This document shows positions 1-64,000 of a DNA stretch of 64,000 nt, piece after piece. Where the stretch lies: IMG/VR virus record IMGVR_UViG_3300027770_000026, positions 186,001-250,000 of that record; one strand, 5' to 3'. Source of the stretch: a virus. The stretch's first letter is position 1, and each line of letters begins with the position of its first letter. Both the position numbers and the translations under genes were made by a program. The notes under the pieces were generated by a model. It ran no database searches, was not told the DNA's origin, and saw only the letters and a list, made by a program, of their open reading frames with translations.

Positions 1-2798
1 AATATGTCCTGGCTATGATTCCATTCAAACTGAATGTCGCCAGTTAAGCCAACAGACTTATAACTCAGAGGGAAGCCAATTTCGCTATCGTTAGTACCTG
101 TTCCTCGTTTGAACGAGAACAACTTGCTACCAATGAATGTGCTACCTACATATGTTGCTCGATCGCCAATGCTTGTTTTGTTAGAATCAAACAAATCAAA
201 CAGTGGTTCTTGATTGATTGCTGTTTTATTCTGCGACTGAACCCACTCATTGTTTAGATAATAAAAATTCTTACCTGCATTACTATTGCCGTCAGTAACT
301 ACGATACCATCATAATCGCTAACACTTGCAACTTCTGTTAACACAATATTAGGCTGATAGTCGTATGCTGTTAATTCAATATCGTCTAGTGATAATAGTG
401 TTGTTACTAGCGTAATTTCAATACGTTCTTCTGTACCAATGGTTACACCAGCAGTAGCTGTTACACCAGCACCCGGTGCTGCAATTACTACAGTCACTGC
501 GGTTGTAGAAGTAGTTGGGTTGGTAATAGTAATAAAATCTACTGCATCTCCAACTAATGTTGCAACTGCAGAACCACCAACAGGTAAACTAGTAACAGTA
601 TCTATTAGACTTACAGTAGGAGCTGTAGCATACCCACTTCCTCCGTTAGTTACTGTAATTTCTGTAATTGCAGGAATGTTATATACTACATCTGTTGAGT
701 ACAGATTAGAAGGTATAATATCATCACCATTTTTAAGTTCAATTGTTTTATTTCTAAAATCACCTTGAATGTTGAATACATCACCGGTGTTGGTAGCTAG
801 CCATTCGTATGGCGCTGTGCCAATTGCACCCGGATTGTATATAGACTTACGTCCTTCGTCTAGACTGGCAATTGTTACTTCGTAAATCTTGTTTCGTACC
901 TGCAAATCTGTATCAGCAGAGAACACAACTTTCATGCCGTTCTCTAGGCCAACACCATCCGCAGAATATCCAGATGCTGCCATCACGTTGCTTAGAGCAT
1001 CAATTTCTACTTGATCAAATGCATCTACTACTGCAACGTTACGACGTGCATGATTATACAATGCGATATCGTTGTCAAATTCCACAACAGGACGTTTGGC
1101 TTTTTCTGCTTGATCGATTACAAAATCTTGCTCCAGTACTTTAGCAGTATGCTCTAGTACGCGATAATGGAACCAACGATTACTGCGACTCCACGCATTC
1201 CCGTCTAGACTAGAACGTGCAATAGTAATGTAATGCTTGTTTAGAAAGCCGTAGTTGATATCTTGTTCTAGTCCGTTTGGTACTAATAAATCAACGTCAA
1301 GCAAACGAATACTGCTACCAACACCTTCTACGTAATATGTTTTGTTACGATAAGAAGCAGGTAGTACTGTTGCATCAAATGTTACTTTGAGTCCATTCAT
1401 GAACGTAACATCGCCAATTGCAAATCTCTGCTGTCCAATTACGTCTCGTTCAATATCGATAGACGGGACGCCAGTGAATGCCGATGCTGTAGTTGGTACT
1501 TGAATTGTACTAGACTGTTGGATTGGGCTACCTGTCCAACTTGGACCAACTACATATGGGAATACCGGATCGTTAGCGTTGTCAACTGTTAAGAAGTATG
1601 CATACGTTCCGTTAGGGAAATCTGGTGTTACGCAAAAACGTCCATTGTTAACGTCAAGTGTTCCTAGATTTGCAATGTATTCGTAGTCTTCAACATATCT
1701 ACCGTCTGGTGTGCCGCGAACAGCAGTTGCACCTTTGATGCGATAGCTGCTGGTCATGTTAATGATTGAGCCGCTGCCGTCTGCGTTAGTATAACCACGT
1801 GGTCCGTAGATTGGGAAGCCGTCAAACGCATACCCTAGTATCTTACTATGTCCGCTAACTGAATCGCCTAGTTCTGAACTGTATGCGTGATAGTGGAACA
1901 CACCGTTAATGTCTGGATGTCCTGCAAATTCTGTAGGACTGACGTGCTGCACATCCTCGCTGCGATTAAATTCATTTGCTAAATTGCTGCTAGTACTATC
2001 AAATGTAATTGTGTGATTTTCTAAGAAAGGCGTGTTTATTGTATACGTAACATCATTAAGCTTTTCTTTGCTGCCCATTGTGTATGTGTAAAATGGGTGC
2101 CCGTTAGTTGCAACGCCAATCATACTGCCTGCGGGTACAGCTACTTGATTCTGACTCTGTCTAATCTGCGGATCACGTGGTAGCTTAAATGCCACTGTTG
2201 TGTCTGCAACTGCTCGTGTTACATCTACTGTAGGAAAACTATCAACCAATGAAGATTGATTACTAGTTGACACGTATATATTTTTATCGTCGTAATAACC
2301 TAGTACTGTATTGTCAAATGCGGACAATTTAATGAACAGTAAGTTGGCAATTGCAAAACTTATTGGTATTGCGTCCGGGCCGTTGGGCATCCAGTAGTAC
2401 TGATCATAGTTGATCAGCTTGTCTAAACTAATCTTAAAATCAGCTGGTTTAAAATCGTCAGCTAGTGCGTTTTGTAGATTATTTTTATCAACACCATAAT
2501 AGTTTAGGGCATTGATAAAGTCTTCTGCAGTAGCACCAAAGGCATATGTACCATCTGGGTTCACTGATGCTGCACCAACTTCAAGTTGATAAGCGTTTCT
2601 TAGTTCATTATTCTCTGTTAAGAATCTATCAGTTGACGTTGCACCTTTTGCATATCTACGTCCTACATAGTAATTCAATTGTCTTGGGTCACTTGGGGTT
2701 ACCAAATGGTCCATCGTAGATGCTAAGAATCTACGGTTTAGACTTGTTTGAAATACTTCTGGTAAAAACTTGTAACTGCGTTGAAATGCTTTAGCCAT
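1..2798 (-). CDS. Virion structural protein with YHYH domain (3' end beyond window)
   Basis: The open frame begins at an ATG (2796-2798), one base after the gp6 stop, and runs off the left edge, so at least 932 codons are visible. I translated it by hand. It starts MAKAFQRSYKFLPEVFQ, and around 1800-1910 it has FHYHAYSSELGDS followed by GYAFDGFPIYGP, the signature of the YHYH domain. Further on is a Gly-rich segment (ITVTNGGSGYATAPTV) of the kind seen in phage fibre and baseplate proteins. Its place directly after gp6 in a baseplate operon suggests a wedge or baseplate-attached component in the T4 gp7/gp8 position. The YHYH family has no firm biochemical role that I know of. The C-terminus is not visible. 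Confidence 0.8.
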   Translation of the reverse strand, partial: MAKAFQRSYKFLPEVFQTSLNRRFLASTMDHLVTPSDPRQLNYYVGRRYAKGATSTDRFLTENNELRNAYQLEVGAASVNPDGTYAFGATAEDFINALNYYGVDKNNLQNALADDFKPADFKISLDKLINYDQYYWMPNGPDAIPISFAIANLLFIKLSAFDNTVLGYYDDKNIYVSTSNQSSLVDSFPTVDVTRAVADTTVAFKLPRDPQIRQSQNQVAVPAGSMIGVATNGHPFYTYTMGSKEKLNDVTYTINTPFLENHTITFDSTSSNLANEFNRSEDVQHVSPTEFAGHPDINGVFHYHAYSSELGDSVSGHSKILGYAFDGFPIYGPRGYTNADGSGSIINMTSSYRIKGATAVRGTPDGRYVEDYEYIANLGTLDVNNGRFCVTPDFPNGTYAYFLTVDNANDPVFPYVVGPSWTGSPIQQSSTIQVPTTASAFTGVPSIDIERDVIGQQRFAIGDVTFMNGLKVTFDATVLPASYRNKTYYVEGVGSSIRLLDVDLLVPNGLEQDINYGFLNKHYITIARSSLDGNAWSRSNRWFHYRVLEHTAKVLEQDFVIDQAEKAKRPVVEFDNDIALYNHARRNVAVVDAFDQVEIDALSNVMAASGYSADGVGLENGMKVVFSADTDLQVRNKIYEVTIASLDEGRKSIYNPGAIGTAPYEWLATNTGDVFNIQGDFRNKTIELKNGDDIIPSNLYSTDVVYNIPAITEITVTNGGSGYATAPTVSLIDTVTSLPVGGSAVATLVGDAVDFITITNPTTSTTAVTVVIAAPGAGVTATAGVTIGTEERIEITLVTTLLSLDDIELTAYDYQPNIVLTEVASVSDYDGIVVTDGNSNAGKNFYYLNNEWVQSQNKTAINQEPLFDLFDSNKTSIGDRATYVGSTFIGSKLFSFKRGTGTNDSEIGFPLSYKSVGLTGDIQFEWNHSQDI

Positions 2799-2799
2799 A

Positions 2800-5700
2800 T
2801 TAATTAGTTATTGTTGCTGGTGTTACGCTTTCGATAATCACAATATCGTCTACTGTGACATCATGTATCAATATTTCATCCGGCATACTTGTTATCTGGA
2901 ACAAGTCGCCAAACTCGCTTGATGTGTTTTCTGGTACAATGACCACACTACTTATTAATCCTGTTAACTGCAAGTGTACAAATGCTGCTAGTTCAGTGAA
3001 GTAGAATGTATCGCCAAAGTCATAGTTTGCATTAGCAAAGAATACGTCAATTGCACTTACAATTCTGCTCTTAATTTCATTGTCACTTACCAAGCTTGAT
3101 GAATTACGCACCACTTTAAACTTAGCACGTTGTCCAGGATCTGCCTTAGAACCAAACAGTATCTTAAAGTCTACAGGATGATAGATGATATCATCGCTCA
3201 TGCCCTTAACTGTTTCAATACTGCTTAACAAGTCGCGCAGTTCTTGACTTGTTGGCGCTGTTGGCTTAGTTAGATCATTGCGGTCAAATTTTAACCAGTT
3301 ACGCAAATCGTTGTTATATGTCTTGGTCATTACATATATGTCAATCAGATTGCTTAGTGCTGGATCAATTCTACGTGTGTCTGCTGCATTGTGTTCATAC
3401 TTAAATTGCAATGCTTCACGACCATAGTACGACTTGTAAAGACTTGTAGAATAGTATGTTGCGTCAGTTTCCTTCCACACATATAGTTTTTCAGTGTCGC
3501 GTACATAGATTAGTTGTCCATCTACATAAGGATCTAGATTAGGATCTGTTGAACCAATGTTTGACAAACTGTTAACAACAACAATGTCGCTAGTTGTACG
3601 TAGTCTCCAACGATAGAAACCAGTTGAGTCTGTGTAGCGTTCAAACACTACCACAAAGTCACCGCTGGTAAATCCGTATTGTTTAGTTGCACTAGGTGCA
3701 GTTGTGTTAACAAGCTTGTTAAAACTATCTAAGTCGTCTGGTACCTGATCATTATTTTCGTCCGCAAAACTTACGCGAACTTCTTGTGGGTTCGCATATC
3801 CGTCAATGTCTTGTATATTGTCAATGATATGAAATTTAATGTCCTTGCTATATGCGCGATCACCGTTGCTCCAATCGCTGTTAGTCTTTAGTACTACAAC
3901 TTGGTCGCTTACTACCTTGCCTGTCAATGGATCTTTAATCAACTGTGAACTGTCAAAGTAGAACTTATTTTGATCTTCACTTCTAAAGATAGTTTGTAGC
4001 AAGCGAACAGTACCCTTGTATTGTTCGTTACGATATTCAAACTTCATTAGCCAGCTAGCATCTGCATTAGTCTTAGATGTGTTTTGTGCGTAGTCTAAGC
4101 TAAAATCTACATTTGTGCTTAGGTCTCTTGCGTCAATATAGTACCATATAGAATTTAGTCTATCGTAGCCTATACCAAAGTCTACTTGATTTTGTATAGC
4201 ATCTAAGATAGTTGATTCTAGCGAGCCTAAGTCACGACTCATTGCAGGCATTGCTTCCGACAAAATAGAATTTGTTGGTACTACGTCGTTGAATGCAATT
4301 GGGCCTGACCCATCGGACAATGCGCCTGCTCCGCTATTGCTGCCGTCGCCTATCAAATTCATAATCTTAACCCAAACGTAAGATGGCTGCACAAATGTTA
4401 GCGTTATGTTAGGATTAGTTATTGTGGCTGCTTGACTTAGCGTTATTGAGTTTGTAGTGCCTGCTGTAACTGCAACAACTGTTGTGTTTGATGGGATACC
4501 CGAGCCCGATACATTCATACCAACTAGCACATTGGCCACTGAATTTGTAGTAGTCACTGTAACACTAGCATTTGATAATACGCAAGTATTAACTGTATTT
4601 GTAGATCGTTGTAGTGTACGAGTACTGTCGTAGTAATAGCCATTAGGCGCAATAAACTTTAGCAGTGTGCCTTTAGCAGCAGTATTAGTAGGATATGAAC
4701 CTGCTTCTGGGCCAAATGCTCTAGCTGCGCCAAAGCTATCTACAAAGTAACCATCGTATATGTTGTTTGAATTATGCAAACCATTCCATAGTAATCCCGA
4801 CGACAAGAAACTTATTCTATCAAATTTTACATAGTAGAAGTTAGTCAACTCTTCGTTAACTAGATATGGTCTGATTGTGTTTTGGATCACACTGTTAATT
4901 TCGTTAGCAAGGTCCGACCATGCAAACGTAAATGTTTCGTTGTAGTCCTTTTGATAGATGATACCGTCATCTGCAAACAGTTTAATTGAACTGTAACGTC
5001 CGGTTGGGTCAACTACGTCTAAGTAACGGTTTGTACCTGAGCTTGTACGATTTACTGCCTTAGCTTTAAGTACGTTCTGGCTTGTGATCACCGGATAGAT
5101 GTTATAGTCTTCGCCCGTGATCATTCTATTCTGTGTGTAATATGCTTGTGGTGCGCGAGTCTTGATATCCGTAAAGCTTTCTGCGGGACTACTGTTACTT
5201 ACGTTGGTGCGTAACGCAAAATTCATATTCATTGTGGCAACTTGTCCGTTCTTAGTTCGAACATTTATTGAATTTGTTACACGCGGCATGTCAGATGTTC
5301 TAATTTGATATGCTAGACCGTTGCTAGTGCGATAGTAGTAACGGAAGTTTCCGTTAGGGATGTCGCCAAATGTGCCGTCGGCAAATACTAAGTCTACGCC
5401 ATCATTGTCACGACCAACCGTGCTGTACACCTTGCGAATATTGCGGGATAATGAATTATAAATGATGTTGTTGCCGCTAATTTCTGAAATGTTTCTCCAC
5501 AATGCTGTGAAGTTACCGTCTGCACTTAATTCAAACAGCCATGTGTCTGTATTATTGATGCCCGATGTATTAATACCTAATACTTGGTTAGGCAACGCAT
5601 CTGCAATTCCAAAGTCTGCACTACCTAGTGTGCCCTGCTTGAACATTACGAACCAGCCAGTGTTTGGACTACCGTTGCCCTTGCCGTCATTGCGATACAG

Positions 5701-6402
5701 CAAGCTAAAACCGCTGTTTGGCACAGGTACACGTTCTGTTAGTGTACCGTCTGTGTCAATATATGCGCCTACCATTTCAAAGTTCATGTTAACGCCGCCC
5801 ACTTTCTGTGCAAACGGTAGTACTGGACTTGAATTTAGGCTGTTGATCTCATACAGGTCTGTAGTAACGCCATTAATCACAGCACGACGAGCAGGCTTAC
5901 CCACGCGCTGGTTTGTGCTCATTGCTTGACCTAGAATAATGTTAAAGTGTTCTTGAAAATCAGGGTTAGTTGCATCGTTCCAAGTAATGGGTAAATTACG
6001 TAGGTTGTTACCGTTGCTGTCCACTAGGTCTTGTGTCGTGCTTATAGTGGTAAGCTTGAGCATGCCGCTAGCAGGAATATTACGCTTTGGGGTATAGCCC
6101 ACCAGACGCGCCATTCTAATAACGCTGTCACGACGTGTTGCAGTATCGATGAAGTTTTCACGACTGTTTAGGTCTATTCGAAACGCAATGCTTTGTCCCA
6201 TGTACGCCATCATGTCGATTAGCGCAACGAATTCACTGCTTTCAATGAAGTCGTTAAAGTCTTCGGGGAAGTTGGTCTTTACGTAATCTAGCAATACTCT
6301 GCGTAGATTATCGAAGTCATAGCTGCTTAGATCAATCTGACTAAACGCTTGATATATCTTTTTCCAATCTTCAACTGCAAATATTTTTGATACGTCACTC
6401 AT
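2800..6402 (-). CDS. gp6: Baseplate wedge protein gp6-like
   Basis: T4 gp6 forms the ring of dimers that holds the baseplate wedges together. The N-terminal region (residues 1-120) has the typical gp6 opening: DFDNLRRVLLDYVKTNFPEDF, then FVALIDMMAYMGQSIAFRID and RDSVIRMARLVGYTPKR. At 1200 residues it is nearly twice T4 gp6 (about 660). Part of the excess is a Thr/Val/Asn-rich insertion around residues 604-674 (GMNVSGSGIPSNTTV), which looks like a small beta-rich module. Upstream is gp25, and a late promoter lies 5' of the start. The next gene begins one base beyond its stop. Confidence 0.9.
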   Translation of the reverse strand: MSDVSKIFAVEDWKKIYQAFSQIDLSSYDFDNLRRVLLDYVKTNFPEDFNDFIESSEFVALIDMMAYMGQSIAFRIDLNSRENFIDTATRRDSVIRMARLVGYTPKRNIPASGMLKLTTISTTQDLVDSNGNNLRNLPITWNDATNPDFQEHFNIILGQAMSTNQRVGKPARRAVINGVTTDLYEINSLNSSPVLPFAQKVGGVNMNFEMVGAYIDTDGTLTERVPVPNSGFSLLYRNDGKGNGSPNTGWFVMFKQGTLGSADFGIADALPNQVLGINTSGINNTDTWLFELSADGNFTALWRNISEISGNNIIYNSLSRNIRKVYSTVGRDNDGVDLVFADGTFGDIPNGNFRYYYRTSNGLAYQIRTSDMPRVTNSINVRTKNGQVATMNMNFALRTNVSNSSPAESFTDIKTRAPQAYYTQNRMITGEDYNIYPVITSQNVLKAKAVNRTSSGTNRYLDVVDPTGRYSSIKLFADDGIIYQKDYNETFTFAWSDLANEINSVIQNTIRPYLVNEELTNFYYVKFDRISFLSSGLLWNGLHNSNNIYDGYFVDSFGAARAFGPEAGSYPTNTAAKGTLLKFIAPNGYYYDSTRTLQRSTNTVNTCVLSNASVTVTTTNSVANVLVGMNVSGSGIPSNTTVVAVTAGTTNSITLSQAATITNPNITLTFVQPSYVWVKIMNLIGDGSNSGAGALSDGSGPIAFNDVVPTNSILSEAMPAMSRDLGSLESTILDAIQNQVDFGIGYDRLNSIWYYIDARDLSTNVDFSLDYAQNTSKTNADASWLMKFEYRNEQYKGTVRLLQTIFRSEDQNKFYFDSSQLIKDPLTGKVVSDQVVVLKTNSDWSNGDRAYSKDIKFHIIDNIQDIDGYANPQEVRVSFADENNDQVPDDLDSFNKLVNTTAPSATKQYGFTSGDFVVVFERYTDSTGFYRWRLRTTSDIVVVNSLSNIGSTDPNLDPYVDGQLIYVRDTEKLYVWKETDATYYSTSLYKSYYGREALQFKYEHNAADTRRIDPALSNLIDIYVMTKTYNNDLRNWLKFDRNDLTKPTAPTSQELRDLLSSIETVKGMSDDIIYHPVDFKILFGSKADPGQRAKFKVVRNSSSLVSDNEIKSRIVSAIDVFFANANYDFGDTFYFTELAAFVHLQLTGLISSVVIVPENTSSEFGDLFQITSMPDEILIHDVTVDDIVIIESVTPATITN

Positions 6403-6420
6403 AAATTTACCCTGTGTCTT

Positions 6421-6428
6421 TATTTATA
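6421..6428 (-). promoter_or_regulatory. T4-type late promoter for gp6
   Basis: The minus strand reads TATAAATA, an exact match to the T4 late promoter recognised by the gp55 sigma factor. It lies about 19 nt upstream of the gp6 ATG. It sits inside a spaced inverted repeat (ACCCTG at 6409-6414 and CAGGGT further right) that could form a hairpin. Confidence 0.75.
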
Positions 6429-6455
6429 TTAAGCAAAAACCAGGGTAATTAATGG

Positions 6456-6848
6456 CTACGACGTAGGTCTTATGTACCCTTCAGTTGAGAATTCCCAGCT
6501 CACTGTGTCCGACGCAGAGAATGGTATAAAGGTGATTTCGCATGCCACTCTTACACCTAGTCCGTCTTGTACTTGATCAACTGCAACAACATCTAGTCTG
6601 CAGCGCGGATCAAAACCCACAATACGTACAACGTCGTCTTCAATAGCACTCACAATCTCGTCTGTATAGGGTTCAAACAGCAAGTAGGGAATAATAGTAC
6701 CAAAGTTAGGATTTTCTAGTTTTTCTCCCCGCTTGATCGAGAAATGATTAGTTAAATCCCGCTTAATTAGGTCTATATCCGTGATAGTTGTATCGGGCTT
6801 GTTAGTTAATGTAGAACTATAACCTGAAAATGTTTTGAGAAATGCCAT
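6456..6848 (-). CDS. gp25: Baseplate wedge protein gp25-like
   Basis: This is a 130-residue protein of the gpW/gp25 family, close to T4 gp25 (132). The typical motif is visible: NHFSIKRGEKLENPNFGTI, then LLFEPYTDEIVSAIEDDVVRIV. gp25 sits at the wedge core and is thought to nucleate sheath assembly. It lies between the gp5-like hub gene and gp6 on the same strand, as expected for a baseplate operon. The start is the ATG at 6846-6848, with AAGGA upstream. Confidence 0.9.
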   Translation of the reverse strand: MAFLKTFSGYSSTLTNKPDTTITDIDLIKRDLTNHFSIKRGEKLENPNFGTIIPYLLFEPYTDEIVSAIEDDVVRIVGFDPRCRLDVVAVDQVQDGLGVRVACEITFIPFSASDTVSWEFSTEGYIRPTS

Positions 6849-6863
6849 TTGCTATAGTTATCC

Positions 6864-9308
6864 TTAATCTACCTGAGTTTTGCTACCCTGTGTAAAGTAG
6901 CCATAAGATGTTGTGCCGCTGGCATCCTTATAAGGATATGCTGCGGGTGATTTCTTCAATATCTTCCAGTGAACATACAGGCCAATTGCACCGTTACCCA
7001 AGTTATTTGCGTCTGTTGTTAACTTGCGCACATCTTCTGCTGTTAATTGCATGCTTGGTGCAAACTTAGAGAACCCTTGCTTGTTGCCTAGACCCATGAA
7101 CATCACTAATTTCAACCAACCTGCACGATCTGCACCGCTTTCTTCACGGGCACCAGTAATAATCCCTATTGACTTCAAGCTTAAGTAGTTTGAATAGGTA
7201 GAAGCAATGATGCATTTGTCCTGTAGCGCGTAGTCTAACAAGAATCCGTTGGGTCCACCGGTGCCTAACTGAGGTGTGTTTGGCGGGCTAAAGATTGCGG
7301 CATTGTTAAATCGTGGGCATAGTATTTCCTGTGTTGCAGGAGTCCAGCTTGCTTCGCTGAGTGCAGCAGCTTTAGATTGCGTGTCCACTGTTGTTATGCC
7401 CAAACCCTTAAGTAATGACATTCCCAACTGATATCTGCCAATGAATCCGTTTGGATTTATCATTGGGTCGCCGTTCGGCAACGTATCATAACGTCCGCGA
7501 CTTGCTGCAGCAGCAATATCTTCACGGAATGTATCAAAGTTAATGGCCATCTCGCTTACGAAATTAGCCAGTGTTTCTGTTAGTGCAAATGATTTGCTGC
7601 CCGATACTAATTTAGAAGTATCAGCGGGGAACGCAACGCCCGAACCATTGGAGAATACACTATCGCCTGTGGCTTTTCCTGTAGGTGCATCTGTTGCGCT
7701 AGTGTTTACATTAATCTCATGCGCAGTCCAAGGTTCATGCTGCGGGGTAATTGGCACATGACTTTGTTGCACGCCGCTGTTGAAAGGCTTGGGTATGTCA
7801 ATAACTGCAGAAGTTCTTGAATCCTTTTGTAGGGCAGTAATAGTTGTACTAGCACCTTCGTACCAGTTCTTGCTACTAGTCCATCCTGTAACAGGATGTA
7901 CATCGCCATCGTTGTCGCCATTGGTAAAGTCAAGATCAACTTTTTGGCTAAAGCTAGCAATTGTACCTGAACCTGCCTTAACTGATTCCCATATCCCACC
8001 TGCGGCATCTAGTTCTAGTTTTCCGCCTGACTTCAGGGTAATTAATCCTGAGGCATTGACTTGGAAACTAGTACCAGTTTCAAAAGTAATTTCTTTGCCT
8101 GCAGTTGTTTTGTACTCATTTACAAACTGCATGGTTCCGTTTTGTGCCTGAATGGTTAACCCACTACCGTATGAGCTAGCAGAGTTGCCCCCACCTGCAC
8201 CTGGCTTTGCAATAAGTGTTAGACTATCGCTTTCTTGAATCATGTCTGGGCTACGTTGGTAGAACTTAGCTTTACCAAGATGTCGTTGCTCAACTGCTTC
8301 GGTATTAATATTACTTGCGACCACATTAAAGTTATTTGTTGCTAGCACGTTGATGTCATTGTTAGCTGTTAGGTTTAGATCCTTCTCAGCATGTACACTA
8401 ACACTGCCCTTGCCATACACATCGATACGACCGTTAGCTGTTAGTTCAACCCACGCACTACCGTTTTGATTGATAACATATACTGAACCAATAGTATCAT
8501 TGATTAATACCATGCCGCCACTAGAGCTGCGAATTCTAACCACTTGATTTTGCCCAAGTGCATCACCGTCGTCCATTACAAATTGATGTCCACCAGTTCG
8601 GCCTGTAACTGTTAAGAACTCTTGTGAGCCCGATGTTGGTGATGGGCCTGCACGAGAAATAATCTTACCCGGTGTACTGATACCAAACACGCTAGATGGT
8701 GCTTCTCTACGCACAGTACTGGTAGTAGGTCCACGTGCTTCGTCTTGTGCTAGTCCTTGTTGTTCAAGAATAGCAGCTTGCACCAAGTGCGGTGGTGCTT
8801 TTGTCGGATCTGAATATACTTCAGACTGTGTGGTAAAAGAACCAACAGTAACTTTGTTATATTCTGTAATAGGGTCACGGTCCGGTGATGTTGTGTTAGT
8901 TGCACCGCGTTGTGCAATACCCGGAATCATATGATTCATTAATTGGTTAGGAACACATGCAAACCAAAAGCCTCTAGCTAAGTCCAAGTTGGCAAACATA
9001 ACCAATACTTGTACGCCAATGTCCGGAGGTACAAACCACATGCCATATGATTGACTTGTGCCCGTTATATCAGCATTGGAACTAGATTTTAAATTGGTTA
9101 CACCATAGAATGGCGTAGCATAACTGACTGTTAGCCAGCCAGACTGGTCTGTTGCGGGGACACTGCTAAGTTCTGGAATCCATACTTGGATACGACCCAT
9201 ACACGTAGGGTCAAGGTTATTCATTATGGTGGCAACATACGGCCCCGAATTAGTTAATGAATTAGATTTATTAGTATTATTAACTAAAAATGGTCCAGCC
9301 TGTGCCAC
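6864..9308 (-). CDS. gp5: Baseplate hub/needle protein, gp5-like with OB-fold and degenerate lysozyme-like C-terminus
   Basis: The N-terminal ~130 residues look like the gp5/VgrG OB-fold (YVATIMNNLDPTCMGRIQVWIPE, then WFVPPDIGVQVLVMFANLDL). The middle has repeated short beta motifs (VSVHAEKDLNLTANNDINV) of a needle beta-helix. The C-terminus (about 595-790) resembles a transglycosylase-like fold with GFIGRYQLG (G624-R-Y-Q-L-G), but the position where a catalytic Glu would precede Ser is Ala602 (AAAASRGRYD), so it may be inactive. The start is GTG at 9306-9308, overlapping the previous stop as TAGTG, with GGGAG 7 nt upstream. The family call is good; the C-terminal fold is inference. Confidence 0.8.
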   Translation of the reverse strand: MAQAGPFLVNNTNKSNSLTNSGPYVATIMNNLDPTCMGRIQVWIPELSSVPATDQSGWLTVSYATPFYGVTNLKSSSNADITGTSQSYGMWFVPPDIGVQVLVMFANLDLARGFWFACVPNQLMNHMIPGIAQRGATNTTSPDRDPITEYNKVTVGSFTTQSEVYSDPTKAPPHLVQAAILEQQGLAQDEARGPTTSTVRREAPSSVFGISTPGKIISRAGPSPTSGSQEFLTVTGRTGGHQFVMDDGDALGQNQVVRIRSSSGGMVLINDTIGSVYVINQNGSAWVELTANGRIDVYGKGSVSVHAEKDLNLTANNDINVLATNNFNVVASNINTEAVEQRHLGKAKFYQRSPDMIQESDSLTLIAKPGAGGGNSASSYGSGLTIQAQNGTMQFVNEYKTTAGKEITFETGTSFQVNASGLITLKSGGKLELDAAGGIWESVKAGSGTIASFSQKVDLDFTNGDNDGDVHPVTGWTSSKNWYEGASTTITALQKDSRTSAVIDIPKPFNSGVQQSHVPITPQHEPWTAHEINVNTSATDAPTGKATGDSVFSNGSGVAFPADTSKLVSGSKSFALTETLANFVSEMAINFDTFREDIAAAASRGRYDTLPNGDPMINPNGFIGRYQLGMSLLKGLGITTVDTQSKAAALSEASWTPATQEILCPRFNNAAIFSPPNTPQLGTGGPNGFLLDYALQDKCIIASTYSNYLSLKSIGIITGAREESGADRAGWLKLVMFMGLGNKQGFSKFAPSMQLTAEDVRKLTTDANNLGNGAIGLYVHWKILKKSPAAYPYKDASGTTSYGYFTQGSKTQVD

Positions 9309-12300
9309 TAGATAACTCCCTTAATAGATACGCTTACGGATTGCTTAACACCTGATAGTGATTTTTGCGCTAGTCCTTTTGCGCTCACTGCTATAGCATT
9401 TATGTCCGTTGATATGCTACCGGCAGATAAGTTCTTGATAGCACCACTACCTGCCAGACTCGCTACTGCAAACTTTTCTTTAATAGATGCAATTTGTGAG
9501 GAGGACAATGCACTCATAGTGCTAACATCAAGTGGCAAGTTCTTTATCAGATTAGCTGTTTGCGGTTGTGCAGCAGCAAGGGCCGCAACTGTGTCAACAG
9601 TTAACCCTGCTAGATTAGCAACTGCATCTTGTGTAAACGATGTTTGCAACTTCTTAGAACTAGCAGCTGACATTAGAGGGTTATTACTAGCCTTGTTAAT
9701 TATGCTTTCTGCGGCTTTGGCTACGGTTGCGCCCGCTGCGCTGCCTGCAGATTTAGCCACAGCAGTTAGAGAAGATGCGCTACCTGGCATAGCTGACTGA
9801 CCGCCTACTGCATTTACCAAAGATTTAGCTGTAGCATTTGCTGCAGTAGATAGCGACGGGCTCGCAACTTTAATACCTTTCGAGATATCAGTAATTCGAT
9901 TAAACGATGCGCGAGCTTCTAGTTTAAGTTGATCTGGCGACAATGCGCTGTTCAATTGACTTTGTATTGCATCAATTGAATCACCTGCAACTGTAGTAGC
10001 ATTTGGTGCAGAGAAAGAGGTTGCGGGCAAGTTCAAATCAGGACTCTTACTTGCTAGTTCTTCAAAAGCAGATGCTAAACTGGGTTGCAATGCTGCAGAG
10101 TTTTCCGTAGTTAGTCCCGGCGCACCTGGTACTTTAAATCCTGGTAGTAGTGCAGACAGTTTGTTTGCTACCGAAGGTGTTGCTGCTGCGGCAGTCTGTA
10201 TTGCTTGCCCCATTAACGCACCAACTGCATTAGATGTAGTAGACAAATTTCCTGTGGCCGCTAACGCTTTACCATTACCCGACAATAGTGCGGGAGTCTT
10301 AGCTAGGAACGACGATGCTACGCCCGATGCTGCACTTGTGAGTCCTCCTGCAAGTGCGTCTGTTATTGCATTAACTGAACCTGACAGCATGTTCTGTAAT
10401 TGATTCTGTATGTCCGGACCTGATACTAGCGACCCAACAAAGTTCTCTAACGCTGCTGCTGCCTTATCCTGCGTTGCAAATTGGTCAAACAATGAATTGA
10501 CTATTGGTTTTGTCACATCCTTAGTTGGGTTTGGATCCAAGTTAACAAACATTACCAAATCTTTAGTTACGTTTTGATTAACACTAGCAGGCAATGTTTC
10601 TTCCAGTTCAAAGTCGCTCGGCATACCTGGAATAGATCCTGCATCCTTAATCACCGCACTAATATCTGCCGTTGGCAATGTTACCTTAGGAGAATAGCTA
10701 CTTAGAAGATTGTTTGCAAAACTTCCAGCAGCAGTTGATAATCCGGTAGACAATGTTTGTTCAAAATTAGTTAAACCAACTTGCACAAGTGATTTCAATG
10801 TGCTAGTCAGATTTGATCCACCAGGTACATCAATTGCAGTCTTGAGTGCGGCAGTAAGTTCTTTAGATGTAGTGCTAAACTCCTTAGTTGCTTCGGCATT
10901 TTCTTTAACTGTTTGGTCTGCTTTTGCACCAGCTGCTTTTGCTTCGGGCGTAGACACAGTAAGACGCGAGTCTTTAACTGCGTTTACGTTCATAGTAAAT
11001 GCTCCGCTTTCTTTAAAGTTTGCAGTTACAGTCATATACTGATAATATCCCGCTACCATTGCATTTGATCGCAAGGTAGGATCCGGATTACCCAAAGTAA
11101 AGAGGAAGAAAGAAGTAGAGAATCCCGTAGGATCAGCACTTCGATCTAGTACAGGTTTTTCTCTATTAGCTTCCCAATCTAGATATTGATATTTAAATTC
11201 TTCGGCTGTAAGGGCCATTTCGCTTTTGGCTATGAGCGCCGGATCGCCTACTATTTCCATATCCAACGTAATTAAGTCTGGACTGTTAGCAAATACGCTC
11301 GGCAACAGACTTTTAAATCTCATTTCAGTTTCGTTAAAATCTTTGGGCATGCCCTTAGATGCTGTATCCCTATCGGGCAATACGTTTGCAGTAGATGACA
11401 TAGAACCTGATGCACTAGTTCCGGTAGTACCAGTCTCGCCCGATGCAACAGGGGTAGTTGGTTGTCCAGATTCTACCGAACTGCTAGATGCTGCGGCGTT
11501 AGTAGAAGAACCTTCTATATAACGTGCATTCGCTGTATAAAATGTTGTATTAAAGTTTAAGTCTAAACTTAGAATATCAATATTCTTGCCGGTAAACAAA
11601 TAGTTGTATCCGCGAATAGTGCTATTTTTTATTTCGTCTGCGAGTTTTTCAGGATCAGGCACTGGTCCTGCTGCAGGTGATGCCCATTCGATACCAACAA
11701 CATTAAATGTTACTCTCTTCTTTAGTACGTTAAATTGCGGATCGTATCCTAGAAATTCGTAAGTAGGATAAACCTTAATATAAGGAATGAAGGCAGGCAT
11801 GCCTTCAGTTTCAATATTCTTGATTGCTTCTAGGCAATAGGTACTGTTTAGTGCTAACAGTTCAACCACAGACGTGACAGTCATTTCCTGACCAAGTTTT
11901 ACTGAACGCACAGATGATGTTACACCGTCGCTGTTTGCTGCTCGCAGTACTGCCAATTGTGTTTCTTTACGTTTTTTTGCTGCTTCAATTGCATCTTTGT
12001 CAATAGCTTCTGGCTCTTGACTTGTGCTGCTAGGATCGCCGGATGACTGCTGTTGTGCGCCCGCAGTTGGATTGGTATTACCGTTTGCTCCGGCGCCAGC
12101 TTGTAGTGCAGAAATTCTTCCTGTACTTACAACTTCCTTACCTTTTGTAACATCTTTATCTAGTTTAGCTTGTCCAAATTTTGTTAAGCGATCTTCAAGG
12201 CCATTGAAACCGCCGTTAACAATATGTGTTACCAGATAGGTATTAGTAAAGTCAACTGGTGTTCTGGGTCTGCCTGATTTTATGTATGATTTAGAATTTG

Positions 12301-13702
12301 GACGCTTTGTTAGTTGTGTTCTAACAGTGCTAACCCAAAACCAACATGCAGATTCTGCTGCAAGATCTTCTTGTTCTAACAGTGCTGGTTCGACAACTAG
12401 ATCTTTACCAAGAAACTTGCCACACTTTGCATAGTTACTCTTGCCTGTTACCTGTATATAACCTCTACCTTTGTATCGTGGTCCGTCGCCTGCTACTGTG
12501 TTACCCAAAGCTGCAGCTTTTTTTGGATTAACTGTAATATCATAATTGCGACCATTAGCAGTTTCTGCTAGAAATTTGAAGGTACCCGATTCGTGCAAGC
12601 ACTGTGCATAAAATTGCGCACGTTCAGCAGGATCCACAATACCGTACTTGTCCATTGCCGCAAGAAACTTAAGACGTCTACGTATTTTGTCAGCGTCCGT
12701 TAGTTTAAGTGGTTTTGGTACAGGCGCCTGAATTTCATTCACTAGTGCGCCTGCTACTTGTGCGTCTGACGTTTCGGTTGGTGCTTCATACAATTGAACA
12801 ATATCTTGCGGACTTTTCATTGGGCTATCTGCTATAGACCCGCCATCTGTCAGGGTAGAACTTAATGTTCTATCAAAAAATATCTCTGCTCTCTTACCAA
12901 CAGGGACAATGGAATAGGAATAGATTGTTCTAGGTGTGCCGGTGGTTTGATCCTTGGTCATCTCTTCTTGCGTGCTATTCATTTGTATCGCAAGATCTTC
13001 AAGGTAATCTTTGATTTTGTATCCTTTTAGCTCTGTTATTTTTTCGTACAAAGCACGTTGCGCCGATGCAAATTGTGCATACGTAGAATATGAACATCCT
13101 TCGATGTTATACGCAGTACCCGACGAAGAAATGTTAAAACCAACTTTAATTAGTCTGATTGGTATGTGTCGCACTGTTGATGATAGTTGTTGATATATAT
13201 CGGTAGGAGACGACGCTGCATTTGCATTATTTGGGGCATTGAAAAATATAGAAAGTAAGATTGGTACTTCTTCTGTTGACGACAGTACCTGATCTTGCGT
13301 GTAATCATTTAGTACGTTAAACGCTGTTAATAGCGTTGGCAAGAAATTAACACCATTTGGTTCTTTGATATTAATTTGAATGTTGCCTCCGGTATTACCG
13401 CCACCAATACCACGTGCGCCCAATGGGATTGTTATAGTTGTATTTTCAATAAACGTATCGCTATGCTGTTCGTTGGAACCCCAGCGATTTGGAAAGCTAG
13501 CAGTACCGCCTGTTGCTGCTATTACCACAGTTGTATTATCAAATACATCCCAGTTGTTTGGGCGACCGCCTTCTACTGTAAACTTTTTAAGGTCCTCAAG
13601 TTTGAACACACGCAAAACTATCGTGTAGTTGTAGCTATCAAACTCATGTAAGATGTTTCGATAAGGGCGAGCATCTAATCGCGGTATAGGAAGATAATCC
13701 AT
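9308..13702 (-). CDS. Large baseplate hub-associated protein with GH19 (chitinase/lysozyme-like) domain
   Basis: This is a 1464-residue virion protein. Residues about 340-470 form a GH19-type glycoside hydrolase domain: AQFYAQCLHESGTF with E371, FLAE with E380, then GPRYKGRGYIQVTGKSNYA. E371 and E380 fit the two acidic residues near the active site, so cutting cell-wall glycan during infection is likely. The C-terminal half is low complexity, rich in Ala, Ser and Thr with many predicted helices. It lies between gp53 and the gp5-like gene, where T4 relatives place hub components. The start is ATG, with AGGA 8 nt upstream. I cannot say whether it replaces T4 gp27. Confidence 0.75.
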   Translation of the reverse strand: MDYLPIPRLDARPYRNILHEFDSYNYTIVLRVFKLEDLKKFTVEGGRPNNWDVFDNTTVVIAATGGTASFPNRWGSNEQHSDTFIENTTITIPLGARGIGGGNTGGNIQINIKEPNGVNFLPTLLTAFNVLNDYTQDQVLSSTEEVPILLSIFFNAPNNANAASSPTDIYQQLSSTVRHIPIRLIKVGFNISSSGTAYNIEGCSYSTYAQFASAQRALYEKITELKGYKIKDYLEDLAIQMNSTQEEMTKDQTTGTPRTIYSYSIVPVGKRAEIFFDRTLSSTLTDGGSIADSPMKSPQDIVQLYEAPTETSDAQVAGALVNEIQAPVPKPLKLTDADKIRRRLKFLAAMDKYGIVDPAERAQFYAQCLHESGTFKFLAETANGRNYDITVNPKKAAALGNTVAGDGPRYKGRGYIQVTGKSNYAKCGKFLGKDLVVEPALLEQEDLAAESACWFWVSTVRTQLTKRPNSKSYIKSGRPRTPVDFTNTYLVTHIVNGGFNGLEDRLTKFGQAKLDKDVTKGKEVVSTGRISALQAGAGANGNTNPTAGAQQQSSGDPSSTSQEPEAIDKDAIEAAKKRKETQLAVLRAANSDGVTSSVRSVKLGQEMTVTSVVELLALNSTYCLEAIKNIETEGMPAFIPYIKVYPTYEFLGYDPQFNVLKKRVTFNVVGIEWASPAAGPVPDPEKLADEIKNSTIRGYNYLFTGKNIDILSLDLNFNTTFYTANARYIEGSSTNAAASSSSVESGQPTTPVASGETGTTGTSASGSMSSTANVLPDRDTASKGMPKDFNETEMRFKSLLPSVFANSPDLITLDMEIVGDPALIAKSEMALTAEEFKYQYLDWEANREKPVLDRSADPTGFSTSFFLFTLGNPDPTLRSNAMVAGYYQYMTVTANFKESGAFTMNVNAVKDSRLTVSTPEAKAAGAKADQTVKENAEATKEFSTTSKELTAALKTAIDVPGGSNLTSTLKSLVQVGLTNFEQTLSTGLSTAAGSFANNLLSSYSPKVTLPTADISAVIKDAGSIPGMPSDFELEETLPASVNQNVTKDLVMFVNLDPNPTKDVTKPIVNSLFDQFATQDKAAAALENFVGSLVSGPDIQNQLQNMLSGSVNAITDALAGGLTSAASGVASSFLAKTPALLSGNGKALAATGNLSTTSNAVGALMGQAIQTAAAATPSVANKLSALLPGFKVPGAPGLTTENSAALQPSLASAFEELASKSPDLNLPATSFSAPNATTVAGDSIDAIQSQLNSALSPDQLKLEARASFNRITDISKGIKVASPSLSTAANATAKSLVNAVGGQSAMPGSASSLTAVAKSAGSAAGATVAKAAESIINKASNNPLMSAASSKKLQTSFTQDAVANLAGLTVDTVAALAAAQPQTANLIKNLPLDVSTMSALSSSQIASIKEKFAVASLAGSGAIKNLSAGSISTDINAIAVSAKGLAQKSLSGVKQSVSVSIKGVI

Positions 13703-13703
13703 T

Positions 13704-14003
13704 TTAGATTCCTAGATATCTTTTGAGATTAGCATGCGACGGTACCATAATAACTGTACCGTTAACAAAATCTGATATAGGATCACGTAGGTCGTTAGGA
13801 TTACGCATAGCAAATACCCACCATAGTTTTGGTGTTTCGTATAAGTCGTTACTCAGTAGGTCTGGACGAAAGTTATACACCGGATCAATTTCATACGGAA
13901 CATCTTCTACAGATGCTGGTATGGGTCTAGGTGTTATTAGATCTAGTGTTCCCTGAACTTGCTGAGTGCTATACCAAGGACTGGTCTTACTATACTTGGC
14001 CAT
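13704..14003 (-). CDS. gp53: Baseplate wedge protein gp53-like (LysM-like)
   Basis: This is a 99-residue protein with the gp53 hallmark: EIDPVYNFRPDLLSNDLY, then TPKLWWVFAMRNPNDLRDPI and a final V/I-rich strand. The pattern resembles a LysM-like fold found in phage baseplate wedge proteins. It is about half the length of T4 gp53 (196), matching the short form in marine relatives. Its ATG overlaps the gp48 stop as TAATG, implying translational coupling. Confidence 0.85.
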   Translation of the reverse strand: MAKYSKTSPWYSTQQVQGTLDLITPRPIPASVEDVPYEIDPVYNFRPDLLSNDLYETPKLWWVFAMRNPNDLRDPISDFVNGTVIMVPSHANLKRYLGI

Positions 14004-14842
14004 TAGAAGAATCCTTTACCTATCAGTTCGCCATTAATAAATTTAGTGGTAGAATAATCTGCACTGATCAAATCTGATCTTGCATATGCTGGAACTAGCG
14101 TCACGCCAATGGTCATCTCTGTGGGAACCATACTTGGTGGTATAGCAAATCCCGCTGTGTCTCTATTCTGTAGTCCTGCACTGTCCGACGTCATGTCTGT
14201 GCGAACATAGTCTACTTCTGTTGGATAGTCTAGGTTCAACTGTTGAACCACTACGGGTAGTTCTTTAACTCCACCTTCACCCAAATATGTTAATTTAAGA
14301 ATGGGCGGTGGGCGTCCAACACGGGTAGCATCTCCCTCAAAGTTATGTCCTTTTGTGGAACTCTTTAAGAAGTGCAGTACAGCGTACAGATAATTTGCTT
14401 CGGCAATATTTGTTGCCGTAAACAATCCGCTAATAGTTATAGTGGACATTTCACTGCTAGAATATGCTGGTGTACTAAAGTTAGTCTGCAGAGTTTTGAT
14501 CATCTCGTAACTAGCTTGATAGTTAACTGTAAACTGCGGAGTGTAGGGCCAAATTATTGTGTTTCTTCCGGGCAAGTATTGGAACACACCGTCGGAGTAC
14601 ATGGTCTCGGCGTCGGGCCAACGTAAGCGACAACGCCAATCTTGGCTAACTGATGCACTAGCTCGTATAGGACGAATCTTCTTTCGACCAGTCAGTGTTT
14701 GTCCTTCCAGTTGGTCTTTAAGGAACCCACTAGCTAATTCTCTTACTTTTCCGGGCAACTTGTTGATCAGGCTTTTGCCTATCTCTTTGCCCAGAGATTT
14801 ACCTGTTTGTTTAACAACATTGTTAATTAGGGACGCCACCAT
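14003..14842 (-). CDS. gp48: Baseplate tail-tube junction protein gp48-like
   Basis: This 279-residue protein precedes gp53, as the tube-cap protein does in marine T4-like phages. Visible segments are DWRCRLRWPDAETMYS and IIWPYTPQFTVNYQASYEM, typical of tube-like domains that cap the baseplate and start the tail tube. The frame could begin at 14857, but the ATG at 14840-14842 has AAGGAG just upstream and is the better start. It is the first gene of the minus-strand baseplate operon, behind an exact late promoter. gp54 is the alternative assignment. Confidence 0.75.
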   Translation of the reverse strand: MVASLINNVVKQTGKSLGKEIGKSLINKLPGKVRELASGFLKDQLEGQTLTGRKKIRPIRASASVSQDWRCRLRWPDAETMYSDGVFQYLPGRNTIIWPYTPQFTVNYQASYEMIKTLQTNFSTPAYSSSEMSTITISGLFTATNIAEANYLYAVLHFLKSSTKGHNFEGDATRVGRPPPILKLTYLGEGGVKELPVVVQQLNLDYPTEVDYVRTDMTSDSAGLQNRDTAGFAIPPSMVPTEMTIGVTLVPAYARSDLISADYSTTKFINGELIGKGFF

Positions 14843-14860
14843 AATACTCCTTGACATCTA

Positions 14861-14868
14861 TATTTATA
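14861..14868 (-). promoter_or_regulatory. T4-type late promoter for the baseplate operon
   Basis: The minus strand reads TATAAATA, exact to the late consensus, about 18 nt before the chosen gp48 start. It is the only good late promoter ahead of gp48, gp53 and the hub genes. Confidence 0.8.
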
Positions 14869-14893
14869 GTCGCTAAAATAGTCAGATAATTAC

Positions 14894-14899
14894 TATAAT
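14894..14899 (+). promoter_or_regulatory. Possible -10 element for gp55
   Basis: TATAAT, an exact -10, lies 26 nt before the gp55 ATG. No convincing -35 is present 16-18 nt upstream, so it may need an activator, as T4 middle promoters do. Confidence 0.4.
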
Positions 14900-14925
14900 T
14901 GGCGTTTTTACAACTAAGGAACCAC

Positions 14926-15711
14926 ATGAAGTATCTAACAAACAAAGATCTGCTACGCGAAATTCATTTGAGTAAGAACAGCTACTGTTCCTACGTTGCT
15001 AAGACCGACTCAACTTACGACCTAATCCTGCCCAGTGTTGAGCGCATTAATAGGCTAACCATTAGCCAAGCGCGTAAAGCCCGCGCAACTCGTATGGAAG
15101 TTGAAGCTAAGGCAACAGGCACACCGATCGAAGTAGATCCAAAAGATATTGCAGTTACGGATATTGTGTTCCGTATCATGACTTGGGATCATATCCCGCT
15201 AAGTCCTGGACGTAAGAAGACCCCAAAGATTACTAGTGACCACCACGTAAAGGTAAACTTCCCTCCCTTCCAACACTACAAGCTCACAGATGAAAAGGCA
15301 CCATTTTGTGTGGGTAAGAGCCATTGGCGTGGTGACATCGAAAGTGGTCACTATTGCAGGGACAAGGGCAAAATGACAGACAATCTAGCTCGCATGTTCC
15401 TCAAGCTTTGCGAGCGTTATAGTAGTCGCAGCAACTGGCGTGGATACACTTACGTAGATGAAATGCGTGGGCAAGCACTACTACAGTTGAGCATGATTGG
15501 ACTACAGTTTGACGAAAGCAAGAGCTCAAATCCTTTTGCTTACTACACTGCTGCTATTACCAACAGCTTCACACGTATTCTCAATACCGAAAAGCGTAAT
15601 CAAAACATTCGAGATGACATTCTTGAAATGAATAATCTTAACCCCAGCTATACGCGCCAGCTTAACAATGAAGAAGCCATGCGTAAAGCCAGAGATCATG
15701 GTGATGAGTAA
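14926..15711 (+). CDS. gp55: Late-transcription sigma factor gp55-like
   Basis: gp55 directs host RNA polymerase to TATAAATA late promoters, several of which occur in this window. The C-terminal half carries sigma-region-2-like sequence: YVDEMRGQALLQLSMIGLQF, then NPFAYYTAAITNSFTRILN and EKRNQNIRDDILEMNNL. It is followed by gp47 and gp46, the usual neighbours. I chose the ATG at 14926 (TAAGGA 5-6 nt upstream) over a TTG at 14899, giving 262 residues. It is longer than T4 gp55 (185) mainly in the N-terminal half. Confidence 0.9.
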   Translation: MKYLTNKDLLREIHLSKNSYCSYVAKTDSTYDLILPSVERINRLTISQARKARATRMEVEAKATGTPIEVDPKDIAVTDIVFRIMTWDHIPLSPGRKKTPKITSDHHVKVNFPPFQHYKLTDEKAPFCVGKSHWRGDIESGHYCRDKGKMTDNLARMFLKLCERYSSRSNWRGYTYVDEMRGQALLQLSMIGLQFDESKSSNPFAYYTAAITNSFTRILNTEKRNQNIRDDILEMNNLNPSYTRQLNNEEAMRKARDHGDE

Positions 15712-15732
15712 TAGCATCAGCTAACTATTACT

Positions 15733-16749
15733 ATGACAAATTTATTCAAACGTGCAGCCGTTTTCACGGATATACACTTTGGAGCCAAGAGCAACAGCAC
15801 AGTCCATAATGAGGACTGTGCTGCGTTCATCCGTTGGGCTACTGCTACTGCTAACAAGCGTGGTTGTAATGTAGCCATCATGATGGGCGATTGGCACAAC
15901 CATCGTGCATCCATTAGTATTACCACACTCAATTACAGTCTTGATGCGATTGAACATCTCAGCAAGAACTTTGATCGAGTGTTTTTCATTCCGGGTAATC
16001 ATGACATTTACTATCGTGACCGTCGTGACGTAACATCAGTTGCGTGGGCTCGGCACATGCCTAACATTCATATTATTAACGAAGATTTTTATCAGGAAGG
16101 CGATGTTGCTATTGCACCTTGGCTCATCCCCGGCGACCATGAAAAACTAAAGAAGATTAAAGCCAAATACATGTTTGGTCACTTTGAACTTCCTAGCTTT
16201 ATGATGAACGCTAAGGTAGCCATGCCCGACCACGGTGATGTGCGTATAGAGGACATGCAGCATATCGAAACTGTGTTCAGCGGACACTTTCATATTCGCC
16301 AAAAGCGCGCCAATGTGATTTACACCGGCAACGCCTTCCCCCACAACTACGGTGATGCGTGGGACGACGAGCGTGGTATGATGATATTAGATTGGGGTCA
16401 AGAGCCTGAGTTCATTGCATGGCCCGATGCACCAAAGTATCGTACCATGCCACTGAGTCAGCTATTAGAAAACCCTGCCAAATATCTTGATGCAAGAACT
16501 TATATGCGTGTTACACTAGACAAAGATGTCAGCTACGAAGAGGCCAACTTTGTGAAAGAAACATTCCATGCACAATATGGCTGTAGAGAGATTGGACTTA
16601 TTGAGGACAAGACTCAACAGGTACAAGTGGATGCAGGCGCAGAAATCAAGTTCGAAAGTGTGGATCAAATTGTAAGCGAGCAACTGCTGCGTATTCAAAG
16701 TGAAGCATATGACTCTGCTTTACTATTGGACATTTACAGAAACCTATGA
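15733..16749 (+). CDS. gp47: Recombination endonuclease subunit gp47 (Mre11-like)
   Basis: This 338-residue protein matches T4 gp47 (339). It has the metallophosphoesterase motifs in order: FTDIHFG (D13, H15), GDWHNH, PGNHDIYY, and later FGHFELP and FSGHFH, which bind two metal ions. With gp46 it forms the SbcCD/Mre11-Rad50-type complex that resects DNA ends for recombination-dependent replication. Its stop overlaps the gp46 start as ATGA, so the two are translationally coupled. Confidence 0.95.
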   Translation: MTNLFKRAAVFTDIHFGAKSNSTVHNEDCAAFIRWATATANKRGCNVAIMMGDWHNHRASISITTLNYSLDAIEHLSKNFDRVFFIPGNHDIYYRDRRDVTSVAWARHMPNIHIINEDFYQEGDVAIAPWLIPGDHEKLKKIKAKYMFGHFELPSFMMNAKVAMPDHGDVRIEDMQHIETVFSGHFHIRQKRANVIYTGNAFPHNYGDAWDDERGMMILDWGQEPEFIAWPDAPKYRTMPLSQLLENPAKYLDARTYMRVTLDKDVSYEEANFVKETFHAQYGCREIGLIEDKTQQVQVDAGAEIKFESVDQIVSEQLLRIQSEAYDSALLLDIYRNL

Positions 16750-18521
16750 TTAAGATAACCAATCTAACTGTTAAGAACTTTCTAAGTGTAGGTAATGTTA
16801 CCCAGGCACTCAAGTTGGATCATGATCAACTGATCCTAGTGCTAGGCGAGAACATGGACCTAGGCGGCGACGATGCTGGCTCACGTAACGGTGTAGGCAA
16901 GACTACAATTGCCAACGCACTAAGTTATGCTGTATACGGACAAGCACTCAGCAATATCAAGAAGGACAATCTAATCAACAAGAGTAATCAAAAGAACATG
17001 ATTACCAGTGTTGAATGGGAAAGCAATAGTGTGCTGTATCGTGTGGAACGTGGACGTAAGCCAAACGTGCTACGCTTCTATATTAACAGTAATGAGTATA
17101 AGGGTTCTGATACTGAAGTACAGGATGAGTCGCAAGGTGACAGCAGAGAAACGCAAAAGGCAATCGAGTCTGCGTTTGGTGTAAGTCATACCATGTTCAA
17201 GCATATAGTGGCACTGAACACTTATACTGAACCATTCCTTACTATGAAGAGTGCAGAGCAGCGGCAGCTAATTGAGGAACTGCTGGGTATTACTCAGTTA
17301 GGCATGAAAGCTGATCAGCTTAAGGAACAGAGTAAGCTAGTTAAGGATCAGATACAGGGCGAAGAGATTCGCATCAAGACTGTGAAAGATAGCAACACAC
17401 GTATTGGCGAAACTATTCGCAGCTTTGAAATCAAAAGCTCTGCATGGGAAAGTAAGAAACGTTCCGACCTAGCGGATCTTAACGAAGTACTAACTCAACT
17501 TGAAACACTGGACATCAATCGAGAGATTGCGCTGCATACTGCATGGGAATTCTATCGTGCTTATGCTAATCAACGCTCGCAGCTGGTAAAGCTTAAGTCT
17601 GTCTCAGACTCTGCACTTAGCCAAGCCAAGCAACGAGTTAAACAAGTTACTGCTCAAATTTCTAAAGCTGCTGCACAAACTTGTCCAACTTGTAGCCAAA
17701 CTGTGGATGCAGATAAACACGAGCATCTGGTAGATCAACTGCGTAAGGATCTCGCCAAACAGGAAAAGGAACAAGCAAGAGCACAAGCTGAGGTAGACAA
17801 GTATCAAAAGGAAACTGATGCTATTGGTGTGCTACAACAACCTGATGAAACTTTTTATGATACTTCTGCAGAAGCATATCAACATCAAAGCAGTATGCGT
17901 AGTATTCAAGAACAAATTGAAACTACTACCAACAACGAGAATCCTTATATTGAGCAAATTGAACAACTCAAGACTACAGCATTGCAGGAAGTAGATTATG
18001 ATTACTTGCAGCAGCTAGCCAAGTTGCGTGACCATCAGGAGTTCCTGCTCAAGTTACTAACCAGCAAGGACAGTTTCATTCGCAAGAGCATCATTGACCA
18101 AAATCTAAACTATCTTAATCAGCGACTAGGCTTTTACCTTGCGCAGTTGGGCTTGCCACACAGTGTCAAGTTCCTAAACGATCTCAGTGTAGAGATTACA
18201 GAACTCGGACGTGACTTAGATTTTGACAATCTTTCGAGGGGAGAACGTAATCGCTTGATTTTAGGTATGAGTTGGGCATTCCGTGATGTATGGGAAAGCT
18301 TGTACCAAAGCATCAACATTCTATTTGTTGACGAGTTGATTGACAACGGATTGGATGCTAGTGGTGTAGATAGCGCACTAGGTGTACTCAAGAAGATGAC
18401 ACGAGACAGGCACAAGAGCGTGTTCTTAATCTCACACCGCGATGACCTAATAAGTAGAGTCAACAGTGTGCTTAAGGTAATTAAATTAAACGGCTACACA
18501 GAGTACAGTGGACTAAATTAA
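16746..18521 (+). CDS. gp46: Recombination endonuclease subunit gp46 (Rad50-like ATPase)
   Basis: This is a 591-residue SMC/Rad50-type ATPase. The Walker A segment GSRNGVGKTT lies at 45-54, a central coiled coil contains a zinc hook CPTC at 313-316, and the C-terminus has the ABC signature NLSRGERNRLILG and Walker B INILFVDELIDNGLD. It powers the gp47 nuclease. It starts on the ATGA overlap with gp47 and is followed after one base by a small histone-like gene. Confidence 0.95.
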   Translation: MIKITNLTVKNFLSVGNVTQALKLDHDQLILVLGENMDLGGDDAGSRNGVGKTTIANALSYAVYGQALSNIKKDNLINKSNQKNMITSVEWESNSVLYRVERGRKPNVLRFYINSNEYKGSDTEVQDESQGDSRETQKAIESAFGVSHTMFKHIVALNTYTEPFLTMKSAEQRQLIEELLGITQLGMKADQLKEQSKLVKDQIQGEEIRIKTVKDSNTRIGETIRSFEIKSSAWESKKRSDLADLNEVLTQLETLDINREIALHTAWEFYRAYANQRSQLVKLKSVSDSALSQAKQRVKQVTAQISKAAAQTCPTCSQTVDADKHEHLVDQLRKDLAKQEKEQARAQAEVDKYQKETDAIGVLQQPDETFYDTSAEAYQHQSSMRSIQEQIETTTNNENPYIEQIEQLKTTALQEVDYDYLQQLAKLRDHQEFLLKLLTSKDSFIRKSIIDQNLNYLNQRLGFYLAQLGLPHSVKFLNDLSVEITELGRDLDFDNLSRGERNRLILGMSWAFRDVWESLYQSINILFVDELIDNGLDASGVDSALGVLKKMTRDRHKSVFLISHRDDLISRVNSVLKVIKLNGYTEYSGLN

Positions 18522-18537
18522 TATGGAGAACAACACA

Positions 18538-18741
18538 ATGACTGAACCTACACAACAAAACACAAATGATGCACTGAAGGCTGCATTCGAAGCTTATCTA
18601 GTAGAGAATGACAAGTATTCCGTTAAGGGCGTAAAGGCTGCTGGTACCAGAGCAAGAAAAGCATTAGCCGATCTAGCTAAACTCTGTAAGGCCCGGCGTA
18701 CAGAAATACAAAACGAAAAGAACGCCGCTAAAACACCTTAA
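18538..18741 (+). CDS. Histone H1-like (Hc1-type) small basic protein
   Basis: This is a 67-residue protein with an acidic N-terminus and a basic helical C-terminus (KAAGTRARKALADLAKLCK, then RRTEIQ), resembling Hc1-type histone-like proteins of T4-like marine phages. A DNA-condensing or nucleoid-associated role is inferred from the family. An in-frame ATG exists at 18523, but the one at 18538 has GGAG 9 nt upstream and is preferred. It is the last gene of the gp55-47-46 unit and is followed by a strong terminator. Confidence 0.65.
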   Translation: MTEPTQQNTNDALKAAFEAYLVENDKYSVKGVKAAGTRARKALADLAKLCKARRTEIQNEKNAAKTP

Positions 18742-18748
18742 CACTTTA

Positions 18749-18775
18749 GGGCACTGGCAACAGTGCTCTTTTTTT
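18749..18775 (+). terminator. Rho-independent terminator
   Basis: Stem GGGCACTG/CAGTGCTC (one G-T wobble), loop GCAA, then seven Ts. It closes the gp55-gp47-gp46-histone unit. The T-tract runs directly into the -35 of the next promoter. Confidence 0.85.
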
Positions 18776-18778
18776 GAC

Positions 18779-18807
18779 TTGACGTTCTGTACATGTTCAT
18801 GTAACAT
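18779..18807 (+). promoter_or_regulatory. Sigma70-like promoter for the small-gene cluster
   Basis: TTGACG (18779-18784), 17-nt spacer, TAACAT (18802-18807). The next gene's ATG starts at 18813, so the transcript would be almost leaderless. An inverted repeat ATGTT/AACAT (18793-18807) overlaps the -10. Confidence 0.65.
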
Positions 18808-18812
18808 ATGCT

Positions 18813-19031
18813 ATGGCATTTAATCCTAAGATATACGTTAAATTTAATAGCACAGAGGACTCTAACCCAGTACTAACTATTTGGAATTGGTGTGAGTCGA
18901 TGAACATTCAGTTTGATTTCTTAGGATTTGATATCAGAGATACACCTGAAACATTTAAACCAGTATCCGTGTCCATCTGGCAAATAACAGACGAGATGGA
19001 CAACATTGCTTTTCGACTGAGGTGGACATGA
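18813..19031 (+). CDS. Small protein, first of three tandem paralogues
   Basis: This is a 72-residue protein of unknown function. Its C-terminal pattern (WQITDEMDNIAFRLRWT) is shared with the next two genes, so the three look like tandem duplicates that have diverged. The ATG has no SD and lies 5 nt after a -10 box, suggesting leaderless translation. The codons for the final LRWT supply a GAGG-type SD for the next gene, whose ATG overlaps this stop. Confidence 0.7.
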   Translation: MAFNPKIYVKFNSTEDSNPVLTIWNWCESMNIQFDFLGFDIRDTPETFKPVSVSIWQITDEMDNIAFRLRWT

Positions 19032-19261
19032 CCAATATAATTGAAAGGAAAAATAATAGTAAGTTCATCGTGTACGACGATAGCTATCTAAGTGAAAGCG
19101 ATTGCAAATATACTGTATTACTGTCTCACTTAAAGTTTTGGGTCAAGAACATTGATGAACTACAAGACTGGTTACAAGCGCACGACTGCACTAAGCAGGG
19201 TATGACTGTTAATATACCTGATGACGAACGCATGGTACTATTTGCACTGAGATGGTCATGA
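19028..19261 (+). CDS. Small protein, second tandem paralogue
   Basis: This is a 77-residue unknown protein. It starts on ATGA overlapping the preceding stop, with GAGG in the upstream gene's last codons as SD. The C-terminus VNIPDDERMVLFALRWS matches its neighbours in the LRW ending. A GTG at 19022 is possible but less likely. No domain recognised. Confidence 0.7.
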   Translation: MTNIIERKNNSKFIVYDDSYLSESDCKYTVLLSHLKFWVKNIDELQDWLQAHDCTKQGMTVNIPDDERMVLFALRWS

Positions 19262-19452
19262 CTAACATAGCCCGCTTATCTCCCGCCAAACGTACAGAAA
19301 TGGCTCGGTGGGCTTGCGAAATGGATTTGGAGTTTAGTATAGACATACTGTATCAAGGATGCAAAAAGTTTCATGATTCTAATGGATATCTAGACCTGTG
19401 GCTTATTCCCGATGAAAACAATTACTTAATATTTACATTGAGGTGGTCATGA
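19258..19452 (+). CDS. Small protein, third tandem paralogue
   Basis: This is a 64-residue unknown protein ending WLIPDENNYLIFTLRWS, closely parallel to the end of the preceding gene. It starts on an ATGA overlap and is followed by a membrane protein in the same overlapping arrangement. The N-terminal part differs from its neighbours, so only the C-terminal strand region is clearly conserved. Confidence 0.7.
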   Translation: MTNIARLSPAKRTEMARWACEMDLEFSIDILYQGCKKFHDSNGYLDLWLIPDENNYLIFTLRWS

Positions 19453-19694
19453 ATCAATATCTACGCCGCGCAATCAAGACTACGGACTTTTGGATTGAAT
19501 GGATCAGTACAGTCTTACTAGTAGTAGGTGTAGCATTGACTAGCTGGGACGTTACACCATGGAACTTGTGGTTGGGCTTGATTGCTAACGCTGCATGGAT
19601 CTATATAGGTGCTCGATGGCATCGATGGAGCCTAATGGTGGTCAGCATCGTAATTTGCAGTTTGTATGTAAGTGGATTAGTTCGCTACTATTAA
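19449..19694 (+). CDS. Small inner-membrane protein
   Basis: This is an 81-residue protein with hydrophobic stretches near residues 17-31, 38-53 and 60-78, so two or three transmembrane helices. Basic residues lie at the N-terminus and between helices 2 and 3. No enzymatic motif. It is last in the overlapping small-gene chain, and its stop overlaps the convergent kinase-like gene by 4 nt. A membrane or superinfection-related role is possible but unsupported. Confidence 0.7.
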   Translation: MNQYLRRAIKTTDFWIEWISTVLLVVGVALTSWDVTPWNLWLGLIANAAWIYIGARWHRWSLMVVSIVICSLYVSGLVRYY

Positions 19695-20344
19695 TAGGCT
19701 ATAAAGGGATCGGTTATCACAGGCACTAAGTTGCGGGACATTATGTTACTGCCGCCTATGTCCCACATAACTGCTGTTGATTTTTTCTTTTCCCCTTCAG
19801 GACTACGTTTACCGTAATATTTAAATAACTCTATCAAAGTTTGATAAAAGTTATACCACATACGCTTGACTTCTTCCGGACCTTGCAACATGGTCTTTGT
19901 TTCGCCACTTACAAGGAATTGATGACCTGGTTGTATTGTGCCCAACTCTAACCACGGCAAATCTAAATGATCAACTAAATCGTCAGCAATTCGTTCCATA
20001 CGCTTGTTAAGATGCTTGAGTAATTCCATCTCTATGTAGATGATGCTTTCGCCATTAATTTTCACACGCCGAGGTGAACTTAGAAATTTAGGTAAATGCG
20101 GATTGCTGGGATTACGTTGGCAAAACTTATAAAAGGTTAGAAAACCCAATGCGGCATTTGTTGGTGACTGACCGTATTCGTTTACAAATACTTTTAATAC
20201 CATAGTCTGTTCGGCATTAATGTAGACTCTTGCGTCAGAGCCGCTGTTGAGAAAACGAAATCCTTTTAACGCAGCCCATGCATCTATTTCGTCTATAGTA
20301 TCATCGTTAAACGGTGCTTCAGTGATGAATTCAACGACTCGCAC
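19691..20344 (-). CDS. Kinase-fold protein with N-terminal EFITE peptide
   Basis: Using the GTG at 20342-20344, which overlaps the upstream stop region, gives 217 residues starting (V/M)RVVEFITEAP. It has a kinase-like layout: a glycine-loop-like GSDARVY (35-41), VLKVF with K51, and a C-terminal WDIGGSNIM with D195 and N200, then VITDPF with D212, mimicking the catalytic-loop D...N and DFG aspartate. Substrate unknown. The N-terminal peptide matches that of the neighbouring protease gene and resembles T4 capsid-targeting sequences. The upstream in-frame ATG at 20380 would lie inside the neighbour and hide this match. Confidence 0.65.
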   Translation of the reverse strand: MRVVEFITEAPFNDDTIDEIDAWAALKGFRFLNSGSDARVYINAEQTMVLKVFVNEYGQSPTNAALGFLTFYKFCQRNPSNPHLPKFLSSPRRVKINGESIIYIEMELLKHLNKRMERIADDLVDHLDLPWLELGTIQPGHQFLVSGETKTMLQGPEEVKRMWYNFYQTLIELFKYYGKRSPEGEKKKSTAVMWDIGGSNIMSRNLVPVITDPFIAY

Positions 20345-20738
20345 GGCGTGACTCAAATATAGCAGGATTCTTCTTAGCATAGTCGCGCATGATCTGTCCT
20401 GCTAGACTATTAGCTTCATTTTCGTATTGACTACCAGTGACTCCATCGTTGGGCTGTAGTCCACCATCAACTGTGCGATCCTGACGTGCATGCACTAATT
20501 CGTGTGCAAGTGTACGCATGATATCAGCAGCATGACGGCCAGCAATGTTTACGCGAATATTTTTATCATCTAGGCTGTATCCGCCAAAGCTACCCTGAGC
20601 CACTGCATGCTTCTTACTATCAATTAGCACAATCTCAGGAGGATGATCTAATCCAATACACTTACACGCATACTCCACAAAACTATCAAGCTTGCTACGT
20701 ATGTCAGATGATTCAGTTATAAATTCTCTAGATCTCAT
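20331..20738 (-). CDS. Zinc metalloprotease-like protein (SprT-like HExxH) with N-terminal EFITE peptide
   Basis: This is a 135-residue protein with LAHELVHARQDR, an HExxH zinc site (H79, E80, H83), and a later acidic helix (QYENEANSLAGQIM) that could supply the third ligand. It starts MRSREFITES, nearly the same as its downstream neighbour. The size fits a minimal metalloprotease domain; SprT-like or another gluzincin cannot be separated by eye. It is first of a two-gene minus-strand unit, upstream of which lies the 618-nt hairpin-rich region. Confidence 0.7.
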   Translation of the reverse strand: MRSREFITESSDIRSKLDSFVEYACKCIGLDHPPEIVLIDSKKHAVAQGSFGGYSLDDKNIRVNIAGRHAADIMRTLAHELVHARQDRTVDGGLQPNDGVTGSQYENEANSLAGQIMRDYAKKNPAIFESRRASR

Positions 20739-21356
20739 TTGAATATTATCTCAGGGCTTGGCCAACTGCTAGTTGATCCGCATGCATTACTTATCTCAGT
20801 TACCATGATTGGCTTGCGCCAATCAGCTCTGCATTCGCTTTAAGTTCGCATTCGCTCACTTAAGCTCACTTGAGCAATTTGTACGTCTAGGATAATGTTA
20901 CTGTGTAAGAGTAAAAACTTTGTTACTGGGATACTTTTCCTAGATTCAGTCATACTTCGCCCTGGTCGGGACAAGGTATGACTAAACGAATTTTTCCTGA
21001 GTTCGTACGTCACTGTGTTCAGGAACAGTCCTATAGGACAGAGGCGGTTGCCCGATACCTCGTTCTTCCATACTTCGGCGATTAGCGCAACGGGACTTGT
21101 ATGTACTGAGACACAGAATTATACACACAAGCTGCGGGTGAATATCTCGTTCAATCAGAGCCGCATCATTCAAAGCTCAACTCGTCATGCCATCCCGTGC
21201 ATTTGCTAGATGCGTTCCACCTGCGGCCACCACGCGAGCAGGATCACCTCGGGATACGGATCGTTCCGCAACTGGGGCTATAAAATACAGTAATACTTAT
21301 AAGACCTTGCGTTTAACGTTAAATTTTACGGTATACTCGTTTCAGCTATATACTTG
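20739..21356. other. 618-nt hairpin-rich region without a convincing gene
   Basis: The short frames here on both strands have no ribosome-binding site and no recognisable domain. The region has several perfect inverted repeats: 20807-20824 (GATTGGC-TTGC-GCCAATC), 20948-20983 (AGTCATAC/GTATGACT, with an inner CCC/GGG), 21028-21039 (GTCCTATAGGAC), 21257-21268 (CGGA-TCGT-TCCG) and 21312-21323 (TTTAACGTTAAA). Base composition looks more GC-rich than nearby coding DNA. A structured RNA, a replication or packaging site, or the remains of a lost gene are all possible. Confidence 0.6.
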
Positions 21357-21779
21357 ATGTGGACATTTCAAGGACAGGAAGTAACGGATCTTCCCGACGA
21401 TATTGTGGGGTTTGTATACTGTATTACTAACCTAGCTAACGAGCGAATGTACATTGGCAAAAAGCTAGCTAAGTTTGCTAAAACTACCTACAAAACAGTT
21501 AAACTTAAGAACGGAAAGAAGAAACGCAAGAAGATACGGGGCAAAGTAGAAAGCGATTGGCGTGACTACTACGGGTCCAGTAATGAACTAACTCGCGATG
21601 TTGAAGCACTGGGCAAGGACAAGTTTGCCCGTGAGATACTGTTCTATTGCCACAGTAAAGCTGAATGCTCTTATGTAGAAGCCCGCGAACAGATCCAGCG
21701 ACGTGTGTTAGAAAGTGATCAGTTCTATAACGGGCATATACAAGTACGTGTGCATAAGAAACACATACGTAAATCTTAG
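21357..21779 (+). CDS. GIY-YIG family endonuclease-like protein
   Basis: This is a 140-residue protein with the GIY-YIG core: DIVGFVYCITN, then MYIGKK, a long basic insert (KNGKKKRKKIRGK), WRDYYGSS, and CSYVEAREQI with the likely metal-binding Glu. This family is common in T4-like phages as Seg-type or stand-alone nucleases. The ATG at 21357 follows a TTG that could also be read. A -10-like TATACT is upstream but the -35 is poor. It lies beside a large non-coding region and converges on the gp51-like gene with a 4-nt overlap. Confidence 0.8.
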   Translation: MWTFQGQEVTDLPDDIVGFVYCITNLANERMYIGKKLAKFAKTTYKTVKLKNGKKKRKKIRGKVESDWRDYYGSSNELTRDVEALGKDKFAREILFYCHSKAECSYVEAREQIQRRVLESDQFYNGHIQVRVHKKHIRKS

Positions 21780-22066
21780 AAGAACGGTAGTCCGGACTTC
21801 TTGGTAGTTTCCAAGTTTTCTTTGTAAATCTCCGCAATAATATTACGATCGTCGTAACTTAGCATTAGTGCTTGATCTAGTGAGATCGCGCCGCGCATGC
21901 TCCAAGCTAACTTATAACAATCTTCCCTAATCTTGAGACAGTCTTTTTGATATGCATCGCAAAGCTCCTCAATTTCCTCAACTGTTAGTTGCTGGAGCCT
22001 CGAGCGAAAAAATTGGTAGCGTCGAACTCCAGTTCCTGCTTCCACTTGTGTTGGCATTCCTGACAT
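21776..22066 (-). CDS. gp51: Baseplate hub assembly protein gp51-like
   Basis: This is up to 96 residues, with a helical core (TVEEIEELCDAYQKDCLKI) and the C-terminal pattern LAWSMRGAISLDQALML, ending ENLETTKKSGLPFF, which I associate with gp51-like proteins of marine T4-like phages. It follows the gp26-like gene as in T4 (26-51). The chosen ATG would overlap gp26 by 82 nt; a shorter start inside the overlap is possible but no SD decides it. Confidence 0.6.
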   Translation of the reverse strand: MSGMPTQVEAGTGVRRYQFFRSRLQQLTVEEIEELCDAYQKDCLKIREDCYKLAWSMRGAISLDQALMLSYDDRNIIAEIYKENLETTKKSGLPFF

Positions 22067-22839
22067 TCAACTTGGATTGGAGCCAGACTAAAGCTTTCCT
22101 TGTTGTTTGTGATACACTTGTTAATGCTGTCAAACACATCGCTGCTGGTATTTTGTATGAAGTCTTCAATCATTGATCGATCGGTAACTTGTGTACCATC
22201 GGGTGTTTGGATACATGCAATGCTGTCCAGTACAATTTCCAACGTTAGTGAAGTTAGCTTCTTAAATCCTTCGCTAAACTTTTTAATTTTGGTTGCTTCG
22301 TCTAGACTACTTTGCTGAATTTCCTGTAGTAGACGCTGTTCTTCAAATGTTCTGTACTGTTTGTTATTCAGCTGACGGTATGTCATGGGTTTGAGCACAA
22401 TGGTTAGCTCGTTTGCGTGAATGTAATCGTTCCACACTCTGTGCAGCGTTTGTGCTTGTGCTTCCTTAAGGTCCAGCTGATAATTGTTAACAGCTTTACA
22501 CTGCGGGCAATCAGGGCTAACGTCCATCATGCTACCGTATGTTGCAATTCGTATGGCAATTAACAAGGTGTCGAGGTCTACACTGGGAATATTCCATGCA
22601 TTTTTGATGGCAGGAACACAGCTTTGGATAATATCCACAGTGCCCTGTCCGTTTAGCAGTGCGTCTGGCGTTTTAAGCGAAATCTCATCTTTTGCTGTCA
22701 TGGGCATGATGCCAACTTCGCCCGTTGCGGGCCAATCAATGCTGCCGGGTTCGTACCATCTGCCTCCACTAGGCAAGGGAGTATAGTACTTAGCCTGTCT
22801 AAAATATGAACTCAGCGGGTTATTTTTAATTTCTGACAT
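21985..22839 (-). CDS. gp26: Baseplate hub protein gp26-like with two CxxC knuckles
   Basis: This is a 284-residue protein of the T4 baseplate gp26 family: NPLSSYFRQAKYYTPLPSGG, then GIMPMTAKDEISLKTPDALL and TVDIIQSCVPAIKNAW. It has CPQC after DVSPD and CQEC near the C-terminus, suggesting one zinc site made from two CxxC pairs. I chose the ATG at 22837-22839 (GGAAG upstream) rather than a TTG at 22890 that would overlap the divergent late promoter. It lies divergent from the tape measure gene. Confidence 0.75.
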   Translation of the reverse strand: MSEIKNNPLSSYFRQAKYYTPLPSGGRWYEPGSIDWPATGEVGIMPMTAKDEISLKTPDALLNGQGTVDIIQSCVPAIKNAWNIPSVDLDTLLIAIRIATYGSMMDVSPDCPQCKAVNNYQLDLKEAQAQTLHRVWNDYIHANELTIVLKPMTYRQLNNKQYRTFEEQRLLQEIQQSSLDEATKIKKFSEGFKKLTSLTLEIVLDSIACIQTPDGTQVTDRSMIEDFIQNTSSDVFDSINKCITNNKESFSLAPIQVECQECQHKWKQELEFDATNFFARGSSN

Positions 22840-22877
22840 TGAATTGCTTCCGTTTAAAAAACCGGTTTCATAACCGT

Positions 22878-22885
22878 TATAAATA
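22878..22885 (+). promoter_or_regulatory. T4-type late promoter for the tape measure/head block
   Basis: TATAAATA, exact to the consensus, 23 nt before the ATG at 22909. Confidence 0.8.
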
Positions 22886-22908
22886 CACAACTATATATCT
22901 ACCACACT

Positions 22909-25761
22909 ATGGCTAACTCAATAAACATTAACGGCACAGAATACAGGATAGAAGGCGACGACCTCGCTACTGAGGCAACCCTACGAAGTTTAGTTGCTGC
23001 AATGAATCGTCTGGCTAGTGCAAGTGCCCGCAGCGGGGGAGGTAGTAGCAATGCCGGTGGCGGAGCTGCAGATGCCGGCGCCGCACTAAATCAAGGACTC
23101 GATGAAGTTGCAGGTAACCTAGATGATATGAGCGGATCTGTGATTCGAATGAATACTCAAAATAATGAGATTATACGATTACAGGGCGGAACTGCTAAGG
23201 GATTTAATATATTAGGCGGTGCAGCTAAGGCATTAGGCGGCGCGTTTAAGCTAGTCCAAGGCGCATTCATGATTGGCGTTGCTATCGTTAGTGCAGCATT
23301 TGGTGCAGTTGACAAGATGGCAGATACTGTTAAAGAGATGAATGCGTCTGGTATCAGATTTCAAGGTGGATTTGCCGAACTAGCAGCCGCTGCAGGATCT
23401 GCAGGTTTAAGTGTAGAAGAACTTGGACGATTAATGACGCAGAATCATGCTGCGGTTGCTCGTTTTGGCGGCGGCAATATGAATGAAGGAGCTAAAAGAT
23501 TAACAGCATTTAGTCGAGAATTGGTATTTGGCAAAGCTAAGTTAGCAGGATTGGGCATTGGAGTTAGCGAAGCAGCGCAATATCTTGCCGACTATGCTGA
23601 TATCCAACAGAACTTAACACACCAAGATATTACTCGAGCACGTGCCGGAGAAACTGCAGCAGATGTTCAAAAGAGAGTAACAGCAAGTACTGCCGATTAT
23701 GTTTCGGACTTAGACTCCCTTGCAAGATCCACAGGTAAGACCAGAGAAGAAATGAATAAGATGATGGCAGATTTTGCAAAGAATCCAGATTTTACTGCTA
23801 CCCTTGATATGCTTGGTTTAGCAGGCGAAGAAAAAAATAGTGTAATGAAATTTGCCACAATGTTACAAGGTTTACCAGGAGGCGAAACATTAGTAAGTGC
23901 TTTTGGTGATTTATTACAGTTTGGTACTATGACAGGCGATACTGCTGCAGCATTTGCAACAGTAGGTCCGCAACTTCAAAACACATTCACTGGAATTGCA
24001 GATAAATTGAAATCTGGTGCAATAACAGAAGAACAAGCTCGCGACGAAATGGCAAATGCTATGGGAGACAACGCCGAGCAAATATCTAAGACACTTGGTG
24101 CTATTCCACAAGCACAACGTACTCAGGCACAAAAAGATTTACTCATGGCAGCAAATGCGGCCAAAGCAAACAAGGCTGCAAGAGAAGGCGAAGTTATAGA
24201 GTTTATGAAGACAGCAGCGGGCAGAAATAAAACATTTGCCGAAGCAGAAAAAGCAATGAACGATCAGCGCAGTGCAGAGCTAGAGTCACAAAAGCAATTA
24301 CAAGATATCAAGACTAAGTTTGGCGGCATGTTTGAAAGTTTGATACTAAAGATATTTGGCAGCAAGGTCTTTCTGACGTTGTTTGATAAAATTACAACAG
24401 GATTTCAAACTCTCGCAGATTTTATCTATTCCGCAATAAAGAAAGTGGATCCTTATATTGCAAAGTTTGATACAGTAGTAATGCCTATTGTAAACAAGAT
24501 GATAAAATTCTTCTCGGACGTATTTGGCAAAGTATCTGAAATTTTAGGAAAAATTGATATCACTAGTGCATTAAGCATACTTGGTGAAATTTTTGATCAG
24601 ATATTAACGTTCGCTAACACTGTAGTTAATGCTATTGACTTTAAGATGATTGGAGACATATTTACACAGGTATTTGGAACAGTATCTGATGTTCTTCAGA
24701 ATTTATGGGGAAGAGTTAAAGATATATTCTCAAAACAAGAAGGCGGTATGGGCGGAACTCTTGCCAAATTGGGCGAAGCTCTTGGTAAGATTGTCAATGC
24801 ACTGGGTAAGGTCATTAAAGTAGTAGTCAAAGTATTTAAACTTCTGTATGATTGGGTATTACAACCCATTATGGACATACTTGGACCAATCATTGGAACT
24901 ATTGTGAACGCCCTTGTTGGAGTAATTGATATATTCGGAAGTCTTGCAGACTACTGGACAACGCTCATTGATTTCTTTATGGGCGATGCATCGTTCTCGG
25001 AAGTCTTTGACAAATTTATGGCTGTATGGACAAGTATTGGAAATTATCTGATAAACGGATTGAAAGATTGGGGCAAAATGTTAATGAGTCCGTTTGTTTC
25101 AATATACAATCATTGGGTACGAATATTCAACACTGTTGGCGACTTTGTTAAAAATGTATTTGGCGGGTTTGATATTGGGGTAATATTGACTAAGGTAACA
25201 GATTCTATCAAGAATGTATTTGCCGGCATCGCCAAATGGTGGAAAGAATTCTCATTCATGGATATGTTGAACTCCATTACTGATGCGATCAAGGGACTGT
25301 TTAGCAGTATTGGCAATTACATCAAGGACAAGTTAAATCCTCTCAATTGGTTTAAGAAAGATAAAAAGGGCGCAGCAGCAGCACCGCCACCAAAAGATCT
25401 TTCTAAATCTACTATTCCGGCAGAAATTAATACAATACCTGAAGGGCAGCGCACACCTATTCAGAACCGAATACTAGAAGTACAAAAAAATCCAATGGCG
25501 ATGCTCAAACCTTTGCCAGCTGCACCAACAACTCCTGCAGCAACAGGCGCACCTGCAGCCGCTACAGCGTTAGCGAAACCAGCAGCTGGCGTAGGGAAAG
25601 TAGTAAATACAGATGACTTAGTAAAAAAGATATCTGCTCAAATTGATATGATGACTCAGGTGTTAATGGCGATAGAAAAACAAGGCGAGGAGAAACCAGG
25701 TATGGTATCTGGTGCATTTTCCTCGCTGACAAAGAAAGCTGCGGCTCTCGGACTTCCTTAA
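22909..25761 (+). CDS. Tail tape measure-like protein (gp29 position)
   Basis: This is a 950-residue protein with a Gly/Ala-rich N-terminal part, long amphipathic helices, and hydrophobic stretches near residues 110-130 and 650-690 (KLLYDWVLQPIMDILGPIIG), followed by a Pro/Ala-rich tail. Length, helical character and membrane-like segments fit a tape measure that sets tail length and may enter the host membrane. It lies downstream of gp26/gp51-type genes (opposite strand) and directly before gp20. A large hub or pilot protein is the alternative. Confidence 0.6.
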   Translation: MANSININGTEYRIEGDDLATEATLRSLVAAMNRLASASARSGGGSSNAGGGAADAGAALNQGLDEVAGNLDDMSGSVIRMNTQNNEIIRLQGGTAKGFNILGGAAKALGGAFKLVQGAFMIGVAIVSAAFGAVDKMADTVKEMNASGIRFQGGFAELAAAAGSAGLSVEELGRLMTQNHAAVARFGGGNMNEGAKRLTAFSRELVFGKAKLAGLGIGVSEAAQYLADYADIQQNLTHQDITRARAGETAADVQKRVTASTADYVSDLDSLARSTGKTREEMNKMMADFAKNPDFTATLDMLGLAGEEKNSVMKFATMLQGLPGGETLVSAFGDLLQFGTMTGDTAAAFATVGPQLQNTFTGIADKLKSGAITEEQARDEMANAMGDNAEQISKTLGAIPQAQRTQAQKDLLMAANAAKANKAAREGEVIEFMKTAAGRNKTFAEAEKAMNDQRSAELESQKQLQDIKTKFGGMFESLILKIFGSKVFLTLFDKITTGFQTLADFIYSAIKKVDPYIAKFDTVVMPIVNKMIKFFSDVFGKVSEILGKIDITSALSILGEIFDQILTFANTVVNAIDFKMIGDIFTQVFGTVSDVLQNLWGRVKDIFSKQEGGMGGTLAKLGEALGKIVNALGKVIKVVVKVFKLLYDWVLQPIMDILGPIIGTIVNALVGVIDIFGSLADYWTTLIDFFMGDASFSEVFDKFMAVWTSIGNYLINGLKDWGKMLMSPFVSIYNHWVRIFNTVGDFVKNVFGGFDIGVILTKVTDSIKNVFAGIAKWWKEFSFMDMLNSITDAIKGLFSSIGNYIKDKLNPLNWFKKDKKGAAAAPPPKDLSKSTIPAEINTIPEGQRTPIQNRILEVQKNPMAMLKPLPAAPTTPAATGAPAAATALAKPAAGVGKVVNTDDLVKKISAQIDMMTQVLMAIEKQGEEKPGMVSGAFSSLTKKAAALGLP

Positions 25762-25772
25762 AGGGTATATAA

Positions 25773-27503
25773 ATGAGTAGTTGGCGTAAACATTTTAACG
25801 TATATCAAGACCCAAACAAGGGCAATAACAGTCCTATCTCGGGCAAAAAGACCACTACTCCCAGTGTAATGAGTCGCAAGAACTTTAACACGTTCCTACC
25901 TGAAGTATACAGTGGACAAAGTAATCGTGTTGATCGGTACTATCAATACGAGATCATGGACCAAGATCCTGAAGTTAACAGCGCACTGGATATCATTGCA
26001 GAGTTTTGCACAGAAGTAAACCCAGACAACGGCACACAGTTCAACTTTCACTTTCTAGAACAGCCAACAGACGTTGAAGTTAAGATTCTCAAGCAAGCAC
26101 TGGTAAGTTGGTACAGACTCAATGAACTGGATCGCAGAATATTCCGCTTGTTCAGAAACGTGATCAAGTACGGCGATGCGTTCTTTATCCGTGACCCCGA
26201 GAACAACAAGCTGTATCACTGCGATGCACGTAATGTTGACAAGGTAATTGTCAACGAAGCAGAAGGTAAGAAGCCCGAGCAGTATGTTGTTCGTGACATT
26301 AACCTAAACTTGCAGTCATTGACCACAACACAACTATTACCCAACAACACCAGCAATACAAGTTATACACAAACACCTGCAATACTAGGCGCAACCTCCC
26401 CAAGAGGCAACAACTATAATTTCAGCGCAGGTGGTAGTAATGGTGGTAGATTCAGCAATACACAAAGTCAGATGGCTGTTGCCGCAGAGCACGTTGTACA
26501 TCTGAGCTTAAACGAAGGTCTCGACGCAGCATGGCCATTTGGTTATAGTATTCTAGAGAATGTATTCAAGACGTTCAAACAGAAAGAACTAATCGAAGAT
26601 GCTATCATTATCTATCGCGTACAACGTGCGCCAGAACGTCGTGTGTTCAAGATTGACACAGGCAATCTGCCCAGCCACTTAGCCATGCAGTTCCTAGAGC
26701 GTGTTAAGAACGAAATTTATCAGCGTCGTATTCCTAGTCAGACAGGTGGCGGTAGCAACATAAGTGACGCTACCTATAACCCAATTAGCATGAATGAAGA
26801 CTTCTTCTTTGCTGTTAATAGTGATGGCAAGGGAAGTGACGTTACTACATTGCCGGGCGGCGAGAATCTAGGTCAAATTGATGACCTCAAGTTCTTTACT
26901 AACAAGCTGTTCCGCGCATTGCGTATTCCTAGCAGCTACATGCCTACGGGACCAGACGATAGTGCTGCAACTTACAATGACGGACGTGTGGGTACATCAC
27001 TAATTCAAGAACTGCGTTTTAACAAGTATTGCATGCGTTTGCAAAGCTTAATTGTGCCGCAGCTGGACCTAGACTTTAAGATTTACCTTAAGAAGCGTGG
27101 TATTAATATTGATACCAGTATGTTTGAATTGAAGTTTACCGAGCCACAGAACTTTAGTCAGTTTAAGACTGTGGATGTGGATAGCAACCGTATCAATAAC
27201 TTTAATCAGATGGCACAGTTGCCCTTTATTGCTAAACGTTGGGCAATGGGACGGTACTTGGGCTTAAGCGAACAAGAAATTGTGGATAACGAAACACAAT
27301 GGAAGAAAGAAAACGCGCAGGCTGAAGCAGAAACTAGCGGTTCAGATCTACGTAACGTAGGTGTTACCCCAGGTGGCATGGAAGCAGATATGGGTGCAGT
27401 GGATCAGGCTATGGCAGGCCCACCGGGCGGCGAAGCCCCCCCAGAAGGTGCACCAACTGCACCAGGAGGCGAAATGCCCCCGGGAGGAGAACCTGGAATT
27501 TAA
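25773..27503 (+). CDS. gp20: Portal vertex protein gp20
   Basis: This is a 576-residue T4-type portal (T4 524). Characteristic blocks are RYYQYEIMDQDPEVNSALDI, IRDPENNKLYHCDARNVDKV, VYRVQRAPERRVFKID (read here as IYRVQRAPERRVF), and GEDFFF-like MNEDFFFAVNSDGKG. The portal forms the dodecameric DNA channel and nucleates head assembly. The C-terminus is a Pro/Gly-rich tail (PPGGEAPPEGAP) longer than usual. It is followed by core, protease, scaffold and capsid genes in T4 order. Confidence 0.95.
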   Translation: MSSWRKHFNVYQDPNKGNNSPISGKKTTTPSVMSRKNFNTFLPEVYSGQSNRVDRYYQYEIMDQDPEVNSALDIIAEFCTEVNPDNGTQFNFHFLEQPTDVEVKILKQALVSWYRLNELDRRIFRLFRNVIKYGDAFFIRDPENNKLYHCDARNVDKVIVNEAEGKKPEQYVVRDINLNLQSLTTTQLLPNNTSNTSYTQTPAILGATSPRGNNYNFSAGGSNGGRFSNTQSQMAVAAEHVVHLSLNEGLDAAWPFGYSILENVFKTFKQKELIEDAIIIYRVQRAPERRVFKIDTGNLPSHLAMQFLERVKNEIYQRRIPSQTGGGSNISDATYNPISMNEDFFFAVNSDGKGSDVTTLPGGENLGQIDDLKFFTNKLFRALRIPSSYMPTGPDDSAATYNDGRVGTSLIQELRFNKYCMRLQSLIVPQLDLDFKIYLKKRGINIDTSMFELKFTEPQNFSQFKTVDVDSNRINNFNQMAQLPFIAKRWAMGRYLGLSEQEIVDNETQWKKENAQAEAETSGSDLRNVGVTPGGMEADMGAVDQAMAGPPGGEAPPEGAPTAPGGEMPPGGEPGI

Positions 27504-27536
27504 TCAAATTGATTAAATACAGCGTGAGGAAATTGT

Positions 27537-27767
27537 ATGCATTTACGTGACTTAATGGAAAATACCGAGAAAGTACCCGATCAGAGGTATGATGCTAAGG
27601 ATGACGAAAGTGTACAGCGTCCAGACGATACACGCAAGATACGTCTCACACTGGAACAAATAAACAAGTTACGTCGAATGCAAGAAGTTCGTAAAATGGA
27701 ACAGAAAAAACAAGAAGATTTCTTTAAGACCATTTACGGCGCACCACCTGCAGCACCTGCGGGTTAA
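27537..27767 (+). CDS. Small conserved head-locus protein (gp67 position)
   Basis: This is a 76-residue, very charged protein (DDTRKIRLTLEQINKLRRMQEVRKMEQKKQEDF) with a predicted helix and a short Ala/Pro C-terminus. It occupies the place between portal and prohead core where T4 has gp67. I recall a similar small protein in marine T4-like phages, but no function. GAGGAAATT precedes the ATG. A terminator follows immediately. Confidence 0.7.
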   Translation: MHLRDLMENTEKVPDQRYDAKDDESVQRPDDTRKIRLTLEQINKLRRMQEVRKMEQKKQEDFFKTIYGAPPAAPAG

Positions 27768-27776
27768 AAAAATACC

Positions 27777-27804
27777 AAAAAACCGGCCGTTTGAGCCGGT
27801 TTTT
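27777..27804 (+). terminator. Rho-independent terminator after gp20 unit
   Basis: Stem AAAAACCGGC/GCCGGTTTTT with loop CGTTTGA, followed by a T-rich stretch. It separates the portal unit from the prohead core genes. Confidence 0.8.
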
Positions 27805-27852
27805 CTATTCTTTTGATAACTAATTACACACTTAGCTAAGGAGATTTTAAAC

Positions 27853-28602
27853 ATGTCAAAGAAATTTGAGCAATTGCTTGAATATGTTGTCAATGACGAA
27901 ACAGAAAAGGCTCAGGCCATTTTCCACGAAATCGTTGTTGCAAAGAGCCGTGAAATTTACGAAAATCTAATCGCAGACGAAACAGCAGAACTCGACGAAG
28001 AAGAGTTTGGCGGTGACGAAGTTGAAGGTCTAGTAAATGAGATCGAAGCCGAAGAGTACGATATGTCAGAAGCTGACGAAGAGATGGGCGACGAAGAGCC
28101 ACTCGACGACGAAGGCGACATGGGTGACGATATGGGCGACGAACTAGATAGCTCAGAACACGACATGGGCGACGAGGGTGGTATGGAAGATATGGAAGAC
28201 CGTCTCGTTGACCTAGAAGATGCACTAAGCCAGCTGAAGTCAGAATTTGACGACCTAATGGCAGGCGAAGGAAGTGACGAAGATCACGAAGAAACAGACC
28301 ATGAAGACATGGGCGACGAAGCTGCAAGCGCAGATATGGGCGACGAAGAGATGGACGAAGCTTCAATCTTCGAATACAAGGAGCATGCTCCAAAGCCAGT
28401 TCTGTCGGAACCAGCCGGTACTCATGCAACGAGCCCTCTGGCAAAGAATGCTAAGAGCCCAACAGGTGCTGGCAAGCCAGTATCTATTAAGGATGGCAGT
28501 CAGGGAAATCATGGTGTTAAGAGTCCAGGTAAGCTAACAAGCTACGATACCAGGGGCGAAGGCACCAAGATGAAGAAAGTCCAGGACATGAAGAAGGTCT
28601 AA
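27853..28602 (+). CDS. Acidic prohead core protein (gp68-like)
   Basis: This is a 249-residue protein. The N-terminal helical part (SKKFEQLLEYVVNDETEKAQAIFHEIVV) matches core proteins of the gp67/gp68 type. Then comes a strongly acidic stretch with repeated GDE/MGDE units (residues about 45-175) and a basic C-terminus. Acidic core proteins fill the prohead and are degraded by gp21. AAGGAG precedes the ATG. Opposite-strand reading frames over the acidic repeat are artefacts of its composition. Confidence 0.7.
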   Translation: MSKKFEQLLEYVVNDETEKAQAIFHEIVVAKSREIYENLIADETAELDEEEFGGDEVEGLVNEIEAEEYDMSEADEEMGDEEPLDDEGDMGDDMGDELDSSEHDMGDEGGMEDMEDRLVDLEDALSQLKSEFDDLMAGEGSDEDHEETDHEDMGDEAASADMGDEEMDEASIFEYKEHAPKPVLSEPAGTHATSPLAKNAKSPTGAGKPVSIKDGSQGNHGVKSPGKLTSYDTRGEGTKMKKVQDMKKV

Positions 28603-28605
28603 GAT

Positions 28606-29238
28606 ATGTCAGCTCTACTGCGAGAACATCTCAGCTACGAGCGTGCCCAGGCAATACTGGAAACCTCCGGTGAAGGCAATCTTAAGAGCTTGTATCTTAA
28701 GGGAACCTTCATCGAGGGTGAAGTAAAGAATGCCAACCAAAGAGTGTATCCGTCTCACGAAATCAAGCGAGCAGTTGAATCCATGCAGGAACAACTGAAA
28801 AACGGATACAGCATTCTTGGTGAAATTGACCACCCAGATGATTTAAAGATTAATCTTGATCGTGTAAGTCACATGATCACAGATATTTGGATGGACGGAA
28901 ATAACGGTATTGGCAAGTTGAAAATACTTCCAACACCGATGGGCAAGATTGCAGAATCAATGCTGCAAAGCGGCGTTAAACTGGGTGTAAGTTCTCGTGG
29001 TTCGGGCGACGTAAACGATTCAAATGGCAAGGTTTCAAATTTTGAGATCTTGACCGTAGATATTGTGGCTCAGCCATCAGCTCCAAATGCTTATCCTACT
29101 CCTATATATGAGGGACTAATGAACTCTAAGCGGGGAAAGATAACATTAGAGATGGCGGCGGAAGCCACGTATAACCCCAAGGTACAGAAATACCTTGAGA
29201 AAGAGATCACGAATTTGATTCGTGATCTGAAACTATAG
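28606..29238 (+). CDS. gp21: Prohead maturation protease gp21
   Basis: This is a 210-residue serine protease of the herpes/T4 prohead protease type (T4 gp21 212). Visible are YSILGEIDHPDDLKINLD with the likely catalytic His, VSHMITDIW, and GVKLGVSSRGSGDV with the candidate Ser in SSRG. It cleaves scaffold, core and capsid proteins, usually after Glu. It lies four bases after the core gene and twelve before the scaffold. Confidence 0.92.
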   Translation: MSALLREHLSYERAQAILETSGEGNLKSLYLKGTFIEGEVKNANQRVYPSHEIKRAVESMQEQLKNGYSILGEIDHPDDLKINLDRVSHMITDIWMDGNNGIGKLKILPTPMGKIAESMLQSGVKLGVSSRGSGDVNDSNGKVSNFEILTVDIVAQPSAPNAYPTPIYEGLMNSKRGKITLEMAAEATYNPKVQKYLEKEITNLIRDLKL

Positions 29239-29249
29239 AGGAACATGCA

Positions 29250-30341
29250 ATGCTAGACGCCTTGAAAAATATCGTCGACAATGGCATGCTTTCCGAAGAT
29301 ACCAAACTAGCCATCAATGAAGCCTGGGAAAGCAAAGTTCGCGAAATTCGTGAATCAGTTGAAACAGAACTACGTGGCGAATTTGCTCAACGTTATGAGC
29401 ACGATAAGAGTCAGATTATTGAAGGACTCGATCGTATGGTATCTGAAAATCTGCAGAAAGAACTAGGTGAATTTGCTGAAGACCGTAAGGCTCTTATCAG
29501 CGAGCGCATCCAGTACAAGAAGCAGACTAAGGAGCATGCTGCCAAGCTCCAACAGTTCGTGTTGGAAAATTTGGCAAAAGAATTAAAGGAATTTAAGGCC
29601 GAACGTGATGCATTCAGAAAGGATGTAGCCAAGCTAGAGAGTTTTGTGGTTAAGAACCTATCAAAGGAAATCATGGAATTCTCAGAAGACAAGAAGGAAT
29701 TGGTTAACGCCAAGGTACGTCTTGTTGCAGAAGCTAAGAATCAGCTGAACGCCGTTAAGAAGCAGTTCGTTTCACGCGCTGCCGCTGCTGTAGAAACAGC
29801 AGTCACTGAAGGTTTGAAGAAAGAATTAGTGCAACTTAAGGAAGATATCGAAGTTGCTCGCAAGAATAACTTTGGACAACGCTTGTTTGAAGCGTTCTCA
29901 AAAGAATTTGCAAGCAGCCATTACAGCGAAACAACAGAAATCCGCGCATTGCGTGGTAAGCTGACGCAAGCTGTACGTGTGATGGAAAATCTTAAGAAGC
30001 AGTCAGATGCTGCAGCACATCTAGTTGAATCAAAACAAAAAACGATCAACGAAATGCGCGACAGTTCTGTGCGTTTGGAAGTTATGAGCGAGTTGTTTAC
30101 GCCACTAGGCAAAAAGCCACGCGCTATAATGGAAGATTTACTGAGAACAGTACCAACTGCAAAACTCAGAGAGTCTTTTGACAAGTATTTGCCGAGTGTT
30201 TTAAACGACGGTACACAAAGTGCCCCAGTAAAGAAGCAATTGGTTGAATCGAGAAAGGAAGTTACTGGTGACAAGCCAGTGCAAATTGACAGACCAGCAG
30301 CGGAAATCTTTGATCTCCGTAAGCTAGCTGGCTTGAAGTAA
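29250..30341 (+). CDS. gp22: Prohead scaffolding protein gp22
   Basis: This is a 363-residue, strongly helical and charged protein with long coiled-coil repeats (for example FAEDRKALISERIQYKKQTK and ENLAKELKEFKAERDAF). It is longer than T4 gp22 (269) but in the expected position between gp21 and gp23. It is the internal scaffold removed by proteolysis during maturation. GAGGA precedes the ATG. Confidence 0.88.
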   Translation: MLDALKNIVDNGMLSEDTKLAINEAWESKVREIRESVETELRGEFAQRYEHDKSQIIEGLDRMVSENLQKELGEFAEDRKALISERIQYKKQTKEHAAKLQQFVLENLAKELKEFKAERDAFRKDVAKLESFVVKNLSKEIMEFSEDKKELVNAKVRLVAEAKNQLNAVKKQFVSRAAAAVETAVTEGLKKELVQLKEDIEVARKNNFGQRLFEAFSKEFASSHYSETTEIRALRGKLTQAVRVMENLKKQSDAAAHLVESKQKTINEMRDSSVRLEVMSELFTPLGKKPRAIMEDLLRTVPTAKLRESFDKYLPSVLNDGTQSAPVKKQLVESRKEVTGDKPVQIDRPAAEIFDLRKLAGLK

Positions 30342-30364
30342 CACATTAAAAGAGGAAATTTAAA

Positions 30365-31555
30365 ATGTCTAACACACTTCTTGAACATCGTTGGAACGAG
30401 ACCAAGGAGGCGTTGCTGGAAGGTCTCACTGGCTCAAAGAGAAATTCTATGAGTGTAATGCTGGAAAACACCCGCAAGTACATCGCAGAATCGGCATCGT
30501 CAGGTGCTACATCAGCCGGTAACATCGCAAGCCTCAACCGCGTAATTCTACCAGTAATTCGTCGCGTAATGCCAACAGTCATTGCAAACGAACTAGTTGG
30601 CGTACAGCCAATGACAGGTCCTGTCGGACAGATCCACACATTGCGTGTGCGTTATGCCCAGACACACACTGGTTCAGTTGCCGGCGACAATACTACAGCA
30701 GGCGAAGAAGCACTAAGCCCATTCAAGATCAGCCTAAGCTACTCCGGTACAGCACCGTCAGCAACAGCAAGTGATCAAAGAGCAGGTGCAACAGCAGGCC
30801 TAGAAGGTACCGGTGGTAATAAGGTATCGGTACAGATTTTGAAGCAACCAGTAGAGGCACGTACACGTAAATTGTCAGCTCGCTGGACCTTTGAAGCTGC
30901 ACAGGATGCACAATCACAGCACGGTCTGGATCTAGAAGCAGAAATTATGGCTGCACTAGCTCAAGAAATTACTGCTGAAATTGACCAGGAAATCCTAGCA
31001 AGCCTCCGTTCACTGGCACCAACAGAAGAAACCTTCGACCAGTCAACAGTAAGTGGTACTGCAACATTCGTTGGCGACGAGCATGCTGCTCTAGCTATTC
31101 TAATCAACAGAACCGCTAACAAGATTGCTTCACGCACACGTCGCGGTGCAGGTAACTGGGCAGTTGTAAGCCCATATGCATTGACTATCCTACAGTCAGC
31201 AACAACAAGCGCATTTGCACGTACCACAGAAGGTACATTCGAAGCACCAACAAACACCAAGTTTGTCGGTACATTGAACAGCAGCATGCGTGTATATGTT
31301 GACGCATATGCAGCTGACACACAGTCAGTACTAGTTGGTTATAAGGGTTCAACAGAGACAGATGCAGCAGCATTCTACTGCCCATACATCCCTCTAATGA
31401 GCTCAGGTGTAATCCTAGACCCAGCAACATTCGAGCCAACAGTTGGCTTCATGACACGTTACGGCTATGTTGAACTAACCAACACAGCATCGTCACTTGG
31501 CAATGCAGCAGACTACCTCGGTGAAGTTGTAGTTCAGAACGTAAGCTTCCAGTAA
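30365..31555 (+). CDS. gp23: Major capsid protein gp23
   Basis: This is a 396-residue T4-type major capsid protein, noticeably shorter than T4 gp23 (521). Typical blocks are NRVILPVIRRVMPTVIANELVGVQPMTGPVGQI, FEAAQDAQSQHGLDLEAE, and near the C-terminus AAFYCPYIPLM and GFMTRYGYVEL. The N-terminal ~40 residues with KYIAES probably include the gp21 cleavage region. AGAGGAAA precedes the ATG. A strong terminator follows. Confidence 0.95.
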   Translation: MSNTLLEHRWNETKEALLEGLTGSKRNSMSVMLENTRKYIAESASSGATSAGNIASLNRVILPVIRRVMPTVIANELVGVQPMTGPVGQIHTLRVRYAQTHTGSVAGDNTTAGEEALSPFKISLSYSGTAPSATASDQRAGATAGLEGTGGNKVSVQILKQPVEARTRKLSARWTFEAAQDAQSQHGLDLEAEIMAALAQEITAEIDQEILASLRSLAPTEETFDQSTVSGTATFVGDEHAALAILINRTANKIASRTRRGAGNWAVVSPYALTILQSATTSAFARTTEGTFEAPTNTKFVGTLNSSMRVYVDAYAADTQSVLVGYKGSTETDAAAFYCPYIPLMSSGVILDPATFEPTVGFMTRYGYVELTNTASSLGNAADYLGEVVVQNVSFQ

Positions 31556-31580
31556 TAAGAAGTTCAACGTTAGTTGATAT

Positions 31581-31609
31581 GACAGGGGCAGAAATGCCCC
31601 TGTCTTTTT
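31581..31609 (+). terminator. Rho-independent terminator after the capsid gene
   Basis: Perfect stem GACAGGGGCA/TGCCCCTGTC with a GAAA loop, then five Ts. Confidence 0.9.
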
Positions 31610-31619
31610 ATGTCTAAGT

Positions 31620-31627
31620 AATAAATA
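31620..31627 (+). promoter_or_regulatory. Late promoter (AATAAATA) for the following gene
   Basis: AATAAATA, one base from the TATAAATA consensus, 18 nt before the ATG at 31646 and just after the capsid terminator. Confidence 0.6.
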
Positions 31628-31645
31628 ATGATAGAGGGTTAAACA

Positions 31646-32056
31646 ATGTCGCTAACAAATAAAACACAAGGTAATATTACGCAGATTGCATTAGGCACGG
31701 GTACTAATGCTGGTAATGCAAATGGTACAATCAATCTAGTTGGCGGAGAGGTCATTGTAACCGGCGATTTAACAGTATTAGGCACATTAAATGCTACTGT
31801 TGATCCGTTACCTAACTTTGATAGTCCTATACTTTACATAAATGACGTAGATACACCAACAGATACCATTGGTGGATTGGTATTAAGAGGCGATACAGAT
31901 AAAGAATTACTTTGGTACGACACTACCGATGCATGGTCTAGTAATGTTAACTTTGACTTAACAACTAACGGCAGCACTTATCAAATTGAAGGTGTAACTG
32001 TGCTAAGTGCTACCGCATTGGGACAGGGAGTTGCAGTGGACGGCGGAACGTATTAA
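31646..32056 (+). CDS. Small virion structural protein
   Basis: This is a 136-residue beta-rich protein (GTINLVGGEVIVTGDLTVLGTLNATV) resembling short neck or fibre-attached proteins of marine myophages. No enzyme motif. It has its own late promoter, and its stop overlaps that of the convergent methyltransferase gene by 4 nt. Function inferred only from composition and place. Confidence 0.65.
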   Translation: MSLTNKTQGNITQIALGTGTNAGNANGTINLVGGEVIVTGDLTVLGTLNATVDPLPNFDSPILYINDVDTPTDTIGGLVLRGDTDKELLWYDTTDAWSSNVNFDLTTNGSTYQIEGVTVLSATALGQGVAVDGGTY

Positions 32057-32730
32057 AATCTTACAAAGTGATAGTCGCCGTCAACACCTAGACCACCGGA
32101 CGAGAACATACCCGATACGTCAGTAAATCCAATAGTTTTTAAATATTCCCGTACTTCGTTTACACTAGGTGCACCAATATTAAAATCTACATGTTGTAAT
32201 TCTAAAACTAGATGTTTGCAGTGTTCTAACATCTTAGTTGCACCTTTGATAATATCTAGTTCTGCACCTTGCACATCCATCTTAATAAGATCAGGCAAGG
32301 GATATCCTTTGTTAGCAACTATAGTATCTAGAGTCATTGCTATCTTTGCAACAGCAGTGCTATCGGGGAATACACAGTTGCCAAATGTATGTGCTACATT
32401 TTCTTGATAGTATGAATTGCCACCTGGCTGTTCTACATTTTCGTAGAACTTAACTTCCTTGTTGTCTTGATCGGATAACACACCAATGTTATATTTGTAT
32501 CCACTTTCTTGATATAAAAATTCTGCAGCTTCCATACCGTCAAACAAGATATATTCTGCATTAGGCCAGACAGGCTTCATTGAGTTAGTCCAATGCATAA
32601 CACACGCACCAATGTCGTATATTACTTTTGGTTCAAAATTTAGATCATCACGTAACTTTTTCAAGTAATCAACATGTGATTTTGGAAAAAGTTCTAATCG
32701 TTGTCCCAATTGTCTTAGATGATCTTTCAA
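32053..32730 (-). CDS. FkbM-family methyltransferase
   Basis: This is a 225-residue SAM-dependent methyltransferase of FkbM type: VIYDIGACVMHWT (SAM loop), AEYILFDGMEAAEF, TLDTIV and LIKMDVQGAELDIIKGA. FkbM enzymes commonly O-methylate sugars, which fits its coupling to the glycosyltransferase gene upstream. The start is TTG at 32728-32730, overlapping the upstream TGA as TTGA; no ATG fits the N-terminus. It lies opposite to the fibre genes on both sides. Confidence 0.8.
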   Translation of the reverse strand: MKDHLRQLGQRLELFPKSHVDYLKKLRDDLNFEPKVIYDIGACVMHWTNSMKPVWPNAEYILFDGMEAAEFLYQESGYKYNIGVLSDQDNKEVKFYENVEQPGGNSYYQENVAHTFGNCVFPDSTAVAKIAMTLDTIVANKGYPLPDLIKMDVQGAELDIIKGATKMLEHCKHLVLELQHVDFNIGAPSVNEVREYLKTIGFTDVSGMFSSGGLGVDGDYHFVRF

Positions 32731-35642
32731 GTCATACTCTTTTTTTTAGTATCCACAGGAGCGTAACCGGTCATTAGCCCAACCTTAAACGTAAATGCTC
32801 CTAGATGGTCGCACTTAATACTAGTGTCTACGTATATCCTGAATCCCTTGTTACGTGCTTTAGCACAGAAGTCGGTATCTTCGCTTATTGTATCCTTGTG
32901 ATCTAGTGCAACATGATATTCAAATTGCGGATATCCTACAGCACTAAATATCTCTCCCTTTGCCAACACACAACCAAATCCACATCCACCAATTTCAACA
33001 AGCGCATTATCGGGTAAATTTTGTAGTTCTGCACGATTCATACCGCCCCATTGATTAGGTAGGTAGATTTCCAATGCATGTGTGCCCGGAATACGCTGTA
33101 TATACAACCCGCTTACTATATCCACATTGTGGGATAGCATTTTCTTTAGTGTGTCGGGCGGGAATACGATATCGCTATCAACTGAGAACAGATAGTCGTA
33201 GTTTGCGGCCCAACTTGCGATTAGATTTCTTACCTGATCCACACGGTATCCAAACGTATATCTAAATTCTGTTTCATATCCATCTGGTATTTCAAGATCG
33301 TAAATGCTCTTGAACGTATCTACTTCAATATTACGTGCTGTTGGAATAGCAATCAGAATCTTCTTCTTTTTTGAAGTAGGTAATACAGTATTGCTAGCCG
33401 TTGGCATAGTTATAGTAGTAGTAGGAACTACTGGAGGCGTAATAGCAAGAGAAGGTGTTGCGGTTGGGTTAGTGAGCGATACACCTAGTTCTCTGAGAAT
33501 TTCTAATGCTGGTTTCCTCGCCTCAGTTCGTGGCGGCGGGTTTGCCGGCGGCAATTCTGGTATCGTAAACATTGGTCCGTCTTTCATTTTAATAATGTTC
33601 CTTGCATTTCTTGTTTGCTCGTCGCCGTTGATCTTGTAGTCGTTAAGTGGACTAGCATCATTATAATTATAAACAACTCTAGACACAACCGTAATTTTGT
33701 CTGGATCGGCTTGTTCTAGTACAGAGTAGAAAATAGAGCCGTCACCGCCAGCCTTAAACCAATTACCATCTGCATCTTTAAACATCTTGTCGTCCACAGC
33801 ATTGAGTAGACGCTTTCTGAAAGTACGTAAATGGGTGTAGGGCATGATCCAATTGAAATGATGATTGCGATAGTTTTTGGTATCACGCACATGTTTTGGA
33901 TATGGTTGCGATATCAACGGAATGTTATCAACTATACTCCAGCACGACCCATAACTAAATTCTGTGCCTTCGTGATAGATATTATTATAGTAGTGGAATA
34001 TGTCGGGATCGTTAACTAACCAGTCGTCGCCATCTAGGATCATAACTATATCGTCATCTCCAAGATGTTCTCTAATAGCTGATACCTGATTGCATACAGC
34101 ACCAACATTTGTTTCACTTTCTATTAGAGTAAACCTACCGTCTAATTCGTCTGGTAAGTCCTTCATTACATCCATGATAACATCGACACTATTGTCGGTT
34201 GATGCATCATTGATCAAGTACAGATGATAGTTATCGTAGTTCTGCTGGGCAACACTTTCAATACACTTGCGCAGATAATTTGCTGCATTATAAAATGTGC
34301 TAATAACTGCAATGCGTTGTTGTACGCCACGTGTTGGAGTGCCCCACTCTTCGTTGTTACTAAATCTACGTCCAAACACTTGATGTACTTTAGCATTAAT
34401 ATCTGCAGCTCTGCGGTAGTCTGTTACTGGTAAGAATTGATTTAGCTTCTTATAAAAATGCTGCTTCCACTGTACTGCAACAGTATCCCATGTACAGATA
34501 TCGCGTATCTGATTACATGCATACATCTTTTGCTGATGTAGGTATGTGTTGCGGTATGCATTTATAGTCATTTCCGCAAACTTCTGAGACTGTGTTTCCG
34601 GATTGATCTCGGGGAATAGTCCGTTTGGCTCTACGGCATAGTCTAGCTGATAGCAAGCTAGGTTAACAGCAGTTTCTTCCAGTGCACCAAAACGACTGCA
34701 AAGTACTGGAGTATTGTAGTATAAGGATTCTAAAGTGGAAATGCCAAACGTTTCGGGAAACGCACCAGGCATGATCATAAAGCTTGCACGACTGAGCAAC
34801 TCTGCAATTTCGCTTTGCTTGATAATACCAGTAAACTCTACCGCTAACTGCGCATACAATGGATTAGCTGCATACTCGCGTAGCTTCTTTTCCTGTGCAT
34901 CGGGTTCTGCATTATCTCTGAAACGATAGTATCCCCCTACTACTTTGAGCTGTGCATCGGGAATGTTAGCTTTAACTTGTGGCCAAATACGATCTAGTAA
35001 TGGGACAAGTCCCTTGGTTACGCTAGCATTGTACACAAAAAGATTGCGGTCTTTGGCAGCAACATCTACTTGATCAATATATTTTGTCATACCATTACGT
35101 GTAACAAATACCTTGTTCTTGAGTACTTCAAAGTTACGACGCTTACCGCCGTGGTGGCAGTTAGTGACATACGCTGTGTGGAAGTCGCTCAGAGTAAAGA
35201 TCTCATCGATTTGCCTATTCAACAGCAGATCTTCTAGTATCTCGTCCCCGCCGCAGAACGTGTCGTGCATCCACAACACTTTATGTTTGGCATTTTTAAC
35301 CAGCTGCTGATATCTTTTGCAATGATATCCAAACTGCGCCCAGTGTGCCCAATGATGTTCTAATGAGAAAGGAACAACAGTACGCGACCCAATCACAATG
35401 TCCGCAGTATAATCATTTGGTACATCAAGTCGAGTATGATCTACATATGTCACACCGTCAAACACACCTTCCTGCGCATGAGAATCTATGCAGTTGTTGA
35501 ATACCGTGACTTTAAATCCTAGCTTTGCAAGCTCTTTGGATATCAAAATTACAGCACTTTCACTACCGCCTAACCCGCGTTTGCTTAACGTATTACCATC
35601 ATAGGTAAGTCCAAGCACGTCAATTATTGCTACAGATAACAT
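32727..35642 (-). CDS. Three-module glycosyltransferase (GT4-GT2-GT-A)
   Basis: This is a 971-residue fusion. Module 1 (about 1-400) is GT4-like: GLGGSESAVILISKELAKLG near the N-terminus and FPETFGISTLESLYYNTPVL. Module 2 (about 425-690) is GT2-like: ISTFYNAANYLRKCIESV, LINDASTDNS and the metal-binding LDGDDW. A Pro/Thr-rich linker (about 705-760) leads to module 3: ILIAIPTARNIEVDTFKSI with SVDSDIVFPPD. It probably adds several sugars to one acceptor. The site between fibre genes and the phage's own dTDP-rhamnose pathway suggest virion glycosylation. The start is ATG, with AGGAC upstream. Confidence 0.85.
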   Translation of the reverse strand: MLSVAIIDVLGLTYDGNTLSKRGLGGSESAVILISKELAKLGFKVTVFNNCIDSHAQEGVFDGVTYVDHTRLDVPNDYTADIVIGSRTVVPFSLEHHWAHWAQFGYHCKRYQQLVKNAKHKVLWMHDTFCGGDEILEDLLLNRQIDEIFTLSDFHTAYVTNCHHGGKRRNFEVLKNKVFVTRNGMTKYIDQVDVAAKDRNLFVYNASVTKGLVPLLDRIWPQVKANIPDAQLKVVGGYYRFRDNAEPDAQEKKLREYAANPLYAQLAVEFTGIIKQSEIAELLSRASFMIMPGAFPETFGISTLESLYYNTPVLCSRFGALEETAVNLACYQLDYAVEPNGLFPEINPETQSQKFAEMTINAYRNTYLHQQKMYACNQIRDICTWDTVAVQWKQHFYKKLNQFLPVTDYRRAADINAKVHQVFGRRFSNNEEWGTPTRGVQQRIAVISTFYNAANYLRKCIESVAQQNYDNYHLYLINDASTDNSVDVIMDVMKDLPDELDGRFTLIESETNVGAVCNQVSAIREHLGDDDIVMILDGDDWLVNDPDIFHYYNNIYHEGTEFSYGSCWSIVDNIPLISQPYPKHVRDTKNYRNHHFNWIMPYTHLRTFRKRLLNAVDDKMFKDADGNWFKAGGDGSIFYSVLEQADPDKITVVSRVVYNYNDASPLNDYKINGDEQTRNARNIIKMKDGPMFTIPELPPANPPPRTEARKPALEILRELGVSLTNPTATPSLAITPPVVPTTTITMPTASNTVLPTSKKKKILIAIPTARNIEVDTFKSIYDLEIPDGYETEFRYTFGYRVDQVRNLIASWAANYDYLFSVDSDIVFPPDTLKKMLSHNVDIVSGLYIQRIPGTHALEIYLPNQWGGMNRAELQNLPDNALVEIGGCGFGCVLAKGEIFSAVGYPQFEYHVALDHKDTISEDTDFCAKARNKGFRIYVDTSIKCDHLGAFTFKVGLMTGYAPVDTKKKSMT

Positions 35643-35727
35643 ATAGTCCTTTTAAAATTTAGAGCTAAATACGATACTAATACTTATTTTTCATCTCCGT
35701 ACAGAGAAAAATTTCGTAGGGAACGCT

Positions 35728-38700
35728 ATGGCTACTTTTAACTTAATTCAGATGAAGCGCAGTGCAACTCCGGGAAAAGTCCCCACAACACAGGACTTAT
35801 CGCTGGGAGAATTTGGTATAAACACTTACGATGGTAAGGTTTTTATCAAAAAGGACGACGGTACGCCTAGTATCGTTGAAGTTGGCGTCAGAGGCGCCAC
35901 TGCAGTTCAAAATGTATTTTATGTAAGTAAAAGTGGTAATGATGCAAACGACGGAAAGAGCCTAGATAAGTCCAAACTTACAATTAAGTCTGCTGTAGCA
36001 GCAACTCGCGCATTAGTTGCAACTGCAACTGCGACCGTAGCCAATGGGTCAATTACTGCATTATATGTAACAAATCCAGGCGCCGGGTATGAATTACCCT
36101 TAATCCCAACCGTCACAATCTTTGGCGACGGTACCGGAGCAAGAGCAGTACCTATTATCAGTAGCGGATCAGTTATAGGTTTTACAATACTAGATAGAGG
36201 TATTGACTACACTTACGCCGATGTATACATAACACCGGCTGGCGCAGGACGCACTGGTGCAGGCTCAACCATATTTGTCAAGAGCGGCGACTATACAGAA
36301 GATAATCCAATTTACATCCCAGCCGGAGTAAGCATTGTTGGCGACAGTTTGCGTTCGGTGACAATTCGTCCGCAAAACACAACGCTGGACTTGTTTTGGG
36401 TTAATAACAAGAGCTACTTTACTGAAATGACTTTCAGAGATCATAAGGCTCCGGCTGCAATTATCGCATTCCCCTCAGTTGACATTACTGGCATTGAAAA
36501 TACCAATCCTGCCCGTGTAACGTTCTCGGGAGTATTCATATATGACAGAGTTAAATGTTCACGTGACGTTGGACTTATTGTAGATGCTCTTGCACAAGAC
36601 ATTAAATTTCCTGGTCTAGATGGCACAAGCCAAAGCATGTTTGCTGGCTTGCAGTACTGGACACAAAGTGGATACAGTATTCCAAATGTGTACCCAACAT
36701 CAGAAGTAACAGCAACACTGGGCGCACTTGCTCAACTTAAACTAGAAATTGCTGCGTTGCTTGGACCGGTGATGACTATAACTACGGACTCACTAGTTGA
36801 CGTAATTATTAACATATTAAATGGTACAACAAATCCTGCTACAGTCACGGATCTGATAGTACCAAACGGTACAACAGCAATTACAGCAACGGACGTTGTT
36901 AACGCATACGCTGACATACAAGCAGCAAAGACTACAATTATAGATAATATTATTAACTGGATTAACACTGTTGGTGCTCCGGGCATAACTTACGACGAAG
37001 CCCTTTGTCGCAGAGACCTTGGTTATATCATTGACAGTGTGTGCTACGACTTGTTGTACGGCGGCAACCGTCAAGTAATTCAAAATGGTATCTACTACTT
37101 GGGGTTCTCGGAAACGGACACAGCAATTCCAGGTGAGATTCCTCAGGTAACTGCTGCATATAACTATCTAAAGAGTATTGTTCCTTTGGTCATTGAAGGA
37201 ACAGCAATTGCATCACCTCGTCAGACTAAGGTTGTACAAGTTACAACAGGTAGTAATGGCACCGTAACACAGTCTAATCTAGCAACTAGCAATATTGACA
37301 TGATATTAGATATTATTAATACCGGACCAGCTGCATACGTAACTGCTGGAACACGTACACCAATTGGTCTAGTTGCAGCAAGCGGCAATGCTACCAATGC
37401 ATATAACAAGTTAATAGCTAATAGAGATTTCCTACGTGCAGAAGTAATTGCTTACATTGATCAGGAGACAATTTCGTTTGATCGTGCCAAGTGCTATCGT
37501 GACCTTGGACTCATTGTGGATTCTATTGCAACTGACGTGACATTCACCGATAGAACACAAACAACTTTTGCAGGTATCCAGTATTGGAGTCAGGCTGCAC
37601 TAGCATCGTCTAGCGAAATAAATCCGGGTGAGATTGCAGCTACAATTAACGCATATACATATCTTAAAGCAATTGCACTAGATATTATTCAAGACATATC
37701 AACACATGTTCTATATACACCGGTGTCGTATCCTCGAGTGACAGCAGCATCTATACCTACATCTGCAGTAACCGACCCTACAGTTATTTCTGCTATTAGT
37801 GACAATTTTGATCTGTTACTTGATATATTGACCGATGGCAATACCAATAACGTAACAGAGCGTATTATTTCAAGTGGTTTGATTATTGCAGGCAATACAA
37901 CGCAGCAATATCATGCGGCATTACTCTTAAATGCTAACACAGATTTCTTTAAGGAACAAGTAACATTAAGAATTGCTAACCAATTCCCGTTGTTAGTATA
38001 CAATACCGCTACTTGCGAGCGAGACGTACAATATGTTACTAGTTGCATAAGCAGAGACAATCTATTTGGTGGCAATCGCCAGACTGTGCAAGCAGCAGTA
38101 TACTATTATAGCTATCTAGCAGCTAGTACAGTACCAACAGAAATACAGCAAATTGAAAAAGCTTACAAGTATATCAAGATATTAGCTAGCTACATTATAC
38201 GTGGGCTACCAATGCCTTATGTATATCAAACTGGAGAATTACAAGACTTTGTAACTGCTTCCGGTGTTGGTACATTGACGCAAGTCACAGTGGCACAGAA
38301 CCTAGTAGATTATATGTTGGGCATCATCAATGATAAAACAACAGCAGATGCACCTGGATACGCCGGCATCTCAGAATTTAGTACAACGTATCGTCGTGCG
38401 GGCGAGCAATTACTAGCCAACAAAGAATTCATTAAGGCAGAAGTTGTTGCGTACCTAGAAGGATACACGTATAACCGTACAACATGTTCACGTGACACCG
38501 GACTCATTGTGGATGCGCTGGTACAAGACTTATTGTTTGATGGCGATAGCCAATCAACATTTGCAGCAATCCAGTACTGGAGTCAGACAGCAGAACGTTC
38601 AATCCCAGCAGGAGAGATTGCAGCAACAGTAGCGGCAATTGACTTTGTTATCACTCAGACTAATGCATTGTCTATTAGAACAGCAGACAAGACTAATATT

Positions 38701-41700
38701 GAAAATGGTTTTGACTTAATAAGAAATCTATTGGATGAAACTGTTAACGTAGCAACAATCACCAGCGGCATAGTTCCTAACAGTATTGAACCTGATCGCG
38801 ATGCGCAAGCTGCGTATGATGCGCTACAAGCAGCCAAAGCAACAATCATTGACGATACGATTGCAGACATTGCAGGTACGTTCCCGTCATTTGATCAACC
38901 AATTACGGGCGCAACTGCAGCAAGTCCTGTTGTACTAACTATTACAGGTCACGCCTTTGCAGATGGTGACTCCATTAGAATCAACAACATTGAAGGCATG
39001 GTTGAGCTAAACGGCAATCGTTACTACACTAAGAACACTGGCGCAAATACCGTAGAGCTATACTTAGATGCTACATTGCTAACTGCTCTAGACGGTACAG
39101 GATTTACAGCGTACGAGACAGGCGGTTATGCAGATACACAGACTGCAGCGAAATGCCGCAGAGATTTGGGCTACATGATTGACAGTGTTAGCTTTGATTT
39201 GTTGTATAACGCTGACCCAACTAACACTGTTCAGTCTAACAGACAAGCAGTACAATCAGGCGTTTACTATTGGAATCACTCAACTACTGTAAGCATAGTA
39301 CCTGGCGAAAAACCAATTGTAACAGCAGCATACGATTACATCAAGACATTGTCGTCGTACATTGTTGAAGGACGCGAGGTTCCAACAGTATACGGTACAG
39401 TGCCACAAGTGATGCCAGAGGGGCCAATGGCAATTGGTACAACACAAGACGTTAACAAGATTACTGACAAGCTTGACCTGATGATTAACATTATCAATGC
39501 AGGCCCAAGTGTTGCACCAAATCCAGAACCAATTAGCCTAGCACGTATCGGTTCATTTAATTACAACCGCACCAAGTGCTCACGTGACTTAGGACTGATC
39601 GTAGACGCCATTGCACAGGACATTAAATTCCCAGGCACCAGCGGCGACAGTCAAACAGTGTTTGCTGGCCTGCAATACTGGACACAGAACGACGGGTATA
39701 GTATCTCAAACATTGCACCAAGTGCAGAAGTTGCAGCAACAGTTGGTGCACTAGTGCAGTTGAAAGCGCAAATCACTGCAGTTGCTGCAGCTACATCTGC
39801 TACAACAGATGAACTAATTGATCTTATCATAAACATTATCAATAGAATTATCGATCCAGCTGATGTTACCGATTTGATTATACCAAACGATGCGATCGCT
39901 AACACCGGAGCAATAGCTACAGCCTACGCAGCAATACAATCGGCCAAGACAACAATTCGCGCCAACATAGTTACTTGGGTTAACACTAACTATCCAGCAT
40001 TAGTATATAACTCTACAACTTGTAGTCGAGACGTTGGTTTTATAATTGACAGCGTATGCTATGACTTGTTGTATAACGGCAACCGTCAGGCAATTCAAAG
40101 CGGTATCTACTATCTAGGCTTCTCGTCAACTGATAGTGCAGTGGCAGGTGAAATACCACAGGTAACTGCCGCTTACACCTATCTAAAGAGCATACTGCCT
40201 TCTATCATTGAAGGGACACCATTGGCTACAACATATCAAACAGACGTAGCACAAGTTACATCGGGTAGCAGCGGTACACCAACACAGTCTACACTTGCAG
40301 CCGACGCAGTAGATATCATACTAGACATTATTAATAATGGTCCTGGTACATACCTTGACGCTGGCACACGTACTCCAATTGGTCTAGTTGCCGCTGGCGG
40401 TAATGCTAATAACACTTATACACGGTTGCAAGCTAATAGAGACTTTATCCGTGCAGAAGTAATTGCTTACATTGATACTACAGTTGTAACGTACGATCAT
40501 CTCAAGTGCTCACGCGACCTTGGGTTGATCGTTGACGCACTAGCACAAGACTTGAAGTTCCCAGGACTAGACGGCAACAGCCAAAGCATGTTTGCTGGCT
40601 TGCAGTACTGGACTCAAGCAGATGGTTATAGTGTTCCTGATGGATCTCCTAGCGAGAAGGCCGCTACACTTGATGCACTAGCATATCTCAAGTCGCAGGT
40701 TGCAGGATTGGCTGGTGTAACAATTGATTCAACTACAAATGCACTATTTGACACTATCATCGATATACTAGATGGTACAACACCTCCGGCTAGCGTAACT
40801 GATCTGATTGTACCAAACGGAACAACAGCAAGTGTTGTTACTGCAGTAACTGATGCATATGCTGCAATTCAAACAGCAAAAGCAACACTACCTGCTGCTA
40901 CAGTTGCATACATACAAGGACTACCTGCGTACTCGGGTCTAGTATTTGATACAGGATTGTGCGAGCGCGACGTTGGTTACATATTAGACAGTATTTCATA
41001 TGACGTACTGTATGGCGGTAATCGTCAGGCAATACAAAGCGGTATCTACTATCTAAACTTCTCAAGTACAGTGACTGCAATTCCAAACGAAGTACCGCAG
41101 GTAACTGCTGCGTATGAATACTTGAAGTCAATTATCCCATCTATTGTTACAGGTACACCGGTTGCAACACTATATCAAACAGAAGTTGCACAGGTAATCT
41201 CAGGTAGCAGTGGTGCAGGTGCAGCAGCATCCGTACAGGCAAATGTTGATTTGATATTGGATATCATTATCAACGGACCAAACGCTTATATTACTCCAGG
41301 TACAAGAACACCAATTGGACTAGTAGCAGAAACAAACGCAACTATACTGAATGCCTATAACAAGTTGGTAGCAAATCGTAGTTTCTTACGTGCAGAAATC
41401 ATTGCGTATATTGACTATGTACTACAGCAGAAGTATCAAACAACAGCTAACGCTGCATATCTACTAAACGCTAACCGTGCGTTCATTGTATCAGAGCTAA
41501 TTGGATTTACGGACGAAAACTACGCAATACAGCACCCATACTCGAGCGGAGATACTATTTCTATTCGTCAGGTTGTTGGTATGACAGAAGTCAATAACGG
41601 TTATATACATCAGATCACCAATGCAACCAACACCAACCCAGTTAGACTAACATTTAATAAGGGTCATGCCTTTGGAGATACTACTTCGATGAGACTATCT

Positions 41701-43545
41701 GCTGTAGGCGGAATGAACGAAGTTAATGGCAATCGTTACTATGCACGTTTCTTTAATACTACAGAAGTTGAACTGTTCAATGACGTTAAACTAACAGATC
41801 CTGTTGATGGAACACTGTTTGGTTCATACACCAGCGGCGGCCAGGCAGAAACAGACAGCTTCTATTATGTACGAAAGATAGATGGCGACAGCATTGATCT
41901 GTATCTTGATCGTGCGCTAACACAACCAGTTGATGCAACTAACTGGGGTTCGTATATTACCGGTGGTATTGCTGGAACTGGCGCATTACCAGTAAGCCCA
42001 TACGTACACAACTGCTCCAGTATCACTACAACTGGCACAGGTATGCGTGTTGACGGTAACTTGAGTACTGGATTGAAGTCTATGGTCCTCGACTCGTTTA
42101 CCCAAATTAACGAAGGTGGTAACGGGATTGAAATCATCAACCGCGGTTACGCACAGCTCGTATCCATTTACACCATTTGTACTGACATTGGTATTTTGTG
42201 TAAGGGCGGCGGCTTCTGTTCCGTTGCTAACAGTGACAGCAGCTTTGGTACATACGCACTAGTTGCGGATGGATTAAGTGAAGTATTGTATTCGGGTGTA
42301 ACAGACGGCGACTTGCAAACAGGCAAGGCTATCAACCTTAAGGGGCTAACGCACCGTCCAAACTATGGCGATGCGATGGACGTCACTAGTGAATTAATTG
42401 TCGCAGACGCATATATCGTAGCAGCTAGTGCAACTATTAACGATCCTGGCACAGGTTATAAGCCGGGCGATTTGATGGAACTCGACGGCATAGTAGGCAC
42501 TTCGCCAAAGTTCCGCGTATCAACAGTTAAGATTGTTAGCGCATCCGTTAATACCTTAGTATCGGGGTCACTTGCAATAGGTGATAGATTTACGTTCTCT
42601 AAGGGATATAGTACATCTGCTGTGCTTGAAGTAGCAACAGTTACGCCATCGGTTACATTTACTATTATCGAAGCTGGCGTTAAGAACACGGGAGTAACAG
42701 CTCTAACAAATATTAGTCCCGATATCTCGTCATCGGCTGCTGTAATAACAGTGGATCTGGTGTACGGAATTGAATCGGTCGGAGTTGCAGCACCATTTTA
42801 TGGCGAACTAATAGAAACTCCATCAAACCCATCTGTTACTATAACATCTACTGGTATTGGCGTAGATGCACTGCTAGACGTAATTTATTCGGTACGCTTG
42901 ACTTTTGACGATCCGCACTACTTTAGGGGCGACGAGCAGATTGTAGCTAGTGGGTTTACGGGTAGTAATAATCAATCGTTGCTAAACGGTAATACGTATT
43001 TTATCAAATTAACTAACAATGCGTACAAAGCAGATCTACACATAGACTCTGCTCTAGCACTGGGAGTTGATACATCACTGTATACTGCATCATATGATGG
43101 TGGTGGCACCGCTACACTACACGACTACTATACCGTAGTAACAGCAACAGAAGGACCAGTTGCAACTGCAGGCACATACGAAGGATTACGTCAAAGTCAG
43201 ATTGGACTAGAAATTGCTGTTAAGCGTCCAATTGTAGATGAATCTGCAGTTGAGTTCCGCCAACGTAGTATTGTATCGTCCTCGGGCCATACATTTGAGT
43301 ACATTGGTTCGGGAAATATACTAAGTACAGCAACACCAGAAGCGGGTGCTTATCCAATTGCAGCCAACGAAGTAGTTGAGCTGCGTGGAGGTAAAGCATA
43401 CTTTACTGGAACTAACGAACAAGGCGACTTTAAAATCGGTACTGAACTGGTAATTAATCGCGATACTGGTACAATCTCTGGTAGAACATTTAACAAGAGC
43501 TTGTTCGCAGTACTAACGCCATACATATTGGCACTCGAGGGATAA
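35728..43545 (+). CDS. Giant tail fibre/structural protein with ten Cys-Arg-Asp repeats
   Basis: This is a 2605-residue structural protein. The N-terminus (FNLIQMKRSATPGKVPT, then LSLGEFGINTYDGKVFIKKD) is typical of phage tail fibre attachment regions, followed by FYVSKSGNDANDGKS as in beta-helix proteins. Residues about 277-1800 hold ten modules alternating two types: A (CSRDLGLIVDALAQD, then FAGLQYWTQ) and B (CRRDLGYIIDSVCYDLLY, then GIYYLGF). Cysteines lie near 277, 426, 588, 762, 919, 1142, 1283, 1431, 1593 and 1744. The C-terminal third is beta-rich and may bind the host. A CTAAATA late-like site lies upstream. Confidence 0.75.
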   Translation: MATFNLIQMKRSATPGKVPTTQDLSLGEFGINTYDGKVFIKKDDGTPSIVEVGVRGATAVQNVFYVSKSGNDANDGKSLDKSKLTIKSAVAATRALVATATATVANGSITALYVTNPGAGYELPLIPTVTIFGDGTGARAVPIISSGSVIGFTILDRGIDYTYADVYITPAGAGRTGAGSTIFVKSGDYTEDNPIYIPAGVSIVGDSLRSVTIRPQNTTLDLFWVNNKSYFTEMTFRDHKAPAAIIAFPSVDITGIENTNPARVTFSGVFIYDRVKCSRDVGLIVDALAQDIKFPGLDGTSQSMFAGLQYWTQSGYSIPNVYPTSEVTATLGALAQLKLEIAALLGPVMTITTDSLVDVIINILNGTTNPATVTDLIVPNGTTAITATDVVNAYADIQAAKTTIIDNIINWINTVGAPGITYDEALCRRDLGYIIDSVCYDLLYGGNRQVIQNGIYYLGFSETDTAIPGEIPQVTAAYNYLKSIVPLVIEGTAIASPRQTKVVQVTTGSNGTVTQSNLATSNIDMILDIINTGPAAYVTAGTRTPIGLVAASGNATNAYNKLIANRDFLRAEVIAYIDQETISFDRAKCYRDLGLIVDSIATDVTFTDRTQTTFAGIQYWSQAALASSSEINPGEIAATINAYTYLKAIALDIIQDISTHVLYTPVSYPRVTAASIPTSAVTDPTVISAISDNFDLLLDILTDGNTNNVTERIISSGLIIAGNTTQQYHAALLLNANTDFFKEQVTLRIANQFPLLVYNTATCERDVQYVTSCISRDNLFGGNRQTVQAAVYYYSYLAASTVPTEIQQIEKAYKYIKILASYIIRGLPMPYVYQTGELQDFVTASGVGTLTQVTVAQNLVDYMLGIINDKTTADAPGYAGISEFSTTYRRAGEQLLANKEFIKAEVVAYLEGYTYNRTTCSRDTGLIVDALVQDLLFDGDSQSTFAAIQYWSQTAERSIPAGEIAATVAAIDFVITQTNALSIRTADKTNIENGFDLIRNLLDETVNVATITSGIVPNSIEPDRDAQAAYDALQAAKATIIDDTIADIAGTFPSFDQPITGATAASPVVLTITGHAFADGDSIRINNIEGMVELNGNRYYTKNTGANTVELYLDATLLTALDGTGFTAYETGGYADTQTAAKCRRDLGYMIDSVSFDLLYNADPTNTVQSNRQAVQSGVYYWNHSTTVSIVPGEKPIVTAAYDYIKTLSSYIVEGREVPTVYGTVPQVMPEGPMAIGTTQDVNKITDKLDLMINIINAGPSVAPNPEPISLARIGSFNYNRTKCSRDLGLIVDAIAQDIKFPGTSGDSQTVFAGLQYWTQNDGYSISNIAPSAEVAATVGALVQLKAQITAVAAATSATTDELIDLIINIINRIIDPADVTDLIIPNDAIANTGAIATAYAAIQSAKTTIRANIVTWVNTNYPALVYNSTTCSRDVGFIIDSVCYDLLYNGNRQAIQSGIYYLGFSSTDSAVAGEIPQVTAAYTYLKSILPSIIEGTPLATTYQTDVAQVTSGSSGTPTQSTLAADAVDIILDIINNGPGTYLDAGTRTPIGLVAAGGNANNTYTRLQANRDFIRAEVIAYIDTTVVTYDHLKCSRDLGLIVDALAQDLKFPGLDGNSQSMFAGLQYWTQADGYSVPDGSPSEKAATLDALAYLKSQVAGLAGVTIDSTTNALFDTIIDILDGTTPPASVTDLIVPNGTTASVVTAVTDAYAAIQTAKATLPAATVAYIQGLPAYSGLVFDTGLCERDVGYILDSISYDVLYGGNRQAIQSGIYYLNFSSTVTAIPNEVPQVTAAYEYLKSIIPSIVTGTPVATLYQTEVAQVISGSSGAGAAASVQANVDLILDIIINGPNAYITPGTRTPIGLVAETNATILNAYNKLVANRSFLRAEIIAYIDYVLQQKYQTTANAAYLLNANRAFIVSELIGFTDENYAIQHPYSSGDTISIRQVVGMTEVNNGYIHQITNATNTNPVRLTFNKGHAFGDTTSMRLSAVGGMNEVNGNRYYARFFNTTEVELFNDVKLTDPVDGTLFGSYTSGGQAETDSFYYVRKIDGDSIDLYLDRALTQPVDATNWGSYITGGIAGTGALPVSPYVHNCSSITTTGTGMRVDGNLSTGLKSMVLDSFTQINEGGNGIEIINRGYAQLVSIYTICTDIGILCKGGGFCSVANSDSSFGTYALVADGLSEVLYSGVTDGDLQTGKAINLKGLTHRPNYGDAMDVTSELIVADAYIVAASATINDPGTGYKPGDLMELDGIVGTSPKFRVSTVKIVSASVNTLVSGSLAIGDRFTFSKGYSTSAVLEVATVTPSVTFTIIEAGVKNTGVTALTNISPDISSSAAVITVDLVYGIESVGVAAPFYGELIETPSNPSVTITSTGIGVDALLDVIYSVRLTFDDPHYFRGDEQIVASGFTGSNNQSLLNGNTYFIKLTNNAYKADLHIDSALALGVDTSLYTASYDGGGTATLHDYYTVVTATEGPVATAGTYEGLRQSQIGLEIAVKRPIVDESAVEFRQRSIVSSSGHTFEYIGSGNILSTATPEAGAYPIAANEVVELRGGKAYFTGTNEQGDFKIGTELVINRDTGTISGRTFNKSLFAVLTPYILALEG

Positions 43546-43548
43546 TAC

Positions 43549-43896
43549 ATGGCTTCCACTATACCTTTAAATACGTTTAAAACTGTTGCTTCTGCAATAA
43601 CTACGGCAGACGTAGACATCTATACTGCACCTGTAGGCATTACTACTATTATATTGATGGCGCAAGTCTCTAATATGAACGTAGGAACCCCGCTTGATAA
43701 ATGGGTAAGTGCTGCTCACAATGATGGCTCCACAATGAGATATTTGGTACGCGAATTTGGAGTCCCACCAAACGACAGTGTAAGTGTATTAACTGGTAAA
43801 TTAGTATTGGAATCAGGACAAAGTATCACTATGTCGGCAGAGGATAACGACTATCTAGAAGTTGTGTTAAGCATACTAGAAACATCAAACGAATAA
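43549..43896 (+). CDS. Small virion structural protein
   Basis: This is a 115-residue beta-rich protein (DVDIYTAPVGITTIILMAQ, then GKLVLESGQSITMSAED) found between two large fibre genes. It looks like a beta-sandwich fibre-head or adaptor domain, but I cannot assign it. It starts 3 nt after the preceding stop and is followed after one base by the collagen-like fibre. Confidence 0.65.
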   Translation: MASTIPLNTFKTVASAITTADVDIYTAPVGITTIILMAQVSNMNVGTPLDKWVSAAHNDGSTMRYLVREFGVPPNDSVSVLTGKLVLESGQSITMSAEDNDYLEVVLSILETSNE

Positions 43897-43897
43897 T

Positions 43898-46039
43898 ATG
43901 GCCAAATTACTTACAACACTTAGCGGTAGAGTTAAAAAGGTAGCTGCAACGACTGCTGGCTATCCTCTAGCAGCGGACCCAACATGGATCAGTCTAAGAG
44001 AAGCTGAACCAAATTTAGGCGTACCTCCGGGCGTAAGTTATGTTTTGTCCAGTGATATAACTGGAACAAGATTTTGGACTCCAGCGATAGGCGATGTTGG
44101 CCCACAGGGCCCACAAGGCTTTACTGGATCAATAGGGTTTACCGGATCACGTGGACCACAAGGTCCACAAGGATTCACTGGTAGTAAAGGTCCACAAGGA
44201 TTCACTGGTAGTATTGGACCACAGGGTGTAGGATTCACTGGATCTCGCTCTACTGTAGAAGGATTTACTGGATCAATAGGATACACCGGATCTCGCTCTA
44301 CGGTAGAAGGATACACTGGATCAATAGGATTTGTTGGATCACGTGGTCCACAAGGCTTCACTGGTTCAGTTGGATTTGTTGGTAGTACTGGATCAGGTTT
44401 CACTGGATCAATTGGCCCACAAGGCTTTACTGGTTCGATTGGTGCAGGCTTTACTGGCTCGCAGTCAACTACACTTGGTTACACTGGCTCAACAGGCCCA
44501 CAAGGCCCAGTTGGTTTTGTTGGAAGCTTGGGAACTGGTTTTACTGGATCTAGAGGCGCAGGCGCGCAAGGCCCGCAAGGTCCGTTGGGTTTTACTGGAT
44601 CAATTGGTCCAACAGGACCACAAGGTTTTGCTGGATCGGTGGGCGGCACAGGTGGTTCAGGATACACGGGCAGTGCAAGTACAGTATCAGGTCCACAAGG
44701 CTACACTGGTAGTATTGGATATACCGGCAGCATCGGTGTACAAGGTCCACAAGGCTACACCGGTTCACGCGGCGCAGGGGCGCAGGGCCCGCAAGGATTC
44801 AATGGCTCACAAGGTTTTGTTGGCAGTGTTGGTCCACAAGGACCACAAGGACCACAAGGTCCACAAGGACCAATTGGCTATACAGGATCGCGTGGTTTTG
44901 TTGGTTCAGTTGGTGCACAAGGTCCGCAAGGATACACTGGCAGCATTGGCTTTACCGGCTCAGTTGGGGCACAAGGACCACAGGGCTATGTTGGCTCAGC
45001 TGGTAATACAGGCTCACAAGGTGTTGATGGTGCACAAGGTCCACAAGGCTATACAGGTAGCACGGGCGCACAAGGTCCACAAGGATATGTTGGCAGCATT
45101 GGCGCACAAGGTCCACAAGGTCCACAGGGCTACACCGGCTCTAGGGGCGCAACTGGCGCACAAGGTCCACAAGGTCCAACTGGCTTTACCGGATCAGCGA
45201 GCATTGGATTCAGTGGAAGTGGTGTAGTTGGAGCACAAGGTCCACAGGGCTACACTGGTAGCCTTGGCTATGCTGGTAGTGTTGGATCAACAAATCCAAA
45301 TGCTGATTTATTAGATGGGTATGACAGCTCAGAATTTGCTTTACTTGCAAGAGTAGAAAACAAATTCTCAGGCGACCTAAGAGTGTACATTGGTACAAAC
45401 GTTAATAATGGTAGAATATATTTTACCGAGACCCAGCAAACATATCTAGCATATAATAGTTCAGACTGGGTAGTTAAGAGAAATGGCGGTTTACTCGACG
45501 ATACTGTATGGGATTCTGGTAACGATGGTGCGGGTTCGGGCCTAAACGCAGACTTATTAGATAGTTACCAAGGCTCACATGTTCTGTCTCACGTAAATGC
45601 AACTAATACAACAATTACAGGTAGTACATATTATCCTGTAGTAGTAAGCACTAGTGGATCAAATACATTTGCTCGTGTAGACACTACAAACTTTAGCATT
45701 CAAAGTGGTACACTATATGCTACAGACTTTGCTTCTACATCGGATGCAAGACTTAAGGATGTAGTTGGATACCTAGGTAGTTCACTAGATCGTGTTAAGA
45801 GTATTAGTGGTGTAAACTACTACTGGAACGAAGCAGCTAAGAATCAAGGTATACTTGACAAGAAGTTGCAAGTTGGTGTTTTAGCACAAGAAGTGCAAAA
45901 GATACTACCAGAAGCGGTACACGAGCACGATGGTAGACTACATGTAGTGTACGATAAGTTGATTGCACTGTTAATTGAAGCTATAAAGGAACTTGACGCT
46001 AAGATAGAAAACAAAGGCTGCAACTGTAGCTGCAAATAA
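43898..46039 (+). CDS. Collagen-like tail fibre with C-terminal S74 chaperone domain
   Basis: This is a 713-residue fibre protein. Residues about 65-463 are Gly-X-Y collagen-like repeats ([13 protein letters not shown] type), expected to form a triple helix. A beta-rich part ([13 protein letters not shown]) precedes the C-terminal Peptidase_S74 intramolecular chaperone: TSDARLKDV with S615 as the likely self-cleavage Ser, then [15 protein letters not shown] and a coiled coil ([16 protein letters not shown]). It ends in CNCSCK, which could cross-link chains. Because the DNA is repetitive, other frames are long and spurious here. Confidence 0.88.
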
Positions 46040-46041
46040 AA

Positions 46042-46065
46042 TAAAGCCCCTTAATTGGGGCTTTA
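46042..46065. terminator. Bidirectional terminator between fibre and thyX
   Basis: Stem TAAAGCCCC/GGGGCTTTA with a 6-nt loop and A/T-rich flanks on both sides. It serves the + strand fibre unit and the minus-strand thyX unit. Confidence 0.85.
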
Positions 46066-46067
46066 CT

Positions 46068-46898
46068 TTATCGCTTATTACGTGCTATCGCAGCACCCCA
46101 TTTTTCGTTAAACTCTCGCCATTCTCTTGCACCCATACTGTAGTATGTTGCATCATTGCGGAATATACCACTGATCAGATCATCTACAGCTCGTACTTCA
46201 CCTGCACTGAGTGTTACAGCATTAAATCTGTAATCTTCAAAAGCTTCGCATGCAATCGGCAAGCGGGACTTGACCATATTGTACATAGCAGTAGCATAGT
46301 CGCAAATCTCTTCCTGCGCATGATTATCCATACGCAAGCGAATGTAGTGAAAGAAATTGTGTAGGTCAATCTTCCAATACATTTCGGTATAGTTAGCAAC
46401 AGGTAACACAATACGTGCCAGTTCCCGTGTAGTGTCTACATTGGGATCAATCATGTGTCGATATTCTCTGTGTGCCTTTTCAAACGTTGAGGACATGGCG
46501 TGTTGTACACTTTCCGCTTCAGCTACAGTATAAGTGCCATCTCGCCCTTGCTTGTTGACTAAACTTTGAGGTTTGATTTTATCTAACGGGGGTAAGTAAA
46601 AATCATCGCTCATTACACTGTATCTGCCACTGTACTCGTTCACGCTAGCGGTACGATGACGTAGGTGCTGGCGTGCTATGAAGATTGGCATCTTGAGTGC
46701 AAATTTAAGTTCAACCATCTCAAACGGGGTGGTATGCCAATGGCGCATTAGATAGCGAATCAATCCTCGATCGTCGCTAATACTTTTAGTACCTTTGCCG
46801 TAACTAATACGGGCAGCATCTGCAATATCGTGATCACTGCCCATAAAGTCCATTAGTACAACACGCCCATGCTCGTGAACCTTAATCTCTTCAATCAT
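46068..46898 (-). CDS. thyX: Flavin-dependent thymidylate synthase ThyX
   Basis: This is a 276-residue ThyX. The diagnostic motif RHRTASVNE occupies residues 80-88, followed by YSGRYS. A later segment (ARIVLPVANYTEMYWKIDLHNFFHYIRLR) matches the conserved C-terminal part. It makes dTMP from dUMP using FAD, NADPH and methylenetetrahydrofolate, boosting DNA precursors. It is last of a four-gene minus-strand unit and overlaps the upstream gene by 8 nt. Confidence 0.93.
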   Translation of the reverse strand: MIEEIKVHEHGRVVLMDFMGSDHDIADAARISYGKGTKSISDDRGLIRYLMRHWHTTPFEMVELKFALKMPIFIARQHLRHRTASVNEYSGRYSVMSDDFYLPPLDKIKPQSLVNKQGRDGTYTVAEAESVQHAMSSTFEKAHREYRHMIDPNVDTTRELARIVLPVANYTEMYWKIDLHNFFHYIRLRMDNHAQEEICDYATAMYNMVKSRLPIACEAFEDYRFNAVTLSAGEVRAVDDLISGIFRNDATYYSMGAREWREFNEKWGAAIARNKR

Positions 46899-47235
46899 CC
46901 TTTGATCCTTTAAGCAAAATTCTAACGTGTTCGGATATGTCGGAATGAAGTTCGTCTAGATCAATAACAAACTCAACAGCAGATATATCACCTATCTCTT
47001 CACAAACTCTCTCAATCAATGATTCAACATGTTCGTCATTATGATTCTTAAGTTCGTATAAATGTATCTTACCATTCTTAGCGTGGAAGCGAATATCATT
47101 TACATATTCTAAAGGAACTTTTTCAATACTAATTTGACTGAGTGTTCGCTTCCACTGCTCTGCTGTTGAGCCTACAAACTTAACCCACCGTTGCAGTCTT
47201 GGGCGGCCTGCCCCGCTTTTTTTGGTCTTTGACAT
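46891..47235 (-). CDS. Unknown protein with N-terminal GRP (AT-hook-like) motif
   Basis: This is a 114-residue protein starting MSKTKKSGAGRPRLQRW. The basic GRP motif resembles an AT-hook for DNA minor-groove binding; the rest is acidic with alternating strands and helices (VEFVIDLDELHSDISEHVRI). It overlaps the upstream gene by 56 nt in a different frame, and the overlapping DNA encodes a GRP motif in both. Function unknown; DNA binding is only inferred. Confidence 0.65.
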   Translation of the reverse strand: MSKTKKSGAGRPRLQRWVKFVGSTAEQWKRTLSQISIEKVPLEYVNDIRFHAKNGKIHLYELKNHNDEHVESLIERVCEEIGDISAVEFVIDLDELHSDISEHVRILLKGSKDD

Positions 47236-47794
47236 CAGTTACAGTAGTTGTAGTTGCAGTACTTGCTGCAAGTTGACGCAGTCTAGCTGCTTCCCTTTCA
47301 TGGAACTCTGCTTGCATTAGCAATACATTATCGTTGGCAGCAGCTGGTACTACTGGTGTTGATACTATTGCTGCTAGTTCGTCTGAAACTAGATTTCCGT
47401 AGAAAGGCTTTGATAGCATGTCTGCGTCCACTTTTTTCACATCAGTCTTGTTTAGAAGAATCTGATTAACTTCGTTTAGTGGAACAGATGTAGAAACATT
47501 AGGGGTTAGCAACACATTTTTAGTGTTAACTTTCTTAATGAATCCTTTAGAATGCAATACGTTTAGGATGTTATTACCATCACTAAAGAATCTACGACCT
47601 AATAGGTCTGCTAGATCAGCCGATTGCTGTCCTTCGTCGCTTTCAACTAGTTCCATGATTCGATCATGGTATGCTCTCGGAAGGTTTGCAGTTTCAGTAA
47701 CTAGACAGTTGTGTGTCTCGTTTGGTACAGTCTTAAACAGTACTACTACTTTCTGTCCTGAATTCATCTTCCCTACGTGTTTAACATTAGCCAT
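47180..47794 (-). CDS. Unknown protein with C-terminal AT-hook-like motif
   Basis: This is a 204-residue protein. An N-terminal winged-helix-like part (ADLLGRRFFSDGNNILNVLHSKGFIKKVN) could bind nucleic acid, and the C-terminus has KKRGRPPKTATVG, an AT-hook-like sequence. It starts 2 nt after the preceding stop. Its end overlaps the next gene in another frame. A phage DNA-binding or regulatory role is plausible, not shown. Confidence 0.65.
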   Translation of the reverse strand: MANVKHVGKMNSGQKVVVLFKTVPNETHNCLVTETANLPRAYHDRIMELVESDEGQQSADLADLLGRRFFSDGNNILNVLHSKGFIKKVNTKNVLLTPNVSTSVPLNEVNQILLNKTDVKKVDADMLSKPFYGNLVSDELAAIVSTPVVPAAANDNVLLMQAEFHEREAARLRQLAASTATTTTVTDVKDQKKRGRPPKTATVG

Positions 47795-47796
47795 AA

Positions 47797-48003
47797 TTAG
47801 GCTCCCTTAGTTTCTTCGGTTGGAGCAGGTTTAGGTTCTTTTGAATCTAAGAATGCTTCTACCTTTGCGTAAATCTCGCCAACGGCAACAAATTCCTTAG
47901 TTTGGAATGCTCCCCTTTTAGAGGCAACGTCAACGATAGCAAGAAGATTCCTGATATCGGCGATACTTAGTGTTGGCTCTGGTGCTGTTGCATTTTCTGT
48001 CAT
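47797..48003 (-). CDS. Small conserved phage protein
   Basis: This is a 68-residue protein from the ATG at 48001-48003, which has AAGGAG upstream; a longer frame to 48060 would cross the promoter. The core LSIADIRNLLAIVDVASKRGAF, then VGEIYAKVEAFL, resembles small helical proteins common in T4-like marine phages. Function unknown. It is first gene of the thyX unit, behind a promoter with a perfect palindrome. Confidence 0.7.
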   Translation of the reverse strand: MTENATAPEPTLSIADIRNLLAIVDVASKRGAFQTKEFVAVGEIYAKVEAFLDSKEPKPAPTEETKGA

Positions 48004-48019
48004 AATAAACTCCTTAAAG

Positions 48020-48046
48020 TTGCATGCTGAATATTTAAGCATGCAA
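48020..48046. promoter_or_regulatory. Perfect palindrome over the -10 (putative operator)
   Basis: TTGCATGCT and AGCATGCAA form 9-bp perfect arms around a 9-nt centre. On the minus strand the centre contains the -10 (TAAATA) of the 48003 promoter. It could be a repressor operator or, if transcribed, a hairpin. Confidence 0.6.
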
Positions 48047-48060
48047 CAGTGGCCAGTCAA
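48032..48060 (-). promoter_or_regulatory. Sigma70-like promoter for the thyX unit
   Basis: Minus strand TTGACT (48060-48055), 17-nt spacer, TAAATA (48037-48032). The -35 merges with the T-tract of the ligase terminator. The -10 is weak (3 of 6), so the call is moderate. Confidence 0.5.
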
Positions 48061-48083
48061 AAAAAAGCCCCGTTGCCGGGGCT
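48060..48083 (-). terminator. Rho-independent terminator after DNA ligase
   Basis: On the minus strand AGCCCCG-GCAA-CGGGGCT followed by a run of Ts. Confidence 0.85.
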
Positions 48084-48094
48084 AAGGTAAATCG

Positions 48095-49405
48095 TTAAAT
48101 CTTTTCGCCTCGTAGGTTACGGAAGCGCACAAAGCGAGGGAAGCGTAGACTGTAACTGCCGTCCTGATTCTGTGTTACGGCATCGGCCATCACTTCAACC
48201 AGTTCGCCAGTAACGGAACTAGCATTAAGCCAAAAATCGTCACGCTGTTCATCGCTAAAGCCACTGCCTACGTTAACCTGGATAGTGCGTCCGTTATCCA
48301 CGCCTTCACATACCAAAGCACCCAAACGTCCTTCATTCTTACCCGTTCCTTCTTCTAATCCCGTAACTGCAAGATCCACAGTAATTACAGGTTTGACCTT
48401 TAGCCATGCATGCGATCGCTTAAGTTCATAGAGCGCGCCGGGGTCCTTGACCATAATGCCTTCATAACCACCTGTAATGGCACTTGCGTTGATCTCACGG
48501 AAACGCTGCTGCCCTGCATTGCTACTGAGATCAACCAACTCCTGTTCCACTACCCGCACGTTTGGCAGTGCAGATGATACTAAACTGTACCAAGTCATCA
48601 ACTGTTCGCTGCGATTGCTCTGTACTTGAATACCAGCATCCTCAACGAACTCGTTCAATGGAATGATGTCAAACAAGTATAGCACTGCATCGCTAGCAGC
48701 AACATCAGTCTTACGATGTATCTGCTTCATGAGGTCTTGGAAGCTATTGCTCATTACCTCACCATCTAGTACCATTGGCTCTGTAAACTGCCCTGCAACC
48801 TTAGCAAGCTGACGCTTGATCCGTTCGAAGTTTACCAGTTCCTTGCCGCTGCGGCTGTACTGATCTACTCGACCATTGGGGTACACAATAGTGAGAACAC
48901 GCACCCCATCCAACTTGACTTCGATAAACTTTTCGCCTGTCATCCGCTTGGGATGGTCAGTCCCATCGTGCGCCAACTGGCAAGTGAATACCGGTACCCG
49001 AAGATCCCCCCTGCCGGCATCTGCCAGCACGTCGTTGATAGTCTTTTCAGACGTACCACAACGCAAATCTTTAATAAGGATACGACGGTACCAATGGTTC
49101 CATTCGTTGTTAGTAGCACAGTCCATTGCTGCCTTGATAGCATCACGAGCAGCATGACCAGTCAGTTCGCGCTGACTAAGTTGGAAAGCGAGGTCACGGA
49201 ATTCTTCCCAAGCAAGCCCCCGACCATTAACACCGCTACGCTCTGGCACTTGCTTAACACCAAAGGTAGTCAGTGCATCGTAGGTCAAACGCACGCCGTG
49301 GAAAAACTCTTCGCAACCTTCTGTCAGTGCGCGAGAGACAATAGCAATTTTGTCCTTGCGTCCTGACGTAGCCTGCAGATCCAATACAACCTGTTCTGGT
49401 TTCAT
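48095..49405 (-). CDS. ATP-dependent DNA ligase (gp30-like)
   Basis: This is a 436-residue ligase (T4 gp30 487). The adenylation motif EVKLDGVR places the nucleotide-accepting lysine at K164. Other motifs follow: LDGEVMS, YEGIMVKDPGALY and AWLKVKP, then an OB-fold region with FRNLRGEKI at the end. It seals nicks during replication and recombination. Its ATG overlaps the upstream stop by 4 nt, and a strong terminator lies just beyond its stop. Confidence 0.93.
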   Translation of the reverse strand: MKPEQVVLDLQATSGRKDKIAIVSRALTEGCEEFFHGVRLTYDALTTFGVKQVPERSGVNGRGLAWEEFRDLAFQLSQRELTGHAARDAIKAAMDCATNNEWNHWYRRILIKDLRCGTSEKTINDVLADAGRGDLRVPVFTCQLAHDGTDHPKRMTGEKFIEVKLDGVRVLTIVYPNGRVDQYSRSGKELVNFERIKRQLAKVAGQFTEPMVLDGEVMSNSFQDLMKQIHRKTDVAASDAVLYLFDIIPLNEFVEDAGIQVQSNRSEQLMTWYSLVSSALPNVRVVEQELVDLSSNAGQQRFREINASAITGGYEGIMVKDPGALYELKRSHAWLKVKPVITVDLAVTGLEEGTGKNEGRLGALVCEGVDNGRTIQVNVGSGFSDEQRDDFWLNASSVTGELVEVMADAVTQNQDGSYSLRFPRFVRFRNLRGEKI

Positions 49406-49797
49406 AGTGTGTAATCTACTCCCATATTAGCTAACTGTTGACGTGTTTCCGTAATCATTGCGTGTGGTACCTTAAAGGTAATCTTATTACTCTCGCTAAG
49501 GTCTTTGGCTTCCTTGAGCCCAATGTTAGTGCAGACACGAATCAATTTGATTAGTGCTACCTTGTGATTAGCAGGATAGTATTTGATATGACAGACACGT
49601 TTAAATTCGCTAGCACCAGTTATCATTGAGAAGAATATAGATGACCGCACATCTTCTCCCAGTGTAGCCGATACGCTATCCCAAATAACCATACCCTCTT
49701 CGCTACCGTAGATTTCAGTAACGGTAGCAATGAAGCTTAATGAGCTATCAACTAACTCATTCTTTTGATTAACAGTGAGCTCTTCCCAGCTAGTCAC
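49402..49797 (-). CDS. Protein with ribosomal L7/L12 C-terminal-like domain
   Basis: This is a 131-residue protein. The C-terminal half (about 78-131: VALIKLIRVCTNIGLKEAKDL, then a final beta strand) closely resembles the L7/L12 C-terminal domain that recruits translation GTPases. The N-terminal half (YGSEEGMVIWDSVSATLGEDV) is unrelated. A role in redirecting host translation factors is possible. The start is GTG with AAGGAG 6 nt upstream. It lies between the VWA protein and ligase genes. Confidence 0.7.
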   Translation of the reverse strand: MTSWEELTVNQKNELVDSSLSFIATVTEIYGSEEGMVIWDSVSATLGEDVRSSIFFSMITGASEFKRVCHIKYYPANHKVALIKLIRVCTNIGLKEAKDLSESNKITFKVPHAMITETRQQLANMGVDYTL

Positions 49798-49806
49798 AGG
49801 AACTCC

Positions 49807-51039
49807 TTAGTGCTTCTTCTCAATGGGATAGTAAGCATGGTTACCAAAGGGCGGAACAATGCTCTCGGTGCCATGGATGATGAACACGGTATCACAGTAG
49901 TCCGGCTTGCCCCATGCACCCCACGGATAACCGTCAGTGAACATGATGAACTTCTTAGGACGGATGTCATTCTCTTCCATCCAGTTCCAGTTAGCCATGA
50001 ACTCAGTACCACCACCGCCGTGAATCTCATACGAGTTGAGATCGTAACGATTGCACTCGTCATATTCCTGCGGATTGTACACCTGAGTATCAAAGCACCA
50101 TATCTTCAATTTGAAGTCACGGAACTGATCCATGATGCCCTGGATTTCGCCGAGGAAGTCACGCACCATCTGTTCCGAGATGCTACCGCTGACGTCAATC
50201 GCAACACAGATGTCTACCGTCTCTTCGGGAAGCGAGCCGGGCAAGTAAATGCCGCTGCTCCAAGTCTTACGGTTGGGACGCTGCCAAGTGTAGTCTGCAC
50301 GGATCAAGCTCTGGATCTGCTGACGCAGTAGTTCACGCCAGGAGATCTGCGGCTCCGTAAAGTCCTTGATCAGCTTCTTAACGAAGCCGGGAATGTTACC
50401 AGCACCAGCACTCTTAGCAGCAGCAAGCACTGCCTCGCGGAACTCGTCACGCAGTTCCTTAGCCAACTCCTTGCTAATAGTAGGAGCCTTACCGTTGCCG
50501 CCACCATCGCCGGATTCGCTGTCGCTCTTGCCCTTGCCTTCCTCGTCGCCTTCGCCGTCGCCAATCTCAAGATGGATGTCCAAGGTACTCTTACCCTTGT
50601 ACTTCTCTTCGTCCTTCTTGACGAGGTCATAGACCTCTTCGGTGAACATGCCGCGGAACTTGCGGTCATACAAGGGGGTGACCACCTTGATCAGTTCGCC
50701 AACACCACCGTCAACCAACTCTTGGTTAATCACGTAGTCGCCAGCCACGTTCCACAACACTTTGTCGCGGTCGCCTAAACGACCAAAGTGGTCAAGAACG
50801 CAGTGGCCAATCTCGTGACCTACCAAGAACTGTGTTTCTTTGATGCTGAGTTTGTTCACAAAGTCACGGTTGATGAACAAGCTCTTGCCGTCGGTGGCAG
50901 CAGTGGGGCACCAGCCCTCATCGGTCACATCGCAAATCTTGAGTCGCGTTGCAAGGTTGCCCCAAAAGGGTTGATTCATCAGCAAGCCAACGCGGGCTGT
51001 GATAATCTTCTTTTCAATTTCTGCGTAGCTCACTGTCAT
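49807..51039 (-). CDS. VWA-domain metallopeptidase-like protein
   Basis: This is a 410-residue protein. It has an N-terminal zinc-peptidase-like HEIGH (75-79), an acidic/Gly-rich linker (about 158-185), and a C-terminal VWA domain with the MIDAS motif DVSGS (282-286) and later FTDGYPWG. Such proteins pair with MoxR-type AAA+ ATPases, one of which is encoded about 1.8 kb upstream. Together they may remodel or mature a protein complex. It has its own strong promoter and AAGGAG. Confidence 0.82.
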   Translation of the reverse strand: MTVSYAEIEKKIITARVGLLMNQPFWGNLATRLKICDVTDEGWCPTAATDGKSLFINRDFVNKLSIKETQFLVGHEIGHCVLDHFGRLGDRDKVLWNVAGDYVINQELVDGGVGELIKVVTPLYDRKFRGMFTEEVYDLVKKDEEKYKGKSTLDIHLEIGDGEGDEEGKGKSDSESGDGGGNGKAPTISKELAKELRDEFREAVLAAAKSAGAGNIPGFVKKLIKDFTEPQISWRELLRQQIQSLIRADYTWQRPNRKTWSSGIYLPGSLPEETVDICVAIDVSGSISEQMVRDFLGEIQGIMDQFRDFKLKIWCFDTQVYNPQEYDECNRYDLNSYEIHGGGGTEFMANWNWMEENDIRPKKFIMFTDGYPWGAWGKPDYCDTVFIIHGTESIVPPFGNHAYYPIEKKH

Positions 51040-51059
51040 TGCAATCTCCTTACCTTATG

Positions 51060-51093
51060 TTCGTATTATACGAAAACGCTCAAAGAAATGCAA
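51060..51093 (-). promoter_or_regulatory. Sigma70-like promoter with palindromic -10 (VWA unit)
   Basis: Minus strand TTGCAT (51093-51088), 17-nt spacer, TATAAT (51070-51065). The -10 is the centre of a perfect palindrome TTCGTATAATACGAA (51060-51074). A 20-bp motif begins 13 nt upstream of the -35. Confidence 0.8.
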
Positions 51094-51106
51094 CAACTAA
51101 ATTCTC

Positions 51107-51163
51107 AATAGAATCAATGACTTACGCAGCCTAGAAAAGCTAGTAAAATCAATGACTTACGCT
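51107..51163. repeat. Two copies of a conserved intergenic motif
   Basis: On the + strand AATAGAATCAATGACTTACG (51107-51126) and a partial copy AATCAATGACTTACGC (51147-51162). The same motif occurs at 54340 and 54405. The first copy lies 13 nt upstream of the -35 of the VWA promoter. Confidence 0.75.
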
Positions 51164-51686
51164 AGAGTGCAGCGTACGGGATAGTGTTAGCTGATTCCAT
51201 TTCCTGTTTGAGCTCAACCAAATCGTCAAATGTCAACCTGTTTGGGTCCAAACGCGGACTGTAAATAGCACTATTCTTTTCAGCTTCGATCATCTCGCAG
51301 CTCACAACCCAATTACGACCACCGTTTTGTTTCTGCAGCATGTCGTCTACATACTCGCCAACATACTGAGCAAGCCCTTCGCAACTGATTAAGGGGAAGG
51401 TCTGCAACTTGCAATGACCCTTAACAGTAAGCTCGCGGAACGTGGTTACCAGTGGATCGTCTGCTTGGAGGATTACCGTATGGTCAAACCAATCTTCCAG
51501 TTGACGCTTGATAGCCTTAAGGCCACCAAAATCCACAACAAAGCCCTGCTTGTCTAGATTGTCGCAACCAAATACAAACTTGAAGCTGCGGTCGTAACCA
51601 TGCAGCATGTAGCAATCGGTATCACTCTTCCAATTGCGATAGGCACATGGGCCAATCTCCTTAAAGAACTTGGTACTAGTATACAT
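51162..51686 (-). CDS. QueD/6-pyruvoyltetrahydropterin synthase-like protein
   Basis: This is a 174-residue protein of the QueD/PTPS fold: CYMLHGYDRSFKFVF, then GFVVDFGGLKAIKRQL and WFDHTVIL (D68-H69), plus CEMIEAEKNSAIYSP. QueD makes 6-carboxytetrahydropterin on the route to 7-deazaguanines, matching the QueE gene at 59085. Zinc ligands look eroded: where relatives have His there are Tyr16 and Asp24, leaving H29. It may be inactive or altered. An inverted repeat CCTGATG/CATCAGG (51694-51729) lies upstream. Confidence 0.75.
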   Translation of the reverse strand: MYTSTKFFKEIGPCAYRNWKSDTDCYMLHGYDRSFKFVFGCDNLDKQGFVVDFGGLKAIKRQLEDWFDHTVILQADDPLVTTFRELTVKGHCKLQTFPLISCEGLAQYVGEYVDDMLQKQNGGRNWVVSCEMIEAEKNSAIYSPRLDPNRLTFDDLVELKQEMESANTIPYAAL

Positions 51687-51724
51687 AAAAATTCCTGATG
51701 TTTAGATATTGTACTTATACAGCA

Positions 51725-52222
51725 TCAGGCAGCAAAGCCTAACAATTTCATAGCATAGTAATCTCGCAAGCCAGACCACTGCGACGAGTAGATAGTAACG
51801 TACACTGTATATTCACGAATGGTAGATTCCCACGGACTGGTGTTACCAAAGTACTTGCCAGCCCCCCGCCGCCAAGTACCCATCTTTACACCAGGGATAG
51901 CGTTAAAGAAGCCCTGCACAAAAGAGTCCATTTCGTGTACTAAACTATCTTCAGCAGACCCATAAACATATGCGCTCATTATAGCAGTAACATATCCCTC
52001 TTCCATAAAAAAAAGAGTAGAATCCTCGTCATCTTCGTTGAGACTACTATACTGTAGTCTCTCATCAAATTGAATGCGACTCATATACATGAAAGGAACG
52101 TTAGGGGCAAACAGGTGCTGCTTCTTGACCAGTACCGTAAAGACATCCTGAATTGGAATAATCTTTGGTTGGAGAGTCTCCAACAACTTAGTCAGCTTAC
52201 GCTTGTTTGCCTGCTTGGTCAT
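51725..52222 (-). CDS. Unknown protein in MoxR unit
   Basis: This is a 165-residue protein with a basic N-terminus, a stretch of acidic residues (LNEDDEDSTLFFMEE) and an aromatic C-terminus (WSGLRDYYAMKLLGF). No domain recognised. It overlaps the upstream gene by one base. It belongs to the unit that starts with the MoxR-like ATPase and ends with QueD. Confidence 0.65.
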   Translation of the reverse strand: MTKQANKRKLTKLLETLQPKIIPIQDVFTVLVKKQHLFAPNVPFMYMSRIQFDERLQYSSLNEDDEDSTLFFMEEGYVTAIMSAYVYGSAEDSLVHEMDSFVQGFFNAIPGVKMGTWRRGAGKYFGNTSPWESTIREYTVYVTIYSSQWSGLRDYYAMKLLGFAA

Positions 52223-52410
52223 TAGTGAATCAACTCGCTAGCCGGCACTTCCAGTACAGCAGGAATACTGGCAATGTTTTGATTGCTGCGCAGCACCTTG
52301 AATACCGTGTCTGCACCTAGCTCTTCATCAATGAGAAGAGTGTCGCCGTCCCACCTTGCCAGAATTAGATTCTGTTCAAGGCACTTGAGAATAGTGTTAC
52401 GATAGCTCAT
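52222..52410 (-). CDS. Small unknown protein
   Basis: This is a 62-residue protein from the ATG at 52408-52410, with AAGGGG upstream; an in-frame upstream extension would overlap the previous gene. It has mixed alpha/beta composition (LARWDGDTLLIDEELGADTVF). No function can be given. Confidence 0.6.
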   Translation of the reverse strand: MSYRNTILKCLEQNLILARWDGDTLLIDEELGADTVFKVLRSNQNIASIPAVLEVPASELIH

Positions 52411-52420
52411 ATGTTTCCCC

Positions 52421-52804
52421 TTACCAACTGGCCTGATAGTGAATGGTGCGTAGCAACTTAGTGTCTTCTTTGAGCCAATCAAGCACCTTACCCAACTGCT
52501 CTACGTCGAGCGCAATTTCGTCCTCGTCCATGTAGCTCTTGCCAAAGAAGGCTCCTTCGGTATGCGGTAACGATAAACCTTTTACTGCTTCAACAATGTC
52601 CAGCAAGTCCGTAGCCGTTAGCGGAATATTCTGGCACTCGTCTACACCTCCCGCAAACTGCTGCACGATGTAACCGTGCAGGTTAGGATGCTTACGCCAG
52701 TAGGCCAGTTCGAGGTCATCGCCCGATTCTACCAAGTCAGTCGCGTCCGGATCCGTAGTCCAAACGCGATGCTCCTTACCAAACATCCACATGTCAAGTC
52801 CCAT
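52421..52804 (-). CDS. Conserved phage protein (MGLDMW family)
   Basis: This is a 127-residue protein that begins MGLDMWMFGKE and contains LELAYWRKHPNLHGYI, a pattern I associate with a common family in phages and bacteria of unknown function. It lies 11 nt after the MoxR-like ATPase gene and is likely cotranscribed. Confidence 0.7.
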   Translation of the reverse strand: MGLDMWMFGKEHRVWTTDPDATDLVESGDDLELAYWRKHPNLHGYIVQQFAGGVDECQNIPLTATDLLDIVEAVKGLSLPHTEGAFFGKSYMDEDEIALDVEQLGKVLDWLKEDTKLLRTIHYQASW

Positions 52805-52815
52805 GTCCTTACTCC

Positions 52816-53919
52816 TTACTTGGCGCTGACCGCAGCAGTGATGTACGCACCGTACTTCTTAGCAAACTCAGGGTAGGTCGTCATCTTGCTACCCTGGAAC
52901 ACCAAACCGTACTGCTGCATCGCAACCTTGACAGCAAGGATGCAGATCTCGGTGTTGAAGTTATCCATCATGTAACGGAAGAAGCAGTCGACCATGCCGT
53001 GCCACTCCTTGTCGTTAAGCTTACCCTTGTTCTTGGTGTAGTAGTCGCGCAGCTCGTAGCAGAGCGAAGTCATGAGACTGTACTGCGCACTGATCTCCTT
53101 GATCTTGAGGTCCTTGACCTTACCCGACAACACATCGCCAGGATTAGGCAACTGACCGTTGGTCTTGCGGTGCGCCATGAACTTTACAGCCAAGCCTTCA
53201 CCAACTGCGCCACTGACCAAGTCCATCACCGTGCTGTCGCTAGCAGCCTTGTCCTGCAGCATGTCGCTAACGAAATGCCAGCTACGGGGCGTAGCGAACG
53301 CACGACTGGCGCTGTTGGGGCTGAAGTCGTAGAGGTCGCCCTTAGCGTAGTTAAGGTAACCAACCACGTCCGGGTGGATGTTGTTATCCACAGCCCACAA
53401 CATCCACGTATCAAAGTCTGCACGGACCTCCAAGTGAACGAAGCGATTAGCCAACGGAGCCGGCATGCGATACGTGACGCCACGGTCACCTTCGCGGTTA
53501 CCTGCGGCAATGATCACCACGTTGTCGGGCAGTTCGTACTCGCCAATGCGGCGATTCAGCACCAGCTGGTATGCGCTGGCCTGCACCGCAGGAGCAGCAG
53601 AGTTGAGCTCGTCCAAGAACAGCACCACGTAGGGGTACTTCGCAGCCTGCTCCTTGCTGGGCAGTTCAGCCGGGGGAGCCCAACGCATACGACCGCTAGT
53701 GCCGTCGAAGTACGGCATACCCTTGAGGTCGGTTGGGTCCAGCAACGCCAAACGCAGGTCAATCAGCAGACCGCCACCTGCGCGAGCAATCTGCGCAGCC
53801 ATGTCGCTCTTGCCCAAGCCCGGCGGACCCCAGATGAAAACTGGACGCTTCGTGCGCATGGCCACGTCAACAGCCTTGCGGGCTTCGGTCAACGTCACAG
53901 TGCGAATTTCGTGGGACAT
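52816..53919 (-). CDS. MoxR-type AAA+ ATPase
   Basis: This is a 367-residue AAA+ ATPase: Walker A GPPGLGKS (31-38), Walker B FLDEL (101-105), and a sensor-like VVIIAAGNREGD. MoxR-type ATPases act with VWA proteins as a chaperone-like pair, and the VWA/metallopeptidase gene is encoded in the next unit. The ATG at 53917-53919 has AAGGAG upstream and is preferred over a TTG two codons earlier. A strong promoter precedes it. Confidence 0.85.
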   Translation of the reverse strand: MSHEIRTVTLTEARKAVDVAMRTKRPVFIWGPPGLGKSDMAAQIARAGGGLLIDLRLALLDPTDLKGMPYFDGTSGRMRWAPPAELPSKEQAAKYPYVVLFLDELNSAAPAVQASAYQLVLNRRIGEYELPDNVVIIAAGNREGDRGVTYRMPAPLANRFVHLEVRADFDTWMLWAVDNNIHPDVVGYLNYAKGDLYDFSPNSASRAFATPRSWHFVSDMLQDKAASDSTVMDLVSGAVGEGLAVKFMAHRKTNGQLPNPGDVLSGKVKDLKIKEISAQYSLMTSLCYELRDYYTKNKGKLNDKEWHGMVDCFFRYMMDNFNTEICILAVKVAMQQYGLVFQGSKMTTYPEFAKKYGAYITAAVSAK

Positions 53920-53948
53920 ATTCAACTCCTTGTTCTAACTGTAGGACT

Positions 53949-53977
53949 AGTATAAGTCCAATTTAATTCCGTGTCAA
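53949..53977 (-). promoter_or_regulatory. Strong sigma70-like promoter of the MoxR unit
   Basis: Minus strand TTGACA (53977-53972), 17-nt spacer, TATACT (53954-53949). The -10 lies exactly between arms GGACT and AGTCC (53944-53959). The -35 overlaps the stop region of the GIY-YIG gene. Confidence 0.85.
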
Positions 53978-54291
53978 GCCAAATTCAATTTGGGTTTGCG
54001 TTTTGCAATCAGCTCGCGCTCACGTTGGTGAGCCCAAGCCTTACCACGCCCCGTTTCCAGGATGGTGAGTTCAAAAGCCTCTGGCCCATACTCGCGCATC
54101 GCTTCGTAGAGGGGCCAGGGGCGGTGCTCACTGCGAGCACGATAAACGTGTTTCATAAAACGAGACTTTACACTGGAAAGCACCGTAGAGCAAGTCTTAG
54201 CAGTAATACCAATGTACTGCTTCTTGCCCAAACTCAGCATGTAAATTACATGAGTCCGATCGGTACGCTTTTTACGCTTCTTGCTTTCCAT
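53974..54291 (-). CDS. GIY-YIG domain protein
   Basis: This is a 105-residue protein with the GIY-YIG core (THVIYMLSLGKKQYIGIT), an Arg in SRFMKH and RERELI with a probable catalytic Glu. The size suits a minimal UvrC/Slx1-like nuclease. I chose the ATG at 54289-54291; a GTG at 54324 would lie in the promoter. The ATG follows the -10 by only 6 nt, so the mRNA is probably leaderless. Confidence 0.75.
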   Translation of the reverse strand: MESKKRKKRTDRTHVIYMLSLGKKQYIGITAKTCSTVLSSVKSRFMKHVYRARSEHRPWPLYEAMREYGPEAFELTILETGRGKAWAHQRERELIAKRKPKLNLA

Positions 54292-54297
54292 GTTCGT

Positions 54298-54326
54298 ATA
54301 ATAGCGAACTGCAAGCGAAACCACAA
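54298..54326 (-). promoter_or_regulatory. Sigma70-like promoter of the GIY-YIG gene
   Basis: Minus strand TTGTGG (54326-54321), 17-nt spacer, TATTAT (54303-54298), followed by ACGAAC and the ATG. It shares TATWATACGAACAT and an upstream motif at identical spacing with the VWA promoter. Confidence 0.7.
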
Positions 54327-54339
54327 GAAATATAATCCT

Positions 54340-54425
54340 AATAGAATCAATGACTTACGTGATCTGCGTGTAAGTTGTTGATTTTGTTGGGAATTTAAAA
54401 GTCTAATAGAATCAATGACTTACGC
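54340..54425. repeat. Direct copies of the intergenic motif with an inverted degenerate copy
   Basis: AATAGAATCAATGACTTACG occurs at 54340-54359 and 54405-54424. Between them, 54371-54391 reads as a degenerate reverse copy (GTAAGTTGTTGATT), so the first copy and this form an imperfect inverted repeat around TGATCTGCG. It lies between the 54428 stop and the GIY-YIG promoter. Confidence 0.75.
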
Positions 54426-54427
54426 AA

Positions 54428-54817
54428 TCATGCGTTTAGGGACACAAAAACATCCCAATTTCCACCACTCATAATCCAACTGACCTGCATCTGCTCGTCC
54501 CAATGGGAGACTTCAAACTTATTGTGCCGCTGGGTAAGGAACCAGGGCTTGCCTTTGATATAGGTCAGCAAGTGAAACATCTTGCTACCGGTCATGATCT
54601 CTTTGACTGTAATGGTGTAAGGGGTATAAAGAGATTGAAGACATTTAAATCCATATTCGGTTAATCTCAGATTAGGATTGTCCCGGTGATACCAAATGTT
54701 TCGATTGCGAGTAGATTGAGAGTGTACAGCTACACTCTCGGGTGATTCACTGAGCAGCAACCCAATTTCAACTTCAAGTTGCTGCTTAGTTGTTCGCCAA
54801 TCTTCAAAAATCTGCAT
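54428..54817 (-). CDS. Unknown protein, last of RNase H unit
   Basis: This is a 129-residue protein with many aromatic and basic residues (HRDNPNLRLTEYGFKCLQSLY, then HLLTYIKGKPWFLTQRHNKF). It overlaps the glutaredoxin gene by 14 nt. No domain recognised with confidence. Confidence 0.65.
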   Translation of the reverse strand: MQIFEDWRTTKQQLEVEIGLLLSESPESVAVHSQSTRNRNIWYHRDNPNLRLTEYGFKCLQSLYTPYTITVKEIMTGSKMFHLLTYIKGKPWFLTQRHNKFEVSHWDEQMQVSWIMSGGNWDVFVSLNA

Positions 54818-55052
54818 TCAAGTTGGTCGCCAGATGGCTTTTGATTAGGTCTTGGAATCCACCAATACGTTCACCATCTACATAGATCTGCGGAACGGTG
54901 CGCACACCATTACCTACGCTTTCGTAAAACTTCTGACGTTCGCTGTCGTTATCTATTACGATTTCTTCGTATGCATAACCCCTTTGCTTGAGCCAGTTCT
55001 TAGCACTAACGCAATATGGGCAATTGGTCTTTGAATATACCTTAATGTTCAT
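54804..55052 (-). CDS. grx: Glutaredoxin
   Basis: This is an 82-residue glutaredoxin with the CPYC active site (C11, C14) and RTVPQIYVDGERIGGFQDL, where the cis-Pro TVP and the GG motif bind glutathione. It likely reduces ribonucleotide reductase or other disulfides, like T4 NrdC. Its ATG overlaps the upstream stop as ATGA. Confidence 0.92.
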   Translation of the reverse strand: MNIKVYSKTNCPYCVSAKNWLKQRGYAYEEIVIDNDSERQKFYESVGNGVRTVPQIYVDGERIGGFQDLIKSHLATNLNADF

Positions 55053-55279
55053 GTAAATTTTCCACCTTGTAATTCTACTTCAGTGACCAAGCTAGTGGTC
55101 ACTTGTTCTTGCAGTTTAATATTCTGCTCTTGACTCTGCGTTAGCTGAAGCATAAGATATGTAAGATCGTCTGCCATGCGACGGGCAACATCGGTGCTAA
55201 ACCGAACTTCTTTTTTATTACTTCGTTCCGCGGCACTTACAGTGGCTACAAATTCTCGTAAATTAGCAGGATTAAACAT
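55049..55279 (-). CDS. Small helical protein
   Basis: This is a 76-residue protein with a predicted helix/coiled coil (MADDLTYLMLQLTQSQEQNIKL). It is coupled to the glutaredoxin gene. Function unknown. Confidence 0.65.
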   Translation of the reverse strand: MFNPANLREFVATVSAAERSNKKEVRFSTDVARRMADDLTYLMLQLTQSQEQNIKLQEQVTTSLVTEVELQGGKFT

Positions 55280-55291
55280 TAGTATACTTAG

Positions 55292-55750
55292 TCAGTTATT
55301 AAGCGACTCTGCTTCTTCTTCGGTGTAGAAAGGTCCCCAAAAGCGATTACGGTTAAGTGTTAGCAACTTGGGACAAAACTCCTGCTTAAACTTGTTACCA
55401 TATTGAATACGATACCAACCTGCTGCAAAGAAACACTTGCTGTTTGGTACCTTAGTAAACAAAGGCAAACGTCGCTTGGCTTCGATCATGGGATCGTAAT
55501 ATGTATCGCAGTCTGTTGCATAACCCGCAAGATCATTTACACTTTGCGAGTCAATCTCATTGGATTCAGGCTCCCACTCTTCTACACCCAACTGCTTGCG
55601 TACTGCTTTTACAGTCTTAGCAGGAATTACACTGCCCTTACATGCAACAATGAATCCTTCGTCCGTCTTATGAACAGACGCAACTTTAATGTCTTCATCA
55701 TAGACCAGCCAACTGCGTCCAGGTGCAGTAGTTTTAATTGTTACATTCAT
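55292..55750 (-). CDS. Conserved T4-like phage protein, unknown
   Basis: This is a 152-residue protein. The C-terminal part (RRLPLFTKVPNSKCFFAAGWY, then FCPKLLTLNRNRFWGPF) recalls a conserved hypothetical of T4-like marine phages. No catalytic motif. It is translationally coupled to the RNase H gene by an ATGA overlap. Confidence 0.7.
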   Translation of the reverse strand: MNVTIKTTAPGRSWLVYDEDIKVASVHKTDEGFIVACKGSVIPAKTVKAVRKQLGVEEWEPESNEIDSQSVNDLAGYATDCDTYYDPMIEAKRRLPLFTKVPNSKCFFAAGWYRIQYGNKFKQEFCPKLLTLNRNRFWGPFYTEEEAESLNN

Positions 55751-56703
55751 TTGAAAATCTCCATATATGCGTGTGCGCTTTGACTAATATTATCGAGCCC
55801 GTGCAATCCACAAAACTTCATAAAGTATGCGCCTGCTTGTGCTCGTGGCATTATAGCAGCTTTTGCAACTGTGATTGTATTATCTAGTTCTGTTTTGATC
55901 CAGTCTGGTTGTGCAGTAAGATCAATTAGGTGCCGATTACGCTCGTAATCTTCAATCACACGATGCTCAACTTCCTCGTGATCAACCCAACGCTGTAGCA
56001 TAAGATTGTTCCACTTGAAGCCACGATCCTTACGGTCAGTAAAAGCTTCTAGAAGTTGAGTCTTGCGAACGCGAGGAAAAGCACTAAACACATTATCGCT
56101 AGAATCCCCTCGCATACACTTCTCAAAAAGTAGCCATTCAGGATCACCCAACACTTTAGGCTCGCTAGTTTTCTTGTCAATGACTGGCTTAAACTTGTCA
56201 TCTGTGATACCGTCCTTTGAGATAATTTCTTTACTAATGCCGTTGAAAATCTTTACATTATCCGTAACTAACTGATAGAAGTCGCGGTCGCTGCTACAAA
56301 TAATGTGTTCGTCTTCGGGATGCAGTTGCGTCCATCGCGCAATAAAATCGTCAGCTTCACACTGCGAATGACGTAGTACTAGTGCACCACTACGCTCTTG
56401 TAGGAACTTACTGAATTCATCTAGCTTGTCCCAGAAAGCCTTGTCCTCTTCTTGTTCGCGAGGAGTTTGTGCGCCTCGTGCGTCTGTGCGATTCTTCTTG
56501 TACTTGGCGTATACATCCTTGCGCCAACTGCGCCCCTCGAGGCAGTATACCACACGATCTGCTGAGAATAGTTCCTGCGCTCGCTTTACGGAACTGAGTA
56601 AGATATGTAGTGCCATGCTGGTACGCATCTCAAGATCATCACCTTGAGCTACGAACCGAGCACGACTAAAAGTATTAGCGGTATCGACTAGTAGATATTT
56701 CAT
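55747..56703 (-). CDS. rnh: RNase H / FEN-type 5' nuclease (T4 Rnh-like)
   Basis: This is a 318-residue PIN/FEN nuclease (T4 Rnh 305). It has N-terminal YLLVDTANTFSRA, QCEADDFIARW, CSSDRDFYQLV, and MRGDSSDNVFSAFPRVRKTQ, giving the acidic metal site and helix-hairpin-helix. It removes RNA primers and flaps during lagging-strand synthesis. The ATG at 56701-56703 is preferred to a TTG three codons upstream. First gene of its unit. Confidence 0.9.
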   Translation of the reverse strand: MKYLLVDTANTFSRARFVAQGDDLEMRTSMALHILLSSVKRAQELFSADRVVYCLEGRSWRKDVYAKYKKNRTDARGAQTPREQEEDKAFWDKLDEFSKFLQERSGALVLRHSQCEADDFIARWTQLHPEDEHIICSSDRDFYQLVTDNVKIFNGISKEIISKDGITDDKFKPVIDKKTSEPKVLGDPEWLLFEKCMRGDSSDNVFSAFPRVRKTQLLEAFTDRKDRGFKWNNLMLQRWVDHEEVEHRVIEDYERNRHLIDLTAQPDWIKTELDNTITVAKAAIMPRAQAGAYFMKFCGLHGLDNISQSAHAYMEIFK

Positions 56704-56731
56704 AATGTCCAAACATAATTAGTGTATAGAC

Positions 56732-56760
56732 ATATTAAACTAGTACTATCGCAAAGTCAA
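56732..56760 (-). promoter_or_regulatory. Sigma70-like promoter of the RNase H unit
   Basis: Minus strand TTGACT (56760-56755), 17-nt spacer, TAATAT (56737-56732). Confidence 0.75.
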
Positions 56761-56774
56761 ACTTATTTTGGACG

Positions 56775-57194
56775 TTACTTAAACCATCCAATCTTCTCAC
56801 CAGCAGCGACACGACGTTGCCATTCTGCGAGACTGCCTGGATAGCGTATTGCCCAAATCATCCAGAACGCCATGAATGCACTTACGCCCATAACCAATTT
56901 CCAGTTGTGGGTAGTAAGCCAAAGTATAACCAAACTTGCATCCATGCAAATGAACATGATCCATTTGGCCTTGCTTGGATAAACTTTTTTGTCTTTCCAG
57001 TTTGTAAGAAACGGGCCAAACAGCTTGTGATTCATCATCCAATTGTGCCATTTATCGCTGCTCTTAGCAAAGCAATATGCTGCTATGATTGTTGGTGTAC
57101 TCCAGGGAATACCGGGAGTAACCATACCAATATACGCAATACCCAAGCATATCATGCCTGCAACGAAAAACAATGCCTTCTTGATCTTGTCCAT
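56775..57194 (-). CDS. DUF454 (YbaN-like) inner-membrane protein
   Basis: This is a 139-residue protein with the DUF454 pattern: GIAYIGMVTPGIPWSTPTII, AYCFAKSSDKWHNW, and HKLFGPFLTNWKDKK, then two hydrophobic helices near residues 77-93 and 98-114. The family sits in the inner membrane; function uncertain. It is divergent from the heme oxygenase gene, sharing a 38-nt gap with it. GAGG precedes the ATG. Confidence 0.8.
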   Translation of the reverse strand: MDKIKKALFFVAGMICLGIAYIGMVTPGIPWSTPTIIAAYCFAKSSDKWHNWMMNHKLFGPFLTNWKDKKVYPSKAKWIMFICMDASLVILWLTTHNWKLVMGVSAFMAFWMIWAIRYPGSLAEWQRRVAAGEKIGWFK

Positions 57195-57211
57195 AATTTA
57201 ATCCTCTAGGC

Positions 57212-57229
57212 AGTATTTACATAAGTACT
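57212..57229. promoter_or_regulatory. Imperfect palindrome in the DUF454/heme oxygenase divergent gap
   Basis: AGTATTTACATAAGTACT, 14 of 18 positions symmetrical. It contains a possible -10 (CATAAG) ending 7 nt before the heme oxygenase ATG, with only a weak -35 (TTTAAT, 57197-57202). Could be an operator for both genes. Confidence 0.35.
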
Positions 57230-57232
57230 ACT

Positions 57233-57787
57233 ATGAGCCTAAAAGAACTTACCAAAGACAAACATACTGCTGCGGAACATACGCCATTTATGCAGTCAGT
57301 GTTCAAACGCACAATGCCCGTTGAAATTTGGGCAGACTATACCCTAAACAAGATGCATTGGTACAATGCTATCGAAATGCGAGCAAGAGCTGCAGGTCTA
57401 TTGGAAGACCTTCCGGGGCTCGAACGTACATATCTACTGTATCAGGATTACAGAGCTATGTGTAAAGTTCCCAATCACTTCTACACTGTTAGCACCATGC
57501 GCTACTACACATACATTATGGATTTAGTTGATGTTGATGCCATCATGGCCCACTTGTATGTATGGCACATGGGCGACTTATATGGCGGGCAGATGATTAA
57601 GCAGATTATGGATCATGTGTCGCATCGTAATTTAGATTTTGATAATCCTGACTTGCTCAAAGCAAACATCCGAGTTAAGTTGCATGATGGCATGGCCAAT
57701 GAAGCTAACTGCGCATTTGATTGGGCAATACGTATTATGAACGAGTACAATGAGGCATTGACTAGTGGACATATGGCAAAAGGCTGA
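57233..57787 (+). CDS. Heme oxygenase
   Basis: This is a 184-residue heme oxygenase of the HO-1/HemO type. H11 in LTKDKHTAAEH is the likely proximal heme ligand, and WHMGDLYGGQ (about 111-120) is the distal-helix motif (GDLxGGQ). It opens heme to biliverdin, Fe(II) and CO using a reductant, usually ferredoxin here. No good SD precedes the ATG, so the message may be leaderless. It overlaps the bilin reductase gene by 23 nt, linking substrate and product steps. It sits on the + strand between minus-strand genes. Confidence 0.93.
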   Translation: MSLKELTKDKHTAAEHTPFMQSVFKRTMPVEIWADYTLNKMHWYNAIEMRARAAGLLEDLPGLERTYLLYQDYRAMCKVPNHFYTVSTMRYYTYIMDLVDVDAIMAHLYVWHMGDLYGGQMIKQIMDHVSHRNLDFDNPDLLKANIRVKLHDGMANEANCAFDWAIRIMNEYNEALTSGHMAKG

Positions 57788-58436
57788 AGCTTGTGGCGAT
57801 AGAGTCGTGCAATTATTGCAGGGCATTGGCCCAGCAGTTGATCATCCTAGTAATCCTCCTACTACTTTTGGTTGGCACAGTTATATACACTCGTCTGACC
57901 GTGTACGCCGTGCCCACGTTGACATCATCGATGCAAGAGAGACACACAAATTATGGATCATGCACTGTTGCATATTTCCCCACGTAAATGATAATAGTCC
58001 TATTTTTGGTTTTGACATTATTAGCGGTCCTAGTCGCATTAGTGGAGCATTTCTAGACTTCTCTTTTGCAGGCGTTAATGACCATTCAATGATGAAATGG
58101 TTTGACCAACGTGTGACAAACTTAAATTGGAAGAAAGAGCGTCAACTGCCAGACTGGGCTGCTGCTATCTTTAGTCCTGCAATGGTAGCCGCAGGTGCAA
58201 TAACTGACGAACAGGAAGTTGATCAGTTAACAGGACTTGGTGTTGAATGTTTGGAGTACTATTTAGAGCATGTAGGCCGTCAGAGAAACGATCACAAGGA
58301 CAGTTATCACGAACAAAATAATTACTGTATAAACCAAAAGCGGAATCCACATACTCCACGGACTATGAATATATTGGGTCTTACGCCGGACCAAGTCACA
58401 GAGTTTTTCGAACACCTAATGTTTCCGGAACTTTAA
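57765..58436 (+). CDS. pcyX: Ferredoxin-dependent bilin reductase (PcyX/PcyA-like)
   Basis: This is a 223-residue FDBR family enzyme starting at GTG (GAGG 9 nt upstream). The family core is visible: KLWIMHCCIFP (H67), NSPIFGFDIISGPS (D84) and FLDFSF. D84 and H67 are spaced like PcyA Asp105 and His88; the place of PcyA Glu76 is Ile55. Paired with heme oxygenase in a non-cyanophage T4-like genome, it best fits PcyX, which reduces biliverdin to phycoerythrobilin. PcyA or PebS activity cannot be excluded from sequence alone. Its stop overlaps the convergent gene. Confidence 0.82.
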   Translation: MDIWQKAEACGDRVVQLLQGIGPAVDHPSNPPTTFGWHSYIHSSDRVRRAHVDIIDARETHKLWIMHCCIFPHVNDNSPIFGFDIISGPSRISGAFLDFSFAGVNDHSMMKWFDQRVTNLNWKKERQLPDWAAAIFSPAMVAAGAITDEQEVDQLTGLGVECLEYYLEHVGRQRNDHKDSYHEQNNYCINQKRNPHTPRTMNILGLTPDQVTEFFEHLMFPEL

Positions 58437-58795
58437 AAGTATTCTGCTGTTCCGTCGTCGTTTGCTCGCTTGTTAATCTTAGGTTTAGCTAGTGCATCAA
58501 CGTATTCGTCGTTTTCGCCTGCAACAAACGTACATAATGCTTTAACATATTGGTCCATGATATCACCGTCTGTTTCACCGGTATATCCTTCTACTTTTAG
58601 TTTGTCAATGAAAGCAGCATTCCAATCTAGTTCAAAGTAACCGTTGTGTGGCTGATCTGGATCAACATGCATCTTAACATCAACCCAGGGCTCGCCTTTC
58701 TTTGTGGCTTGATCCTTAGGTGATAGTACACGCTTCTTTTTTGGTGCGGGAGTGTTCTCTTCCCCTTGCGCTACACTAGTCTTCTTTCGTGCCAT
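58433..58795 (-). CDS. Conserved phage protein, unknown
   Basis: This is a 120-residue protein with a Lys-rich N-terminus (ARKKTSVAQGEENTPAPKKK) and a conserved core GEPWVDVKMHVDPDQPHNG-YFELDWN that I associate with T4-like marine phages. Function unknown. It overlaps the next upstream gene and converges with the bilin reductase gene. Confidence 0.7.
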   Translation of the reverse strand: MARKKTSVAQGEENTPAPKKKRVLSPKDQATKKGEPWVDVKMHVDPDQPHNGYFELDWNAAFIDKLKVEGYTGETDGDIMDQYVKALCTFVAGENDEYVDALAKPKINKRANDDGTAEYF

Positions 58796-58967
58796 TTTCT
58801 TTTATCCTCTTGAGATATTTAGCGAACGACTCTTCACTCACCGTATCTAATTCTGTACCAAAGCGTTGCTTCATCATCCAACTGTGCCCAGATTCTAACT
58901 TGGTAGGTTTGGGTGTCGTGTTCTGCTGCCACAGAGATTTCCACCGGGATGTCAAGCGATCTAACAT
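58776..58967 (-). CDS. Small unknown protein
   Basis: This is a 63-residue protein from the ATG at 58965-58967 (KLESGHSWMMKQRFGTELD). It overlaps the next gene upstream by more than 130 nt in another frame, unusual for this genome, but both frames look coding. It overlaps the gene downstream by 20 nt. Confidence 0.5.
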   Translation of the reverse strand: MLDRLTSRWKSLWQQNTTPKPTKLESGHSWMMKQRFGTELDTVSEESFAKYLKRIKENGTKED

Positions 58968-59085
58968 ATTCAATTTTACTCCTCTGTGGTTCTTGCTTAC
59001 AACAATGATCTACATAACTGCCTGGGTCCATACTATCGTATGAAATATCATCAATTTGAAATAACGCTATTACCGTATGCGTCAT
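58834..59085 (-). CDS. Small unknown protein coupled to queE
   Basis: This is an 83-residue protein starting at an ATG that shares a base with the QueE stop (TGATG). It contains a plausible mixed sequence (ALFQIDDISYDSMDPGSY, then VEISVAAEHDTQTYQVRIW). No domain recognised. Confidence 0.55.
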   Translation of the reverse strand: MTHTVIALFQIDDISYDSMDPGSYVDHCCKQEPQRSKIEYVRSLDIPVEISVAAEHDTQTYQVRIWAQLDDEATLWYRIRYGE

Positions 59086-59951
59086 CAAGTACCCCATGCA
59101 TTCTTAAACAAGTCACATTGTAGTCGTGGGCTATACCACCAACCTTCCTGCATGGCAAGTTCTGCTACCTGACGTGCATTAAGGAAGTATGAATCCACAG
59201 TGCCACCAACCGGCATTAGATAGACCGGACAATGTACACCAGCAGCTTGATAAAGGCTAACAGCACGACGAACATCATCAAGATCATGCATATTACTAAC
59301 CACAAACTTGAGATAAAAACTGCTCCCACCGCCAGACACCATATTATAATAACTTCTAGCAATGTCAGGTTGTATAGCCTCTTCCCAAGCTTCACCACTG
59401 ATTGATAGTTTGGGACTGCAACTCCACGTAACGTGGATGTTACTTTGCGTCTCAAAAAACGTAGCCAACTCCTTGGTGATCTTTTGCGTAGTGTTTGTTT
59501 CAAACGTGACATTCTTTAGGTCTGCAAGCAATGGGTGTTGCAATAATTGTATATAGCTCTTTTGCCATCCTAGCAGTGGTTCTCCGCCAGTGATAACCAA
59601 ATGAATGTCTCGTCCGTTATCCTGTGTCCACTTGCCATTAGGAATAATGTCCACAAAACGTTTTGCAATTTCGTCAATAGTTAGTGTGGGGCTAAACTTC
59701 TTAAATTTAGGATGCCAACTTGCATAACTATCACATCCAGTTGGTGCAAGCGGCAAAGAATCATAACTATCGTACTTGCTAAGTTGATTAGCAATACGTT
59801 CGGGCTCATCGCTGCGTTCACCAAGCGGTAAGCCAAATCCTCTACACTGGAAGTTACATCCAAATGTACGGAAGAACACACTGGGCACACCTGCCCAACG
59901 TCCTTCACCTTGTATGCTGTAAAAGATTTCTGCTGTTTTAATCTTGCTCAT
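59085..59951 (-). CDS. queE: 7-carboxy-7-deazaguanine synthase QueE (radical SAM)
   Basis: This is a 288-residue QueE: EIFYSIQGEGRWAGVPSVF, then FGCNFQC and VITGGEPLLGWQ. It converts carboxytetrahydropterin to 7-carboxy-7-deazaguanine. Its cluster cysteines are unusual: C32 and C36 are present, but there is no third Cys at +3; the next is C73 in TGCDSYASWH after an insertion. This likely restores the [4Fe-4S] ligand set in the phage-type form. QueD-like is in the window; QueC/FolE are not. Confidence 0.88.
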   Translation of the reverse strand: MSKIKTAEIFYSIQGEGRWAGVPSVFFRTFGCNFQCRGFGLPLGERSDEPERIANQLSKYDSYDSLPLAPTGCDSYASWHPKFKKFSPTLTIDEIAKRFVDIIPNGKWTQDNGRDIHLVITGGEPLLGWQKSYIQLLQHPLLADLKNVTFETNTTQKITKELATFFETQSNIHVTWSCSPKLSISGEAWEEAIQPDIARSYYNMVSGGGSSFYLKFVVSNMHDLDDVRRAVSLYQAAGVHCPVYLMPVGGTVDSYFLNARQVAELAMQEGWWYSPRLQCDLFKNAWGT

Positions 59952-60799
59952 GGTAAGTTGTTCTCTATTAGGAATTTTTCATATACTTCCTGCCAGGACT
60001 CGGATTGCAATATATTGGTACTGGTCATTTGTGTATTGAGTGGACGCTTTGCTGGTTTATTTAGGTTAGCTAGTTTGCTAGGTACAATTTCTGTAGACAG
60101 ATTATACGCTAGTTTAATGCACTTTGCAAATTCATAAAAGCTATCGCCGTAATTTGCTCGCGGTACAAGATGATTGAGCCCGCGGTCCAACTTCAAACGT
60201 TCCCATGTCTTCCTTGCAATCCAATCACTACTAGTTGGAACGGTGAATTGATCATTAACTACTTCTATTCTATCCTTAGTTGCAGCCGCACATAGTATTG
60301 CAGTATGAAAGTTCTTATTACTTGTAGAATATACTGCAGATACTCGATAGATGGTATAGGAGGTGGTATATGACATCACTTCTTCTTCGCCATCAGACTT
60401 GCTGCTCCCATAAAAGTTTACGGGATTCTTATCCGACTGTTCAACATACTTTCCGGTTAAATCAGTAAAACCGTCAAACACATAATCAGTAGAATAATGT
60501 ACTAGATGAAAGCCCATGTTATTACTGAGCCGTGCAAGCTGTGCAGGAAATTGAACATTAGCATGCCAGCAAAGATGCCTATTCATCACATCTTCGGAGC
60601 CGTCTACGTCAGTATATGCAGCAGCATTGATTACGTATTTAGGGGCAACTGCACGAACAAAACGTTCAACTGCAGGCGAGTCCACAAGATCAAATTTGGA
60701 TCTATCATGCGCAATGATTTCATAATCACTAGGTGCAAACTTTTGTAGACTAGTGCCTACTTGACCAGTTGCACCAAAGATTAGTACACGGTCACCCAT
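59948..60799 (-). CDS. rmlD: dTDP-4-dehydrorhamnose reductase RmlD
   Basis: This is a 283-residue short-chain reductase with GATGQVG at the N-terminus, YVINAAAYTDVDGSE and YSTDYVFDG, ending with SDWIARKTWERL. It makes dTDP-L-rhamnose in the last step. The ATG at 60797-60799 overlaps the RmlC stop. Confidence 0.9.
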   Translation of the reverse strand: MGDRVLIFGATGQVGTSLQKFAPSDYEIIAHDRSKFDLVDSPAVERFVRAVAPKYVINAAAYTDVDGSEDVMNRHLCWHANVQFPAQLARLSNNMGFHLVHYSTDYVFDGFTDLTGKYVEQSDKNPVNFYGSSKSDGEEEVMSYTTSYTIYRVSAVYSTSNKNFHTAILCAAATKDRIEVVNDQFTVPTSSDWIARKTWERLKLDRGLNHLVPRANYGDSFYEFAKCIKLAYNLSTEIVPSKLANLNKPAKRPLNTQMTSTNILQSESWQEVYEKFLIENNLP

Positions 60800-61352
60800 A
60801 ATGTACTGCCTGCGTAACATCAATGCCCGTGCGGTCCTTATCAGCTTGAATTATCTGATTACGCATTGGAAGTAGATAACTTGTAAACTCGTCAACACTC
60901 CAAAAGTTGATGCAATACTCGTCGTCCTTCTGCCATAAGCTCTTAGTGACACCATAGTTAAAAATAGTGTTGTCTTCTAGCGCAAGGAAGCCATGCGCGT
61001 ATCCGGGCGGCACATAGAGATAATTGAGATTCTCCGTACTAAGTTCAAAGATACCAGTGTTTAGATAGGTTGGTGAATCCTTACGCAGGTCAATAACAAA
61101 GTCAACTGCACTACCTTGAATCACACTTACTAGCTTACCCTGTGGATTCTTTAGCTGGTAATGCAATCCACGTAGCACATACTTCTTGTTATATGAAGTG
61201 TTTTGCTGCAGTACTTCAAACTCTTTTTCCCAACCAAACCACGAATGATTATATGTTTCTTGAAATGATCCACGATTGTCTGCAAAGTTCTTAAACTGAT
61301 ACAGGCGTAGGTCGTTGAGATTTTCAAACATTTCGTAAGTTTTTTCATTCAT
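60792..61352 (-). CDS. rmlC: dTDP-4-dehydrorhamnose 3,5-epimerase RmlC
   Basis: This is a 186-residue cupin epimerase: DNRGSFQETYNHSWF, VLRGLHYQLKNPQGKLV, VDFVIDLRKDSPTY, and VPPGYAHGFLALED with the active-site His. The ATGA overlap with the RmlA stop fixes a likely start (another ATG lies 15 nt upstream). Step three of the rhamnose pathway. Confidence 0.92.
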   Translation of the reverse strand: MNEKTYEMFENLNDLRLYQFKNFADNRGSFQETYNHSWFGWEKEFEVLQQNTSYNKKYVLRGLHYQLKNPQGKLVSVIQGSAVDFVIDLRKDSPTYLNTGIFELSTENLNYLYVPPGYAHGFLALEDNTIFNYGVTKSLWQKDDEYCINFWSVDEFTSYLLPMRNQIIQADKDRTGIDVTQAVHYG

Positions 61353-62236
61353 CGAATTAGTTTCCATAGGTATTGTCCGTAAGGGGTCTTGTCGCATAGT
61401 TTAGCAGTAACTGCTAGGTCTTCGTGTAATATCCATTCATTTTTGAATGCAGCCAAATGTGGAGAGCCTATTAGTACATTCTGCGTAGTCTGCATTATAT
61501 GTACATATTCAGCAGCTTGCAAGAGCGATGGTGCATTACCCGTGTCAAACCAAACAGTACCTTCGTCTAGAATTGTTACAAACAGTTCTTCGCGATTGGC
61601 ATACTCTTTGTTAACATCGGTAATTTCAAACTCGCCTCGATCGGATGGTTTTAAGTTAGCAGCAATTTCAAATATGGACGTTGGATAGAAATACAATCCA
61701 GTTACTGCGAGGTCGCTCTTTGGTTCCTTTGGCTTTTCTTCCAAAGAAAGCACACGACCATGATCATCTAATTCTACTACGCCAAATCGTTCTGGATCCT
61801 GTACATGCATGGCGAAGCATACTGCATTCTTTGCAGCTCGTGCTAACTGCAATGCTATATCAAACTTTGACCCATGGAATAGATTGTCTCCAAGTATCAA
61901 TGCAATACGTTCAAATTGATCATATCCATCGATTTGGTCTGCTACAATAGTAAATGCTTGTGCAATACCACGTGGCTTTGGCTGTACTGCAAAATGCAAG
62001 TTAATGCCAAACTGTTGCCCTGCACCCTCGAACAATTTTTTAAATACTGTTTGCTCGTCTGGGTTTGTGATTAGTACAACGTCCCTAATACCTGCAGTAA
62101 TTAGTGTAGTTAGTGCATAGTAGATCAGTGGCTTGTCGTATACAGGTACTACCTGTTTAGTACATGCTAGTGTTGCAGGGAAAAGACGTGAACTCTTGCC
62201 CGCGGCAAGAATAATGCCCAGTGTTTTTCTATCCAT
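61349..62236 (-). CDS. rmlA: Glucose-1-phosphate thymidylyltransferase RmlA
   Basis: This is a 295-residue nucleotidyltransferase: LGIILAAGKSSRLFPAT, VYDKPLIYYAL, LILGDNLFHG, FGVVELDDHGRVLSLEEKP. It activates glucose-1-phosphate with dTTP. The ATG at 62234-62236 overlaps the RmlB stop (TAATG). Confidence 0.93.
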   Translation of the reverse strand: MDRKTLGIILAAGKSSRLFPATLACTKQVVPVYDKPLIYYALTTLITAGIRDVVLITNPDEQTVFKKLFEGAGQQFGINLHFAVQPKPRGIAQAFTIVADQIDGYDQFERIALILGDNLFHGSKFDIALQLARAAKNAVCFAMHVQDPERFGVVELDDHGRVLSLEEKPKEPKSDLAVTGLYFYPTSIFEIAANLKPSDRGEFEITDVNKEYANREELFVTILDEGTVWFDTGNAPSLLQAAEYVHIMQTTQNVLIGSPHLAAFKNEWILHEDLAVTAKLCDKTPYGQYLWKLIR

Positions 62237-63210
62237 TATTGAAACCTTTCTGGTCGTTGTAAGTACCAATCAACGGTACGCTCGAGTCCCTGTGTAAAAC
62301 TCATGTTAGCTTGCCAACCTAATGATTGTAGCTTGCTACTATCTATCGCATACCTAAAGTCGTGCCCTGCTCGATCAGTAACATAACTGATTAGGCTTTT
62401 GGACTTGCCCATGATCTCAAGTATGCGCGTGGCAAGGTCAATATTATTAACTTCATTATCGCCGCCAATGCAGTATTGTTCGCCTAGATTACCATGCAGT
62501 AGTAGTGTTTCTAGTGCAGTGCAATGATCATCTACCCATAGCCAGTCGCGTATGTTCATACCATTGCCGTATACAGGAATTGGTTTGTCTGCTAGCGCAT
62601 GGCGTATAACAGTAGGAATAAACTTTTCCTTGTTCTGTCTTGGTCCATAGTTATTACTACAGTTACTAATCATTGCAGGAACATTGTGTGTTTGATAGTA
62701 CGAACGCACAAAGTGATCACTAGCTGCTTTGCTAGCACTGTATGGACTATTAGGAGCATACTGACTTAGTTCATTAAATGGTTCATCATGTTCACGTAAA
62801 GACCCAAAAACTTCGTCTGTACTTACATGCAGGAATCGAAATTCTTTGCTTACCTTTCTCATGTAAAAACGTACACTATCTAGAAAGTTAACAGTGCCCA
62901 TTACATTATGTTTAACAAATGGTCCACTACTTTCAATGGATCGGTCTACGTGACTTTCAGCAGCAAAATGTACGATATAATCTGGTTCAAAGTAGCATAG
63001 AACCTTCTTGTTCATAGTTACATGATTGATATCGTCTTTGAGGAATATATAATTGGGATGATGTTCGAGCTCTGCAACATTATCTATATTAGCAGCATAG
63101 CTCATTATGTCCAAATTGACCAAACGCCAGTCTGGATAATTCTGCGCCCAATGCAGTAGGAAGTTGCTGCCAATAAAGCCGCAACCGCCTGTGATAAAAA
63201 TTGTTTTCAT
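62236..63210 (-). CDS. rmlB: dTDP-glucose 4,6-dehydratase RmlB
   Basis: This is a 324-residue SDR dehydratase: FITGGCGFIGSNFLLHW, VHFAAESHVDRSI, STDEVFGSL, YSASKAASDHFVRSY (Tyr-Lys pair) and NNYGPRQNKEKFIP. With RmlA, C and D it completes dTDP-L-rhamnose synthesis, encoded in pathway-linked overlapping genes. Confidence 0.94.
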   Translation of the reverse strand: MKTIFITGGCGFIGSNFLLHWAQNYPDWRLVNLDIMSYAANIDNVAELEHHPNYIFLKDDINHVTMNKKVLCYFEPDYIVHFAAESHVDRSIESSGPFVKHNVMGTVNFLDSVRFYMRKVSKEFRFLHVSTDEVFGSLREHDEPFNELSQYAPNSPYSASKAASDHFVRSYYQTHNVPAMISNCSNNYGPRQNKEKFIPTVIRHALADKPIPVYGNGMNIRDWLWVDDHCTALETLLLHGNLGEQYCIGGDNEVNNIDLATRILEIMGKSKSLISYVTDRAGHDFRYAIDSSKLQSLGWQANMSFTQGLERTVDWYLQRPERFQ

Positions 63211-63211
63211 A

Positions 63212-63412
63212 CTAGGATTTATTTGACTTACGAGCAGTGTGCCAATTTAAACTGCAGTTGGGACTACAGAACACTATAGTTACAATATCTTTGGGAGTAG
63301 GACCTGCAATCCAGTACTTTGGGTAACCGCTATCAACATAATGTTCATTCCATGCTGACAACAGTAAACCGCATTGACCGCATGTTAATTGCTGATCCAC
63401 CAATTCTCCCAT
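63212..63412 (-). CDS. Small zinc-ribbon protein
   Basis: This is a 66-residue protein with CGQC near the N-terminus and FCSPNCSLNWH near the C-terminus, a treble-clef or ribbon-like zinc site. The ATG overlaps the phosphoribosyltransferase by 28 nt. Function unknown; DNA or protein binding possible. Confidence 0.7.
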   Translation of the reverse strand: MGELVDQQLTCGQCGLLLSAWNEHYVDSGYPKYWIAGPTPKDIVTIVFCSPNCSLNWHTARKSNKS

Positions 63413-63948
63413 GGGTAATCTACCCACACATCTTCTTCTGCCTTGTTGATTTCTTGTCCAATAAAGTCTACTTTAATCTTGCTCTGACTGGCCAAATTAT
63501 CTAGTAGTACAGCAAAGCAAACATTGTTGTTCCATACGTTCTTCCAATGTTCGTCCATTGAAATGCCAGCGGTCATCCAGCTGTTCATAATAGCATTGAT
63601 GGTTGCACCGGTATCGTTGATATCATCTACGATGAGAATATTTTTAGGAATAGCATTAGCTAATAGCTCAGTAGGATCGTCATTGAAGAAATCAATTTCT
63701 TCGTTGGAGTCGCCTAGTGCATCATCAATCATCCACTTATGAACTTCAACTTCACTAGCGTCTCGCAGACTTACTCGCAATGTGTGACATGGTACTTGAT
63801 AATACTGACTGATCATTACAGCAGGAATCAAACCACCACGAGTAATGCCAACCACATAGTCTGGCTTCCAATTGTTCAGCGTCATCTTTCGGATGATCTC
63901 GCTTGTTAGATTACTAACGTCCTGCCAGGTAACTTGTTGATGTTTCAC
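63385..63948 (-). CDS. Phosphoribosyltransferase
   Basis: This is a 187-residue type I PRTase with GITRGGLIPAV and the PRPP-binding loop ILIVDDINDTGATI (D108-D109). It is similar to bacterial xanthine/hypoxanthine PRTases and to phage-encoded ones. It starts at GTG, overlapping the upstream stop as GTGA. Substrate not predictable. Confidence 0.85.
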   Translation of the reverse strand: MKHQQVTWQDVSNLTSEIIRKMTLNNWKPDYVVGITRGGLIPAVMISQYYQVPCHTLRVSLRDASEVEVHKWMIDDALGDSNEEIDFFNDDPTELLANAIPKNILIVDDINDTGATINAIMNSWMTAGISMDEHWKNVWNNNVCFAVLLDNLASQSKIKVDFIGQEINKAEEDVWVDYPWENWWISN

Positions 63949-64000
63949 TTGGATTGTCCGGTTAATAGTGCTTCGGTAATACGATATACATTACACGCTT
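63945..64000 (-). CDS. 3' end of an upstream gene
   Basis: The minus-strand frame reads NVYRITEALLTGQSK and stops at a TGA that overlaps the PRTase GTG. Only 18 residues are visible, so no identity is given. Confidence 0.5.
   Translation of the reverse strand, partial: ACNVYRITEALLTGQSK

Follow-up and report, generated by a model that had tools for sequence, protein, structure and literature searches.

A divergent hemO–FDBR gene pair in a 266-kb T4-superfamily phage and its candidate heme-to-phycobilin pathway

Phage contigs carrying hemO-pcyA/X(-alaS) genes are known, and the viral FDBRs characterised so far in partnership with hemO are either PcyX, which makes phycoerythrobilin (PEB), or the PcyA of the freshwater phage CB_2, which makes phycocyanobilin (PCB) (PMC11480375). 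Asp55 has been termed a PcyX-specific catalytic residue, and its absence was used to explain the PCB activity of CB_2 (PMC11480375). Glu76 is PcyA-specific and is required for reduction of the 18-vinyl group (PMC10151467). Phage hemO–FDBR pairs in non-cyanobacterial hosts have no agreed role. The pair described here is a divergent example of this known kind, in a jumbo-related phage; among its relatives the pair is common, is coupled to HSP20 and ClpS, and varies naturally at the residue thought to set the bilin.

The window, that is, the whole 64,000-nucleotide stretch analysed, covers positions 186001-250000 of a 265,892-base virus record (G000). The features at the locus are as follows.

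56775..57194, minus strand: DUF454 membrane protein (PF04304, 1.4e-27), the divergent neighbour, 38 nt from hemO
57233..57787, plus strand: hemO, heme oxygenase (HO), 184 aa
57765..57787, plus strand: 23-nt overlap of the hemO and FDBR frames, from the ORF coordinates
57765..58436, plus strand: FDBR of the PcyA/PcyX ('AX') type, 223 aa, GTG start

Both open reading frames lay where a sequence-only reading of this DNA had put them, with the same 23-nt overlap, and the ORF map likewise agreed with its description of a plus-strand pair set within a block of minus-strand genes. The overlap suggests that translation of the two genes may be coupled; in related phage loci hemO/FDBR overlaps are usual, mostly of 4-62 nt. 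Since a second IMG/VR contig matches window positions 49765-64000 at 99.99% and spans both cassette junctions, the arrangement did not arise from misassembly of a single contig. A dTDP-rhamnose set (rmlA, B, C and D; 59948-63105, minus strand) adjoins the cassette, and a QueE-like radical SAM protein is encoded at 59085-59951.

The hemO product matched the Pfam family Heme_oxygenase (PF01126; 1.5e-12, 48.2 bits against a curated cut-off of 23) and, in the PDB, HmuO (1iw0, E=1.9e-8). Both proteins were modelled with AlphaFold on aligned window and locus sequences, and the HO model (pLDDT 95.4) was matched by Foldseek to HmuO (TMq 0.79) and HO-1. The H11 and GDLYGGQ claimed for this heme oxygenase are indeed present; judged by sequence, the proximal heme ligand is expected to be H11 and the distal-helix motif GDLYGGQ. 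The protein has the proximal His in HxxAE, the GD(L/M)xGGQ helix and, in the predicted model, the HO fold, and its H11, E15, H107 and GD..GGQ are invariant among the 19-20 phage HOs aligned. It falls in a well-supported phage HO clade (support 99), the partner FDBRs of which are mostly of the Glu or Ser type. At L082, L108 and L255, an HO of the window type is paired with an FDBR of the PcyX-core type; hemO and FDBR genes have therefore been reshuffled. For the window-clade HOs at L119, L126, L127, L132, L135, L137 and L141, no FDBR was found within the retrieved stretch.

The sequence-only reading had staked its interpretation on the downstream product being a member of the FDBR family. This membership was confirmed by a match to Fe_bilin_red (PF05996; 6.9e-17, 62.3 bits against a curated cut-off of 31) and by the AlphaFold model (pLDDT 90.5), which has the alpha/beta/alpha FDBR fold and gave Foldseek matches to PcyA and PcyX at E~1e-11. 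The best PDB match was PcyX (5owg, E=3.9e-45), with PcyA at 1.1e-11. H67 and D84, which correspond to PcyA His88 and Asp105, show the same spacing of 17 as in PcyA, as had been read, and are invariant across 95 aligned FDBR rows. The Ile assigned to the position of PcyA Glu76 was an alignment slip, because the earlier count (12 back from H67) had missed a 2-residue insertion that the window FDBR and PcyX share before the active-site strand (HVDIIDARETHKLWIMH vs HLELAKVGKGLDILH in PcyA). The residue that aligns with Glu76 is Asp53, the equivalent of PcyX Asp55. The window FDBR accordingly has the PcyX combination of an Asp-His pair and an Asp replacing Glu76 (D84, H67 and D53), and has Asp in the column where PcyA has its Glu. 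At the positions that tell PcyX-core and Glu-clade phage FDBRs apart it has the core letters D53, W64, M66, C69, T197, L204 and L206, among which W64, M66 and C69 adjoin the active-site His; its Glu-clade letters lie mostly at sites other than W64/M66/C69/T197/L204/L206. Asp55 was reportedly found to be non-catalytic in the 2018 work of Ledermann, and its change to Glu is said not to have turned PcyX into PcyA. We therefore treat Asp at residue 53 as a marker and not as proof of the product.

FDBR trees were computed without the residue-53 column and without the CB_2 and alphaproteobacterial PcyA sequences. Phage FDBRs formed one group, separate from cyanobacterial and cyanophage PcyA (100/100); in it, a large Asp group containing 5owg and Mosig was accompanied by Glu and Ser clades and by minor rows with Asn, Gln or Val. 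The window FDBR stood alone on a long branch in the first tree; in the tree with closer relatives it grouped, with modest support, with L186 (Asp, 52% identity) and L187 (Asn), and this trio adjoined the Ser clade in the best tree (77/88, not firm). PcyX is the nearest solved relative, and in both trees the window FDBR was placed outside the branch of characterised PcyX. Taken overall, the enzyme does not lie closer to the PcyX core than to the Glu clade (difference in log-likelihood 2.7). The AU test did not reject a single clade of all Asp/Asn/Val rows (p-AU 0.18) or the trio with the PcyX core (p-AU 0.15), and was borderline for the window FDBR alone with the PcyX core (p-AU 0.058).

We propose, tentatively and at rather less than an even chance, that the window FDBR represents an uncharacterised phage lineage between PcyX and PcyA, part of a large phage pool whose hosts are probably non-alphaproteobacterial and in which the product-deciding residue has undergone repeated changes among Asp, Glu, Ser, Asn, Gln and Val. 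If so, such a lineage would allow the evolution of bilin regiospecificity to be tested directly. The natural variants among the relatives offer a set of enzymes with which to test what determines the bilin product. Some rows lack both Asp and Glu at the Glu76 position and have instead Ser (L111, L113, L120, L122, L130, L138 and L139), Asn (L160, L172 and L187), Gln (L133) or Val (L171). At L108:4515-5856 and L255:2974-4322, hemO precedes two FDBRs in tandem, an Asp-type (PcyX-core) one and then a Glu-type (PcyA-like) one, which suggests that PEB and PCB could both be made from a single biliverdin pool.

Both proteins of the window pair are very probably active, one as an HO and the other as an FDBR. 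The HO would open heme, yielding biliverdin IX-alpha, iron and CO, and the FDBR would then reduce biliverdin to a phycobilin with four electrons, taken two at a time from host ferredoxin; the product would most likely be PEB, by the PcyX reaction, and less likely PCB. We infer enzymatic activity, the exact bilin and the use of host ferredoxin in the window phage, and regard the chain from heme through biliverdin to PEB, encoded by an overlapping two-gene auxiliary metabolic cassette, as moderately probable. PEB is favoured because W64, M66, C69, T197, L204 and L206 of the window FDBR are PcyX-core letters. The far stronger PDB match to PcyX than to PcyA, the alignment of Asp53 with PcyX Asp55 and the commonness of hemO–FDBR pairing also support this chain; the placement outside the characterised-PcyX branch and an HO clade that mostly accompanies Glu- or Ser-type FDBRs count against it.

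The enzyme could instead be functionally a PcyA and make PCB, as the freshwater CB_2 enzyme does (PMC11480375). The FDBR partners of the window HO clade mostly carry Glu, and grouping with the Glu clade was not rejected for the trio (p-AU 0.089), but we consider this unlikely, given that the PcyA-specific Glu76, needed for 18-vinyl reduction (PMC10151467), is replaced by Asp and that W64, M66 and C69 are letters of the PcyX core. Less likely again is a different or mixed bilin, such as 18-1,18-2-dihydrobiliverdin, phytochromobilin or a two-electron product: the window lineage is uncharacterised and belongs to neither the PcyX core nor the Glu clade, this active-site residue would vary in it among Asp, Asn, Ser and Glu, with Asp and Asn in the sister rows and Ser in the clade that is joined, and pre-PcyA FDBRs without Glu76 yield phytochromobilin or PEB (PMC10151467), but the H67/D84 pair and Asp53 are all kept, as in PcyX.

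Neither a Fer2 ferredoxin nor phycobiliprotein genes were found in the G000 record, which may be incomplete. Weak phycobilisome matches in other records were discarded, being below the cut-off and inside 2200-3500-aa open frames. AlaS (TIGR01821) is present in 8 of 20 related records and absent, in the cassette and elsewhere, from the possibly incomplete G000, which thus does not have the three-gene hemO-pcyA/X-alaS cassette. The benefit to the phage might lie in disposal of heme with release of iron, together with a reduced bilin that acts as an antioxidant or signal. Light harvesting seems less probable than such heme/iron handling, because the searches turned up no bilin acceptor and because proteostasis neighbours (HSP20 and ClpS) are usual in the relatives, the context of which is an argument for a possible heme, iron or stress role.

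These relatives came from IMG/VR scans that gave at least 492 FDBR relatives (first scan), at least 595 HO relatives and at least 579 FDBR relatives (later scan). Because its search pattern favoured Asp, the first FDBR scan was not used for counting Asp rows; the scan anchored on HO is free of FDBR-sequence bias. Many of their taxon numbers presumably stand for freshwater lakes. Among 148 distinct retrieved phage loci, which are the best-scoring ones and not a random sample, about 138 have hemO followed directly by the FDBR, and 118 have ClpS just upstream on the same strand, nearly always with HSP20 (Pfam identities). The usual order is HSP20–ClpS–hemO–FDBR with ClpX near (IMG/VR loci L015-L262), a phage block of which we found no description in the literature searched. 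G000 has HSP20–ClpS at 78.5-79.3 kb, where no cassette follows, hemO–FDBR lying 165 kb away; the stretch at 78.5-80.9 kb is the G000 region that corresponds to this block. The related 327-kb record G020 has an intact block with a divergent DUF454 upstream, 85% identical to that of the window, and L118 has ClpX, DUF454 (opposite strand), HSP20, ClpS, hemO and FDBR in a single run. Because of the divergent DUF454 upstream of the block in G020 and L118, and of the gene order in L138 and L139, we think that DUF454 probably moved together with the window cassette.

The most economical interpretation is a relocation in the lineage of the window phage that split DUF454, hemO and the FDBR from HSP20–ClpS. 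The late acquisition as a cassette that had been suggested earlier finds no support, as the HO is an ordinary member of the phage HO clade and the GC content of the cassette (0.429) equals that of the window (0.432) and the genome (0.43). That the cassette is vestigial, its genes present but no longer useful after detachment from the HSP20-ClpS block of most relatives, as the long FDBR branch might hint, is very improbable in view of intact frames, catalytic residues that are all kept, confident predicted folds and the presence of the same pair on the second contig. A search for FDBR relatives in plasmids found none. The sole, weak match of the genome_contigs scan was an interrupted FDBR-like fragment (L095:5200-5580) on a contig labelled Bacteroidetes, probably misbinned and possibly a misbinned algal gene.

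The source genome is that of a 266-kb T4-superfamily myovirus, with a gp43-like polymerase, gp46/47-type nuclease subunits, a gp23-like capsid protein, and baseplate and tail-sheath genes; ribonucleotide reductase is also encoded. The sequence-only reading was right to see a heme-to-phycobilin pair in a T4-like genome, but such a genome context was already known (Mosig; contigs of PMC11480375). The capsid protein is 67% identical to that of the Sinorhizobium jumbo phage Phosso and 65% to those of Vibrio phage 2.275.O and Pseudomonas PA5oct-like phages, and the polymerase 48% to that of Phosso and 42% to those of PBECO4-like coliphages. By these proteins, jumbo phages and not pelagiphages or cyanophages are closest to G000. 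Near-identical DNA was not found among the sequenced phages searched, and the PF04896 profile (pmoC-phage kinship) had no match in G000, but the control likewise matched nowhere, which makes this absence uninformative. Capsid and polymerase were set aside as host indicators: the nearest isolate infects Sinorhizobium, but by capsid the Pseudomonas and Vibrio phages are equally near.

G000 also encodes roughly two dozen tRNAs, as well as a permuted tmRNA.

L007:10659-11038, equal to G000 70.7-71.0 kb, minus strand: permuted tmRNA

The betaproteobacterial model was the best for this tmRNA (124.5 bits) and for all 10 of the 10 tmRNAs checked in the group, G000's included; for that of Mosig, the host of which is SAR11, the alphaproteobacterial model was best. 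An alphaproteobacterial host, the kind that the earlier reading mentioned for PcyX phages, finds no support here, the tmRNA being nearer the betaproteobacterial type, and the evidence leans away from such a host, although phage tmRNAs need not track hosts. Permuted tmRNA genes are present in 14 of 19 hemO-FDBR phage records (including L272-L281 and L282), and their tags vary widely, some being very long, for example ANADTFDFSAMSFTGNTVRGAANESRFALAA in L273. At L275:722-797 (minus strand), adjoining the phage tmRNA, ARAGORN called a tRNA with a CUA anticodon, labelled Pyl, which is probably an amber suppressor tRNA.

Compared with known systems, the window FDBR shares its superfamily, and its standing as a phage auxiliary gene, with cyanophage PebS and PcyA. 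PebS, absent from the sequence-search matches of the window FDBR, has Asn where the window enzyme has H67, and cyanophage PcyA, which does not have the insertion, carries Glu at position 53. CB_2 resembles the window phage in being large and non-cyanobacterial and in encoding hemO together with an AX-type FDBR, but it lacks the PcyX Asp55, makes PCB and has alaS (PMC11480375). Pelagibacter phage Mosig EXVC030M (MT647606) resembles the window phage in its overlapping hemO-FDBR genes, T4 relationship and permuted tmRNA; identity is 38.5% for the FDBR and ~30% for the HO, and Mosig differs in having the pair beside neck-protein genes, a Fer2 ferredoxin and a tmRNA of the alpha type. PcyX (5owg, PcyX_EBK42635), the PEB synthase from uncultured marine phages, shares with the window pair the FDBR fold, the Asp-His pair, the Asp55 equivalent, the two-residue insertion and a hemO directly upstream. 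The window FDBR is 38% identical to it and lies outside the branch of 5owg and Mosig, the window HO comes from a different phage HO clade, and the genome that carries the pair is that of a 266-kb jumbo-like phage.
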